Part shown: positions 1-38,893 of the stretch, piece by piece | Position numbering within the stretch: position 1 is the first letter of the stretch | Layout of the letters: each line of letters begins with the position of its first letter | NCBI GenBank assembly: GCA_013151445.1 | Contig: JAADIG010000019.1 | Location: 1 to 38,893 of the forward strand | DNA length: 38,893 nucleotides | Source of the DNA: Actinomycetota bacterium | GTDB taxonomy: Bacteria; Actinomycetota; Acidimicrobiia; Spongiisociales; UBA5794 | Direction: 5' to 3' | Notes under the pieces: model-generated | Database searches by the model: none | Seen by the model: only the letters and a program-made list of their open reading frames with translations | Told to the model about the DNA's origin: nothing | Made by a program: the position numbers and the translations under genes

Positions 1-1715
1 CCGTTCTCGACGATGAACGCGTACGAAACCCCTGCCGTAGTCCCACCGCCAACGAGCGTTGCCGATTCGCCCCAGGGATTCCGACGCGAGTTGATGCGGG
101 TGAACTCGTCCTCCGTGACCGGCTCGACGGAGGCCCACAGGGTGTCGGTCCACCATGTGTTCGCCACGATCCACTCACCGGCAGCGACCACATCCGCCAC
201 CCTCGTGGCGTTGTAGAACACTATCGGATTGGGCGACGCCTCGGTCCCCCAGAGTTCCAGAGATCGCTCACCCAGGACCACGATTCCGCTGTGGGGGCGC
301 CCGCGGAACACCGACGCGACGAGCGGAACAGCCAAGACGCCAGCATCGCCATCAGGAGGGAGACCGCCAGCAGTCATGTAACCTTCAAAGGCACCCGATT
401 GAATCTTCTTGGTGACCGCACCGTTGGCACCCTCGAACGTGACGATGACATCTCGCGTGAGCGGACCCACCGGCGCCGTTCCGACAATCCGCGACGCAGC
501 CGAGCACATGGCTCGACTACAGAACTCTCCGAGCAACTCTGTCATGCTTCTCTCCCACACCCCCGGCAGCCGCTCCTCGATTTCGGCGGTCACCCCCTGG
601 TCGATCAGTAGTGGTGCCGCAATCTCGTAGTGACCCTCGGCGAGACGCCGCAGAAGATCCGACACGAACGCCATCGCGGTTCCCTCGTCGATCTGAGTTT
701 CGAGGTCCGGATACACGGATGCGATCGCCGCGACTGTGACACCCGAGACCAGGGTCACAGGAACGACTTCGTACTCCTCGCGCACCGAGCGGACACTCTC
801 TCCGTCACTGAACGTGACAACCGCCGTCACGAACTGGGACCCATTGCCCTCACCGGATTCACGAGGTGGCACTTTGGTCGTTGCGAACTGTGCGCCATCG
901 TCACACTCGAACAGACACAGGAAGGGCCAGATCGTCTGATCTGCACCCCGATACGATGTGAGTCCGCTTTCGGTGAGACAGCCCTGGGCGCGTCGTCTGT
1001 CGCCGCGATCGGCGAGGAAGTTGGCGACGAGTGAAATAGCGTCCACTGGAGTTATCTCAGAATCAACGACAAGAGGAGACTGGCACCGGCCCTCCGGGTA
1101 CTCCGCTCCAGCGGAAGCGAGCGTGACTTCATTCTCGCGTTCCGTGAGGTAGGCCTGGGCGCCATCACCGTCGCGTAGCGTATCAACGAACAAGAAGATG
1201 GAGTCTCCAAGCGGATCTGTGCGAGGTCCATAGACTTCAGCGGCGAACTGGCTGCACCGGTCCCCCGTTTCATCCAGCTGCACATACAACGTGACTCGAG
1301 TACCGCCAACACCAACAATGGTCGCCGGTCTTCCAGCGACCTCGAGGGTCCAGCTTGCCGATTCTGCCAGCGGTTTCGTCGGCGGCCATCGGAACTCAAG
1401 GTTGCCGTACTTACCCATCCAGTAGCTCACCATCTGGCCGGGCGCCACTGGCTCGGATCCCGGCCCGGGTCCGGGGGTGCCGTAGATGTCGCGAGGATCA
1501 TTACCCTCAACGCCAGCTACGAACAGTGGGAACTCCGTGCCACAGAGCCCTTCGTCGGATTGCGACGTGGGTAACCCCTGGGCACTAGATGTCGTCGGTG
1601 GGGTGGGTGGGGCCGGTGGCTCGGTGGTCGAGGCGGCAGAGGGATCAACCGAGGTACAGGCAGACACGACCAGGGTCATCGCGACGAGGACAAGTGCACC
1701 ACGTTTCATAAACAT
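1..1715 (-). CDS. Large secreted lipoprotein, 5' part only (runs off left edge)
   Basis: The minus strand is open from ATG at 1715 to the window edge, at least 571 codons with no stop. The N-terminus has a short basic segment, a hydrophobic stretch and the lipobox V-S-A-C with the lipidated Cys at residue 20, so export and anchoring to the outer face of the membrane are expected. A Pro/Thr/Ser-rich linker follows (about residues 22-50), then a long acidic globular region with scattered cysteines. ATG 1715 is preferred to ATG 1709 because a GAAGGGA ribosome site lies about 6 bases upstream. I recognise no domain. Internal lines such as WPPTKPLAESASWTLEV look like a beta-sandwich, but that is a guess. 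The gene diverges from the SDR at 1870, and a perfect palindrome sits between them. Confidence 0.8.
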   Translation of the reverse strand, partial: MFMKRGALVLVAMTLVVSACTSVDPSAASTTEPPAPPTPPTTSSAQGLPTSQSDEGLCGTEFPLFVAGVEGNDPRDIYGTPGPGPGSEPVAPGQMVSYWMGKYGNLEFRWPPTKPLAESASWTLEVAGRPATIVGVGGTRVTLYVQLDETGDRCSQFAAEVYGPRTDPLGDSIFLFVDTLRDGDGAQAYLTERENEVTLASAGAEYPEGRCQSPLVVDSEITPVDAISLVANFLADRGDRRRAQGCLTESGLTSYRGADQTIWPFLCLFECDDGAQFATTKVPPRESGEGNGSQFVTAVVTFSDGESVRSVREEYEVVPVTLVSGVTVAAIASVYPDLETQIDEGTAMAFVSDLLRRLAEGHYEIAAPLLIDQGVTAEIEERLPGVWERSMTELLGEFCSRAMCSAASRIVGTAPVGPLTRDVIVTFEGANGAVTKKIQSGAFEGYMTAGGLPPDGDAGVLAVPLVASVFRGRPHSGIVVLGERSLELWGTEASPNPIVFYNATRVADVVAAGEWIVANTWWTDTLWASVEPVTEDEFTRINSRRNPWGESATLVGGGTTAGVSYAFIVEN

Positions 1716-1750
1716 GAGACGTCCCTTCGATCCCAGAAGTTCCCACACAG

Positions 1751-1808
1751 TCCCCGTTCTGGCGTCCATTTGGGCGATATATCGCCCAAATGGACGCCAG
1801 AACGGGGA
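1751..1808. repeat. Perfect 58-bp palindrome with no spacer
   Basis: Bases 1751-1779 are the exact reverse complement of 1780-1808, with the dyad centre inside GATATATC. The outer ends read TCCCCGTTCT and AGAACGGGGA. It lies between two divergent start codons (1715 minus, 1870 plus), so it is in the promoter region of both genes and cannot end either transcript. The CCGTTC-to-GAACGG span is 52 bp, almost the same as the 53-bp elements at 15527, 16522 and 36311, which suggests one structural family with different inner sequence. Confidence 0.9.
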
Positions 1809-1869
1809 GAGAGGGTGAGGGGGGTGTTCACCGTTCTCTATGCTTGCTTCGACGACGAGAGGAACCGTG

Positions 1870-2628
1870 ATGCCGAGAACTATGTTGATCACCGGGGCGA
1901 CCTCGGGTTTTGGGCGGGCCACCGTCTACGAAATGGTGAATCGCGGCTGGACCGTGGTCGCCACCGGTCGACGCATCGACCGGCTCGAAGCACTCCAGCA
2001 GGACCTCGCGTCGGATCTGCTCCACACCGTCGAAATGGATGTCACCGACGAAGCTTCGGTCGACGCCGCAATCGCCTCGCTCCCCGAATCGATCACACCG
2101 ATCACGTCTCTCGTCAACAACGCTGGCCTTGCACTCGGTGTTCTCGGTGCGCTGGAGGCCGATATGGACGACTGGCGCACCATGGTGGACACCAACATCA
2201 TGGGCATGTTGACCGTAACCGCGGCATTACTCCCCCAACTTGTCGAAACCGGGCCCGGAGCCTCGATCATCAACCTCGGTTCGGTATCGGCGACGGTTGC
2301 GTACACCGGTGCCAACGTCTACGGCGCCACCAAAGCATTCGTCCGCCAGTGGAGCCGCAATCTCCGAACCGATCTCGTCGGCACGGGTGTGCGCGTGACC
2401 GATGTCTCCCCCGGAATGGGCGAGACCGAGTTTACGGTGGTCAGAACCCACGGCGACGTGGAACGCTCCGACAACTTCTACCAGGGTGCCAAGGCATTGC
2501 AGCCACAGGACATTGCGGACTGCATTGGGTGGGTCGCCGAGCAACCCACCCATGTCAACGTCAACCTCGTCGAGGTCATGCCGATCTCTCAGGTGTGGCA
2601 GGCGGCCGCCGTCGACCGCGATGCGTGA
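1870..2628 (+). CDS. ydfG: YdfG-type NADP-dependent 3-hydroxy acid dehydrogenase (SDR)
   Basis: Classical short-chain dehydrogenase of 252 residues. The cofactor motif TGATSGFG is at 8-15, NNAG at 83-86, catalytic Ser138, and Y151-x-x-x-K155. Long stretches resemble E. coli YdfG (ATGRR, NNAGLALG, NVYGATKAFVRQ, NLRTDL, and a C-terminal EVMPISQ), so oxidation of L-serine, L-allo-threonine and 3-hydroxypropionate, or reduction of malonic semialdehyde, is the likely chemistry. An arginine pair after the Rossmann glycines (ATGRR) fits NADP. I chose ATG 1870 over ATG 1840 because homology starts there and GAGAGGAA lies just upstream. It converges on the gene at 2653. Confidence 0.85.
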   Translation: MPRTMLITGATSGFGRATVYEMVNRGWTVVATGRRIDRLEALQQDLASDLLHTVEMDVTDEASVDAAIASLPESITPITSLVNNAGLALGVLGALEADMDDWRTMVDTNIMGMLTVTAALLPQLVETGPGASIINLGSVSATVAYTGANVYGATKAFVRQWSRNLRTDLVGTGVRVTDVSPGMGETEFTVVRTHGDVERSDNFYQGAKALQPQDIADCIGWVAEQPTHVNVNLVEVMPISQVWQAAAVDRDA

Positions 2629-2652
2629 CCACCGACCCCGGATAACGCTGAG

Positions 2653-2967
2653 TTACGAACCCGCGCTCTTCACATCGAGCACGACCTCGAAATGCAGCAC
2701 CGATGATTCGCCGCCGACCGGTGGTTTGGCGTCGGCAGAGTGCGCCCTGTCGAACTCCTGGCTGGTGCGCCAGTTATCGAACGCTTCCTGGCTCTCCCAC
2801 CGCGTGTACACGTAGTACTGGTCCTGTCCCTCGGCGGGCCGAAGCAACTCGAACCCCTCGAAACCCGTTGCGGACTCGACCTTGCCAGCACGGGCGGCGA
2901 ACCGACCCTCGAAGGCGTCGCGGGCCTGTGGCGGAACCGCCACCGCGTTAATTACAACGATACTCAT
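2653..2967 (-). CDS. Heme-degrading monooxygenase of the MhuD/IsdG (ABM) family
   Basis: Small dimeric ferredoxin-fold protein of 104 residues that would open heme and release iron in the cytoplasm. It looks very like mycobacterial MhuD: RFAARA, GFEGFELLRP, WES.EAF and FEVVLDV all fall in the same order. The catalytic set Asn7, Trp66 and His76 is present. The Trp-to-His spacing is ten residues, as in staphylococcal IsdG as I recall it, rather than nine as in MhuD. Start ATG 2967 is chosen because family homology begins at MSIVVINA and a purine-rich AAGAAGAG site lies upstream; an in-frame ATG at 3015 would add 16 basic residues without homology. No Fur/IdeR-type box was recognised. The product formed (biliverdin-like, mycobilin-like or staphylobilin-like) cannot be told from sequence. 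Confidence 0.82.
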   Translation of the reverse strand: MSIVVINAVAVPPQARDAFEGRFAARAGKVESATGFEGFELLRPAEGQDQYYVYTRWESQEAFDNWRTSQEFDRAHSADAKPPVGGESSVLHFEVVLDVKSAGS

Positions 2968-3158
2968 GGTGTGTCTCTTCTTCTTAGGAATCTGATGATT
3001 TGTTGCGCGAGGCACGTACTATGTTCGTCGATCGGAGAACATACCGTGACTGCGCTCCGAACACGACACAGACGCCGCTGGCAAAAGTTCGGACTCAACA
3101 GAGACAGCTCTCTCGGATCAGAACAGAACTCTCGGTACGGTGACGACGAGGAGGGAAC

Positions 3159-3638
3159 GTGAACATTCGACACGCGGCACCTTGGCGTTTCCCGGCGCTC
3201 GCCGTGGTGGCAATCCTCGTCGTGGGTGCGTGTTCGACCGAACCCAGCGCCGAACAGCTTCCCGAGACAACCTCCGAAGAGCTGGTCATGGCGGCCATCA
3301 ACACGTTCGCGACAGAGTTCCCACAGTTTGCGGGCGACGCTCGTGTTGTGCGAGTTCCCCCCAACGTGGACGTCGTCGCAGTCGAGCGCGGACTCGATCC
3401 CCCGCGAAAAGTGACGAGTGCGGCGCTACGGGACTCACGAACACGAATCGACGTAGCCGTCTACTGGGAAGTCGATGGGGTGAGCCAGGAAAGCGACTAC
3501 TGGCGGGTGGGCATCACCTCAGTGAACGGAAGCGACTACGTCAGCGTAACAATGTTCTTTCGGGTCAACGACGCGGGCGAGATCGAGCGTTTCGATCCCT
3601 CGGGCGCCGGAGTTACTCCAACAACCTCCGTGAGCTGA
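3159..3638 (+). CDS. Small secreted lipoprotein of unknown function
   Basis: 159 residues, starting at GTG with a near-perfect GAGGAGGGA site three bases upstream. A basic N-terminus and hydrophobic segment (residues 11-23) end in the lipobox V-G-A-C with Cys25 as the lipidation site. The mature part is acidic and looks folded (for example VYWEVDG and YWRVGITSVNGSDYV), but I recognise no family. The stop lies only three bases from the stop of fhs on the other strand, so the two genes converge tightly. It is unlike the 1-1715 lipoprotein in the visible part and is probably not a paralogue. Confidence 0.75.
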   Translation: MNIRHAAPWRFPALAVVAILVVGACSTEPSAEQLPETTSEELVMAAINTFATEFPQFAGDARVVRVPPNVDVVAVERGLDPPRKVTSAALRDSRTRIDVAVYWEVDGVSQESDYWRVGITSVNGSDYVSVTMFFRVNDAGEIERFDPSGAGVTPTTSVS

Positions 3639-3641
3639 CCG

Positions 3642-5330
3642 CTAGCTGAGACCGACGATGTTGCCCTCTTCATCGATGTCGATCGAGTGAGCCGCCGGGT
3701 TCTTACCGAGCCCCGGCATGCGGACAATCGATCCGGTGAGCGGCAACACAAACCCTGCGCCCGCAACGAGCTGCACGTCGCGCACGGGCAGGGTCCAGCC
3801 TCGCGGTGCACCCTTGAGACCCGGATCGTGGCTGAACGAATACTGCGTCTTTGCCATACAGATCGGGAGATGGCCCTGACCCATCGCCTCGAACTTCGCC
3901 ATGCTCTTCATCGCTGCCGACGCGAAGTCAACACCGTCGGCGCCGTACACCTTGGTCGCGATCGTTGTGATCTTGTTCGCAAGCGACATCTCGTCCGGAT
4001 ACAGCATCGCAAAATCGGACCCCTCCTCGGCGGCGTCGCGGACAACCTCTGCGAGCGCAACCATCCCCTTCGCACCCCCACTGTGGGGATCGGCAACCGC
4101 CCAGGCCGCACCCTCACCCTCAACGATGCTCGCGATCGCGGCATGCTCAGAAGGGTGATCGGTCGGGAAAGAATTGATCGCGACGACAGGTGTAACGCCG
4201 TGCTGACGTACATTGGCGATGTGGCGGCGCAGGTTGTCCGCTCCGGCGAGCACGTCGTCGGGACTTTCGACCGTCATCTCCTCTGGCAGTGGTTTCCCCG
4301 CTTTGATGGTGTACTTGCCGGAGTGGACCTTGAGCGATCGCACCGTCGTGACGATCACGGCGACGTCGGGCTTGAGCCCCGATGCTCGGCACTTGATGTT
4401 GAAGAACTTTTCGGCGCCAACGTCGGACCCAAACCCGGCCTCGGTAATGAGATAGTCGCCACCGCGAATACCGATGAGGTCAGCAACGATCGAAGCGTTG
4501 CCGTGGGCGATGTTGGCAAAGGGCCCCGTATGAACCAACGCCGGAGTGCCCTCAAGAGTCTGCAGCAGGTTTGGATTCAACGCATCCTTCAGGAGCACGG
4601 TCATCGCACCGGCACCCTTGATATCCTCCGCCGTGATCGGCGTCATATCGCGTGTGTAGCCGATGACGATCCGGCCCAGCCGTGCTCGGAGGTCCTGGAG
4701 GCTTACCGCCATACCGAGGACCGCCATCAGCTCGGATGCCGCCGTAATGTCAAAACCAGTCTGGCGCGGGACACCGTTGAGGCGCGGGCCGAGACCGGTC
4801 ACAATGTCGCGTAGGACACGATCGTTGACGTCGAGGACACGACGCCAGGTGATGCGGTTGATGTCGATACCGAGTTCGTTGCCCTGGTGGATGTGATTGT
4901 CGATGATTGCCGACAACAGGTTGTTGGCAGCAGTAATGGCATGGAAGTCGCCGGTGAGGTGGAGGTTCATCTCCTCCATTGGGATCACCTGCGAATAACC
5001 ACCACCCGCCGCACCGCCCTTGATGCCAAACGTCGGCCCGAGAGATGGCTGGCGCAGCGTGAGGACCGCAACCTCGTCGAGCAGCTTGAATCCCTGGGCG
5101 AGCCCTACCGAGACCGTGGTTTTACCCTCACCGAACGGTGTCGGGTTGGTCGCGGTGACCAGCACGTACTTCGCACGTGGGGGTCCCATCTTCTCGACGG
5201 CGTCCATCGAGATCTTGGCGATTCCCTTGCCGCGCATTTCCACATGTTCTGCTGATAAGCCCATATCGGCAGCAATATCCATGATTGGACGCGGCTCTAC
5301 CGATCGTGCAATTTCTAAGTCTGTAGCCAT
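3642..5330 (-). CDS. fhs: Formate-tetrahydrofolate ligase
   Basis: Cytoplasmic enzyme of 562 residues, the usual family length, joining formate to tetrahydrofolate with ATP to give 10-formyl-THF for purines and one-carbon metabolism. The ATP loop TPFGEGKTT is at 64-72. Both family signatures are present: GIKGGAAGGGYS and VTTVRSLKVHSG. The C-terminus with G.IVRMPGLGKNPAA is complete. Start ATG 5330 (MATDLEIARS) is preferred over an upstream ATG at 5450 because the extra 40 residues have no family homology and run into the pspA terminator. A TATACA hexamer at 5351-5356 is a possible -10. It may be transcribed alone, since the hairpin at 5425-5451 separates it from pspA. Confidence 0.96.
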   Translation of the reverse strand: MATDLEIARSVEPRPIMDIAADMGLSAEHVEMRGKGIAKISMDAVEKMGPPRAKYVLVTATNPTPFGEGKTTVSVGLAQGFKLLDEVAVLTLRQPSLGPTFGIKGGAAGGGYSQVIPMEEMNLHLTGDFHAITAANNLLSAIIDNHIHQGNELGIDINRITWRRVLDVNDRVLRDIVTGLGPRLNGVPRQTGFDITAASELMAVLGMAVSLQDLRARLGRIVIGYTRDMTPITAEDIKGAGAMTVLLKDALNPNLLQTLEGTPALVHTGPFANIAHGNASIVADLIGIRGGDYLITEAGFGSDVGAEKFFNIKCRASGLKPDVAVIVTTVRSLKVHSGKYTIKAGKPLPEEMTVESPDDVLAGADNLRRHIANVRQHGVTPVVAINSFPTDHPSEHAAIASIVEGEGAAWAVADPHSGGAKGMVALAEVVRDAAEEGSDFAMLYPDEMSLANKITTIATKVYGADGVDFASAAMKSMAKFEAMGQGHLPICMAKTQYSFSHDPGLKGAPRGWTLPVRDVQLVAGAGFVLPLTGSIVRMPGLGKNPAAHSIDIDEEGNIVGLS

Positions 5331-5424
5331 AGGACGCGACGTTAACAATATGTATAGCCAAACGACAACCGGGGCGACGATCTGACGCCATTCCGTGATC
5401 GCAGCGCGGCATCTCCCACGAGAA

Positions 5425-5451
5425 AGTGGCCCCGGATTATCCGGGGCCACT
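5425..5451 (-). terminator. Hairpin downstream of pspA
   Basis: A 12-bp perfect stem (AGTGGCCCCGGA paired with TCCGGGGCCACT) with a 3-base loop. Read on the minus strand it is followed by CTTTCTCG, a weak T-tract. It sits 41 bases after the pspA stop and about 95 bases before the fhs start, as expected for an intrinsic terminator of the pspA transcript. Confidence 0.7.
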
Positions 5452-5492
5452 CACATCACATTTGATTCGCCGGCGTCAACCGGCTCTGCCTT

Positions 5493-6215
5493 CTAGGTCG
5501 AAAGACCGAGCTCTTTCCTCAGTTCCTCAAGCGTTGCGTCCGCCTGAGTCACGTTGATAGCCTCGCGCAGTTCATCCTCAGCACCAGCCGGAGTTGCCTC
5601 ACGCAGTTCCGCTTTCGCCATGGCCTCGGCCTTGCGAGACTCGATTTTCTCTTCGATCTTGCTCAGCGATGGCATGTCGGCGTCCATCACGGAAGACATC
5701 GACTCGACAGCCTCGTTAACGGTCTCCTGCATCTTGGCGGCCTCAAGGCTGCCAAGCAGCTCAAGACGCTTTGCGGCGAGCTCGGAAACCTTCATCGCGT
5801 TCGCCTGGACCGCATCCTTGGCGGACTCCGCCTGCACAGCAGCAGTTTCGTACTGTTTCTTCAGCGTCGCCAGATTATTGTCGGATGCCTGAAGTTTCAT
5901 CGCCAGCGACTGGGCCGCCTTTGTCCACTTCTCAAGCCCATCGGTGTCCCCTGCGTTCTTGGCGGTCTCGGCGCGCATGAGAGCCTGTTTCGCCATCTCA
6001 CGTGCCTCACCGACATCGTCGGCAGCATCCTCAAGTCGGCTCTCAAGCAACGTGCGGTTGGCGACAACTTTCGCCGCTTGGTTGCGCAGTGCCTGGTCCT
6101 TCTTCTTCGCCTCGTTGATCGCCTGTTCGATCTCGATCTCCGGATTCATTGCGTTCTCCGCAGTTGTCCGGAACAATGTGGCGATATATCCCCACAGTTT
6201 CTTCAAGAAACCCAT
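5493..6215 (-). CDS. pspA: PspA/IM30 family membrane-stress protein
   Basis: 240 residues, almost entirely charged alpha-helix with heptad-like alanine and leucine spacing and no membrane segment, as in PspA, LiaH and Vipp1. The amphipathic N-terminus (MGFLKKLWGYIATLF) is the membrane-binding helix. The region EIEIEQAINEAKK at about 26-38 matches the conserved family start, and the hairpin coiled coil runs from about 30 to 190. These proteins are ESCRT-III-like scaffolds that coat damaged cytoplasmic membrane. It follows the TPM-domain membrane protein by 73 bases and is probably co-transcribed, which suggests a membrane-maintenance pair. No PspF/PspBC or LiaRS partners are visible nearby. 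Confidence 0.92.
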   Translation of the reverse strand: MGFLKKLWGYIATLFRTTAENAMNPEIEIEQAINEAKKKDQALRNQAAKVVANRTLLESRLEDAADDVGEAREMAKQALMRAETAKNAGDTDGLEKWTKAAQSLAMKLQASDNNLATLKKQYETAAVQAESAKDAVQANAMKVSELAAKRLELLGSLEAAKMQETVNEAVESMSSVMDADMPSLSKIEEKIESRKAEAMAKAELREATPAGAEDELREAINVTQADATLEELRKELGLST

Positions 6216-6288
6216 TTCAGTCCTTCCTTGACTTTCTGGTCAATTGTAGGTGTGTGAGAGTGTGCGACGGTTTCCGCACTTTCCCTCG

Positions 6289-7575
6289 TCATTTTCTGCG
6301 CCGCCCACCGCCGCGAATTCTCTTTCCGGACCCTCCACTTGAACGTGACGAGCGGGGTTTGGGGGTTGATCCGCGACGGCTTGGACTCCGGGAGGCGCCG
6401 CGTCGTGAACGTGACGACTGGGAACGGCGGGCACCTCTCGCTGATGCTGACGAACGACGCGGACGCGGTGACCGGCGCGAGTCTCCGGCAGCGACCATTC
6501 CCGATCCGAGGGCACCCATGAGAAGGTCGAGAAGACCGCCACCCATCGGTGCACTCCGGCGCGTGGACCGTCGGTTGTAGTCAGGCCGCGGTGGTAGTTG
6601 GCTGGGACTCGATGGCCGAGGTGTCGGCGAACTCGGCGTCGGCAGAGGTTTGGGGATTTCAAGGCGCTTGGGTTCTGGCCGAGGTGGTGGCTCGTTGCCG
6701 TCGAGAATGGCCTCGGCGGAGTCGAGCTGCCAGATCGCAAGCTCAAGACCGTTCGACAGGTCGAGTAGCTGCTGGGGGGTCGATGCCGCATCAAACGCCT
6801 CGGAACTCTTGGAATATGCAGCGCTGGCGTCCTCATAGAACTGGTCGACACGATCGTCGTTGGCAGACCGCACTTCGGTCTCCATCTCAAGCAGGTCATT
6901 TGCGACGGCCGACAGCATCTTCTGGACCTCTGCCTTGGCCTTCCCCAACGCCGAGTTAGCGCCGCGAGCTGAGCCAGACTTTCGACTCCTCATAAACAGG
7001 AACACGCCACCGCCGACCAACACGATCACGATGACCCAGAGCAGACCGCTGCCCCCGCCCTCTGCTGGTGGTGTCGTGACCGTGGGTACCCTGGTTGTGG
7101 CGGGGGACAAATCCCCCCCGAGGTCAACACCGGGAAGGGCATCGAGGAATGTCGTGGCAAGATCAAGGTCGGTCCCCCCTGCCGTCAGTGCCTGATCAAC
7201 CGCAGCTGTGATCTCCGTTTCGCTAAAGACCGCCGTTTCACCGCTATACCCGACGCTCTCGGGAGCGATGACAAGAACGATCCCCGATGGCATGGCGTTA
7301 ACGACGTTCTCGGCAAAGAACGTCGCACCCGAGGATGGCTCGTTGCTGAGGAACACAAGAAATAGTTCCTCTCCTGCATCGCGCGCTACGGCCACGAGCC
7401 GGCCCGCTTCACTCGGGTTTATGGATGCACCGTTCTCGATGAAAAAACCCTGGGCCTGTAGCTCGTCGGCAACGTCGGATGCGTTCGACTGGGCTGCCGC
7501 GGCGCTCGCCCCGAGAACCAGGAGAACAGCTACCAGGCTTGCTACGAGCGATATTCGTCCACTCCGTCTATTCAC
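6289..7575 (-). CDS. TPM-domain membrane protein with Arg/Ser-rich tail
   Basis: A protein of about 428 residues: an N-terminal signal segment (VASLVAVLLVLGASAAAA), an extracytoplasmic TPM-like domain (about 30-150), a Pro/Thr linker, one membrane helix (about 177-195) followed by RSRKS, then a cytoplasmic helical part and a long low-complexity tail rich in Arg, Ser, Pro and Gly that ends in a basic cluster. TPM domains occur in bacterial YgcG-like proteins and plant TLP18.3, with roles in membrane or photosystem upkeep. I chose GTG 7575 because AGGGAGA lies about 7 bases upstream; ATG 7605 would add ten residues. Sitting just upstream of pspA, it could recruit PspA to the membrane, which is inference. 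The basic tail is unusual for the family. Confidence 0.78.
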   Translation of the reverse strand: MNRRSGRISLVASLVAVLLVLGASAAAAQSNASDVADELQAQGFFIENGASINPSEAGRLVAVARDAGEELFLVFLSNEPSSGATFFAENVVNAMPSGIVLVIAPESVGYSGETAVFSETEITAAVDQALTAGGTDLDLATTFLDALPGVDLGGDLSPATTRVPTVTTPPAEGGGSGLLWVIVIVLVGGGVFLFMRSRKSGSARGANSALGKAKAEVQKMLSAVANDLLEMETEVRSANDDRVDQFYEDASAAYSKSSEAFDAASTPQQLLDLSNGLELAIWQLDSAEAILDGNEPPPRPEPKRLEIPKPLPTPSSPTPRPSSPSQLPPRPDYNRRSTRRSAPMGGGLLDLLMGALGSGMVAAGDSRRSPRPRRSSASARGARRSQSSRSRRGASRSPSRRGSTPKPRSSRSSGGSGKRIRGGGRRRK

Positions 7576-7635
7576 GTTCGGTCTCCCTATCGAATCCCAC
7601 TGCATGCAACAGTACTGGCGGATGCATTTCTCAAC

Positions 7636-8553
7636 CTAACCGCGCGACAACGCCGCACGGGCAAAGAACAACATGTTCGCAGGTCTCTCAGCAAGACGCC
7701 GCGTGAGGTACGGATACCACGCATCCCCGTACGGTACATACACACGCAGGGGGCGTCCCGACTCGATGATCTTTCCCTGCATCTTAGTTCTGACCCCGTA
7801 CAGCATCTGAAATTCCCAGGGATGTATACGGTCGGCTGCGGAGCGTTCGGCGGCCGCGATACGTGCCTCGTCGTGAGTCGCGATGGCGGGCATCGTTGTC
7901 TCATACTTCATGAGCTTGTTGACAAGGAGATCGAAGTTTGCGTCGATATCATCGCTGGACTGGAGCGCAACCTCGGATGGTTCCGCATAGGCGCCCTTGC
8001 AGAGACGAATGTGACCACCGAGTGGGGCAACTCTTGCAATGTCGTCCACACTTCGGTGAAGGTATGCCTGGATGGCGATGCCAAGAATTCCGAACTCCTG
8101 CTGAACAACCTCGTACATCTGGATCGTTGCCTCGGTAAGGGTGGCATCCTCCATGTCGATTGTGACAGTTGTTTCCCGCTCGGCAGCGCGCCGTGCGATC
8201 GCCCCCAGTGATCGCCGGGCGAGGTCATCGTTGGTTCCAAGACCGAGTTGGGTGAGTTTCACAGACACGTTCGCATCGAGACCGTTCGCGGCGATGGCAT
8301 CGATCGCTGCCAGATAGTCATCTCGCGCCTGGAGAGCCTTCGTCTCGTCGGTGACGTATTCACCGAGATGGTCCAACGAGACGCGAAAGCCGCGATTGTT
8401 GAGATCCTTGGCAACAGCGATCACATCATCAAGCAATTCGCCAGCGACAAACCGACGTGAGAGAGCACGGCCGGGACGGGTCCGCGTGACCGCGCTGCGC
8501 ACGATGGACCTGTTCGTGACGCCGAGAACTGCTCGACCGATCAAGTTTGCCAC
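7636..8553 (-). CDS. putA: Proline dehydrogenase (monofunctional, FAD)
   Basis: 305 residues, the size of single-domain bacterial PRODH, which oxidises L-proline to 1-pyrroline-5-carboxylate at the membrane face and passes electrons to quinone. The (beta-alpha)8 barrel motifs are present in order: VKLTQLG at 98-104, QAYLHRS at 162-168, RLCKGAY at 183-189, FQMLYGVR at 248-255, and the substrate-binding YLTRRLAER with Arg285, Arg286 and Glu289. The start is GTG 8553, three bases after the proC stop, so translation is probably coupled. No P5C dehydrogenase (rocA/putA2) lies beside it, although that enzyme is the usual partner. The pairing with proC, which runs the opposite step, is unusual and is discussed in the findings. 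Confidence 0.93.
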   Translation of the reverse strand: MANLIGRAVLGVTNRSIVRSAVTRTRPGRALSRRFVAGELLDDVIAVAKDLNNRGFRVSLDHLGEYVTDETKALQARDDYLAAIDAIAANGLDANVSVKLTQLGLGTNDDLARRSLGAIARRAAERETTVTIDMEDATLTEATIQMYEVVQQEFGILGIAIQAYLHRSVDDIARVAPLGGHIRLCKGAYAEPSEVALQSSDDIDANFDLLVNKLMKYETTMPAIATHDEARIAAAERSAADRIHPWEFQMLYGVRTKMQGKIIESGRPLRVYVPYGDAWYPYLTRRLAERPANMLFFARAALSRG

Positions 8554-8556
8554 GCG

Positions 8557-9387
8557 CTATTCGCTCTCAGTTGAGAGGGCGACCGCGGTGGCGCCGAGTT
8601 CGCGCGAGCGTTGCGCCGCGGCACGGACCGCGTCTTCGATCATGGTGCGAAAACCACTGTTCTCGAGGACGTGAAGAGCCGCGGACGTCGTCCCGCCGGG
8701 TGAAGTAACTTCGGCGCGGAGCCGAAATGCGCTCTTGTCGGAGGTCTGGGCGAGTAGGCCTGCCCCTCGGATCGTCTGCAACACGAGCTTTTCGGCGGCG
8801 TGATGCGGAAGTCCTTCTCGGATTGCGGCCTCGGTAAGCGCCTCGGCGAGCAGAAAGATGTAGGCGGGACCACTTCCAGAGACGGCCGTGACAGCATCCA
8901 TGAGATCCTCGGAGAGATAGATCGTTTGACCCATTGCTTCGAGGACTATCTCCGCACGTTTCAGTACCTGATCGGAGGTGCCCGGTGGTGCACAGAAAGC
9001 GGTCATTCCCTCATCAACAGCGGCGGGCGTATTGGGCATTGAGCGGATGACCGGCGAGTCCGGCAGAAGCGATTGGTACACCGAGAGGGGCACCCCTGCG
9101 GCGATCGAGAGCACGATCTGCTCCGTCGACAGTTGCGGCAAGATCGCGGCACATACCGCCTGAATATCTTTTGGTTTGACAGCAAGAACCACAACGTCAC
9201 GGCCCTGGACTGCGGAGCCGGCATCCAACGACGTTGGGATACCGGTGAGCCGTTCGACCTCGGTAGCACGCTCCCCACGATGTGCGACGAGTTGAAGATC
9301 CGAGGCTCTCCACCCACCGCGGACAAGACCCTCGGCAAGGATGAGCCCCATCGATCCTGCCCCAATGATGACAACGCTCGGTTTCAT
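8557..9387 (-). CDS. proC: Pyrroline-5-carboxylate reductase
   Basis: 276 residues. It reduces 1-pyrroline-5-carboxylate to L-proline with NAD(P)H, the last step of proline synthesis. The N-terminal Rossmann motif GAGSMG is followed by the MPNTPAAV segment and, in the dimerisation domain, SGSGPAYIFLLAEAL and TSPGGTTSAALHVLE, all diagnostic. Start ATG 9387 (MKPSVVIIGAGSMG) is fixed by homology; upstream in-frame ATGs would add 52 residues of no family. A TATCAT hexamer 6 bases before the ATG suggests a leaderless transcript starting here. It is followed at three bases by the proline dehydrogenase gene. Confidence 0.95.
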   Translation of the reverse strand: MKPSVVIIGAGSMGLILAEGLVRGGWRASDLQLVAHRGERATEVERLTGIPTSLDAGSAVQGRDVVVLAVKPKDIQAVCAAILPQLSTEQIVLSIAAGVPLSVYQSLLPDSPVIRSMPNTPAAVDEGMTAFCAPPGTSDQVLKRAEIVLEAMGQTIYLSEDLMDAVTAVSGSGPAYIFLLAEALTEAAIREGLPHHAAEKLVLQTIRGAGLLAQTSDKSAFRLRAEVTSPGGTTSAALHVLENSGFRTMIEDAVRAAAQRSRELGATAVALSTESE

Positions 9388-9393
9388 GCCCCG

Positions 9394-9399
9394 ATGATA
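9394..9399 (-). promoter_or_regulatory. Candidate -10 box for proC (leaderless)
   Basis: TATCAT on the minus strand ends 6 bases before the proC ATG. That spacing puts the transcription start at or next to the start codon. No convincing -35 was seen. Confidence 0.4.
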
Positions 9400-9454
9400 C
9401 GCATCACCGTGTTCGATGCATAAATACGACGGGTATCCAACTGCGTACGGTCCC

Positions 9455-9479
9455 GCACAGGTGGACGCCAAAACGGGGG
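9455..9479. repeat. Half-element related to the 58-bp palindrome
   Basis: Read on the minus strand it begins CCCCCGTTTTGGCGTCCACC, matching the arm of the 1751-1808 palindrome (CCCCGTTCTGGCGTCCA) at all but one of 17 positions. The matching right arm is absent; only a weak CGCAGTTGG follows. It lies in the 92-base gap between the adenosine deaminase stop and the proC start. It looks like a decayed or truncated member of the family. Confidence 0.55.
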
Positions 9480-10484
9480 TTAGACGGACATGTAGGAATC
9501 GATCTCGGCGAGGAGTGTTCGTTGCCGCTCCGGCGAGAGACACGCATGGCGGACCGCAATCCGCATGTGATCGGCCAAACCCTCTCGGGTGATCCCATGA
9601 ACCGATGTCGCCAGCGCAAGCTCTTTGTGCAATGTGGTGCGGAACAGTCCCGGGTCGTCGGTGTTCAATGTGACCTGAAGACCCGCGGCAATCAGTTCTT
9701 TCAGTGGATGGCGCTCATCGGACTCGACAACACCGAGCAGTCGATTCGAGGTAAGGGAAACATCAATCGGGATGCCGGAATCAACCAACATCGACACCAC
9801 CTCCGGATCCTCGAGACAGCGGACCCCATGACCGATCCGCTTGGCACCAAGTGCCGTGACCGCACCACGGACACTCTCGGCACCAACGGTTTCTCCGGCA
9901 TGGGGAATCGCCTCAAGGCCCGCGGCTCTGGCTTTGTCAAACACCGGTTTCCATGGTTCGGGAGGAAACCCGACCTCAGGTCCACCGAGACCCACGGCGA
10001 CCATGCCCTCCGGTGCGTTTGGCCCGGTCACGAAGTCGACAGCGTCGAACCCGCTGGACACATCGAGATGTCGCGAATTGTCAACTATCCACGCCAACTC
10101 GACTCCGAACCCGGCAGCGACAGCCCGACCCGCGTTCAGGCCCGCAGCAATCGACCGCTCGGTCATCCCATTCATCTGGTGCCACACCGGCGAGAAGAAC
10201 ACCTCGGCGTAACGTGTGTTCTCTGCGGCCATTTCCCGAGCCATCTCGGTGATGATCAACTCAAGATCTCCGGAGCGACGCAATACTTTTGTCGTTCTTA
10301 TGAACAAGTCGACGAAGCTGGGGAAATCCCCAAACACATACGATTCGGCGAGTCCCTCCACGGAGTCAGCACCTACATCGATGCTGTGTTCTCGCGCCAG
10401 AGCGAACACGGTCTCCGGGCGAATGGAACCCTCAAGATGGCGATGTAACTCGATCTTGGGAAGTCCGGCAATGAACTCATCCAT
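9480..10484 (-). CDS. add: Adenosine deaminase family protein
   Basis: 334 residues, a zinc amidohydrolase that would deaminate adenosine to inosine in purine salvage. The metal and catalytic set is intact: H14-x-H16 in LHRHLEG, His195 and Glu198 in PHAGE, His219 in IGHGV, and Asp276/Asp277 in NTDDP. The substrate loop GLGGPEVGFPP resembles actinobacterial adenosine deaminases, but LHRHLEG is also seen in adenine and aminofutalosine deaminases, so the exact substrate is open. No menaquinone (mqn) genes lie nearby, which weighs against aminofutalosine. The start ATG 10484 is 9 bases after the murI stop, so it is read from the metX-murI transcript or from its own TAGTCT box 6 bases before the ATG. 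Confidence 0.88.
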   Translation of the reverse strand: MDEFIAGLPKIELHRHLEGSIRPETVFALAREHSIDVGADSVEGLAESYVFGDFPSFVDLFIRTTKVLRRSGDLELIITEMAREMAAENTRYAEVFFSPVWHQMNGMTERSIAAGLNAGRAVAAGFGVELAWIVDNSRHLDVSSGFDAVDFVTGPNAPEGMVAVGLGGPEVGFPPEPWKPVFDKARAAGLEAIPHAGETVGAESVRGAVTALGAKRIGHGVRCLEDPEVVSMLVDSGIPIDVSLTSNRLLGVVESDERHPLKELIAAGLQVTLNTDDPGLFRTTLHKELALATSVHGITREGLADHMRIAVRHACLSPERQRTLLAEIDSYMSV

Positions 10485-10493
10485 GCCCGCAGA

Positions 10494-11306
10494 CTAGGGC
10501 AAGTCCGACGCATTCTGGGCGAGATCGGTGGCACCGACCTGTGTCCCTGGGCCGAGCAGACCCAGTCGAGCAAGCTGTTCGGTGAAGGTGTCGAGCGATC
10601 CGGTTGTCATAAGTAATGTTGCGCCCGACCCCATCGCATCGGGTGCCATCGTCGCAACTTGACGAGCCACGGCAGGTGCCGGATCGACAATCACGACGTC
10701 CGCGGGAACCAGTTCAGCAATGTGATTGATCAGGAACGGATAGTGAGTGCAACCGAGCACGATCCGATCGGCACCCGCTGCGAGCATCGGCTCGAGGTAC
10801 TTCCTGAGAAGCGGAACGGTCGAATCAAGATCCCCCGCCTCGACCAGGTCTACGAGTCCGACGCCGGGCCGTTCGATGATGACAACACCGTCGGCGTGGC
10901 GTTCAACGACGTCGGCATACAAGCTGGCGTTCAACGTGCCCGAAGTCGCCAGCACTCCAACGACACCAGTGGTCGACGTCTCTGCGGCGGGTTTCACCGC
11001 AGGTTCCATTCCCACAAATGTAACCGCCGGGAACAGCGCCCGGAGTTCGTGCAGAGCAGCACCCGAGGCGGTGTTGCATGCTACGACAACGAGCGAGACA
11101 CCCTGGTGCACGAACCATTGTGCAATCGCGGTTGCACGGGTCCGAAGCGTCGTTAGCGTCCGCTCACCGTACGGTGCCCAGGCCTGATCTGCGAGGTAGA
11201 CGAGATCAACCTCTGGGAGTAGTCCACGCACCTCGCGTAGAACCGTCAGCCCACCGACACCCGAGTCGAAGAGACCGATCGGCGACACCACAGTTACGTG
11301 GTCCAC
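10494..11306 (-). CDS. murI: Glutamate racemase
   Basis: 270 residues. It interconverts L- and D-glutamate, supplying D-Glu for peptidoglycan. The family residues are all present: the N-terminal FDSGVGGLTVLRE with Asp14 and Ser15, PYGERT, the first catalytic cysteine Cys78 in ACNTAS, and the second, Cys186, in GCTHYPF. The assigned start overlaps the end of metX by 13 bases, so the two are translationally coupled; GTG codons at residues 4, 6 and 7 are alternatives. Grouping a cell-wall gene with metX and an adenosine deaminase looks like simple housekeeping clustering. Confidence 0.95.
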   Translation of the reverse strand: MDHVTVVSPIGLFDSGVGGLTVLREVRGLLPEVDLVYLADQAWAPYGERTLTTLRTRATAIAQWFVHQGVSLVVVACNTASGAALHELRALFPAVTFVGMEPAVKPAAETSTTGVVGVLATSGTLNASLYADVVERHADGVVIIERPGVGLVDLVEAGDLDSTVPLLRKYLEPMLAAGADRIVLGCTHYPFLINHIAELVPADVVIVDPAPAVARQVATMAPDAMGSGATLLMTTGSLDTFTEQLARLGLLGPGTQVGATDLAQNASDLP

Positions 11307-12454
11307 TCGTTGAGAAGCGTGTCAGCCAGGTGTGGCGCATACAGCGCGGGCTCCAACAGAAACGAGTCGTGGCCCTTGTCGGAATGCACGGTGATGCGCC
11401 GCGCCGGTACGTCTGCAAGACCGAGGAGCCTCATGAGCTCCGACTGCTCGTCGGGGTAGAAGCACACGTCCGAATCGATCGTAAACACCATGTACCGCTG
11501 GTGTTTACATGGAGTGAACAGGTCACTCAGATCGTCAACACCGGCCTCGGCCGCAAGATCGAACCGCTGCCACGCGACCATCATCCGCAGATAACTATTG
11601 GCGTCGAACCGGTCGACGAATTTTCTTCCCTGGTGCCACATGTATGACTCCATGGGATGTTGAATGTCGTACGTCCCCGGACCAACACCGAGCGCGACAA
11701 TTTCCTCGCGTGCGCGCCGCTGCATTGCTTCGAGAGAGACAAATGTCTTGTGACCAATCATCCGCGCAAGCCTGAGACCCTGCGTCGGCGGCGGACCGTC
11801 GTAGTAGTCACCACCGGCGAAGTTCGGGTCGTTCTGTATTGCGTTGATCTGCTCGAAGTTATGAATGATCTGTAGTGGCGTCGGACGCGAACCCGCTGCG
11901 ATAGGGATCACTGTCCCAACAAGGTCGGGGAACCGAGTCGCTAGCGATATGGCGCACACACCACCCGTTGAGCCACCAACGACGGCGTGCAGCCGTTCGA
12001 TGCCGAGATGCCGGAGAAGTTCGATCTGCGAGTCGACCACGTCGGTGAAACCAACCACGGGGAAAGAGCTGCCATACGGCTTTCCGGTACGCGGATCTGT
12101 CGATGTTGGCCCGGTGGAGCCGTAACAACCACCGATGTAGTTGGCGCAGATGACGAAGAAGCGGTCGGTGTCGATCGCTCGACCGGGACCGATAAAGTTG
12201 TCCCACCAGCCGAGACGAAGCTCCTCGGTCCAACGGTCGTCCGTGTCTGGAATCTGCTCGGTGATACCGGCCGCGTGGTGACTACCCGTCAGGGCGTGAA
12301 AGAGCAGCACCGCATTTGATCGATCTTCGTTCAACGTGCCATAGGTCTCGTAGGCCAGCGTGACTTCATCAAGCACGGCACCTGAGCGCAGCTGGAAGGG
12401 TTCGCTCGGGGACCCGAACGTAAAGAACTGAGTTGTCGTGGGACCGATACTCAT
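11294..12454 (-). CDS. metX: Homoserine O-acetyltransferase family (MetX)
   Basis: 386 residues, alpha/beta-hydrolase fold. It transfers an acyl group from acyl-CoA to L-homoserine in methionine synthesis. The nucleophile is Ser162 in VVGGSTGG, and the acid and base are Asp329 in DSDVCFYP and His362 in KGHDSFLLE. Family landmarks include YETYGTLN, FHALTGSHHAAG, WWDNFIGPG and CANYIGGCYGSTGP. Most homologues have GGSMGG; Thr replaces Met here, a mild variation beside the nucleophile. Acetyl versus succinyl preference cannot be decided by eye. It heads the leftward run metX-murI-add. The 219-base divergent gap to 12674 shows no recognisable SAM riboswitch; a TACGCT hexamer about 38 bases upstream is a possible -10. 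Confidence 0.92.
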   Translation of the reverse strand: MSIGPTTTQFFTFGSPSEPFQLRSGAVLDEVTLAYETYGTLNEDRSNAVLLFHALTGSHHAAGITEQIPDTDDRWTEELRLGWWDNFIGPGRAIDTDRFFVICANYIGGCYGSTGPTSTDPRTGKPYGSSFPVVGFTDVVDSQIELLRHLGIERLHAVVGGSTGGVCAISLATRFPDLVGTVIPIAAGSRPTPLQIIHNFEQINAIQNDPNFAGGDYYDGPPPTQGLRLARMIGHKTFVSLEAMQRRAREEIVALGVGPGTYDIQHPMESYMWHQGRKFVDRFDANSYLRMMVAWQRFDLAAEAGVDDLSDLFTPCKHQRYMVFTIDSDVCFYPDEQSELMRLLGLADVPARRITVHSDKGHDSFLLEPALYAPHLADTLLNEWTT

Positions 12455-12673
12455 CGAGGCTCACCTGCTCGCAGACGGCGAAGCCTTAGCGTAGTGCCGG
12501 ATTGATCGGCGGCGAATCAGCGTCGTTGCGCGGATGGCCGATGCATGAGGAAATCATCCCGCAGACCCGAGAAGTTATCCCGAGTCCGGACCCGTGCCGG
12601 CACGCAGAGGCGTCATTGTGCAGCCACCGGGCGGGTACGCTGTCATCGCGGTACCCCCGATCGCCGATGAGGA

Positions 12674-13258
12674 ATGGTGCGCGTGGGCACGATCTACGAC
12701 TCAATAACTCCACCCCTGCGGGCCTTCATCGCCCAACAGCCGGTGTTCTTCGTCGCTACGGCACCGATCGCAGAGGACGGGCTCATCAACCTGTCACCAA
12801 AGGGCCTCGATGGGACGTTTGTGGTCGTCGACGACCACCGGGTGGCGTATCTTGACCTTATGGGCTCCGCCGGCGAAACGGTGGCGCACGTCCGCGAGAA
12901 CGGCCGCATCACAATTCTCTTCAACGCCTTCTCGGGACCACCGAGAATTGTGCGGTTGTATGGTCGGGCAACCTGGCACGAACCGGGTGACGAACCGTTC
13001 GCCGAACTTCTCAGCCTTTTCACCTATCACCGGGGGACACGGTCGATCATCGACGTGCGAGTCGAACGGATCGCCGACTCATGTGGTTTTGGTGTGCCGA
13101 CTATGTCGCTCGACGCCCAGCGTACGCACCTCGGTAAGTGGGCAGACCGGCGCGACAGAGATTCGTTGCTTGATTACAAGGAGTCGCACAACGAGAGCAT
13201 CGACGGCCTCCCGATCCTCAGCCGACCCGGCGTCCATATTGACCTCCACGAACAATGA
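12674..13258 (+). CDS. Pyridoxamine 5'-phosphate oxidase-fold flavoprotein
   Basis: 194 residues with the split-barrel flavin-binding fold: FFVATAPIAEDGLINLSPKG near the N-terminus, a beta-barrel core with RITILFNAF and RIVRLYGRA, then a C-terminal helical part. It is one of the many actinobacterial FMN- or F420-binding proteins of the PNPOx-like clan whose substrates are unknown; it is shorter on substrate residues than true PdxH. A GAGGA site at 12669-12673 nearly touches ATG 12674, so GTG 12683 (fourth codon) has the better spacing and may be the true start. It is divergent from metX and converges with the molybdoenzyme gene, 10 bases away. Confidence 0.75.
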   Translation: MVRVGTIYDSITPPLRAFIAQQPVFFVATAPIAEDGLINLSPKGLDGTFVVVDDHRVAYLDLMGSAGETVAHVRENGRITILFNAFSGPPRIVRLYGRATWHEPGDEPFAELLSLFTYHRGTRSIIDVRVERIADSCGFGVPTMSLDAQRTHLGKWADRRDRDSLLDYKESHNESIDGLPILSRPGVHIDLHEQ

Positions 13259-13268
13259 CACACCACTG

Positions 13269-15488
13269 CTACGTTGGCGCGAGTGTCACTGGGACCCCGT
13301 TGAGTGCGGCGTTTCCAGACCAGGCGTCGGCGAGCTCCGTCGAAGTGAGAATGTTGACGTTCACCCCCGGACGTCGCTGTGCGACTGACAGGTGGGCCCC
13401 TTCATAGGTGTGGCCCCATCCGTGAGGAATCGATACGACACCCGGCATGATCGTGTCCGTTACCTCAACCTCCACGATCACCTCACCCGCCACACTGGTC
13501 ACCTTGGCCGAACCACCGTCAACGACGCCATACCGATCGGCGTCTGTTGGGTGCACATGCACCGTGCACCGGTTGTTGCCCTTGGTGAGAATCTCCAAGT
13601 TGTGCATCCACGAGTTGTTTGTTTTGAGATGGCGCCGGCCGATCAATACCAAGTCTGTGGGGGTCTCAACGACCGCATCCGCAAGACGTCGCAGGTCTTC
13701 GGCGAACGCGACATCGGCGATGTTGATGGTGCCATCAGCGGTCTGGAGGAACCCCGGGAATCGCGGTAGAAGTGGTCCCAGATCGAGTCCGTGAGGGGTG
13801 TCCATCAGCCTTCCCAAACTCAATCCATCGTTGTCGTCGCCAAAACCGGCGCCGTACGGACCGGTCCGCAATAGAGCATCGAGCACCCTGTCTGCGGGAG
13901 ATCGACCGATGATCTGGGAGACGATACTCAGCGGGTCGGTCCCGAACGCCGGACTGTTGGGATTCTGTGCTGCCCTGGTCAAGACGTTGAGGAGGGCGCC
14001 GTCATAGACCAACGAGGGGTCTGCGCGGTGATCGAGGCCGGAAAGGATGAGGGCGAGCCGAGCCAGGATCTCATCGTCAGTTGGTCTTTGTACCTGGAAC
14101 ACCGGAGGCGACCACTTTGCGACGTTGCGGACAGAGAGTCCGGTGAACGCCAGGTCGTAGTGGCTACGTTCGAGTGGCGAGCAACCGGGGAGAATCACGT
14201 CCGCACGGCGGGTCGTTTCGTTGAGATAGATGTCGAAACTGACCATGAACTCGAGCGACGCCAGCGCCTCATCTGTTTTTGTTGCGTCGGCGAGTGAAAG
14301 GACAGGGTTGCCCTGCAACGTTATGAGAGCGCGGATCTGACCCTCGCCCGGTGTCATGATCTCTTCGGCGAGGCACACCGTCGGGAGCTCGCCCATCATC
14401 TCGCGTCGCTGCGACACCCGGCTATGCCAGCGGCCGGATCGCCAACCTCTACCGCCTGCCTCGGGGCCGACTGGCGTCCCCGTCGCCGGTGTAGCGAACA
14501 TCAAACCGCCCGGAGTGTCAAGGTTTCCGGTGATCATCGTCAGAACCTCGGCCAGCCAGGCATTCACGGTACCAAAGCGCGCCGTATTGGCACCCATCCG
14601 TGCGTAAACAGCACCCGAGGGTGCCGCGGCGAACTCACGTGCCAGCGTCATGATCGTGCTCGCATCAAGTCCCGTCATCCGCTCTGCCACGACCGGGGTG
14701 TAGGGAGCAATGAGCCCCCGGAACTCGTCGAGCCCACGAACATAGCTCTCCACCGCACCGAGATCGACAAGCCCTTCGTCGAATACAACGTTGCACATCG
14801 CGGCGAGCAGGAATGCATCGGAACCTGGTCGGATGGCGTGGTGTTGGGTGACATGTGAAACCGTCTCAGAGCGCCGCGGGTCGATGAGAACCACCGTTCC
14901 TCCCCGCTCCCGGATGGCATCAAGACGATCCGGGAACCCGGGTGCGGTGCACAACGAGCCGTTGGAGGCTGCTGGGTTGGCGCCAAGCATCAGCAAGAAG
15001 TGGGTTCGGTCAAGGTCGGGTACCGTCAACGAACTCGGCGCCCCGTAGAGCAGTCCGCACGCAACATGTTTTGGCATCTGGTCCACGGTCGAAGCGGTGT
15101 AGATGTTGCGAGAACCAAGCGCCTGGACCAGCACTCGTGCAAACACACCGGCAGCAAGGTTGTGAACGGTCGGGTTCCCTAGGTAGACGGCCACGGAGTT
15201 CCGGTCGGTCTCCAGGTGTTTGCGAAGACCGGCCGCGATTGCATCAAACGCTTCATCCCAGGACGCCTCGACGTGGACACCGTCTCGTTTGATGAGTGGT
15301 GTCGTGATCCTGTCGGGATCTGCCTGAAGTTGCTTCAGAGTCGAACCCTTCGGGCAGATGAACCCCTTGGAAAACGGGTCCTCCATGTCACCACGTATGC
15401 GGTGTACCGCACCATCGCGGAGCGTTATTTCGAGCCCACAGGTCGCCTCGCACAACGGGCACGTTCTGAGTGCTGTTTCGTCCGCCAT
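13269..15488 (-). CDS. Molybdopterin oxidoreductase, DMSO-reductase family
   Basis: 739 residues. The N-terminus binds one [4Fe-4S] cluster through Cys10, Cys13, Cys17 and Cys45 (CPLCEATC ... ICPKGS), with a Lys after the last Cys as in family members that pass electrons between cluster and pterin. Molybdopterin-binding motifs run through the body (LGANPAASNG, DPRRSETV, GNLDTPGG, LQGNPVLS), and the C-terminal dinucleotide domain begins near LIGRRHLKTNN. There is no Tat signal, so the enzyme is cytoplasmic. TASTVDQMPK at about 130 lies where the Mo ligand is expected and offers Asp, not Cys/Sec or Ser. No iron-sulfur or membrane subunit and no cofactor-biosynthesis gene is adjacent. Formate dehydrogenase is therefore doubtful and the substrate unknown. 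Confidence 0.88.
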   Translation of the reverse strand: MADETALRTCPLCEATCGLEITLRDGAVHRIRGDMEDPFSKGFICPKGSTLKQLQADPDRITTPLIKRDGVHVEASWDEAFDAIAAGLRKHLETDRNSVAVYLGNPTVHNLAAGVFARVLVQALGSRNIYTASTVDQMPKHVACGLLYGAPSSLTVPDLDRTHFLLMLGANPAASNGSLCTAPGFPDRLDAIRERGGTVVLIDPRRSETVSHVTQHHAIRPGSDAFLLAAMCNVVFDEGLVDLGAVESYVRGLDEFRGLIAPYTPVVAERMTGLDASTIMTLAREFAAAPSGAVYARMGANTARFGTVNAWLAEVLTMITGNLDTPGGLMFATPATGTPVGPEAGGRGWRSGRWHSRVSQRREMMGELPTVCLAEEIMTPGEGQIRALITLQGNPVLSLADATKTDEALASLEFMVSFDIYLNETTRRADVILPGCSPLERSHYDLAFTGLSVRNVAKWSPPVFQVQRPTDDEILARLALILSGLDHRADPSLVYDGALLNVLTRAAQNPNSPAFGTDPLSIVSQIIGRSPADRVLDALLRTGPYGAGFGDDNDGLSLGRLMDTPHGLDLGPLLPRFPGFLQTADGTINIADVAFAEDLRRLADAVVETPTDLVLIGRRHLKTNNSWMHNLEILTKGNNRCTVHVHPTDADRYGVVDGGSAKVTSVAGEVIVEVEVTDTIMPGVVSIPHGWGHTYEGAHLSVAQRRPGVNVNILTSTELADAWSGNAALNGVPVTLAPT

Positions 15489-15525
15489 TGGCCACTCCTC
15501 TCCCGCGAAAGGTTAGGCCCACTTC

Positions 15526-15580
15526 TCCGTTCTTGTGACGTTTCGACGCAATTAGCCGCTCGAAACGTCACAAGAACGGA
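15526..15580. repeat. Palindromic element copy A (upstream of the nuclease gene)
   Basis: Left arm CCGTTCTTGTGACGTTTCGA (15527-15546), 13-base loop, right arm TCGAAACGTCACAAGAACGG (15560-15579); arms are perfectly complementary, with one extra A:T pair outside. It lies between two divergent starts (15488 minus, 15623 plus), so a terminator role is excluded for the flanking genes. The loop CGCAATTAGCCGC resembles that of copy B, giving both copies the same orientation. Confidence 0.9.
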
Positions 15581-15622
15581 AGGGGGGTTCCAACGGGGTG
15601 CCACATTGCACAAGATGGGACC

Positions 15623-16546
15623 ATGAACGAACGCACCTTCGGCGAGTTCGCCTCGCGACAGCATGGCATCGTGAACCATTCCCAGGCCCGCGCACTCGGG
15701 TGTTCAACAAGCGAAATCGCCGGGCGCGTTACGGCCGGTCGCTGGATCGCCCTTGGAAACGGTGTGTATCGAATAGCTGGCTCGCCGGGCAGCTGGCACC
15801 TCGACCTCTGGACCGCAGTCCTCCGAGGGGGAGAGGGTTCCGCCGTGTCGCACCGCGCTGCAGCACAGCTCTGGGATATGCGGAAGTACGGAGATCCAGT
15901 TGAGATTCTCACGCCGCGGCCGAGACGCTTTAGGACATCCGACGTCACCGTGCACACCTCGACAAAGTACGACGCGAGCGACATTGCCGACCTGGACGGA
16001 CTGCCGGTTACGACCGTGGAGAGAACGCTGATGGACCTGGGCGCGGTCAAGCACTGGCGACAAGTGGAACACGCTCTCGATACTGCGTTGAGGGACAACC
16101 TGACCACGCTGGGCGCCGTTGAACGGCGACTCTCGATCCGAAGGGGAAGGGGACGGCGCGGCGTCGGCGTGCTGGCAAGAATACTTGCGGACCGCCAAGA
16201 GGGACCGACGGTGGAGAGCAGCTATGAGCGCGAGTTTCTTCAGCTCGTTGAACCGCTCGCGATACCCCTACCCCACCCCCAACACAACATCAGAGAGGGA
16301 AATCAGTTGGTGGCGCGGGTCGACGCGGCGTGGCCCGATCTCCATGTCGCGGTGGAAATCGACGGACATCGCTTCCACGCAACCCGTGCGCAGCGTGCAG
16401 CTGACGCACGACGCCAAAACGAACTTGAGCTGCTCGGGTGGAAGGTCCTACGATTCACCACGGACCAGGTCCACACTGACCCCACGCTCGTGCGTCAAAC
16501 GGTACTCACAGCGCTCACCTCCCGTTCTTGTGACGATTCGACGTAA
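15623..16546 (+). CDS. AbiEi-like antitoxin domain fused to DUF559 nuclease-like domain
   Basis: 307 residues in two parts. The N-terminal half (about 1-165) is an AbiEi-type winged-helix region: ASRQHGIVNHSQARALG, then GVYRIAG, SHRAAAQLW, and LPVTTVERTLMDLG. The C-terminal half (about 195-295) is a DUF559/Vsr-like PD-(D/E)xK fold with Asp234 in ARVDAAW, Glu245 and Asp247 in VAVEIDG, and the closing GWKVLRFT strand. All expected acidic residues are present, so a DNA nickase or nuclease activity is plausible. No AbiEii toxin gene and no methyltransferase are adjacent. The gene is bracketed by palindrome copies A and B, and its last seven codons (residues 301-307) and stop lie inside copy B. 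The fusion is common in actinobacteria but its function is unknown. Confidence 0.82.
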   Translation: MNERTFGEFASRQHGIVNHSQARALGCSTSEIAGRVTAGRWIALGNGVYRIAGSPGSWHLDLWTAVLRGGEGSAVSHRAAAQLWDMRKYGDPVEILTPRPRRFRTSDVTVHTSTKYDASDIADLDGLPVTTVERTLMDLGAVKHWRQVEHALDTALRDNLTTLGAVERRLSIRRGRGRRGVGVLARILADRQEGPTVESSYEREFLQLVEPLAIPLPHPQHNIREGNQLVARVDAAWPDLHVAVEIDGHRFHATRAQRAADARRQNELELLGWKVLRFTTDQVHTDPTLVRQTVLTALTSRSCDDST

Positions 16547-16574
16547 CTATCACCTCGAAACGTCACAAGAACGG
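16522..16574. repeat. Palindromic element copy B (3' end of the nuclease gene)
   Basis: Left arm CCGTTCTTGTGACGATTCGA (16522-16541), loop CGTAACTATCACC, right arm TCGAAACGTCACAAGAACGG (16555-16574). It has one arm mismatch (A for T at 16536). Total length is 53 bp, the same as copies A and C. The left arm encodes the end of the AbiEi-DUF559 protein, and the stop TAA (16544-16546) is in the loop. On the other side the acyl-CoA dehydrogenase gene ends at 16586, so here the hairpin could also act as a bidirectional terminator. Confidence 0.9.
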
Positions 16575-16585
16575 AGGGGTGGTCG

Positions 16586-18388
16586 TTAGAAGGCGGTGTC
16601 GGACATTGTCATCAGGGCACCATCCTCGGCCTGGGCGGCTTCTCGACGCAGCCGCGCTTTCGGCAGAGCATCGTGAACAAAGAATCGTGCCGAGGCGATC
16701 TTGCCCTCGTAGAAGGCCCGGTCGCTTTCCGAGGCATCACCGATCGCGTCGAGCGCGATCCCGGCATGCTGAATAAGCAGCCACGCAATCACCGCCTCGG
16801 AAATGCTCTCCAGCAAGGCGTTGGTGTGTAGCCCGGTCTTGTAGATCTCCGTTGGTTCGCGCTGAGAAGCCATGGCGTGGCCGATAAGAATGCTGACGTG
16901 TGCCTGCACATCCTCCAACGCGGTTCCGAGCAGTGCTCGTTCGGCCTCAAGCTCCTCATGGCCACCCTTGACGACCTCAAGGATCTCGTCGGTGAGTGTT
17001 GTCAACGTCGCACTGCGGTCGCGAAGAATCTTGCGGAAGAACAGGTCGAGCGACTGGATCGCGGTCGTGCCTTCATAGATCGTATCGATCTTGGCATCCC
17101 GGATGTACTGCTCCATCGGATAGTCACGTGTGAACCCGGAGCCGCCAAGAACCTGCAGCGACTGCGTGAGCAGCTCGTACGCTTTCTCCGAGCAATAGCC
17201 CTTCACCAATGGAAGGAACAGGTCGTTGCGTTTGGCGTGAGCCTCTTTGTCAATGCCTAGCGTTTCAAGATCCAACAGGTGCGCCGTGTACAGGACCAGT
17301 GCGCGCATGCCCTCGGCGTACGATTTCTGCAACATCAGGAGACGACGCACATCGGGATGCCGAATGATCTCGACCCGCGGTGCCGTCTTGTCTGATGCCC
17401 GGGTGAGGTCCGCAGACTGCACACGGACCTTGGCGTACTCAAGCGCGTTCAGGTAGCCCGTCGAGAGCGTCGCGGCGGATTTCGTCCCGATCAGCATGCG
17501 GGCGTCCTCGATCACCTTGAACATCTGTCGAATACCGTCATGGACCCCGCCAACGAGGTAACCAACGGCGGGCCTATCGACTCCGAAGGTCAGTTCGCAG
17601 GTAGTTGACCCACGGATACCCATCTTGTCTTCAAGGTTGGTAGCGACAACGCCGTTGCGCTCGCCGAGCGAACCGTCTTCGTTCACCATGTACTTGGGAA
17701 CGATGAACATGGAAAGCCCCTTGGTGCCCTCGGGACCGCCTTCGCGACGTGCGAGAACCAGGTGGATGATGTTCTCGCTGAAGTCGTGTTCACCGGAGGT
17801 GATAAACCGCTTCACACCTTCGATGTGATAGGTGTCATCCTCTATGTGAATTGCCTTGGCGGTTCCGGCACCGACATCGGAACCGGCTTGGGGTTCCGTG
17901 AGGACCATGGTGCTGCCCCACTTCTTTTCGATCATCGGCGCAGCGAACCGACGGGCCTGCTCCTCGGTCCCCTCGGACGCGATGATTCCGGCCATGAGTG
18001 CACTCGACGCGTAGAGAAAGACCGCTGGGTTGGCACCACACATCATCTCCTGACAGGCCCACCGCAGCGATGGTGGGGCACCAAAACCGCCGAGTTCCTT
18101 TGGCAAACCGAGGAGATCCCACCCCCCGTCATAGATTGCGCTCAGCGACTTCTTGACTGACTCTGGAAGTTTCACCTCACCGTCGACAAGTTCCAACTTG
18201 ATCCGGTCGGCGTCCACAAACGATGCCGCGAACTCCTCCTCGGACATGCGACGGATTTCGCGCAACACGTCCAGCGCAGTGTCGTGATCCATATCCTCGA
18301 ACGGCTCTACTCCGAGAGCCTCATCGAGTTTGTTCGCTTCGAACAGGTTGAATTGAATATCTCGCAAATTCGCTATGTAGTGACCCAT
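16586..18388 (-). CDS. Acyl-CoA dehydrogenase, long FadE-type
   Basis: 600 residues, the long actinobacterial form with an N-terminal extension and an extra C-terminal helical domain (compare mycobacterial FadE5). It would introduce the trans-2 double bond into acyl-CoA, with FAD as cofactor and electron-transfer flavoprotein as acceptor. The FAD/substrate loop TEPQAGSD is at 164-171, the middle beta domain has ITSGEHD, and the catalytic base is Glu439 in IYEGTTAIQSLD; FTRDYPMEQYIRDAKI precedes it. The C-terminal part after 460 (EILEVVKGGHEELE onward) matches the extended subfamily. The TetR gene at 18523 is divergent and probably controls it. Chain length is not predictable from sequence; the FadE5 likeness suggests broad specificity. 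Confidence 0.92.
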   Translation of the reverse strand: MGHYIANLRDIQFNLFEANKLDEALGVEPFEDMDHDTALDVLREIRRMSEEEFAASFVDADRIKLELVDGEVKLPESVKKSLSAIYDGGWDLLGLPKELGGFGAPPSLRWACQEMMCGANPAVFLYASSALMAGIIASEGTEEQARRFAAPMIEKKWGSTMVLTEPQAGSDVGAGTAKAIHIEDDTYHIEGVKRFITSGEHDFSENIIHLVLARREGGPEGTKGLSMFIVPKYMVNEDGSLGERNGVVATNLEDKMGIRGSTTCELTFGVDRPAVGYLVGGVHDGIRQMFKVIEDARMLIGTKSAATLSTGYLNALEYAKVRVQSADLTRASDKTAPRVEIIRHPDVRRLLMLQKSYAEGMRALVLYTAHLLDLETLGIDKEAHAKRNDLFLPLVKGYCSEKAYELLTQSLQVLGGSGFTRDYPMEQYIRDAKIDTIYEGTTAIQSLDLFFRKILRDRSATLTTLTDEILEVVKGGHEELEAERALLGTALEDVQAHVSILIGHAMASQREPTEIYKTGLHTNALLESISEAVIAWLLIQHAGIALDAIGDASESDRAFYEGKIASARFFVHDALPKARLRREAAQAEDGALMTMSDTAF

Positions 18389-18445
18389 GATGTCGCCCTT
18401 TGTCCTGCCGGCATTCGCTCAGGTACCGGTTTACTATCACAATTT

Positions 18446-18473
18446 GAGTATACGCTCCATTTTGGAGTATGCG
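18446..18473. promoter_or_regulatory. Candidate TetR operator between acyl-CoA dehydrogenase and tetR
   Basis: CTCCA-TTT-TGGAG (18455-18467) is a perfect short dyad, flanked by the direct repeats GAGTATACG (18446-18454) and GAGTATGCG (18465-18473). The whole block is notably AT-richer than its surroundings and lies in the 134-base divergent gap. Such a position is usual for autoregulating TetR proteins. The assignment is inference. Confidence 0.4.
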
Positions 18474-18522
18474 ATCAATATTCGCTTGAATCAGCTAGCG
18501 TTGCACAGTTAGGAGGTGACCG

Positions 18523-19074
18523 ATGGCCAGATATCAAGCGGGACTTCGTACCGAAGCGCGGATCGTCGAAGCAACACGCGACCTTCTAGGGGAAGTGGGT
18601 CTCGAGGGCACGACACTGAAGGCCATCTGCGGCAGAGCTTCCGTCCAGGCAGGGTCGTTCTACAACCTGTTCGCTTCGAAAGAGGCCGTCGTCGTACGGG
18701 TAGTGAGCGAGGCAATCGCGGCAGTTGCACCCGAACCCGCCGAAGATGCAACCGTCGAGGACCTCGTCGAGGCATACATCCAATTCATCCAAGGGGACCC
18801 GACCCTCGCCGCGGTCTACACCGAGATAGCGATCACTGGGGCACTCAATGATGGCCCCATGCGCGAGAGGATCGCCCGCCATCATCGACAGAGGCTTGAG
18901 ATCTTTGCCGGCGCAGTACGTCAGTCGGTGCCAGGCATCTCGCCAAAGAATGCGGTGACCCGGGCGGAGTTACTTCTCGCAGCGCTGCACGGTCTGGCAT
19001 TTCATCTGGCGTTGGAGCCAGACTTTGATTTTGCCGGACTCGCAAGACGCGTTGCGGAGTTCACCGTTTCCTGA
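18523..19074 (+). CDS. TetR-family transcriptional regulator
   Basis: 183 residues. The N-terminal helix-turn-helix (about 8-52) is clear: ARIVEATRDLLGEVG, TTLKAICGRASV and GSFYNLFASKEAV. The C-terminal ligand domain is helical with no recognised ligand signature. An excellent AGGAGGTGA ribosome site lies 4 bases before ATG 18523. Its divergent orientation to an acyl-CoA dehydrogenase suggests that it senses an acyl-CoA or fatty acid and represses that gene and itself. Its ligand, and whether it also acts on other beta-oxidation genes in the window, cannot be told from sequence. Confidence 0.9.
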   Translation: MARYQAGLRTEARIVEATRDLLGEVGLEGTTLKAICGRASVQAGSFYNLFASKEAVVVRVVSEAIAAVAPEPAEDATVEDLVEAYIQFIQGDPTLAAVYTEIAITGALNDGPMRERIARHHRQRLEIFAGAVRQSVPGISPKNAVTRAELLLAALHGLAFHLALEPDFDFAGLARRVAEFTVS

Positions 19075-19094
19075 CGAAGGTTGTCACCCTGGCA

Positions 19095-19137
19095 TCCGTC
19101 TGCGCACAACCGCACGCAGACGGACGTCAACACGGGG
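19095..19137. terminator. Hairpin between convergent genes, with CCCCGT end motif
   Basis: TCCGTCTGCG (19095-19104) pairs perfectly with CGCAGACGGA (19115-19124) around a 10-base loop. The hairpin lies between the tetR stop and the stop of the gene at 19155, as expected for a bidirectional terminator, though no T-tract follows. On the minus strand it is preceded by CCCCGTGTTGACGTCC, which resembles the outer part of the 1751 palindrome arm (CCCCGTTCTGGCGTCC). Confidence 0.5.
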
Positions 19138-19154
19138 AGTATGTGGGACGGCGT

Positions 19155-19487
19155 CTAGATGTCCACCGGATCGGCGGTCCATGCCGCATCACCGAAACCG
19201 AGTATCGGCACAAAGATGAATCCCAGCAGGGTCATACCGACTCCGAACCCGGTCGATCGGTCGAATCGATGAGCGATCTCGATAGACACAATGAAGGCCA
19301 CGACCATGTTCACTAAGGGGATCAGCAGAAGAATGATCCACCAGCCATCTTTCCCGGCCATTTTCACCAGGACGTAAAGGTTGAGGAACGGAACGATCGC
19401 CATCCAACCCTTGACCCCTGCCTTTTCAAACATTTTCCAATAGCCCGCGAAGATCAAGACGATGATCGCAATCATGACAACTGTCAT
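19155..19487 (-). CDS. Small membrane protein, DUF5684-like
   Basis: 110 residues with three to four hydrophobic segments: VVMIAIIVLIFAGYW at the N-terminus, WWIILLLIPLVNMVVAFIVS in the middle, and a C-terminal GVGMTLLGFIFVPILGFG. The pattern KAGVKGWMAIVPFLNLYVLV followed by a glycine-tryptophan motif and IPLVN is typical of the DUF5684 family, whose function is unknown and which is sometimes fused to signal peptidases. ATG 19487 is preferred to an upstream ATG at 19583, because the added residues overlap the neighbouring SDR gene and are not hydrophobic; GGAAGTGG lies upstream of it. It is 46 bases downstream of the SDR and may share its transcript. Confidence 0.78.
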   Translation of the reverse strand: MTVVMIAIIVLIFAGYWKMFEKAGVKGWMAIVPFLNLYVLVKMAGKDGWWIILLLIPLVNMVVAFIVSIEIAHRFDRSTGFGVGMTLLGFIFVPILGFGDAAWTADPVDI

Positions 19488-19533
19488 TTCAACCACTTCC
19501 CATATGGCGCGGCGGTGTGCCGCGATCCCACAC

Positions 19534-20295
19534 CTACTTTGGGGCCATCCGGATCGCCCCATCCATACGGACCGTTTCACCATTCATGTACGAATGGGTG
19601 AGTAATAAGTAAGCGAGGTCAGCATACTCCGTAGGCTTGCCGAGCCGCTTGGGATGCGGCACCTGCTGTCCCAAAGAGACACGCGCCGCCTCCGGAAGAC
19701 CGGCGAGTAACGGTGTGTCGATCAGACCCGGAGCGATGGTGTTCACCCGTACGCCGATCGAGCTGAGATCGCGTGCGATCGGCAGGGTCATACCCACGAT
19801 CCCTCCCTTTGAAGCCGAGTAGGCGGCCTGACCGATCTGGCCATCGAACGCCGCTACCGAGGCGGTGTTCACGATCGCACCACGCTCGTTGTCGGCGGCT
19901 GGAGCGTTCCCAGCCATCGCAGCGGCGGCGAGGCGAATGCAGTTGAAAGTCCCCACGAGGTTTACCGCTATCACTTTTTCAAATTGGCCGAGGTCGTGCG
20001 GGTTTCCCTCTCGATCCAGGGTTCGGGCGGGTGGCCCGATACCGGCGCAGTTCACGAGCACCCGAAGCTCACCCATCTCGGCAGCGATGCCTACCGCCGT
20101 CTGAACCTGATCGGCGCTTGTGACGTCCGCATGCACGAACGTTCCGCCGACCGCTGCCGCGACCTCCTCCCCCAACTCGTCCTGCATGTCGACAATTACC
20201 GTCTGCGTACCAGCGGCGGCGAGCCGACGCACCGTTGCGGCGCCAAGCCCGGACGCTCCTCCGGTGACAATTGCTACTGCTCCTTGAATGTTCAC
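19534..20295 (-). CDS. HSD10-like 3-hydroxyacyl-CoA dehydrogenase (SDR)
   Basis: 253 residues, close to the usual 255 of type-2 3-hydroxyacyl-CoA dehydrogenases. TGGASGLG (11-18) binds NAD, Asp36 at the end of beta-2 favours NAD over NADP, NCAG is at 82-85, and Ser146, Tyr159 and Lys163 form the catalytic triad ([22 protein letters not shown], written here only as a region at 143-164). The C-terminal PHPKRLGKP and [11 protein letters not shown] also fit. I chose GTG 20295 because GGAGGAA lies just upstream; the in-frame ATG 20313 would place that site inside the gene. Oxidation of branched or short 3-hydroxyacyl-CoAs is likely, consistent with the other beta-oxidation genes in the window. Confidence 0.88.
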
Positions 20296-20410
20296 GATTC
20301 CTCCAGCTTGCATTTCACACTGTGTGCCCCAAGCTAGCGAACCGAGCCCCCCGCGCGCCCAAGGAGTGCCACCCGATAACGCGATCGTCATCGAAACCGG
20401 AGACGCCGGA

Positions 20411-20416
20411 TACGAT
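20411..20416 (+). promoter_or_regulatory. Candidate -10 box for the LLM oxidoreductase (leaderless)
   Basis: TACGAT ends 7 bases before ATG 20424, and there is no ribosome site between them. A leaderless start is likely. The -35 region is unconvincing. Confidence 0.4.
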
Positions 20417-20423
20417 TACCCAC

Positions 20424-21359
20424 ATGAGCACCACACACCACCGCCTCGAATACGGTCTCCAGACATCCGGTCATTACAACGGTCTCCTCACCGCTGCAAA
20501 GTGGGCAGAAACACGCGGACTCGTCGCATTCGCCGTACCGGATCACTACTTGATGGCACTCAATCCAGAGGCCGAGGTCCCCGCGCTCGATGGCCTGGTT
20601 CAACTCGCCGGCCTCGCCCGCGAGACAACATCCATCGAACTCTCCGTAGTCGTGTCACCGATCACCTTCCGTCACCCATCGGTGCTGTACAAGACTGGTG
20701 TGACAATCGCGGACATGTCTGGTGGCCGTTTCAAGCTCGGCGTTGGGACCGGATGGCTCGACCGCGAGCATGAGATTTACGGAATTCCATACCCCGACAT
20801 GAAGGAACGTTTTGCACGCCTCGAAGATGCGCTGGCGTATATCGCAGCAGCGTTGCGAAACGAGGCACACGATGGCCCCTTCTACTCCCTGGAGGAGTTC
20901 ACCCACATTCCGGCTCCCGAGGGTGGCCTGCCACTTCTTGTCGGGGGTCTTGGAAAGCGCAAGACCCCGCGCCTTGCGGGTACGTACGCTGCGGAGTTCA
21001 ATTGCTATCCGGGACCCCTCGACGAATTTGCAGCCAAGATCCAGGTCGCCAGGGACTCCGCCAGCGATGCCGGCCGATCCCCCGACGACATGATGATCTC
21101 GACGTCTGGTGCAGTTCTGGCGGCCGAAACACAGGAAGAGTTCGACGAGCTGTTCGCTGCCGAAGCCACCGCGGCAGGTCTCACGCCGGAGGAACTCGAG
21201 TCACACTACGCAAAGCGAAACACCCCTCGCGGCACATACGAACAGGTGCGTCAGCAACTCGGCGATTTTGCGGACCTCGGTGTTACGCGCTTCTACCTCC
21301 AAACGGGGAATGCCGACCTGGACGCCATCGGAGACCTACTCGACGCCATCATGATCTAA
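20424..21359 (+). CDS. LLM-class F420-dependent oxidoreductase
   Basis: 311 residues, a luciferase-like TIM-barrel protein. It has the family features GLQTSGHYNGLLTAAKWAE, FAVPDHYL, LSVVVSPITFRHPSVLYKTGVTI, GRFKLGVGTGWLDREHEIYGIPYP and GGLPLLVGGLGKRKTPRLAGTYA. In actinobacteria these use coenzyme F420 (or FMN) for hydride transfer on varied substrates; the natural substrate here is unknown. ATG 20424 is fixed by homology and by a TACGAT box 7 bases upstream; longer in-frame starts overlap the divergent SDR gene. Its stop lies 10 bases from the helicase stop on the other strand. Confidence 0.88.
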   Translation: MSTTHHRLEYGLQTSGHYNGLLTAAKWAETRGLVAFAVPDHYLMALNPEAEVPALDGLVQLAGLARETTSIELSVVVSPITFRHPSVLYKTGVTIADMSGGRFKLGVGTGWLDREHEIYGIPYPDMKERFARLEDALAYIAAALRNEAHDGPFYSLEEFTHIPAPEGGLPLLVGGLGKRKTPRLAGTYAAEFNCYPGPLDEFAAKIQVARDSASDAGRSPDDMMISTSGAVLAAETQEEFDELFAAEATAAGLTPEELESHYAKRNTPRGTYEQVRQQLGDFADLGVTRFYLQTGNADLDAIGDLLDAIMI

Positions 21360-21369
21360 GAGACGCCAC

Positions 21370-23424
21370 CTATTCGAAGAGGGCACTCACAACATCTGTC
21401 ACCGGGTCCGCGCCCACCGCCACAGTCCGTGCGCTATCGGTGTCGACGGCGGGTGTGGCAGCGACCTTGTTTACGAGTCCCCCGAGACCGTCGAGGAAAC
21501 GGGTCGGCTGTGCGTAGGTGTGCGAGGGGTCTCCCCCAAAACGGCGGAAGTAGAACCGTTGCGGGTACAAGATGTCGAGATTGTTCTTGGCGCGGGTGAG
21601 CGCAACGTAGAACAACCGCCGCTCCTCCTCAAGGCCACCGTCATCTCCGAGCGCCAGGTCCGATGGCAGGTTGCCATCAGCGGCGTGCATGACATACACC
21701 GAGTCCCACTCGCCGCCCTTCGCCGAGTGGATCGTGCTGAGAACCAGGTAGTCATCGTCGAGATGTGGGTCACTGACTTGTGATGTGGAATCCGGCGGGT
21801 CGAGAGTGAGGTCGGCGATGAACTGGCTGCGGCGGGTGTACTCCGCCGAGAGGGCATGGAGCTGATCAAGATCACCGAGCCGGACCGCCAGGTTGTCGTA
21901 CCGCTCGGTGAGGAGATCGGCAAGGACGGAACCGACGTACTCGATCTGGAGGGGAACCAACGGTTCGTTGCCGTCGCCGAGCGCCTTACCGAAGGCATCA
22001 CCGAGACGTCCTATCCACGGCCGCGACTCGCTGGTCACCATAAAGTCACCGCACATAAAGGCGACGAGTGGTTCGGTTGCCCCGTCCTCGGCGCTTCGAG
22101 AGACAGCCTCAAATACACGCGCCGCGGTCTTTGGCCCGATTCCGGGAACCAATTCAAGTACCCGGTGCCAGGCGAGTTCATCGCGCGGATTGTCGAGGAT
22201 CCGCAACATGGCGACAAGGTCCTTCACGTGGGCAGCTTCGACGAACTTCAGCCCTCCGTATTTCACGAACGGAATGTTGCGCCTACCGAGCTCCATCTCC
22301 AGACCGTCCGCGTGGTGACCCGTTCTAAACAACACCGCCTGGTCCCGGAGCGAGACACCGTGCTCGCGCCGTTCGAGTACAAGGTCACAGATCACATCGG
22401 CCTGGGTTGCCTCATCGGTACATGTGTGAACTGTCGGTTTCACGGCATCGCGACGATTTGACCACAAAGTCTTCGGAACAGTATCCGTAGATCGAGTCAT
22501 CACCGCGTTGGCGAGGGCAAGAATCTGGGGCGTGGATCGGTAGTTCTGCTCAAGCATCACGGTGGTTACCGAGTGGAAGCGCGCATCGAACCTCAGCAGG
22601 TTATCGGCGCTCGCGGCCCTAAATCCGTATATTGCCTGGGCATCGTCACCGACAACGGTAAGTGGCCCGGCCAAACCGCATAACGCTTCGAGAATATCCA
22701 CTTGGACCGCATTCGTGTCCTGGTACTCATCGACCAGCACGTGATCGAACATGGATCGCACCGTTGCGCCGACGGGCGACTGGAGGAGGGCACGCAGGTA
22801 CAACAGGAGATCGTCGTAGTCGACGGTGTTTGTTTCTTGTTTTCGTTCGGTGTACCGCCGAACAATCTCCTTGATGGAGTCCACGTGGTCACGACACCAC
22901 GGGAACCGTTCCTCAACGGTCACACCCAGCGGCACCTGGGCGTTGATGACACGGGTGTACATCGCCGCCAGGGTCGACTTCTGCGGGAAACGCCTCTTCC
23001 CCGAGGCAAGCCCACTCTCGGTACGTACAATCCCAAAGAGATCGGTAGCGTCGCCCTGGTCCAGAACGGTAAAACCCGGAGCGAGCCCAACGGTCTCACC
23101 GTATTGACGGAGCAACCGGTTGGCGGTGGAATGAAACGTCCCGCCCCACACCGCTCGGAGATCACGGCTGGTGGTCATACCCGACGCCCGCCGCAACATT
23201 TCGGCGGCCGCACGCCGGGTAAATGTCAACAGCAGAATACGCTCGGCCGACACGCCGGATTCGATCAACCAGGCGACCCGTGCGGCGAGCGTGCGGGTCT
23301 TTCCCGACCCGGCTCCTGCAACGATCCGTAGCGGACTGCCCGGTGAGTGCAACACTGCGCCGCGTTGGGCGTCGTTGAGTTCTCCGAGCCAACCGGCGTC
23401 TTGGTCCAGGGAAGATGCGAACAT
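21370..23424 (-). CDS. UvrD/PcrA-like superfamily 1A DNA helicase
   Basis: 684 residues with the full SF1A motif set: Q-motif LNDAQRGAV, Walker A AGAGSGKT at 36-43, motif Ia LLLTFTRRAAAEM, motif II VDEYQDTN at 231-238, motif III VVGDDAQAIYGFR, motif IV EQNYRST, motif V TIHSAKGGEWDSV and motif VI EERRLFYVALTRAKN. It would translocate 3' to 5' on single-stranded DNA in repair or replication restart. It is a little shorter than PcrA/UvrD (about 720-770), with a shortened C-terminal tail, and resembles the actinobacterial UvrD2-like branch in the 2B region (LELVPGIGPKTAARVF). No HRDC domain is evident. The start ATG 23424 lies 27 bases after the stop of the thioesterase. Confidence 0.93.
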   Translation of the reverse strand: MFASSLDQDAGWLGELNDAQRGAVLHSPGSPLRIVAGAGSGKTRTLAARVAWLIESGVSAERILLLTFTRRAAAEMLRRASGMTTSRDLRAVWGGTFHSTANRLLRQYGETVGLAPGFTVLDQGDATDLFGIVRTESGLASGKRRFPQKSTLAAMYTRVINAQVPLGVTVEERFPWCRDHVDSIKEIVRRYTERKQETNTVDYDDLLLYLRALLQSPVGATVRSMFDHVLVDEYQDTNAVQVDILEALCGLAGPLTVVGDDAQAIYGFRAASADNLLRFDARFHSVTTVMLEQNYRSTPQILALANAVMTRSTDTVPKTLWSNRRDAVKPTVHTCTDEATQADVICDLVLERREHGVSLRDQAVLFRTGHHADGLEMELGRRNIPFVKYGGLKFVEAAHVKDLVAMLRILDNPRDELAWHRVLELVPGIGPKTAARVFEAVSRSAEDGATEPLVAFMCGDFMVTSESRPWIGRLGDAFGKALGDGNEPLVPLQIEYVGSVLADLLTERYDNLAVRLGDLDQLHALSAEYTRRSQFIADLTLDPPDSTSQVSDPHLDDDYLVLSTIHSAKGGEWDSVYVMHAADGNLPSDLALGDDGGLEEERRLFYVALTRAKNNLDILYPQRFYFRRFGGDPSHTYAQPTRFLDGLGGLVNKVAATPAVDTDSARTVAVGADPVTDVVSALFE

Positions 23425-23451
23425 ACGTTCGATACTAACACGCCGGTGCGG

Positions 23452-23823
23452 TCAGGGCGTCTCGAAGCGCTCTCGGGCAACACCCACCCGGTAGTGCCGC
23501 CCACGCGCCACTTCGCGACCATCCATTGTCACGGCCACTGCGAACTCAATCCAGTGACCATCCACACTCACGACCTCCGCCCGAGCAATGACCTGAGATC
23601 CGACGGGTGACGGCAGTAAGTGGTCGAGCTCGATACGGGTACCTACGGTGGTTCGACCCTCTTCCATGGATGTGCGGATGGCATTGCATGCCGCCTCTTC
23701 CACAAGCGCGACTACCCTCGGCGTTGCGAGGACCGCAACGTCACCGCTTCCAAAATGAATCGCCGTATCCGTCTCGGAGACGGTCGTTGTTACCTCAGCC
23801 CAGGCGCCGATCTGGTGTTCCAT
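23452..23823 (-). CDS. Hotdog-fold thioesterase, FlK-like
   Basis: 123 residues. The segment VAVLATPRVVALVEEAACNAI (about 27-47) contains the conserved Thr/Ser..Glu pattern of fluoroacetyl-CoA-thioesterase-like proteins, followed by TVGTRIELDHLLPSPVG and a beta strand block ending in RGRHYRVGV. It probably hydrolyses an acyl-CoA; the substrate is unknown. ATG 23823 is chosen because homology starts at MEHQIGAWAEV, and a TACATT box lies 7 bases upstream; longer in-frame readings run antisense through the enoyl-CoA isomerase gene and are not real. It is divergent from that gene (66 bases) and precedes the helicase. Confidence 0.82.
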   Translation of the reverse strand: MEHQIGAWAEVTTTVSETDTAIHFGSGDVAVLATPRVVALVEEAACNAIRTSMEEGRTTVGTRIELDHLLPSPVGSQVIARAEVVSVDGHWIEFAVAVTMDGREVARGRHYRVGVARERFETP

Positions 23824-23830
23824 AGGTACC

Positions 23831-23836
23831 AATGTA
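23831..23836 (-). promoter_or_regulatory. Candidate -10 box for the thioesterase (leaderless)
   Basis: TACATT on the minus strand ends 7 bases before ATG 23823. There is no ribosome site in the interval. Confidence 0.35.
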
Positions 23837-23889
23837 GACCACGAATCTGGCACGGGACCCGAACGAACCCACCGGCCGCAGGAGATACG

Positions 23890-24570
23890 ATGCAACTCGA
23901 TCGCGACGAGAACGTCTTTGTTCTCACCATGGACGATGACGAGAACCGCTTCAACGACCGGTGGGTTGCCGACTTCAACGCTGCGCTGGACACTGTTGAA
24001 GCTGCGGCTGCGCCCAGGGCGCTGGTCACAACCGGGGCTGGACGTTTCTACTCGAACGGGCTCGACCTCGAGTGGCTGACGACCACTGAGGGCCTCGATA
24101 TGCGCCGGTTCGTCGCTGACGCCGAGAAAGTCCTTGCCAGGATGTTGTCGTTCCCAGCAATCACAGTCGCTGCCCTCAACGGTCACACGTTTGCGGCAGG
24201 CGCGATGCTCGCCCTCGCCCACGATTTTCGTATCATGCGCGAGGACCGCGGATTCTTCTGTCTCCCCGAGGTCGACATCAAGATCCCATTCACCGAGGGG
24301 ATGAACGGACTCGTGATGCAACGTCTCCCGACAATGACGGCCCATCGCGTGATGGTGACCGGCGGTCGGTTCGCCGGACCTGAGGGTGTTGAACTCGGCA
24401 TCGTGGATCAGGCTGAGCCCAAGGACAACGTGTTACCCGCGGCAATCAAGAAAGCGGCCGAACTTGCCGACAAGGACGCCACAACTCTCGGTGCCATCAA
24501 ACAACGCATGTACGCCGACACGATCCACGCACTCGAGAACTCCACCGGTACCGCCCCACCCGGAATGTGA
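23890..24570 (+). CDS. Enoyl-CoA hydratase/isomerase family, ECI-like
   Basis: 226 residues, a short crotonase-fold protein. The oxyanion-hole segments are TGAGRFYSNGLDLEWL and NGHTFAAGAMLALAHDFRIM, and PEVDIKIPFTEGMNGL carries a Glu at the isomerase/hydratase position. The short length and the single obvious acidic residue resemble plant and bacterial delta3-delta2-enoyl-CoA isomerases (ECI/IBR10 type) more than two-glutamate hydratases, so double-bond shifting during oxidation of unsaturated fatty acids is the best guess. ATG 23890 follows GGAG by 6 bases. It is divergent from the thioesterase and converges on the kinase gene, 23 bases away. Confidence 0.82.
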   Translation: MQLDRDENVFVLTMDDDENRFNDRWVADFNAALDTVEAAAAPRALVTTGAGRFYSNGLDLEWLTTTEGLDMRRFVADAEKVLARMLSFPAITVAALNGHTFAAGAMLALAHDFRIMREDRGFFCLPEVDIKIPFTEGMNGLVMQRLPTMTAHRVMVTGGRFAGPEGVELGIVDQAEPKDNVLPAAIKKAAELADKDATTLGAIKQRMYADTIHALENSTGTAPPGM

Positions 24571-24593
24571 AACCCAAGGTTTGGGCTGCGGTT

Positions 24594-26195
24594 CTAGACC
24601 GCCGTTGGAATGGTCAGGACGGCGCGAGTGCCAAAACCAAGACCGTCACTGTAGAGGTCGAGGGAACCCCCCATTGCTTCGGCGAGGCGACGCGAAATAA
24701 CGAGCCCGAGGCCGGTCCCCGCACGATCGCTGGCCGACACTCCCCTCTCAAAGGGCTGGAACAGACGGTGCAGGACGTCCGGTTCGATCCCACATCCGGA
24801 ATCGGCAACTACCACACGTGTCATCTTCGATCCGGTCTCGACGGTGACATGGATCTTGCCCTCATCGGTGAATTTGATGGCATTCGACAGGAGGTTGATG
24901 ACGATCTGCTTGAGGCGGATTGCGTGCGAGCGCACGACGGATTCCGCCCGCGGGTAGATGATGTCTATGCCACGCTCACAAGCTCCCGGTTGAACATATC
25001 CGATGCTGTCCTGGACGATCGCGTCGAGATCACAGTCGACGAGGTCGCCCAGAGAGAGGGTGCCCGTCTCGGCTTGGGCTACGTCGAGAAGGTCGTTGAT
25101 GAGACCAAGGAGATGCTCCGCGTTGCCGCGGATTGCGTTCACGAACTCCGAACGATCCGATGACGAGAGTCGGTCGTGGTCACCGAGGAGGTCAGCGAAC
25201 CCGAGCATCGCAGTGAGCGGTGTTCGCAGCTCGTGACTCACCGCCGCCATGAACGCCATGCGGGCATCGAGCGCCTTGTGCATCTCCTGCTCATGACGAA
25301 CGCGCGCGATGCACACCGCCGCTTGGGACGCGAGCATCGAAAGGTGGGCCATTGATGCCGGGGTAACTGCAACGTTGCGACCGCCACCGACAACCCCTCC
25401 TATGAGAACGCCGTCGCTCATGAAGGGAACAACAAGCAGCCGTCCGTACTCACCCCATCGGAAATCATCGGGTGTTGCCGTGGTTCCGACCGTGAGCCCC
25501 TCAAATTTCCGAAGGGTTGCGAACACATCATCGGTGGAGACGATCCGAGCCGACTCGCTGCCCGGTTGTCGCCAGACAGCCGCCACGGGAGAGTCTCCCG
25601 AAACCGACACGACACATTGCACGATGTTGAGTCCGAACCCCTGACCCGCTAGGCGTGCCGAGTACTCCGCTATCAACACCGGGTTATTGAGACCGGCCAT
25701 CGTGACGACGGCATGACCATCGGAGAATTGGCGGGGATCGCTCTCAAGCCGCGAGGTCATGCGGCGGACGACCATCTCCGCGAAACCTTCAAACGCCTCT
25801 ATCTGAATATCATCGACGGGTCGGGTGAACTCGAAGTTCACCACGAACTCGTCGACCGGTACCACAACTTCGACCTCGATCCCCTCGACATCGACGATGA
25901 GATCCTCATCGGACTCGACGTCTACAACGAGCTGTGTGGAACCAGTGCGAAGTGCACGACCGACGACACCCTCACCCAATGGAATGCCATCGAGGGTCTC
26001 GGGATAGCCGGACTGGGCCACCAGCCACAGGCGGTCTATTGCCTGGTAGTACACAGACAAATACAGGTCTGCCCCAACTATCTCAGAAAGCGACCTGAAG
26101 GCAGCATGAGCGGCATCAACCCCGTCACGGGTCACGGCTGCTTGGGCTGCAAAATCGAGAGCCGATGCGAGATCGCGACCGGACAACGTTTCCAT
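24594..26195 (-). CDS. Soluble GAF-domain sensor histidine kinase
   Basis: 533 residues with no membrane segment. Two GAF-like sensor regions (about 20-145 and 165-300) precede a HisKA domain with the phospho-acceptor His321 in AAVSHELRTPLT, then a HATPase_c domain: N box LLSNAIKF with Asn438, G1 DSGCGI, F box FQPFER and G2 GTGLGLVI. It would sense a small ligand, redox state or light-linked signal in the cytoplasm. No response regulator is adjacent, so it is an orphan kinase here. Start ATG 26195 follows CATAAT (26199-26204, minus) by only 3 bases, suggesting a leaderless or slightly downstream start. It is divergent from the GNAT gene. Confidence 0.92.
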   Translation of the reverse strand: METLSGRDLASALDFAAQAAVTRDGVDAAHAAFRSLSEIVGADLYLSVYYQAIDRLWLVAQSGYPETLDGIPLGEGVVGRALRTGSTQLVVDVESDEDLIVDVEGIEVEVVVPVDEFVVNFEFTRPVDDIQIEAFEGFAEMVVRRMTSRLESDPRQFSDGHAVVTMAGLNNPVLIAEYSARLAGQGFGLNIVQCVVSVSGDSPVAAVWRQPGSESARIVSTDDVFATLRKFEGLTVGTTATPDDFRWGEYGRLLVVPFMSDGVLIGGVVGGGRNVAVTPASMAHLSMLASQAAVCIARVRHEQEMHKALDARMAFMAAVSHELRTPLTAMLGFADLLGDHDRLSSSDRSEFVNAIRGNAEHLLGLINDLLDVAQAETGTLSLGDLVDCDLDAIVQDSIGYVQPGACERGIDIIYPRAESVVRSHAIRLKQIVINLLSNAIKFTDEGKIHVTVETGSKMTRVVVADSGCGIEPDVLHRLFQPFERGVSASDRAGTGLGLVISRRLAEAMGGSLDLYSDGLGFGTRAVLTIPTAV

Positions 26196-26251
26196 ACGAT
26201 TATGTCGGCACGGGTACTGAGATTCTTAACGGCTGAGCGACAGTTTTCGAG

Positions 26252-26279
26252 CTGACAGTGGTAGATCTGCCAGTAGGAT
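26252..26279 (+). promoter_or_regulatory. Candidate promoter of the GNAT gene
   Basis: CTGACA (26252-26257), a 16-base spacer and TAGGAT (26274-26279) form a good -35/-10 pair. The start codon follows 6 bases after the -10, so the mRNA would begin at the ATG. It is the best-formed promoter seen in the window. Confidence 0.5.
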
Positions 26280-26285
26280 GTTTCG

Positions 26286-26720
26286 ATGATCCACGTAACC
26301 GAGATTATCGACATAGACGACGCCGTCGTCGCGGCGTTTGACCGCCTCGTCCCACAGCTTTCCAAAAGCAGTCCTCCACCCGATGTAGATGCTCTAACAG
26401 ACATCGCCGGGAACCCGAACAGTCTGCTTCTGGCGGCGAAAGACACCGAGACGGGGACGATCGTCGGAACACTCACGTTGGCGTTCTATCGCATCCCCAC
26501 CGGACTCCAGGCCCGCATCGAAGATGTAATCGTCGATGGTGATGCGCGCGGTCGCGGCGTTGGTGCGCTGCTCACTGAGGTAGCGATTGACAAAGCAAGA
26601 GCCGCGGGCGCCAAGACAGTTGGCCTTACGTCTCGCCCATCACGCGAGGCAGCGAACCGGTTATACACGCGCCTGGGGTTTGAGCAGCGTGAAACCAACG
26701 TCTACAGATACAAGTTGTAG
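26286..26720 (+). CDS. GNAT-family N-acetyltransferase
   Basis: 144 residues. Motif A, ARIEDVIVDGDARGRGVGALL, gives the acetyl-CoA pyrophosphate loop R-G-R-G-V-G at about 89-94, and motif B is the C-terminal RLGFEQRETNVYRY. TLTLAFYRIP is the usual beta-4 strand region. The acceptor (protein N-terminus, amine or amino acid) is not predictable. The gene lies 41 bases upstream of the LigD-type polymerase gene on the same strand, so some read-through is possible, but each has its own promoter-like box. Confidence 0.87.
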   Translation: MIHVTEIIDIDDAVVAAFDRLVPQLSKSSPPPDVDALTDIAGNPNSLLLAAKDTETGTIVGTLTLAFYRIPTGLQARIEDVIVDGDARGRGVGALLTEVAIDKARAAGAKTVGLTSRPSREAANRLYTRLGFEQRETNVYRYKL

Positions 26721-26761
26721 GGACCGTCGATGTCGGGCCAATGGGCCGCGATACTGGGGGG

Positions 26762-27757
26762 ATGGCGAGTGCGGAAACCTACGTTGAGACGGTCGACAGA
26801 CCGGTGCGGATATCATCACCCGACAAGGTGATGTTCCCCGAGCAGGGATGGACAAAGCTCGACCTTGCACAACACTATGTGCAATGCGGGGTTGGGGCGC
26901 TGCGCGGGGTCTACAACCGGCCGACCATGCTGAAACGATGGAACCGCGGAGTTGGCGACAAACCGCTCTTTGTGAAACGCCCGAAGGGGGCCCGCACGTT
27001 GGTCGACGTCGATTTCCCATCGTCGTCACCGGGGAAAATGTTTGTACCTCTCGACACCGCAGACGTCGTCTGGATGGCACAACAGAACTGTGTGGATCTG
27101 AACCCGTGGGCGACTCGTGCTGACGACCTTCTCCACGCCGACGAGCTGCGTCTCGATCTCGATCCGACCAAGGGGTTCACGTTTGCGCACGTCAGGGACA
27201 TCGCCATCGAAACAAAGGCCCTACTCGACGAGCTGGGACTGGTGTCGTGGCCGAAGACATCTGGTAATCGTGGCATCCATGTTTATGTTCGCCTCGCACC
27301 GTTGTGGGATCCGTATCAGGTTCGCAGGGCAGCGTTGGCGATCGGACGCGAACTGGAGCGCCGCACCGCTTTGGCAACAACGGCCTGGTGGAAAGAGGAG
27401 CGGTCCGGGGTGTTTATCGACTACAACCAGAACGCCTGGGGAAAAACGGTTGCTTCGGCGTACAGCGTTCGCCAGACCGGCTGGGTATCGACGCCGTTTA
27501 TGTGGGAAGAAGTCGCGGCCATCGAACCCGCCGAGTTCCCGATGGATACGTTCGCTGAGCGATGGACAGCAGTGGGCGATCTCACCGATGGTATTGACGA
27601 AGCAGCCGGTGACCTCAGCCGAGCGTTAACAATGGTCGAGGCGGACGAAGCCCGCGGTATCGGCGACGCCCCCTGGCCACCTCACTACCCGAAGATGCCG
27701 GGTGAACCCCCGAGAGTTGCCCCCTCGAAACGCAGGGATGAGAACTGGACGCAGTAG
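26762..27757 (+). CDS. LigD-type DNA polymerase/primase (Prim-Pol) protein
   Basis: 331 residues, a stand-alone AEP-superfamily polymerase like the polymerase part of LigD and mycobacterial PolD1/PrimPolC. The two metal aspartates are Asp132 and Asp134 in LRLDLDPTKG, the nucleotide-binding line is SGNRGIHVYV at 167-176, and the third carboxylate is Asp220 in DYNQNAWGKT. The N-terminus (ISSPDKVMFPEQGWTKLDLAQHY) is typical. Such enzymes fill short gaps, with a preference for ribonucleotides. A LigC-like ligase is encoded 0.7 kb away; in mycobacteria Prim-PolC and LigC act together in base-excision repair (established for that genus). No ku gene is in the window. ATG 26762 follows a GATACT hexamer by 6 bases and is preferred to ATG 26741. 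Confidence 0.9.
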   Translation: MASAETYVETVDRPVRISSPDKVMFPEQGWTKLDLAQHYVQCGVGALRGVYNRPTMLKRWNRGVGDKPLFVKRPKGARTLVDVDFPSSSPGKMFVPLDTADVVWMAQQNCVDLNPWATRADDLLHADELRLDLDPTKGFTFAHVRDIAIETKALLDELGLVSWPKTSGNRGIHVYVRLAPLWDPYQVRRAALAIGRELERRTALATTAWWKEERSGVFIDYNQNAWGKTVASAYSVRQTGWVSTPFMWEEVAAIEPAEFPMDTFAERWTAVGDLTDGIDEAAGDLSRALTMVEADEARGIGDAPWPPHYPKMPGEPPRVAPSKRRDENWTQ

Positions 27758-27777
27758 CGCAGTCTGGGCCGCACCGG

Positions 27778-28434
27778 TCACACCAATGTCGAGGTCATGC
27801 CAACAGCTTCCGTCAGGGTCGACACCACCGGGACGCCAACTCTTTCAAGTTCATGCCGGTGGTGCGAGCCACCGTCGTAGAGCACGATCGGAATCCCGGC
27901 GGACCGAGCCGCGGCGGCATCATCAAACGTGTCCCCGACAGCAACAATGTCCGCAACGGCAACCCCATGGTTGGTGACTAGGCGCTCCACGTGGGCGCGC
28001 ATCTGGTCGGCCTTGAGTGCACCGGCATCCTCGCGGTTTCCATCGATACGCTTCATCACGTCGTGCATGCCAAATCCCGCGGTGAAAGGAACCAGCTCGG
28101 AATGCCACCACATTGAGAGAATCGACTGGGTCCCATCCTCGTCGGCCAGCAGCCTGATCGCGGTATCGGCATCCGCAGCGAGATTGGCGTCGTACATCAA
28201 GGACCGATACGTCTCGTGAAAGATGCCATCGATACTCGCCCACTCGTCTTGCGTGATGGCCCGACCCATCAGGCTCTCGTAGAACACCGAGACGGGCCGC
28301 GTGTAGTGGTCCCGGTAGTCCTCTTCGCTTATCGGATCACGACCGAACGGTGCAACACACGCAGAGACCGACTCAACAACGATGTGGAGATCGTCGAAGA
28401 GTGTGCCGTTCCAGTCCCAGATGATGTGTGCCAT
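27778..28434 (-). CDS. HAD-superfamily hydrolase, phosphoglycolate-phosphatase-like
   Basis: 218 residues. Motif I is WDWNGTL, with nucleophile Asp7; the usual second Asp of D-x-D is Asn9. A helical cap follows (about 15-80). Motif II is probably SMWWHSELVPF, Lys occurs in LKADQMRAHV, and motif IV is VGDTFDDAAAARSAG. The D-x-N form is seen in some actinobacterial HADs and would weaken the acid-base step, so phosphatase rate may be low or the substrate unusual. The gene follows the ligase by 29 bases and converges with the polymerase gene at 20 bases. A role in trimming 3'-phosphoglycolate or 3'-phosphate ends before ligation is attractive but unproven. Confidence 0.85.
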   Translation of the reverse strand: MAHIIWDWNGTLFDDLHIVVESVSACVAPFGRDPISEEDYRDHYTRPVSVFYESLMGRAITQDEWASIDGIFHETYRSLMYDANLAADADTAIRLLADEDGTQSILSMWWHSELVPFTAGFGMHDVMKRIDGNREDAGALKADQMRAHVERLVTNHGVAVADIVAVGDTFDDAAAARSAGIPIVLYDGGSHHRHELERVGVPVVSTLTEAVGMTSTLV

Positions 28435-28463
28435 AGATTTGGAACACTACCCGACACAACCGT

Positions 28464-29486
28464 TCACGGGGACCCAATAACAGTCTCGATGCCGGGACCG
28501 GTGGGCCGCTCGAGCTGATCCATCGTGCACATCTCGGGAGTCTTATCGGGACGCCAGCGTTCGAAGCGCGTGGCATGCCGAAACGCGTTCCCGGTCAGTT
28601 GGTCATAGGAAATCTCCACGACGACACCGGGTCGCACCGGCACCCACGACATGTCCTTGCCACCCGACCACCGCGACTCCGCACCGGGCATCCGCTCGGA
28701 TCCAAACGATTCCTCGGACCGCAGTTCCTCGAAGCGCGCCAGCATTTCGGTCCTGTCATGGTTAGAGAATCCGCTGCAATGACCAATAAAGTGCAGCTCG
28801 TCGGCATTGTTGTAGAGACCGAGCAGCAACGAACCGACCTTGTCGCCGTCCTTGTGGATTCGGTATCCCCCGACCACGACATCGACCGACCGCCGATGTT
28901 TCACCTTCACCATGGCACGCTTGCCTCCCTGGTAGGCAGCGTCGAGCTCCTTGGCCACAATGCCATCACATCCGGCGGCCTCGAACTCATCAAACCATTT
29001 GAGCCCGGTGTCGAAATCAGTGGTTGACGGTGTGAGATTCCAACCCTCACCGAGGGTCGACAGCAATCTCTCGAGACGCACCCGCCGCTCCGAGAAGGGA
29101 CGCTCGCGCATGTCGACCCCATCAAGGGCAATCAGATCGAACGCAACAAGCTGTGCCGGCGTCTCGGCAGACAGTTTATTGATCCGGGACTCTGCCGGGT
29201 GGATACGTTGCTGGAGGGCAACGAAGTCGAGATGATCATCCGTGATGATGACCACCTCACCGTCAACAACCGCATCGGATGGCAGTTGCTCAAGGACGGC
29301 AACGAGTTCCGGAAAGTAACGAAGCAACGGCTTTTTGGCACGACTGTCGAGCCGAAGGTCGCCGCCGTAGGCCACACAGCGGAAGCCATCCCACTTGGGC
29401 TCATACGCCCAACCGGGTCCCAACGGAAGAGAAGTCTTGGTTTTCGCCTCCATCGTGTCGATGGGAGGTACAACGCTCCATTGCAT
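28464..29486 (-). CDS. ligC: ATP-dependent DNA ligase, LigC-like
   Basis: 340 residues, a minimal ligase with adenylation and OB domains only. The adenylated lysine is Lys31 in EPKWDGFR; other nucleotidyltransferase motifs are LDSRAKKPL, VVDGEVV (73-79), FDLIALDG, DGIVAK (174-179) and KVKHRR (194-199). The OB domain carries VVVGGYRIHK, GSLLLGLY and the C-terminal RFERWRPDK. There is no DNA-binding domain, unlike LigB, and no polymerase or nuclease fusion, unlike LigD. It should seal nicks with a 5'-phosphate in excision repair together with the nearby polymerase. Start ATG 29486 follows TATGCT by 6 bases. Confidence 0.93.
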   Translation of the reverse strand: MQWSVVPPIDTMEAKTKTSLPLGPGWAYEPKWDGFRCVAYGGDLRLDSRAKKPLLRYFPELVAVLEQLPSDAVVDGEVVIITDDHLDFVALQQRIHPAESRINKLSAETPAQLVAFDLIALDGVDMRERPFSERRVRLERLLSTLGEGWNLTPSTTDFDTGLKWFDEFEAAGCDGIVAKELDAAYQGGKRAMVKVKHRRSVDVVVGGYRIHKDGDKVGSLLLGLYNNADELHFIGHCSGFSNHDRTEMLARFEELRSEESFGSERMPGAESRWSGGKDMSWVPVRPGVVVEISYDQLTGNAFRHATRFERWRPDKTPEMCTMDQLERPTGPGIETVIGSP

Positions 29487-29492
29487 GGGCCG

Positions 29493-29498
29493 AGCATA
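29493..29498 (-). promoter_or_regulatory. Candidate -10 box for ligC (leaderless)
   Basis: TATGCT on the minus strand ends 6 bases before ATG 29486. It lies back to back with the candidate box of the ABC gene on the other strand. Confidence 0.4.
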
Positions 29499-29529
29499 CG
29501 CCGCGGCCTTGCACCCGATTGACGACGCC

Positions 29530-29535
29530 TACCAT
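29530..29535 (+). promoter_or_regulatory. Candidate -10 box for the ABC exporter (leaderless)
   Basis: TACCAT ends 8 bases before ATG 29544. A TTGCAC at 29509-29514 is a possible -35 with a short 15-base spacer. Confidence 0.35.
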
Positions 29536-29543
29536 ACGGAACC

Positions 29544-31328
29544 ATGGACGAACCAACATCTGAAGCTCCACCGGCCCGCGACTTCTCACAGCTGCGCCGT
29601 CTTGTCGCGTTCGTCAGGCCGTACCGCCGGTATGCCACGCTGGGAGGGATCGGAGTGTTGGCTGCATCCGGACTCGGACTCGTGTTCCCCGCCATCATGG
29701 GAGACCTTGTCGGCAACGCCCTCGACAAAACCGGAACGGCTTCGGACATCGACAAAACGGCGTTGTTCCTTTTGGGAATCTTCCTGGCCCGCTCACTCTT
29801 CATGGCGCTGCGCATATTCTCGCTCGCTGCGCTTGGCGAAGGTGTCGTCGCTGACGTCCGGATCGCGACATATCGTCACCTGTTGAAGATGCCGATCCGG
29901 TTCTTTGACGAGAACAAGACCGGTGAAATTACCTCTCGCCTGACTTCAGACATCGCGGTCGTCCAGGGCACAGTTTCGACCGCACTCGCCACCGCCGCCG
30001 CCCAGATCATCACACTCGTCGGAGCGGTCATCCTCATCTTCCGGATCTCGGGATCCCTCGCTTTGTCCGTCATGACGTTCCTCCCGGTTGCGGTCCTCGT
30101 CGCCAGAGTGATCGGTGTCCGCCTTCGCAACACGTCGACACAGTTCCAGGATCAGATCGCGCAGGCCAATGGGTCTGCCGAAGAAGCCCTCACCGCGATC
30201 CGGGTCGTGAAGTGGTTCACCAACACCGGCCCGCAGGAAAGCCGCTACACCGATGCGGTTGCGACGTCGTACAGTGTTGCAAAGTCCCGAGCCAGGCTCC
30301 GGGCAGCCATGATTCCTTTTGTCACCTTTGTCGGGTTTGGCACGCTGGCATTTGTGTTGTGGCGCGGTGGTCGAATGGTGCTTGACGGTCAAATGGACGC
30401 CGGCCAGCTCACTGCATTCTTGTTCTACACCCTTGCGATCGCCGGCGCGATTGGGACCTTTACGGGGCTTTGGGGTCAGCTCCAGGAGGCGCTTGGCGCA
30501 TCGAAGCGGATCTTCGAGCTACTCGACACTCCCGGCGAGACATCAGACACCGGGGGCACCTACGTACCGGAATCGGTTGAGGGTTTCGTCAAGTTCAACG
30601 ACGTCCACTTCTCATACTCGGACAGAGATATCGATGTGCTCAAGGGTGTCACCCTCGAAGCCGAGCCCGGTGAGGTAGTGGCACTCGTCGGGCCGAGTGG
30701 CTCGGGCAAGTCGACCCTCGTGTCGTTACTGCCCCGGTTCTACAGCCCAACGTCGGGCACCATCACCATCGACGGGACCGACATCGCGACATGGGACCTC
30801 GAAACGCTACGGTCGATCATGGCTTCGGTCCCCCAGGAAACCCAACTCTTCTCTGGCACGATCGCGGACAACCTCCGAGTCGGCAAGAGTGACGCCACCG
30901 ACGACGAACTCCAGAGCGCCTGCATCGCTGCTCACGCCGACGAGTTCATCCGCTCGTTCCCGGCCGGCTACGACACGATCATCGGCGAGCGGGGAGTGAA
31001 ACTCTCCGGTGGCCAACGCCAGCGGGTCGCCATAGCGCGAGCGCTGCTCAACGACCCTCGCATCCTCATCCTGGATGAGGCCACCAGTTCGCTGGATTCC
31101 GAGAGCGAGGTCGTGGTCCAGGAGGCCCTTGAGGTGCTTATGAAGGGTCGAACGACGTTCGTGATCGCACACCGCTTGTCGACAATCCGTAACGCAGACA
31201 AGCTCGTCGTCCTCCACCATGGACGTATCCAACAAGTCGGAACCCATGCCGAACTCATCGAGCAAGGTGGGCTCTACGCCGACCTCTACAGGCTCCAGTT
31301 CGCAACACAAACGCTCGGCGAGGTCTAA
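29544..31328 (+). CDS. ABC exporter half-transporter (type IV fold, MsbA-like)
   Basis: 594 residues with a six-helix membrane domain (about 30-320) fused to one ATPase domain, so it works as a homodimer. The coupling-helix region has FFDENKTGEITSRLTSD. ATPase motifs are Walker A GPSGSGKST (383-391), Q-loop VPQETQLF, signature LSGGQ (487-491), Walker B LILDEA (508-513) and the switch His543. This class exports lipids, peptides or drugs. In the tree of such proteins the sequence resembles lipid-A-type or plant/mitochondrial half transporters (ABCB), but the substrate cannot be read from sequence. It converges on the amidase gene. Confidence 0.93.
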   Translation: MDEPTSEAPPARDFSQLRRLVAFVRPYRRYATLGGIGVLAASGLGLVFPAIMGDLVGNALDKTGTASDIDKTALFLLGIFLARSLFMALRIFSLAALGEGVVADVRIATYRHLLKMPIRFFDENKTGEITSRLTSDIAVVQGTVSTALATAAAQIITLVGAVILIFRISGSLALSVMTFLPVAVLVARVIGVRLRNTSTQFQDQIAQANGSAEEALTAIRVVKWFTNTGPQESRYTDAVATSYSVAKSRARLRAAMIPFVTFVGFGTLAFVLWRGGRMVLDGQMDAGQLTAFLFYTLAIAGAIGTFTGLWGQLQEALGASKRIFELLDTPGETSDTGGTYVPESVEGFVKFNDVHFSYSDRDIDVLKGVTLEAEPGEVVALVGPSGSGKSTLVSLLPRFYSPTSGTITIDGTDIATWDLETLRSIMASVPQETQLFSGTIADNLRVGKSDATDDELQSACIAAHADEFIRSFPAGYDTIIGERGVKLSGGQRQRVAIARALLNDPRILILDEATSSLDSESEVVVQEALEVLMKGRTTFVIAHRLSTIRNADKLVVLHHGRIQQVGTHAELIEQGGLYADLYRLQFATQTLGEV

Positions 31329-31352
31329 GCAACACCGGGGGACGACGGTGCT
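31328..31352. terminator. Weak hairpin between convergent genes
   Basis: CACCG (31333-31337) pairs with CGGTG (31346-31350), extended through a bulge by AGC/GCT. It lies in the 33-base gap between the ABC exporter stop and the amidase stop. No T-tract is present. Confidence 0.3.
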
Positions 31353-31361
31353 CTCGGCCTC

Positions 31362-32327
31362 TTAGGCGGTCGCCTCAAGGTCCTTGACGTACTGTTTCGC
31401 GGCGTCCGAACACACCACGCGGACCTGTTTGACACCCCGCGCAACGGCATCTCGCATCATCGACTCGAGCGTGCCATTGGCAATGTGGGCATACACCGCA
31501 TTGCCAGGACACGACGTCTCTGGCGCCCAGTCCTTGTGGCCACGCATCTCGGAGGGATCAACGTCATACGTCACCGCAGCCCACGCCAACAACTCCGCCA
31601 TCGCGGCGAGCTGGGCAGCGGGAAGACCCTGCTCGCTAAAACTTCCCTCGGCCGCGATGAGGAAATGGCCGGTCGGGTCGTAACTCGTCCCGGTATCCCC
31701 CACGGCGTCAATGGGGCGGCCCTCGTATACGTTGCCAAGGGCGTCAACCAGGAAGTGGTACGCCAGATCGGGCCATCCCTTGCCAAGGTGATACTTCTGG
31801 TGCTGGCGGGCCCGGGCCGGGGCCTGCCCAGGGCTTTTGAGAAATGCCGCGGTGTGGTGCACCGTGAATCGCTCGATCGTATGCGGCTTGAATTCACCAA
31901 GGTTCGGGTTCGCCCCCCACGCGGCCTTACACAGCGCGGGCATCTCGCCAGCGACAGTTGAGAACGCTGCGAGGGCTCCAGCGGTTGTCGTCGGGGGGAC
32001 AGTCGTCGTGGCGGGAGGTGCAGTGGTGGTCGTCGTTGACGTTGTTGGTGGTGGCGTGGTACTTGTTGAGGTTGTTGTCGACGGTGGCGCCGTTGACGAG
32101 GTTGTGCTGGAATCCACCGTGCTCGTTGGCGCCACCGGGGAGGACGTTGAAGAACTCGATACGGTGGTGGTCGTCACGGGCAGCAGGGAAGTCGGTGCGG
32201 CTCCCAACGTCGCGGCAGCGTCGGGATTGTTGCCACCATTTAACTTTGCCCATCCGAGGATGGCCGCCGCCCCACCAATGAGACCTCCAAGGACCCCACC
32301 GATGAACTGTCGTCGCGAAGAAGTCAT
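31362..32327 (-). CDS. Secreted N-acetylmuramoyl-L-alanine amidase (amidase_2/PGRP)
   Basis: 321 residues. The N-terminus SRRQFIGGVLGGLIGGAAAILG is Tat-like: twin Arg5-Arg6, then a hydrophobic core. A long Thr/Ser/Pro linker (about 46-116) follows, built largely from T, S and P runs, then the amidase_2 domain (about 135-290). Zinc ligands are probably His157 or His158 in TVHHTAA, His264 in GHKDW and Cys273 in TSCPG; YHFLVDALGNVYEGRP is the family core. It should cut the lactyl-alanine bond of peptidoglycan outside the membrane. The low-complexity linker would span the cell wall. It follows the gene at 32331 by three bases and is probably translated from the same mRNA. Confidence 0.9.
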   Translation of the reverse strand: MTSSRRQFIGGVLGGLIGGAAAILGWAKLNGGNNPDAAATLGAAPTSLLPVTTTTVSSSSTSSPVAPTSTVDSSTTSSTAPPSTTTSTSTTPPPTTSTTTTTAPPATTTVPPTTTAGALAAFSTVAGEMPALCKAAWGANPNLGEFKPHTIERFTVHHTAAFLKSPGQAPARARQHQKYHLGKGWPDLAYHFLVDALGNVYEGRPIDAVGDTGTSYDPTGHFLIAAEGSFSEQGLPAAQLAAMAELLAWAAVTYDVDPSEMRGHKDWAPETSCPGNAVYAHIANGTLESMMRDAVARGVKQVRVVCSDAAKQYVKDLEATA

Positions 32328-32330
32328 CGC

Positions 32331-32738
32331 CTACTCATCCGATGAAATATCGACACCGTGCTCGCCCAGGGCGTGCAACAGCATCTCCGGACTACGTACC
32401 GATACTGTCACTGCGGCGTGGTCCCGTTTGAGCAGCGGGATCACACCCGGGACTCGCTCGTGAAAACACACGCACACGCCGGCCTGCGTGTTCGAGCCAA
32501 ATGTGACACCCGAATCGACCAACGAACCTCGCACACCGATCGCCTTGTACGCCTTGTAACGACGAGTGACATGGGCGCACTTGACGTTCGAGATTGCTGT
32601 GGAGATCACGAAACGACCGAACGCGGCGGTGAAGTTTTCTTCATCGACGGTCACTCGACTGTTCCCGGGTCGGACACCCAACGCCAGTAGCAGCCCCCGG
32701 TACCTCGGATCGAACTTGAAACTGAACTCATCGGCCAT
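32331..32738 (-). CDS. Conserved actinobacterial protein of unknown function
   Basis: 135 residues with no signal or membrane segment. It has a patterned beta-rich sequence: FKFDPRYRGLLLALG, FTAAFGRFVISTAISNV, AYKAIGVRGSLVDSGVTFGSNTQ and VCVCFHERVPG. I recall similar uncharacterised proteins in many actinobacteria, with the same order F.FDPRYR, LGV.PG.S.V, KAIG.R.S and G.TFGTN, but no function. A TAGGAT box 6 bases before ATG 32738 suggests a leaderless start. The tight link to the amidase (three bases between) hints at an envelope-related role, which is inference only. Confidence 0.75.
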   Translation of the reverse strand: MADEFSFKFDPRYRGLLLALGVRPGNSRVTVDEENFTAAFGRFVISTAISNVKCAHVTRRYKAYKAIGVRGSLVDSGVTFGSNTQAGVCVCFHERVPGVIPLLKRDHAAVTVSVRSPEMLLHALGEHGVDISSDE

Positions 32739-32744
32739 AGGACA

Positions 32745-32750
32745 ATCCTA
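32745..32750 (-). promoter_or_regulatory. Candidate -10 box for the 32331-32738 gene (leaderless)
   Basis: TAGGAT on the minus strand ends 6 bases before ATG 32738, the same hexamer and spacing as in front of the GNAT gene. Confidence 0.4.
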
Positions 32751-32817
32751 TTCGATGTGTTGTAGCAACTGAAGCTCCGCTAGATTTGGAGCAACCACTC
32801 AAAGTTTGTGAGGCGCA

Positions 32818-34125
32818 ATGAGCATCAATCCAAACGGCGAGATCGACGGTCGACGCGTCGTCGTTGTCGACGGACTCCGATCCCCGTTTCTCAAATCAGG
32901 AACCCAGTTTTCCAATGTCGGTGTGATCGACCTCGGCGCCACAGTCGTCGCCGAACTCATCCAACGCAGCAACCTCAACCAGGAAGACCTCGACGCAATC
33001 GTCTTCGGGGCGGTCGTCCCTGAAATCTCCGGTCCCAACATCGCCCGGGAAATCGGCCTATCGATCGGTTTGCCGTACTCCGTAGATGCTTTCTCGGTGT
33101 CGCGGGCATGTGCAACGAGCACCCAGTCGGTGGTGAGTGCGGCACAGCAGATCCTCACGGGCGACGCCGACGTCGTCATCGCTGGTGGCGCCGACACACT
33201 CTCACGTCCACCGATGACCTATCAGGACAACCTTGTCGACGCGATGATGCGGGCCAACGCCGCCAAAGACCTCCAATCCCGGGTCAAGGCATTCGCCAAG
33301 GTGCGACCGCGTGACCTGGCACCGAAACCACCCGCCATCGCGGAACGGACCACTGGCGAAACAATGGGCGAATCAGCCGAGAAGATGGCTCGGGAGAACG
33401 GCATCACCCGCGAGGCCCAGGATGCGTTTGCGTTGCGATCCCACGAGTACGCATCCACAGCATGGGAGAAGGGCATCTATGACAACGAGGTCATGAGCTT
33501 CCCCGTCGGACCGGAGTACAAAACGGTCGTCGCCCGCGACAACATCCCAAGACCTGATACGACGCTGGAGAAACTCGCCGGCCTCCGGCCAGTGTTCGAC
33601 CGGCGCTACGGCACCGTGACCGCCGGAAACTCATCCCCGCTCACCGATGGGGCGTCCGCCGTGATCCTGATGGAAGAACAAACCGCAAAACGACTCGGGT
33701 TCACGGCAAAGGCCACGATCCGTTCGTGGTCGTTTGCGTCGATCAACCCGGGATGGCAGCTTCTCATGGGTCCATCGTTCGCCACACCCAGGGCACTTGA
33801 CCGGGCGGGGATGACATTGAAGGATATCGACATCGTCGACATGCACGAGGCGTTCGCGGCGCAGATCCTGTCCAACGTGCAGGCGTTCGAATCGAAACAA
33901 TGGGCAAAGAAATATCTCGACCGAGACAGCGCGATCGGAGAGATCGACATGGACAGATTCAACATCTACGGCGGGTCTTTGTCTCTCGGTCATCCCTTTG
34001 GAGCGACCGGCACACGACAGGTACTCACGGTTGCCAACGAGCTCGATCGCCGCGGTAGCGGCACGGCGCTCATCACCCAATGTGCCGCCGGCGGTATCGG
34101 CGCAGCACTCGTGCTCGAGCGATAG
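32818..34125 (+). CDS. fadI: Acetyl-CoA C-acyltransferase (beta-oxidation thiolase)
   Basis: 435 residues. The acyl-accepting cysteine is Cys98 in VSRACATS, His392 is in LGHPFG, and the second catalytic cysteine is Cys422 in QCAAGGIG; DMHEAFAAQIL supplies the usual loop. The length and GHPFGATGTRQ fit the beta subunit of the trifunctional complex (FadI/HADHB type) rather than a biosynthetic thiolase. It cleaves 3-ketoacyl-CoA to acetyl-CoA and a shortened acyl-CoA. A GTGAGG ribosome site precedes ATG 32818, and the dyad GCTCC...GGAGC at 32773-32791 in the leader is a possible operator. It is followed at 8 bases by fadJ. Confidence 0.94.
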   Translation: MSINPNGEIDGRRVVVVDGLRSPFLKSGTQFSNVGVIDLGATVVAELIQRSNLNQEDLDAIVFGAVVPEISGPNIAREIGLSIGLPYSVDAFSVSRACATSTQSVVSAAQQILTGDADVVIAGGADTLSRPPMTYQDNLVDAMMRANAAKDLQSRVKAFAKVRPRDLAPKPPAIAERTTGETMGESAEKMARENGITREAQDAFALRSHEYASTAWEKGIYDNEVMSFPVGPEYKTVVARDNIPRPDTTLEKLAGLRPVFDRRYGTVTAGNSSPLTDGASAVILMEEQTAKRLGFTAKATIRSWSFASINPGWQLLMGPSFATPRALDRAGMTLKDIDIVDMHEAFAAQILSNVQAFESKQWAKKYLDRDSAIGEIDMDRFNIYGGSLSLGHPFGATGTRQVLTVANELDRRGSGTALITQCAAGGIGAALVLER

Positions 34126-34133
34126 GAGCGACC

Positions 34134-36308
34134 ATGGCTCAGCCAACGTATAAGAACTTCACGGTCACGGTCGACGATGGCGTCGCGACGGTGCTCATGG
34201 ACAAAGCCGATAGTCCGGTCAACTCGATCTCACCAGACTTCGCTGGTGAACTCGCCGAAATCATCGAGCGTGTCGAGACCGACGGTGACATCAAGGCATT
34301 GGTTATCGGGTCGTCGAAACGCAACAACTTTCTCGCCGGAGCCGACATTCCCTGGCTGTTCACCCTTGAAGATTCCTCCGACGCGCTCGAACTGATCACC
34401 GCTGGACAGGGCCTTTTCCAACGCATCGAAGATCTCCACGTGAAGCACGGTAAGCCGGTCGTGGCAGCGATCGACGGGGCGTGTCTCGGAGGTGGCTGTG
34501 AGCTCGCTCTGGCAGCCAGTATCCGCGTCGCAACCGACAACAAGAAAACACTGCTCGGACAACCCGAGGTGAAGATCGGCGTCATCCCCGGGGGCGGTGG
34601 AACCCAACGGCTCCCCAAACTCGTCGGCATCACCACGGCGCTGGATCTCATCCTCACCGGGAAGAATATCCGCCCACACAAGGCCCGCAAGATCGGGCTC
34701 GTGGACGAGGTGTGCCCGTCGGAAGTGCTCATGGCGGTCGCAACCAAGCGCGCCACGTCGGCGATTGGTACCAAAGCGAAGGGGCCATCGGGCCTCGAAC
34801 GACTCAAGGGTCTGCTCTCACCTCAGGCAATCCAACAGCTCGCGCTTGAGGAGACCCCGGTCGGGCGAAACCTGCTGTTCTCCAAGGCCGAAGAAAAGCT
34901 GCTCGCGACAACCGGGGGCAACTATCCCGCACCGGTTGCTGCCCTGCGCGCCATCCGAGTTGGGATCGAAGACGGGCCTGACGCCGGATACGCGGCCGAG
35001 GTCGAGGAGTTCTCGAAACTCGTGACCTCACCGGAGGCGAAGGCTCTCATGTCGGTGTTCTTTGCATCGACCGAGCTGAAGAAAGACACCGGCATCGACA
35101 CCGACGCACTCCCGCGCGACGTCCAGAACGTGGGTGTCCTTGGTGCGGGACTCATGGGCTCGGGGATCACGACGGTGAACACAGTCAAGGCCGGTGTCCG
35201 CACACGACTCAAAGATGTCTCGGACGAGGGTGTTGCCAAGGGACTGGCCTACGTCCGGCGGGTGCTCGACAAACAGGTGAAACGACGCTGGATCACCAAG
35301 GGCGAGGCCGACCGCGCCATGTTCAAGATCACCGGAACGACCGACTTCTCCGGTTTCGGAAACATCGATGTCGTCATCGAAGCAGTGTTCGAGGACCTCG
35401 ACCTGAAGCGCTCGATGGTCGCCGAGATCGAAGCGGTCACCCCTGACACGACGATCTTCGCAACCAACACGTCATCGATCCCGATCACCCAGATCGCGAA
35501 AGGTGCCAAACGTCCGGGGAACATCATCGGCATGCACTACTTCTCACCCGTTGAGAAGATGCCACTGCTCGAGGTGATCGTCACCGACGCCACCGAGGAT
35601 TGGGTAACTGCGACGTGTGTGGCGCTGGGCAAACGCCAGGGCCTCACCGTCATCGTGGTTAGTGACGGCACCGGGTTTTACACCACGCGTGTCCTGGCGC
35701 CGTATATGAATGAGGTCGGCCACCTGCTCGAAGAGGGGGTCGCGATCGAGGCGATCGACACCGCGATGGTTTCCTGGGGATTCCCCGTCGGCCCCATCAC
35801 CCTCACCGACGAGGTGGGGATCGATGTCGGTGCCAAGATCGGCAAGATCATGCACGCCGCCTTCGGGGATCGTCTCAAGCCGGTCGCGGGATACGAGACA
35901 TTGGTCAAGGACGGACGTTATGGCCGCAAGAACGGTCGCGGTTTCTACACCTACACGGACGGCAAAAAGGGCGGTGTCGACGAGTCCGTGTACAAGGTTC
36001 TCGGAACACCCGCACGCATCGACATGGACGCCGAAGAGATACAGCGCCGTCTCGGGCTGTTGTTTGTCAACGAGGCAGCACGCTGTCTTGAGGAGGGCAT
36101 CCTCCGCTCGGCCAGGGACGGCGATATCGGTGCGATCTTCGGACTCGGGTTTCCACCGTTCCGAGGCGGACCGTTCGCCCACATCGACCACGTCGGGGCG
36201 GCAGCAGTTGTCGAACAGCTCGACGAACTCGCCGCCGAACATGGCGACCGCTATCAACCGGCCCAGATCCTCCGCACCCACGCCGCAGACGGAACAACGT
36301 TCCGTTAA
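34134..36308 (+). CDS. fadJ: Multifunctional enoyl-CoA hydratase / 3-hydroxyacyl-CoA dehydrogenase
   Basis: 724 residues, the alpha subunit of the beta-oxidation complex. The hydratase half has GACLGGGCELAL with Glu123 and GQPEVKIG with Glu145, the usual catalytic pair, plus IPGGGGTQRLPKLVG. The dehydrogenase half starts at about 332 with VGVLGAGLMGSGI for NAD; its dyad is His468 in GMHYFSPVEKM and Glu480. The C-terminal domain ends in PAQILRTHAADGTTFR. ATG 34134 follows TAGGAGCG; an upstream in-frame ATG overlaps the thiolase. The stop TAA (36306-36308) directly abuts palindrome copy C. The last five codons, the stop and the start of the palindrome are repeated exactly at the right edge of the window. 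Confidence 0.96.
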   Translation: MAQPTYKNFTVTVDDGVATVLMDKADSPVNSISPDFAGELAEIIERVETDGDIKALVIGSSKRNNFLAGADIPWLFTLEDSSDALELITAGQGLFQRIEDLHVKHGKPVVAAIDGACLGGGCELALAASIRVATDNKKTLLGQPEVKIGVIPGGGGTQRLPKLVGITTALDLILTGKNIRPHKARKIGLVDEVCPSEVLMAVATKRATSAIGTKAKGPSGLERLKGLLSPQAIQQLALEETPVGRNLLFSKAEEKLLATTGGNYPAPVAALRAIRVGIEDGPDAGYAAEVEEFSKLVTSPEAKALMSVFFASTELKKDTGIDTDALPRDVQNVGVLGAGLMGSGITTVNTVKAGVRTRLKDVSDEGVAKGLAYVRRVLDKQVKRRWITKGEADRAMFKITGTTDFSGFGNIDVVIEAVFEDLDLKRSMVAEIEAVTPDTTIFATNTSSIPITQIAKGAKRPGNIIGMHYFSPVEKMPLLEVIVTDATEDWVTATCVALGKRQGLTVIVVSDGTGFYTTRVLAPYMNEVGHLLEEGVAIEAIDTAMVSWGFPVGPITLTDEVGIDVGAKIGKIMHAAFGDRLKPVAGYETLVKDGRYGRKNGRGFYTYTDGKKGGVDESVYKVLGTPARIDMDAEEIQRRLGLLFVNEAARCLEEGILRSARDGDIGAIFGLGFPPFRGGPFAHIDHVGAAAVVEQLDELAAEHGDRYQPAQILRTHAADGTTFR

Positions 36309-36331
36309 CCCCGTTCTTGTGACGTTTGCAG
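36291..36331 (+). repeat. 41-bp direct repeat, copy 1 (fadJ 3' end plus palindrome arm)
   Basis: Identical, base for base, to 38853-38893. It spans the last five codons and stop of fadJ and the left arm of palindrome copy C. The upstream 32 bases of the two copies are also alike but diverged (22 of 32 identical by my count). Confidence 0.92.
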
Positions 36332-36365
36332 GGAATAGTTCGGTCGAAACGTCACAAGAACGGGG
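36309..36365. repeat. Palindromic element copy C (after fadJ)
   Basis: Left arm CCCCGTTCTTGTGACGTTT (36309-36327) pairs perfectly with AAACGTCACAAGAACGGGG (36347-36365). The CCGTTC-to-GAACGG span is 53 bp, as in copies A and B, although the inner bases differ (GCAGGG in place of CGACGC). It starts one base after the fadJ stop, so it could serve as its terminator, but no T-tract follows. Confidence 0.9.
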
Positions 36366-36670
36366 TGGGATCGGATTCCCGCGCTGTTCGCGGAGTCGGG
36401 ACCATTGAGATATATGAGTGCTGGACTGCTCCAAGAGACGGCTTCGAGATCCTTCCGAACGACGGAACACAACGCGCTGGCAGACCACCGGAAGAAGCAC
36501 CGCGACCGGACGGCCGCCACTTTCGAACATCCGTTTCTCGTCGGTTAGTGTGACCAACATGAGGTCGTATCGAACCGATCAGGAATCTGGACCCGAGCCG
36601 TTCGAGTCGGCCAGGTCGTGGTGTGTACCAAACGAGATATCCCGGACGTAACCGTTCAAGGAGATGAGAA
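36366..36670. other. 305-base gap without a recognisable gene
   Basis: Short open frames exist on both strands, but none has a start with a ribosome site or recognisable sequence. A plus frame around 36600-36650 reads VGQVVVCTKRDIPDV, which looks protein-like and might be the decayed end of a lost gene. The 3' end holds AAGGAGATGAG, the ribosome site of the SDR at 36671. Confidence 0.5.
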
Positions 36671-37429
36671 GTGGCAAGTCGATTCACTGACAGCGTTGTT
36701 GTTGTCACCGGTGGCGGATCAGGAATCGGAGCTGCGACAAGTCGCCGGTTCGCAGCCGAAGGTGCAACGGTAGTCGTCGCTGACATCAGCGCCGATGCGG
36801 CAGCCGCTGTTGCTGCCGAGATAGAGGACAAGGGTGGTTCAGCGTTGCCGATCCGCTGTGATGTGTCCTCGGCGGCGGACTGGGCCGCAATGGCAGAACA
36901 TGTGGAATCGAGATTCGGTGGGCTGAACGTGGTCCATAACAACGCCGCAACCGTGACTATCAAACCTGCACACGAACTTGAGGAAGCGGAATGGGAGCGA
37001 CAAATCGGTGTCAACCTCACCAGCGTCTACCTGTCAGTGCGCGCATTCCTCCCTTCTCTCCGCCGCTCACGAGGTTGCATCGTCAATACGTCGTCAGTGC
37101 ACGCCATGCTTGGGTTTCCTGGTAGATCGGCATACGCTGCTTCAAAGGGAGGGATGGTATCGCTGACTCGTCAGCTTGCCGTCGACTACGGTCCCGAGGT
37201 CAGGGTCAATGCGGTACTGCCGGGTCCGATACTGACCCCTCCATGGAAAGCCGAGAGCGATGAGTACATCGACCTGACATTGCGGTCGACTCCTGCCGGC
37301 AGGTTAGGGACCCCCGCGGAGGTCGCAGCTGCAGTGTGTTTTCTTGCCTCCTCCGAAGCATCGTACATCTCCGGCGCGACGTTGCTCGTGGACGGTGGAT
37401 TCAGCGCTCAGAAGGATCCGACGCAATGA
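36671..37429 (+). CDS. Short-chain dehydrogenase, sugar- or polyol-type
   Basis: 252 residues starting at GTG, with AGGAGATGAG just upstream. TGGGSGIG (13-20) and Asp38 at the end of beta-2 indicate NAD. Ser141 or Ser142, Tyr155 and Lys159 form the active site (NTSSVHAMLGFPGRSAYAASKG lies at 139-160 as a region). NNAA replaces the usual NNAG. The C-terminus GATLLVDGGFSAQ is classical. Together with the lactonase 10 bases downstream, the likely role is oxidation of an aldose to its lactone, as in non-phosphorylating sugar pathways. That is inference from context; many SDRs of this look act on other alcohols. Confidence 0.83.
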   Translation: MASRFTDSVVVVTGGGSGIGAATSRRFAAEGATVVVADISADAAAAVAAEIEDKGGSALPIRCDVSSAADWAAMAEHVESRFGGLNVVHNNAATVTIKPAHELEEAEWERQIGVNLTSVYLSVRAFLPSLRRSRGCIVNTSSVHAMLGFPGRSAYAASKGGMVSLTRQLAVDYGPEVRVNAVLPGPILTPPWKAESDEYIDLTLRSTPAGRLGTPAEVAAAVCFLASSEASYISGATLLVDGGFSAQKDPTQ

Positions 37430-37439
37430 CGGGTGAACA

Positions 37440-38552
37440 GTGTGTGGAAACCGGGTATTCCGGAAGTCGCAGTACGTGAACGGGCGATCACTATACGTGG
37501 GGACGTACACCCGTCCAACCCCCGCGGGTTCGGGGAGGGCGAGCGGGTTGTATGTGTTCGCGTACGATGAGGCTTCCGGTGAGCTGTCGCTGACCCAGGA
37601 AATTCCTGAAATCGAGAATCCATCGTACGTGTGTGTTTCTCCGGACGGACGGTACCTCCATTGCGTGTGGGAGGTGCTCGAGTGGTCCGAAGGCCTCGTG
37701 AGTACGTACGCTATCGATGGTGCCGCGGGTTCTCTTTCCTACCTCGGAGTGCAAGGGTCGCGCGGTACTTTGACATGCTATGTGGCCATGGACTCGAGAT
37801 CTCGAGCGGCCTTCGCTTCCAACTATCTGTCAGGAAGCGTCACCATGTTCCCGGTCCATCCCGACGGTAGCCTCGCTGAGGCCGCGTCCGTCATACGGCA
37901 CGCGGGTTCGGGACCCGTCGAGGAAAGGCAGGAGGGTCCTCACGCCCACTGCACGGTCGTCGACCCAACCGACACCTACGTGTTCAGCGCTGATCTCGGA
38001 ACCGACACCATCTTCGGATACAGGATTGACTATGAGCAGGGTGCCATGATTCCACATTGCAGCCTCGCGCTACCACCCGGTTCAGGACCGCGTCATCTCG
38101 TGTTCACACCAGACGGTCGCCACTGTTTCATAGTCAACGAGCTCGCTTCGACGATCGCGGCGGCCAACTATGAGCCTGGCGACGGAACGCTTGCATTGAC
38201 GGACATATACCCCACCTTGCCAGACACCTTCAAGGGTACAAGCGAGGCCGCCGACATCCATGTGCACCCTTCCGGACGGTTTGTGTATAGCTCGAACCGC
38301 GGCCACGACTCGATCGTCATGTTCTCCGTGGATCAAGCAACGGGTCGGCTTGAAATGCTCGGGCACCGCAGCACCGAGGGCGCCTCGCCACGTAACTTCG
38401 CAATCTCACCAGATGGCCGGTATCTCCTCGTGGGGAACCAGGGAAGTGACTGCATTGTGACAATGCCGATCAACCAGGACACTGGGCTCCTAGGAACCAC
38501 TTCGTCGACAGTGTCCGTACCGACACCGGTCTGCCTCAAGTTCGGTAGATGA
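37440..38552 (+). CDS. Lactonase family protein (YbhE-type beta-propeller)
   Basis: About 370 residues from GTG 37440; GTG 37479 (before NGRSLYVGTYTRP) is an equally good start and fits family homology better. Seven-bladed propeller repeats are visible: LYVGTYTRP, GLYVFAYDEASGELSL, PSYVCVSPDGRYLHCV, PRHLVFTPDGRHCFIVNEL, DIHVHPSGRFVYSSNRGHDSIVMF and PRNFAISPDGRYLLVGNQGSD. These match 6-phosphogluconolactonase Pgl/YbhE and 3-carboxymuconate cyclase-like lactonases. Next to an SDR, hydrolysis of a sugar lactone is likely. No signal peptide is seen. There is no glucose-6-phosphate dehydrogenase beside it, so a pentose-phosphate role is less likely than a sugar-acid pathway. Confidence 0.85.
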   Translation: MCGNRVFRKSQYVNGRSLYVGTYTRPTPAGSGRASGLYVFAYDEASGELSLTQEIPEIENPSYVCVSPDGRYLHCVWEVLEWSEGLVSTYAIDGAAGSLSYLGVQGSRGTLTCYVAMDSRSRAAFASNYLSGSVTMFPVHPDGSLAEAASVIRHAGSGPVEERQEGPHAHCTVVDPTDTYVFSADLGTDTIFGYRIDYEQGAMIPHCSLALPPGSGPRHLVFTPDGRHCFIVNELASTIAAANYEPGDGTLALTDIYPTLPDTFKGTSEAADIHVHPSGRFVYSSNRGHDSIVMFSVDQATGRLEMLGHRSTEGASPRNFAISPDGRYLLVGNQGSDCIVTMPINQDTGLLGTTSSTVSVPTPVCLKFGR

Positions 38553-38593
38553 AGCGCGACATGAACGCCGCCGCTCTAGACGAGAGGATGCCG

Positions 38594-38850
38594 TCAGAAC
38601 GCCGGTTCCAAAAACGTGAGTCCTCCGGGGAGCACTGCGATCAAACCAGACCCGAAGCCGACTCCGATCGCACCTGCTTCGATGTAAGGCAGGGCATTCG
38701 ATTCCGCGATACCGCCGACGGCACTGCCAGCTCAGACGAATGTTGTGTCATCAGAGGAGACGATGCCTGCAATGCCTCTGCGAAAGCCGGTGGACCCGAG
38801 GCAGGACTGTTTGACACCGCCGACCCAGACCCTCCGCGACAACGCAGCGA
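38594..38850 (-). pseudogene. Decayed TIM-barrel aldolase-like frame (KDPG-aldolase-like C-terminus)
   Basis: On the minus strand, 38594-38731 encodes AGSAVGGIAESNALPYIEAG followed by AIGVGFGSGLIAVLPGG and a stop at 38594. GGI...NA..YI.AGA.GVGFGS is the C-terminal phosphate-binding pattern of 2-keto-3-deoxy-6-phosphogluconate aldolases (and more generally of phosphate-binding TIM barrels). An in-frame TGA at 38732-38734 (Trp by one change) interrupts it; the frame stays open upstream to about 38850 but loses resemblance. It therefore looks like a broken gene. Its convergence with an SDR and a lactonase fits a former sugar-acid catabolic cluster. The family call is tentative, and a sequencing error is possible near the contig end. 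Confidence 0.35.
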
Positions 38851-38870
38851 GTGGAACAACGTTCCGTTAA
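38821..38870 (+). pseudogene. Second fadJ 3' stub
   Basis: The frame ending at TAA 38868-38870 reads PTQTLRDNAASGTTFR, against PAQILRTHAADGTTFR at the end of fadJ: 11 of 16 residues match, the last five identical. Resemblance fades upstream of 38821, so only the extreme end of a fadJ-like gene is present. It may be a recombination scar or a chimeric contig end. Confidence 0.5.
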
Positions 38871-38893
38871 CCCCGTTCTTGTGACGTTTGCAG
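38853..38893 (+). repeat. 41-bp direct repeat, copy 2, with truncated palindrome (copy D)
   Basis: Exact match to 36291-36331, running to the last base of the window. From 38871 it is the left arm of the palindrome (CCCCGTTCTTGTGACGTTT) plus GCAG. The window ends inside the loop, so it cannot be seen whether the right arm follows. Confidence 0.9.

Follow-up and report, generated by a model that had tools for sequence, protein, structure and literature searches.

The window, by which we mean the whole 38,893-nucleotide stretch of Actinomycetota DNA analysed here, carries a gene for an AbiEi-DUF559 protein set between two palindromes of equal length, copies A and B (Table 1). The copies lie 995 bp apart with this single gene between them, and the unit they form has a molybdopterin oxidoreductase gene and an acyl-CoA dehydrogenase gene as its neighbours. 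An AbiEii (DUF1814) nucleotidyltransferase toxin partner is present neither in the unit, which has the one gene only, nor next to it. The original prediction, drawn from the window sequence, had described the bracketing of one gene by equal palindromes, the derivation of the gene's last codons from copy B and two further copies without the gene, and all of these proved correct at the positions tabulated; missing from it were the genome-wide copy number and the related palindrome near the left end, which belongs to a type seen on either side of other AbiEi-DUF559 genes. With up to two mismatches the arm CGTTCTTGTGACG has 8 matches in the window against 1.8 expected, a number reached in 0 of 100 shuffles. 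The 3' end of the fadJ-like gene and its palindrome (36258-36331) are duplicated 2.5 kb downstream (38820-38893; 86% over 74 nt), as if the palindrome had carried the gene tail along.

Table 1. Palindromes and bracketed gene in the window
Feature	Position	Strand	Remarks
Palindrome, related type, perfect, 58 nt (GTTCTGGCGTCC...GGACGCCAGAAC, also written TCCCCGTTCTGGCGTCC...GGACGCCAGAACGGGGA)	1751..1808	.	own gene not identified
Entire unit, palindrome-gene-palindrome	15527..16574	.	homology with the G100 unit stops at the outer palindrome edges
Copy A, 53-nt palindrome	15527..15579	.	49-nt core at 15529-15577; 43 nt upstream of the AbiEi-DUF559 gene start
AbiEi-DUF559 gene, 307 aa	15623..16546	+	predicted AbiEi-like domain, residues 1-192; predicted Vsr/EDxHD nuclease domain, residues 197-303
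Copy B, 53-nt palindrome	16522..16574	.	codes for the final seven codons and stop of the AbiEi-DUF559 gene (16523-16546)
Solitary palindrome copy	36311..36363	.	fadJ-like gene at 34134-36308, whose stop codon is 2 nt to the left
Beginning of another solitary copy	38873..38893	.	interrupted by the contig end; flank resumes in contig C133

The bracketed protein matches the Pfam families DUF559 (35.5 bits, cut-off 20.6) and MTES_1575 (39.1, cut-off 38.2) and falls just below the cut-off of 25 for AbiEi_4 (24.8 bits); it also has a PADLOC match to AbiEi (4.5e-31). An AlphaFold2 model (mean pLDDT 89.6) places its N-terminal domain close to the AbiEi antitoxin 6y8q (Z 12.9, rmsd 3.8, 183 residues aligned) and its C-terminal domain close to the EDxHD homing endonuclease I-Bth0305I (3r3p; Z 13.2, rmsd 2.4, 96 aligned), with further matches of the latter domain to 3hrl (Z 13.2) and Vsr (Z 10.9). 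Residues E202, D234, E245, D247, H252 and D261 are invariant among 24 homologues; their correspondence to the active site of I-Bth0305I is by fold, not by residue-by-residue superposition. These acidic and histidine residues and the predicted fold fit an active nuclease; cleavage is inferred from them, not demonstrated. The target on which I-Bth0305I is reported to form a dimer measures nearly 60 bp (PMC3943268), about the same, by our comparison, as the window-type palindromes.

The palindrome family and the nuclease clade

The palindrome has a 49-nt core, GTTCTTGTGACG-N25-CGTCACAAGAAC, of which the 3.07-Mb draft genome that includes the window (G000) contains 33 complete elements; arm matches number 35 and 35 genome-wide, against 4 and 2 for the reversed control. 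In all 33 the 12-nt arms are without variation and the spacer is 25 nt, centred approximately on RATWATY. Such counts are lower bounds, since draft contigs break at repeats. The inner 25 nt covary only weakly inside one genome, but between genomes the sequence changes and the pairing stays. Different half-sequences are combined among copies (L045 to L059, and 15527-16574 in the window), as if exchanged at the centre. According to gene calls from a simple codon model made for this analysis, no copy lies inside another gene, though some gene tails extend into a copy. Other close pairs of copies (L045, L047, L126/L158, L128, L067) enclose unrelated ordinary genes; only the DUF559 gene is thus systematically bracketed. 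The family is not one of integron attC sites, whose end-motif polarity is opposite on inspection of the copies, nor of DNA uptake sequences, the 12-mer being almost exclusively paired, nor of CGTC-tagged REPs, which have different stems and tags.

Across the order, the palindrome with up to three arm mismatches is found in 8 of 138 genomes and 4 of 61 genera. AbiEi-DUF559 matches occur in 93 of 137 order genomes, close relatives of the window protein in four of them only: G000 itself, G100 (76% identity), G115 (46%) and G116 (44-51%); all other relatives among the matches listed are at most 41% identical. Every one of the four clade genes is bracketed by palindromes, spaced 995, 994, 1011 and ~953 bp apart, the last figure being obtained through a 121-bp overlap between the two contigs across which the G116 gene is split. 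The arms are intact in these four genomes and decayed where the clade gene is absent: in G099, G006, G007 and G118 the palindrome copies are decayed or few, and a clade member is lacking. The comparison can be made within one genus, that of G099 and G100, where most of the 38 copies in G099 carry arm mismatches and nearly all of the G100 copies among those listed are perfect, with arms (GTTCTCGTGACG...CGTCACGAGAAC) that show a paired change on both sides. The expectation that solitary copies track the gene was thus borne out by the genome counts. One G100 contig, C29 (L169; 4,750 bp), carries two window-type copies, the rest of the G100 copies being of the CTCG type; its end overlaps contig C66 of G000, so it may be mis-binned.

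The window and G100 units align as a single homologous block (74% DNA identity over 1,047 columns) whose limits are the outer ends of the two palindromes; the flanks beyond are unrelated. The gene is accordingly not fixed by synteny. Relatives of the same genus have sites without the unit, as the original prediction had supposed might be found: in G007, of the window genome's genus, the flanking oxidoreductase and acyl-CoA dehydrogenase genes are present with 98 bp between matches, and G099 matches both flanks of the G100 unit (91% and 84%), with 58 bp replacing 1,067. At the same G100 site another genus, represented by G101, has 37 bp. The palindrome is absent from all three unit-free sites. 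Those of G007 and G099 hold other short hairpins, so the event may have been a replacement or a deletion, and whether they were never filled or have lost the unit is not settled; neither a target-site duplication nor a precise insertion junction was found.

Not all of the unit's history need involve movement. In G100, G115 and G116 the unit is preceded by the same aconitase gene (a name read from the translated sequence), so its descent has probably been vertical in part, with losses. Many solitary positions are common to G099 and G100, indicating slow turnover. At one orthologous place G099 (L248, C36) has a palindrome of another family, GTTCTTGCGTGAGCC...GGCCTCACGCAAGAAC, and G100 (L167, C73:55054) one of the window type. 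AbiEi-DUF559 paralogues that are 83% and 80% identical occupy different places within one genome (G408, G256). A tblastn search of plasmids and phages with the relative L196 gave no match.

Flanking repeats of AbiEi-DUF559 genes across the phylum

We assembled 92 AbiEi-DUF559 loci, from phylum-wide genomes (profile A1) and the order-wide matches, and compared the 220 nt upstream of each gene with its 3'-end region, setting the threshold at the 99th percentile of mismatched upstream/downstream pairs. A shared repeat was found at 63 of the 92 loci but at only 2 of the 178 genes taken as controls (Fisher p=3.8e-36), matching the forecast made for the flanks of such genes. A clear palindrome stands on both sides at 35 of the 63, and the full set of 63 takes in some non-palindromic direct repeats; the 29 loci without a shared repeat count against reading the unit as a selfish element. 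Scores, thresholds and window sizes were chosen while viewing the data, and the order-wide loci from which the idea was formed are among the 92, so the result is strong support and not a clean blind test. At order loci the upstream copy usually starts 85-125 nt before the start codon and the other copy sits at the stop codon.

The more alike two of the proteins are, the more alike their palindromes tend to be (Mantel r=0.50, p=0.0005, 52 loci), a relation that shared ancestry alone could in part produce. The palindrome is largely private to each gene lineage. On both sides of the second AbiEi-DUF559 gene of the window genome (C149) stands a palindrome of another sequence, GGCTTCTTGCGTAGC...GCTACGCAAGAAGCC, with 11 copies. 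The GTTCTTGCGTA-type pattern is present in 25 of the 50 genomes of the window's family (f1), with up to 54 copies per genome and 11 in the window genome. It is concentrated where AbiEi-DUF559 is present, as had been anticipated for solitary copies: 380 copies in the 37 genomes with such a gene against 3 in the 13 without, and at least four copies in 15 of the 37 against none of the 13 (p=0.005), without correction for genome completeness or relatedness. Copies of this type also form BIME-like tandem arrays at ~70-bp spacing (G010, contigs C13, C14 and C19).

Positions of the copies and other possible roles

Most copies lie near the ends of genes. A gene 3' end is found within 60 bp of 22 of 33 copies in G000, 31 of 38 in G099, 25 of 33 in G100 and 20 of 23 in genus g49 (L065-L088; genomes Ww195 and Ww501). 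In most g49 copies a TGA stop codon stands exactly 4 nt outside the 49-nt core, and in seven it does so on both sides. Some copies have divergent locations, seven in G000 lying between divergent genes, and no consistent T run follows the hairpin in the copies listed.

The protein might be an AbiEi-type repressor-nuclease that controls its own gene, the upstream palindrome being its operator and the 3' and solitary copies further sites of a regulon. AbiEi and Rv2827c do repress their own promoters via inverted repeats (PMC7319586), and the upstream copy begins at about -90 to -125 at most order loci. The prevalence of copies at gene 3' ends, many of them between convergent genes where a repressor would be idle, tells against autoregulation, which also leaves unexplained why homology ends at the palindromes and why there is a 3' copy at all; as the whole account we think it unlikely, without dismissing it. 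The same positions would suit bidirectional terminators, or hairpins at mRNA ends, that the host retains and of which the nuclease gene merely uses two, and both the placing of TGA codons in g49 and the presence of other hairpins at unit-free sites speak for this. Termination does not, however, require exact 12-nt arms on both sides and a fixed spacer, nor would it put copies between divergent genes or make them follow one nuclease clade and be missing from most related genomes, and we hold this explanation to be improbable. Either role could nevertheless hold alongside that of a selfish element.

A third possibility, sites through which a host protein organises the chromosome, with the nuclease gene an incidental neighbour, would account for the strict sequence, the fixed spacing and the positions conserved between G099 and G100; it is very hard to reconcile with so patchy a distribution over the order, with gene-private palindromes in other lineages and with the repeated bracketing of one gene family.

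Known systems and a proposed mode of spread

REP palindromes of enterobacteria and pseudomonads flank their own RAYT transposase gene and also occur alone. The original prediction had proposed an analogous system here. That part of it which concerns architecture, tracking of the clade, unit-free sites and non-fixed synteny stands; action of the protein on the palindrome and active spreading remain inference. The unit shares with REPtrons the placing of an enzyme gene between repeats that are found solitary as well, and resembles them further in its dozens of solitary intergenic copies with a 3'-end bias, in a repeat sequence private to the enzyme lineage and in occasional tandem arrays. It differs from them in its enzyme, a predicted Vsr/EDxHD nuclease with an AbiEi domain instead of an HUH/Y1 transposase, and in its repeats, symmetric 48-53-nt palindromes where REPs are 20-40-nt tagged stem-loops: in the copies as aligned, the GTTCTTGTGACG arms are symmetric and carry neither GTAG or a variant of it nor any unpaired tag. 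The Y1/RAYT family (PF01797) has no match in the 12 palindrome-bearing genomes searched, against 5 of 14 control genomes, and such a transposase was rejected as the driver on that ground.

To our knowledge, nucleases of this superfamily do not transpose alone, and on that general ground the nuclease could be cargo of an element moved by another, unseen transposase; no result here supports this, and since the unit has no other gene, PF01797 is absent from those 12 genomes and the other close copy pairs enclose unrelated ordinary genes, we give it almost no credence.

Other known systems share parts of the arrangement. TIRYTs (Di Nocera 2013, PMC3733652) also place an enzyme gene between long self-complementary repeats of moderately abundant families, but their proteins retain an HUH motif and a catalytic tyrosine, neither of which was found here. 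I-Bth0305I is the nearest solved fold for the nuclease domain, which meets the EDxHD homing endonuclease criterion of catalytic fold plus acidic and histidine residues, and it has a comparably long, dimeric target; it is encoded by a phage intron, has no AbiEi domain, and flanking palindromes or dispersed solitary copies are not described for it in the review PMC3943268. The AbiEi type IV antitoxins (S. agalactiae AbiEi, Rv2827c) share the N-terminal fold and inverted repeats near the promoter, but not the extra nuclease domain, the second palindrome at the 3' end or the dispersed copies, and the unit fails the criterion of an operon with an adjacent AbiEii toxin gene. The CGTC-tagged REPs of alphaproteobacteria are likewise palindromic repeats without a known transposase; their stems are of 8-9 bp with an unpaired CGTC tag. 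No paper that joins AbiEi and DUF559, or that connects DUF559 to inverted repeats or palindromes, was found in the open-access library searched, whose scope excluded preprints and subscription papers; a DUF559 paper on Caulobacter VsrA has no palindrome, and the arm sequences appear only as primer-like strings in unrelated papers.

We therefore favour, with reasonable though far from complete confidence, the reading of the unit as a small selfish element, spread via repair, in which a nuclease gene is combined with a pair of the palindromes that its product recognises. Behind it stand the architecture and its recurrence, the clade-specific co-occurrence of gene and palindrome, the unit-free sites, the block boundaries and the predicted fold. 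A dimer of the protein would bind the ~50-bp palindrome, its AbiEi-type DNA-binding domains contacting the conserved outer arms, its nuclease parts lying near the A/T centre, and would cut or nick the palindrome, or the hairpin that it forms; for both binding and cleavage we have only the fold and the conservation to go by. Host repair may then copy the palindrome, or palindrome, gene and palindrome together, to new sites in a homing-like manner, a step inferred from the distribution, the unit-free sites and the block boundaries. Solitary palindromes would be non-autonomous derivatives, settling chiefly just behind stop codons, sites at which they are nearly harmless and perhaps act as terminators, and the upstream copy may double as the operator of the AbiEi-DUF559 gene. 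Against the selfish-element reading, we know of no strand-transfer activity in a hydrolytic nuclease, nor is there a clear reason why dozens of copies in the host should stay uncut.

The bracketed gene and the dispersed palindromes suggest an undescribed kind of selfish repeat element, one that in its architecture works like REP-RAYT and whose newness rests on the failure of the RAYT criterion and on an enzyme class without a known part in such repeats. We think it slightly better than an even chance that the AbiEi-DUF559 proteins of Actinomycetota are a large, unrecognised palindrome-spreading class of selfish elements, each lineage multiplying its own ~50-bp palindrome through cutting and host repair, and an independently evolved counterpart of REP-RAYT in which a Vsr/EDxHD nuclease replaces the HUH transposase. 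If these genes do spread palindromes, a large set of unannotated intergenic repeats would be explained, and the DUF559/AbiEi fusion, now filed as an antitoxin or unknown protein, would gain a role. Evolution would then have arrived at the REP-RAYT arrangement a second time, and the family would be a natural source of nucleases paired with ~50-bp targets, their specificity diverging from one lineage to the next.
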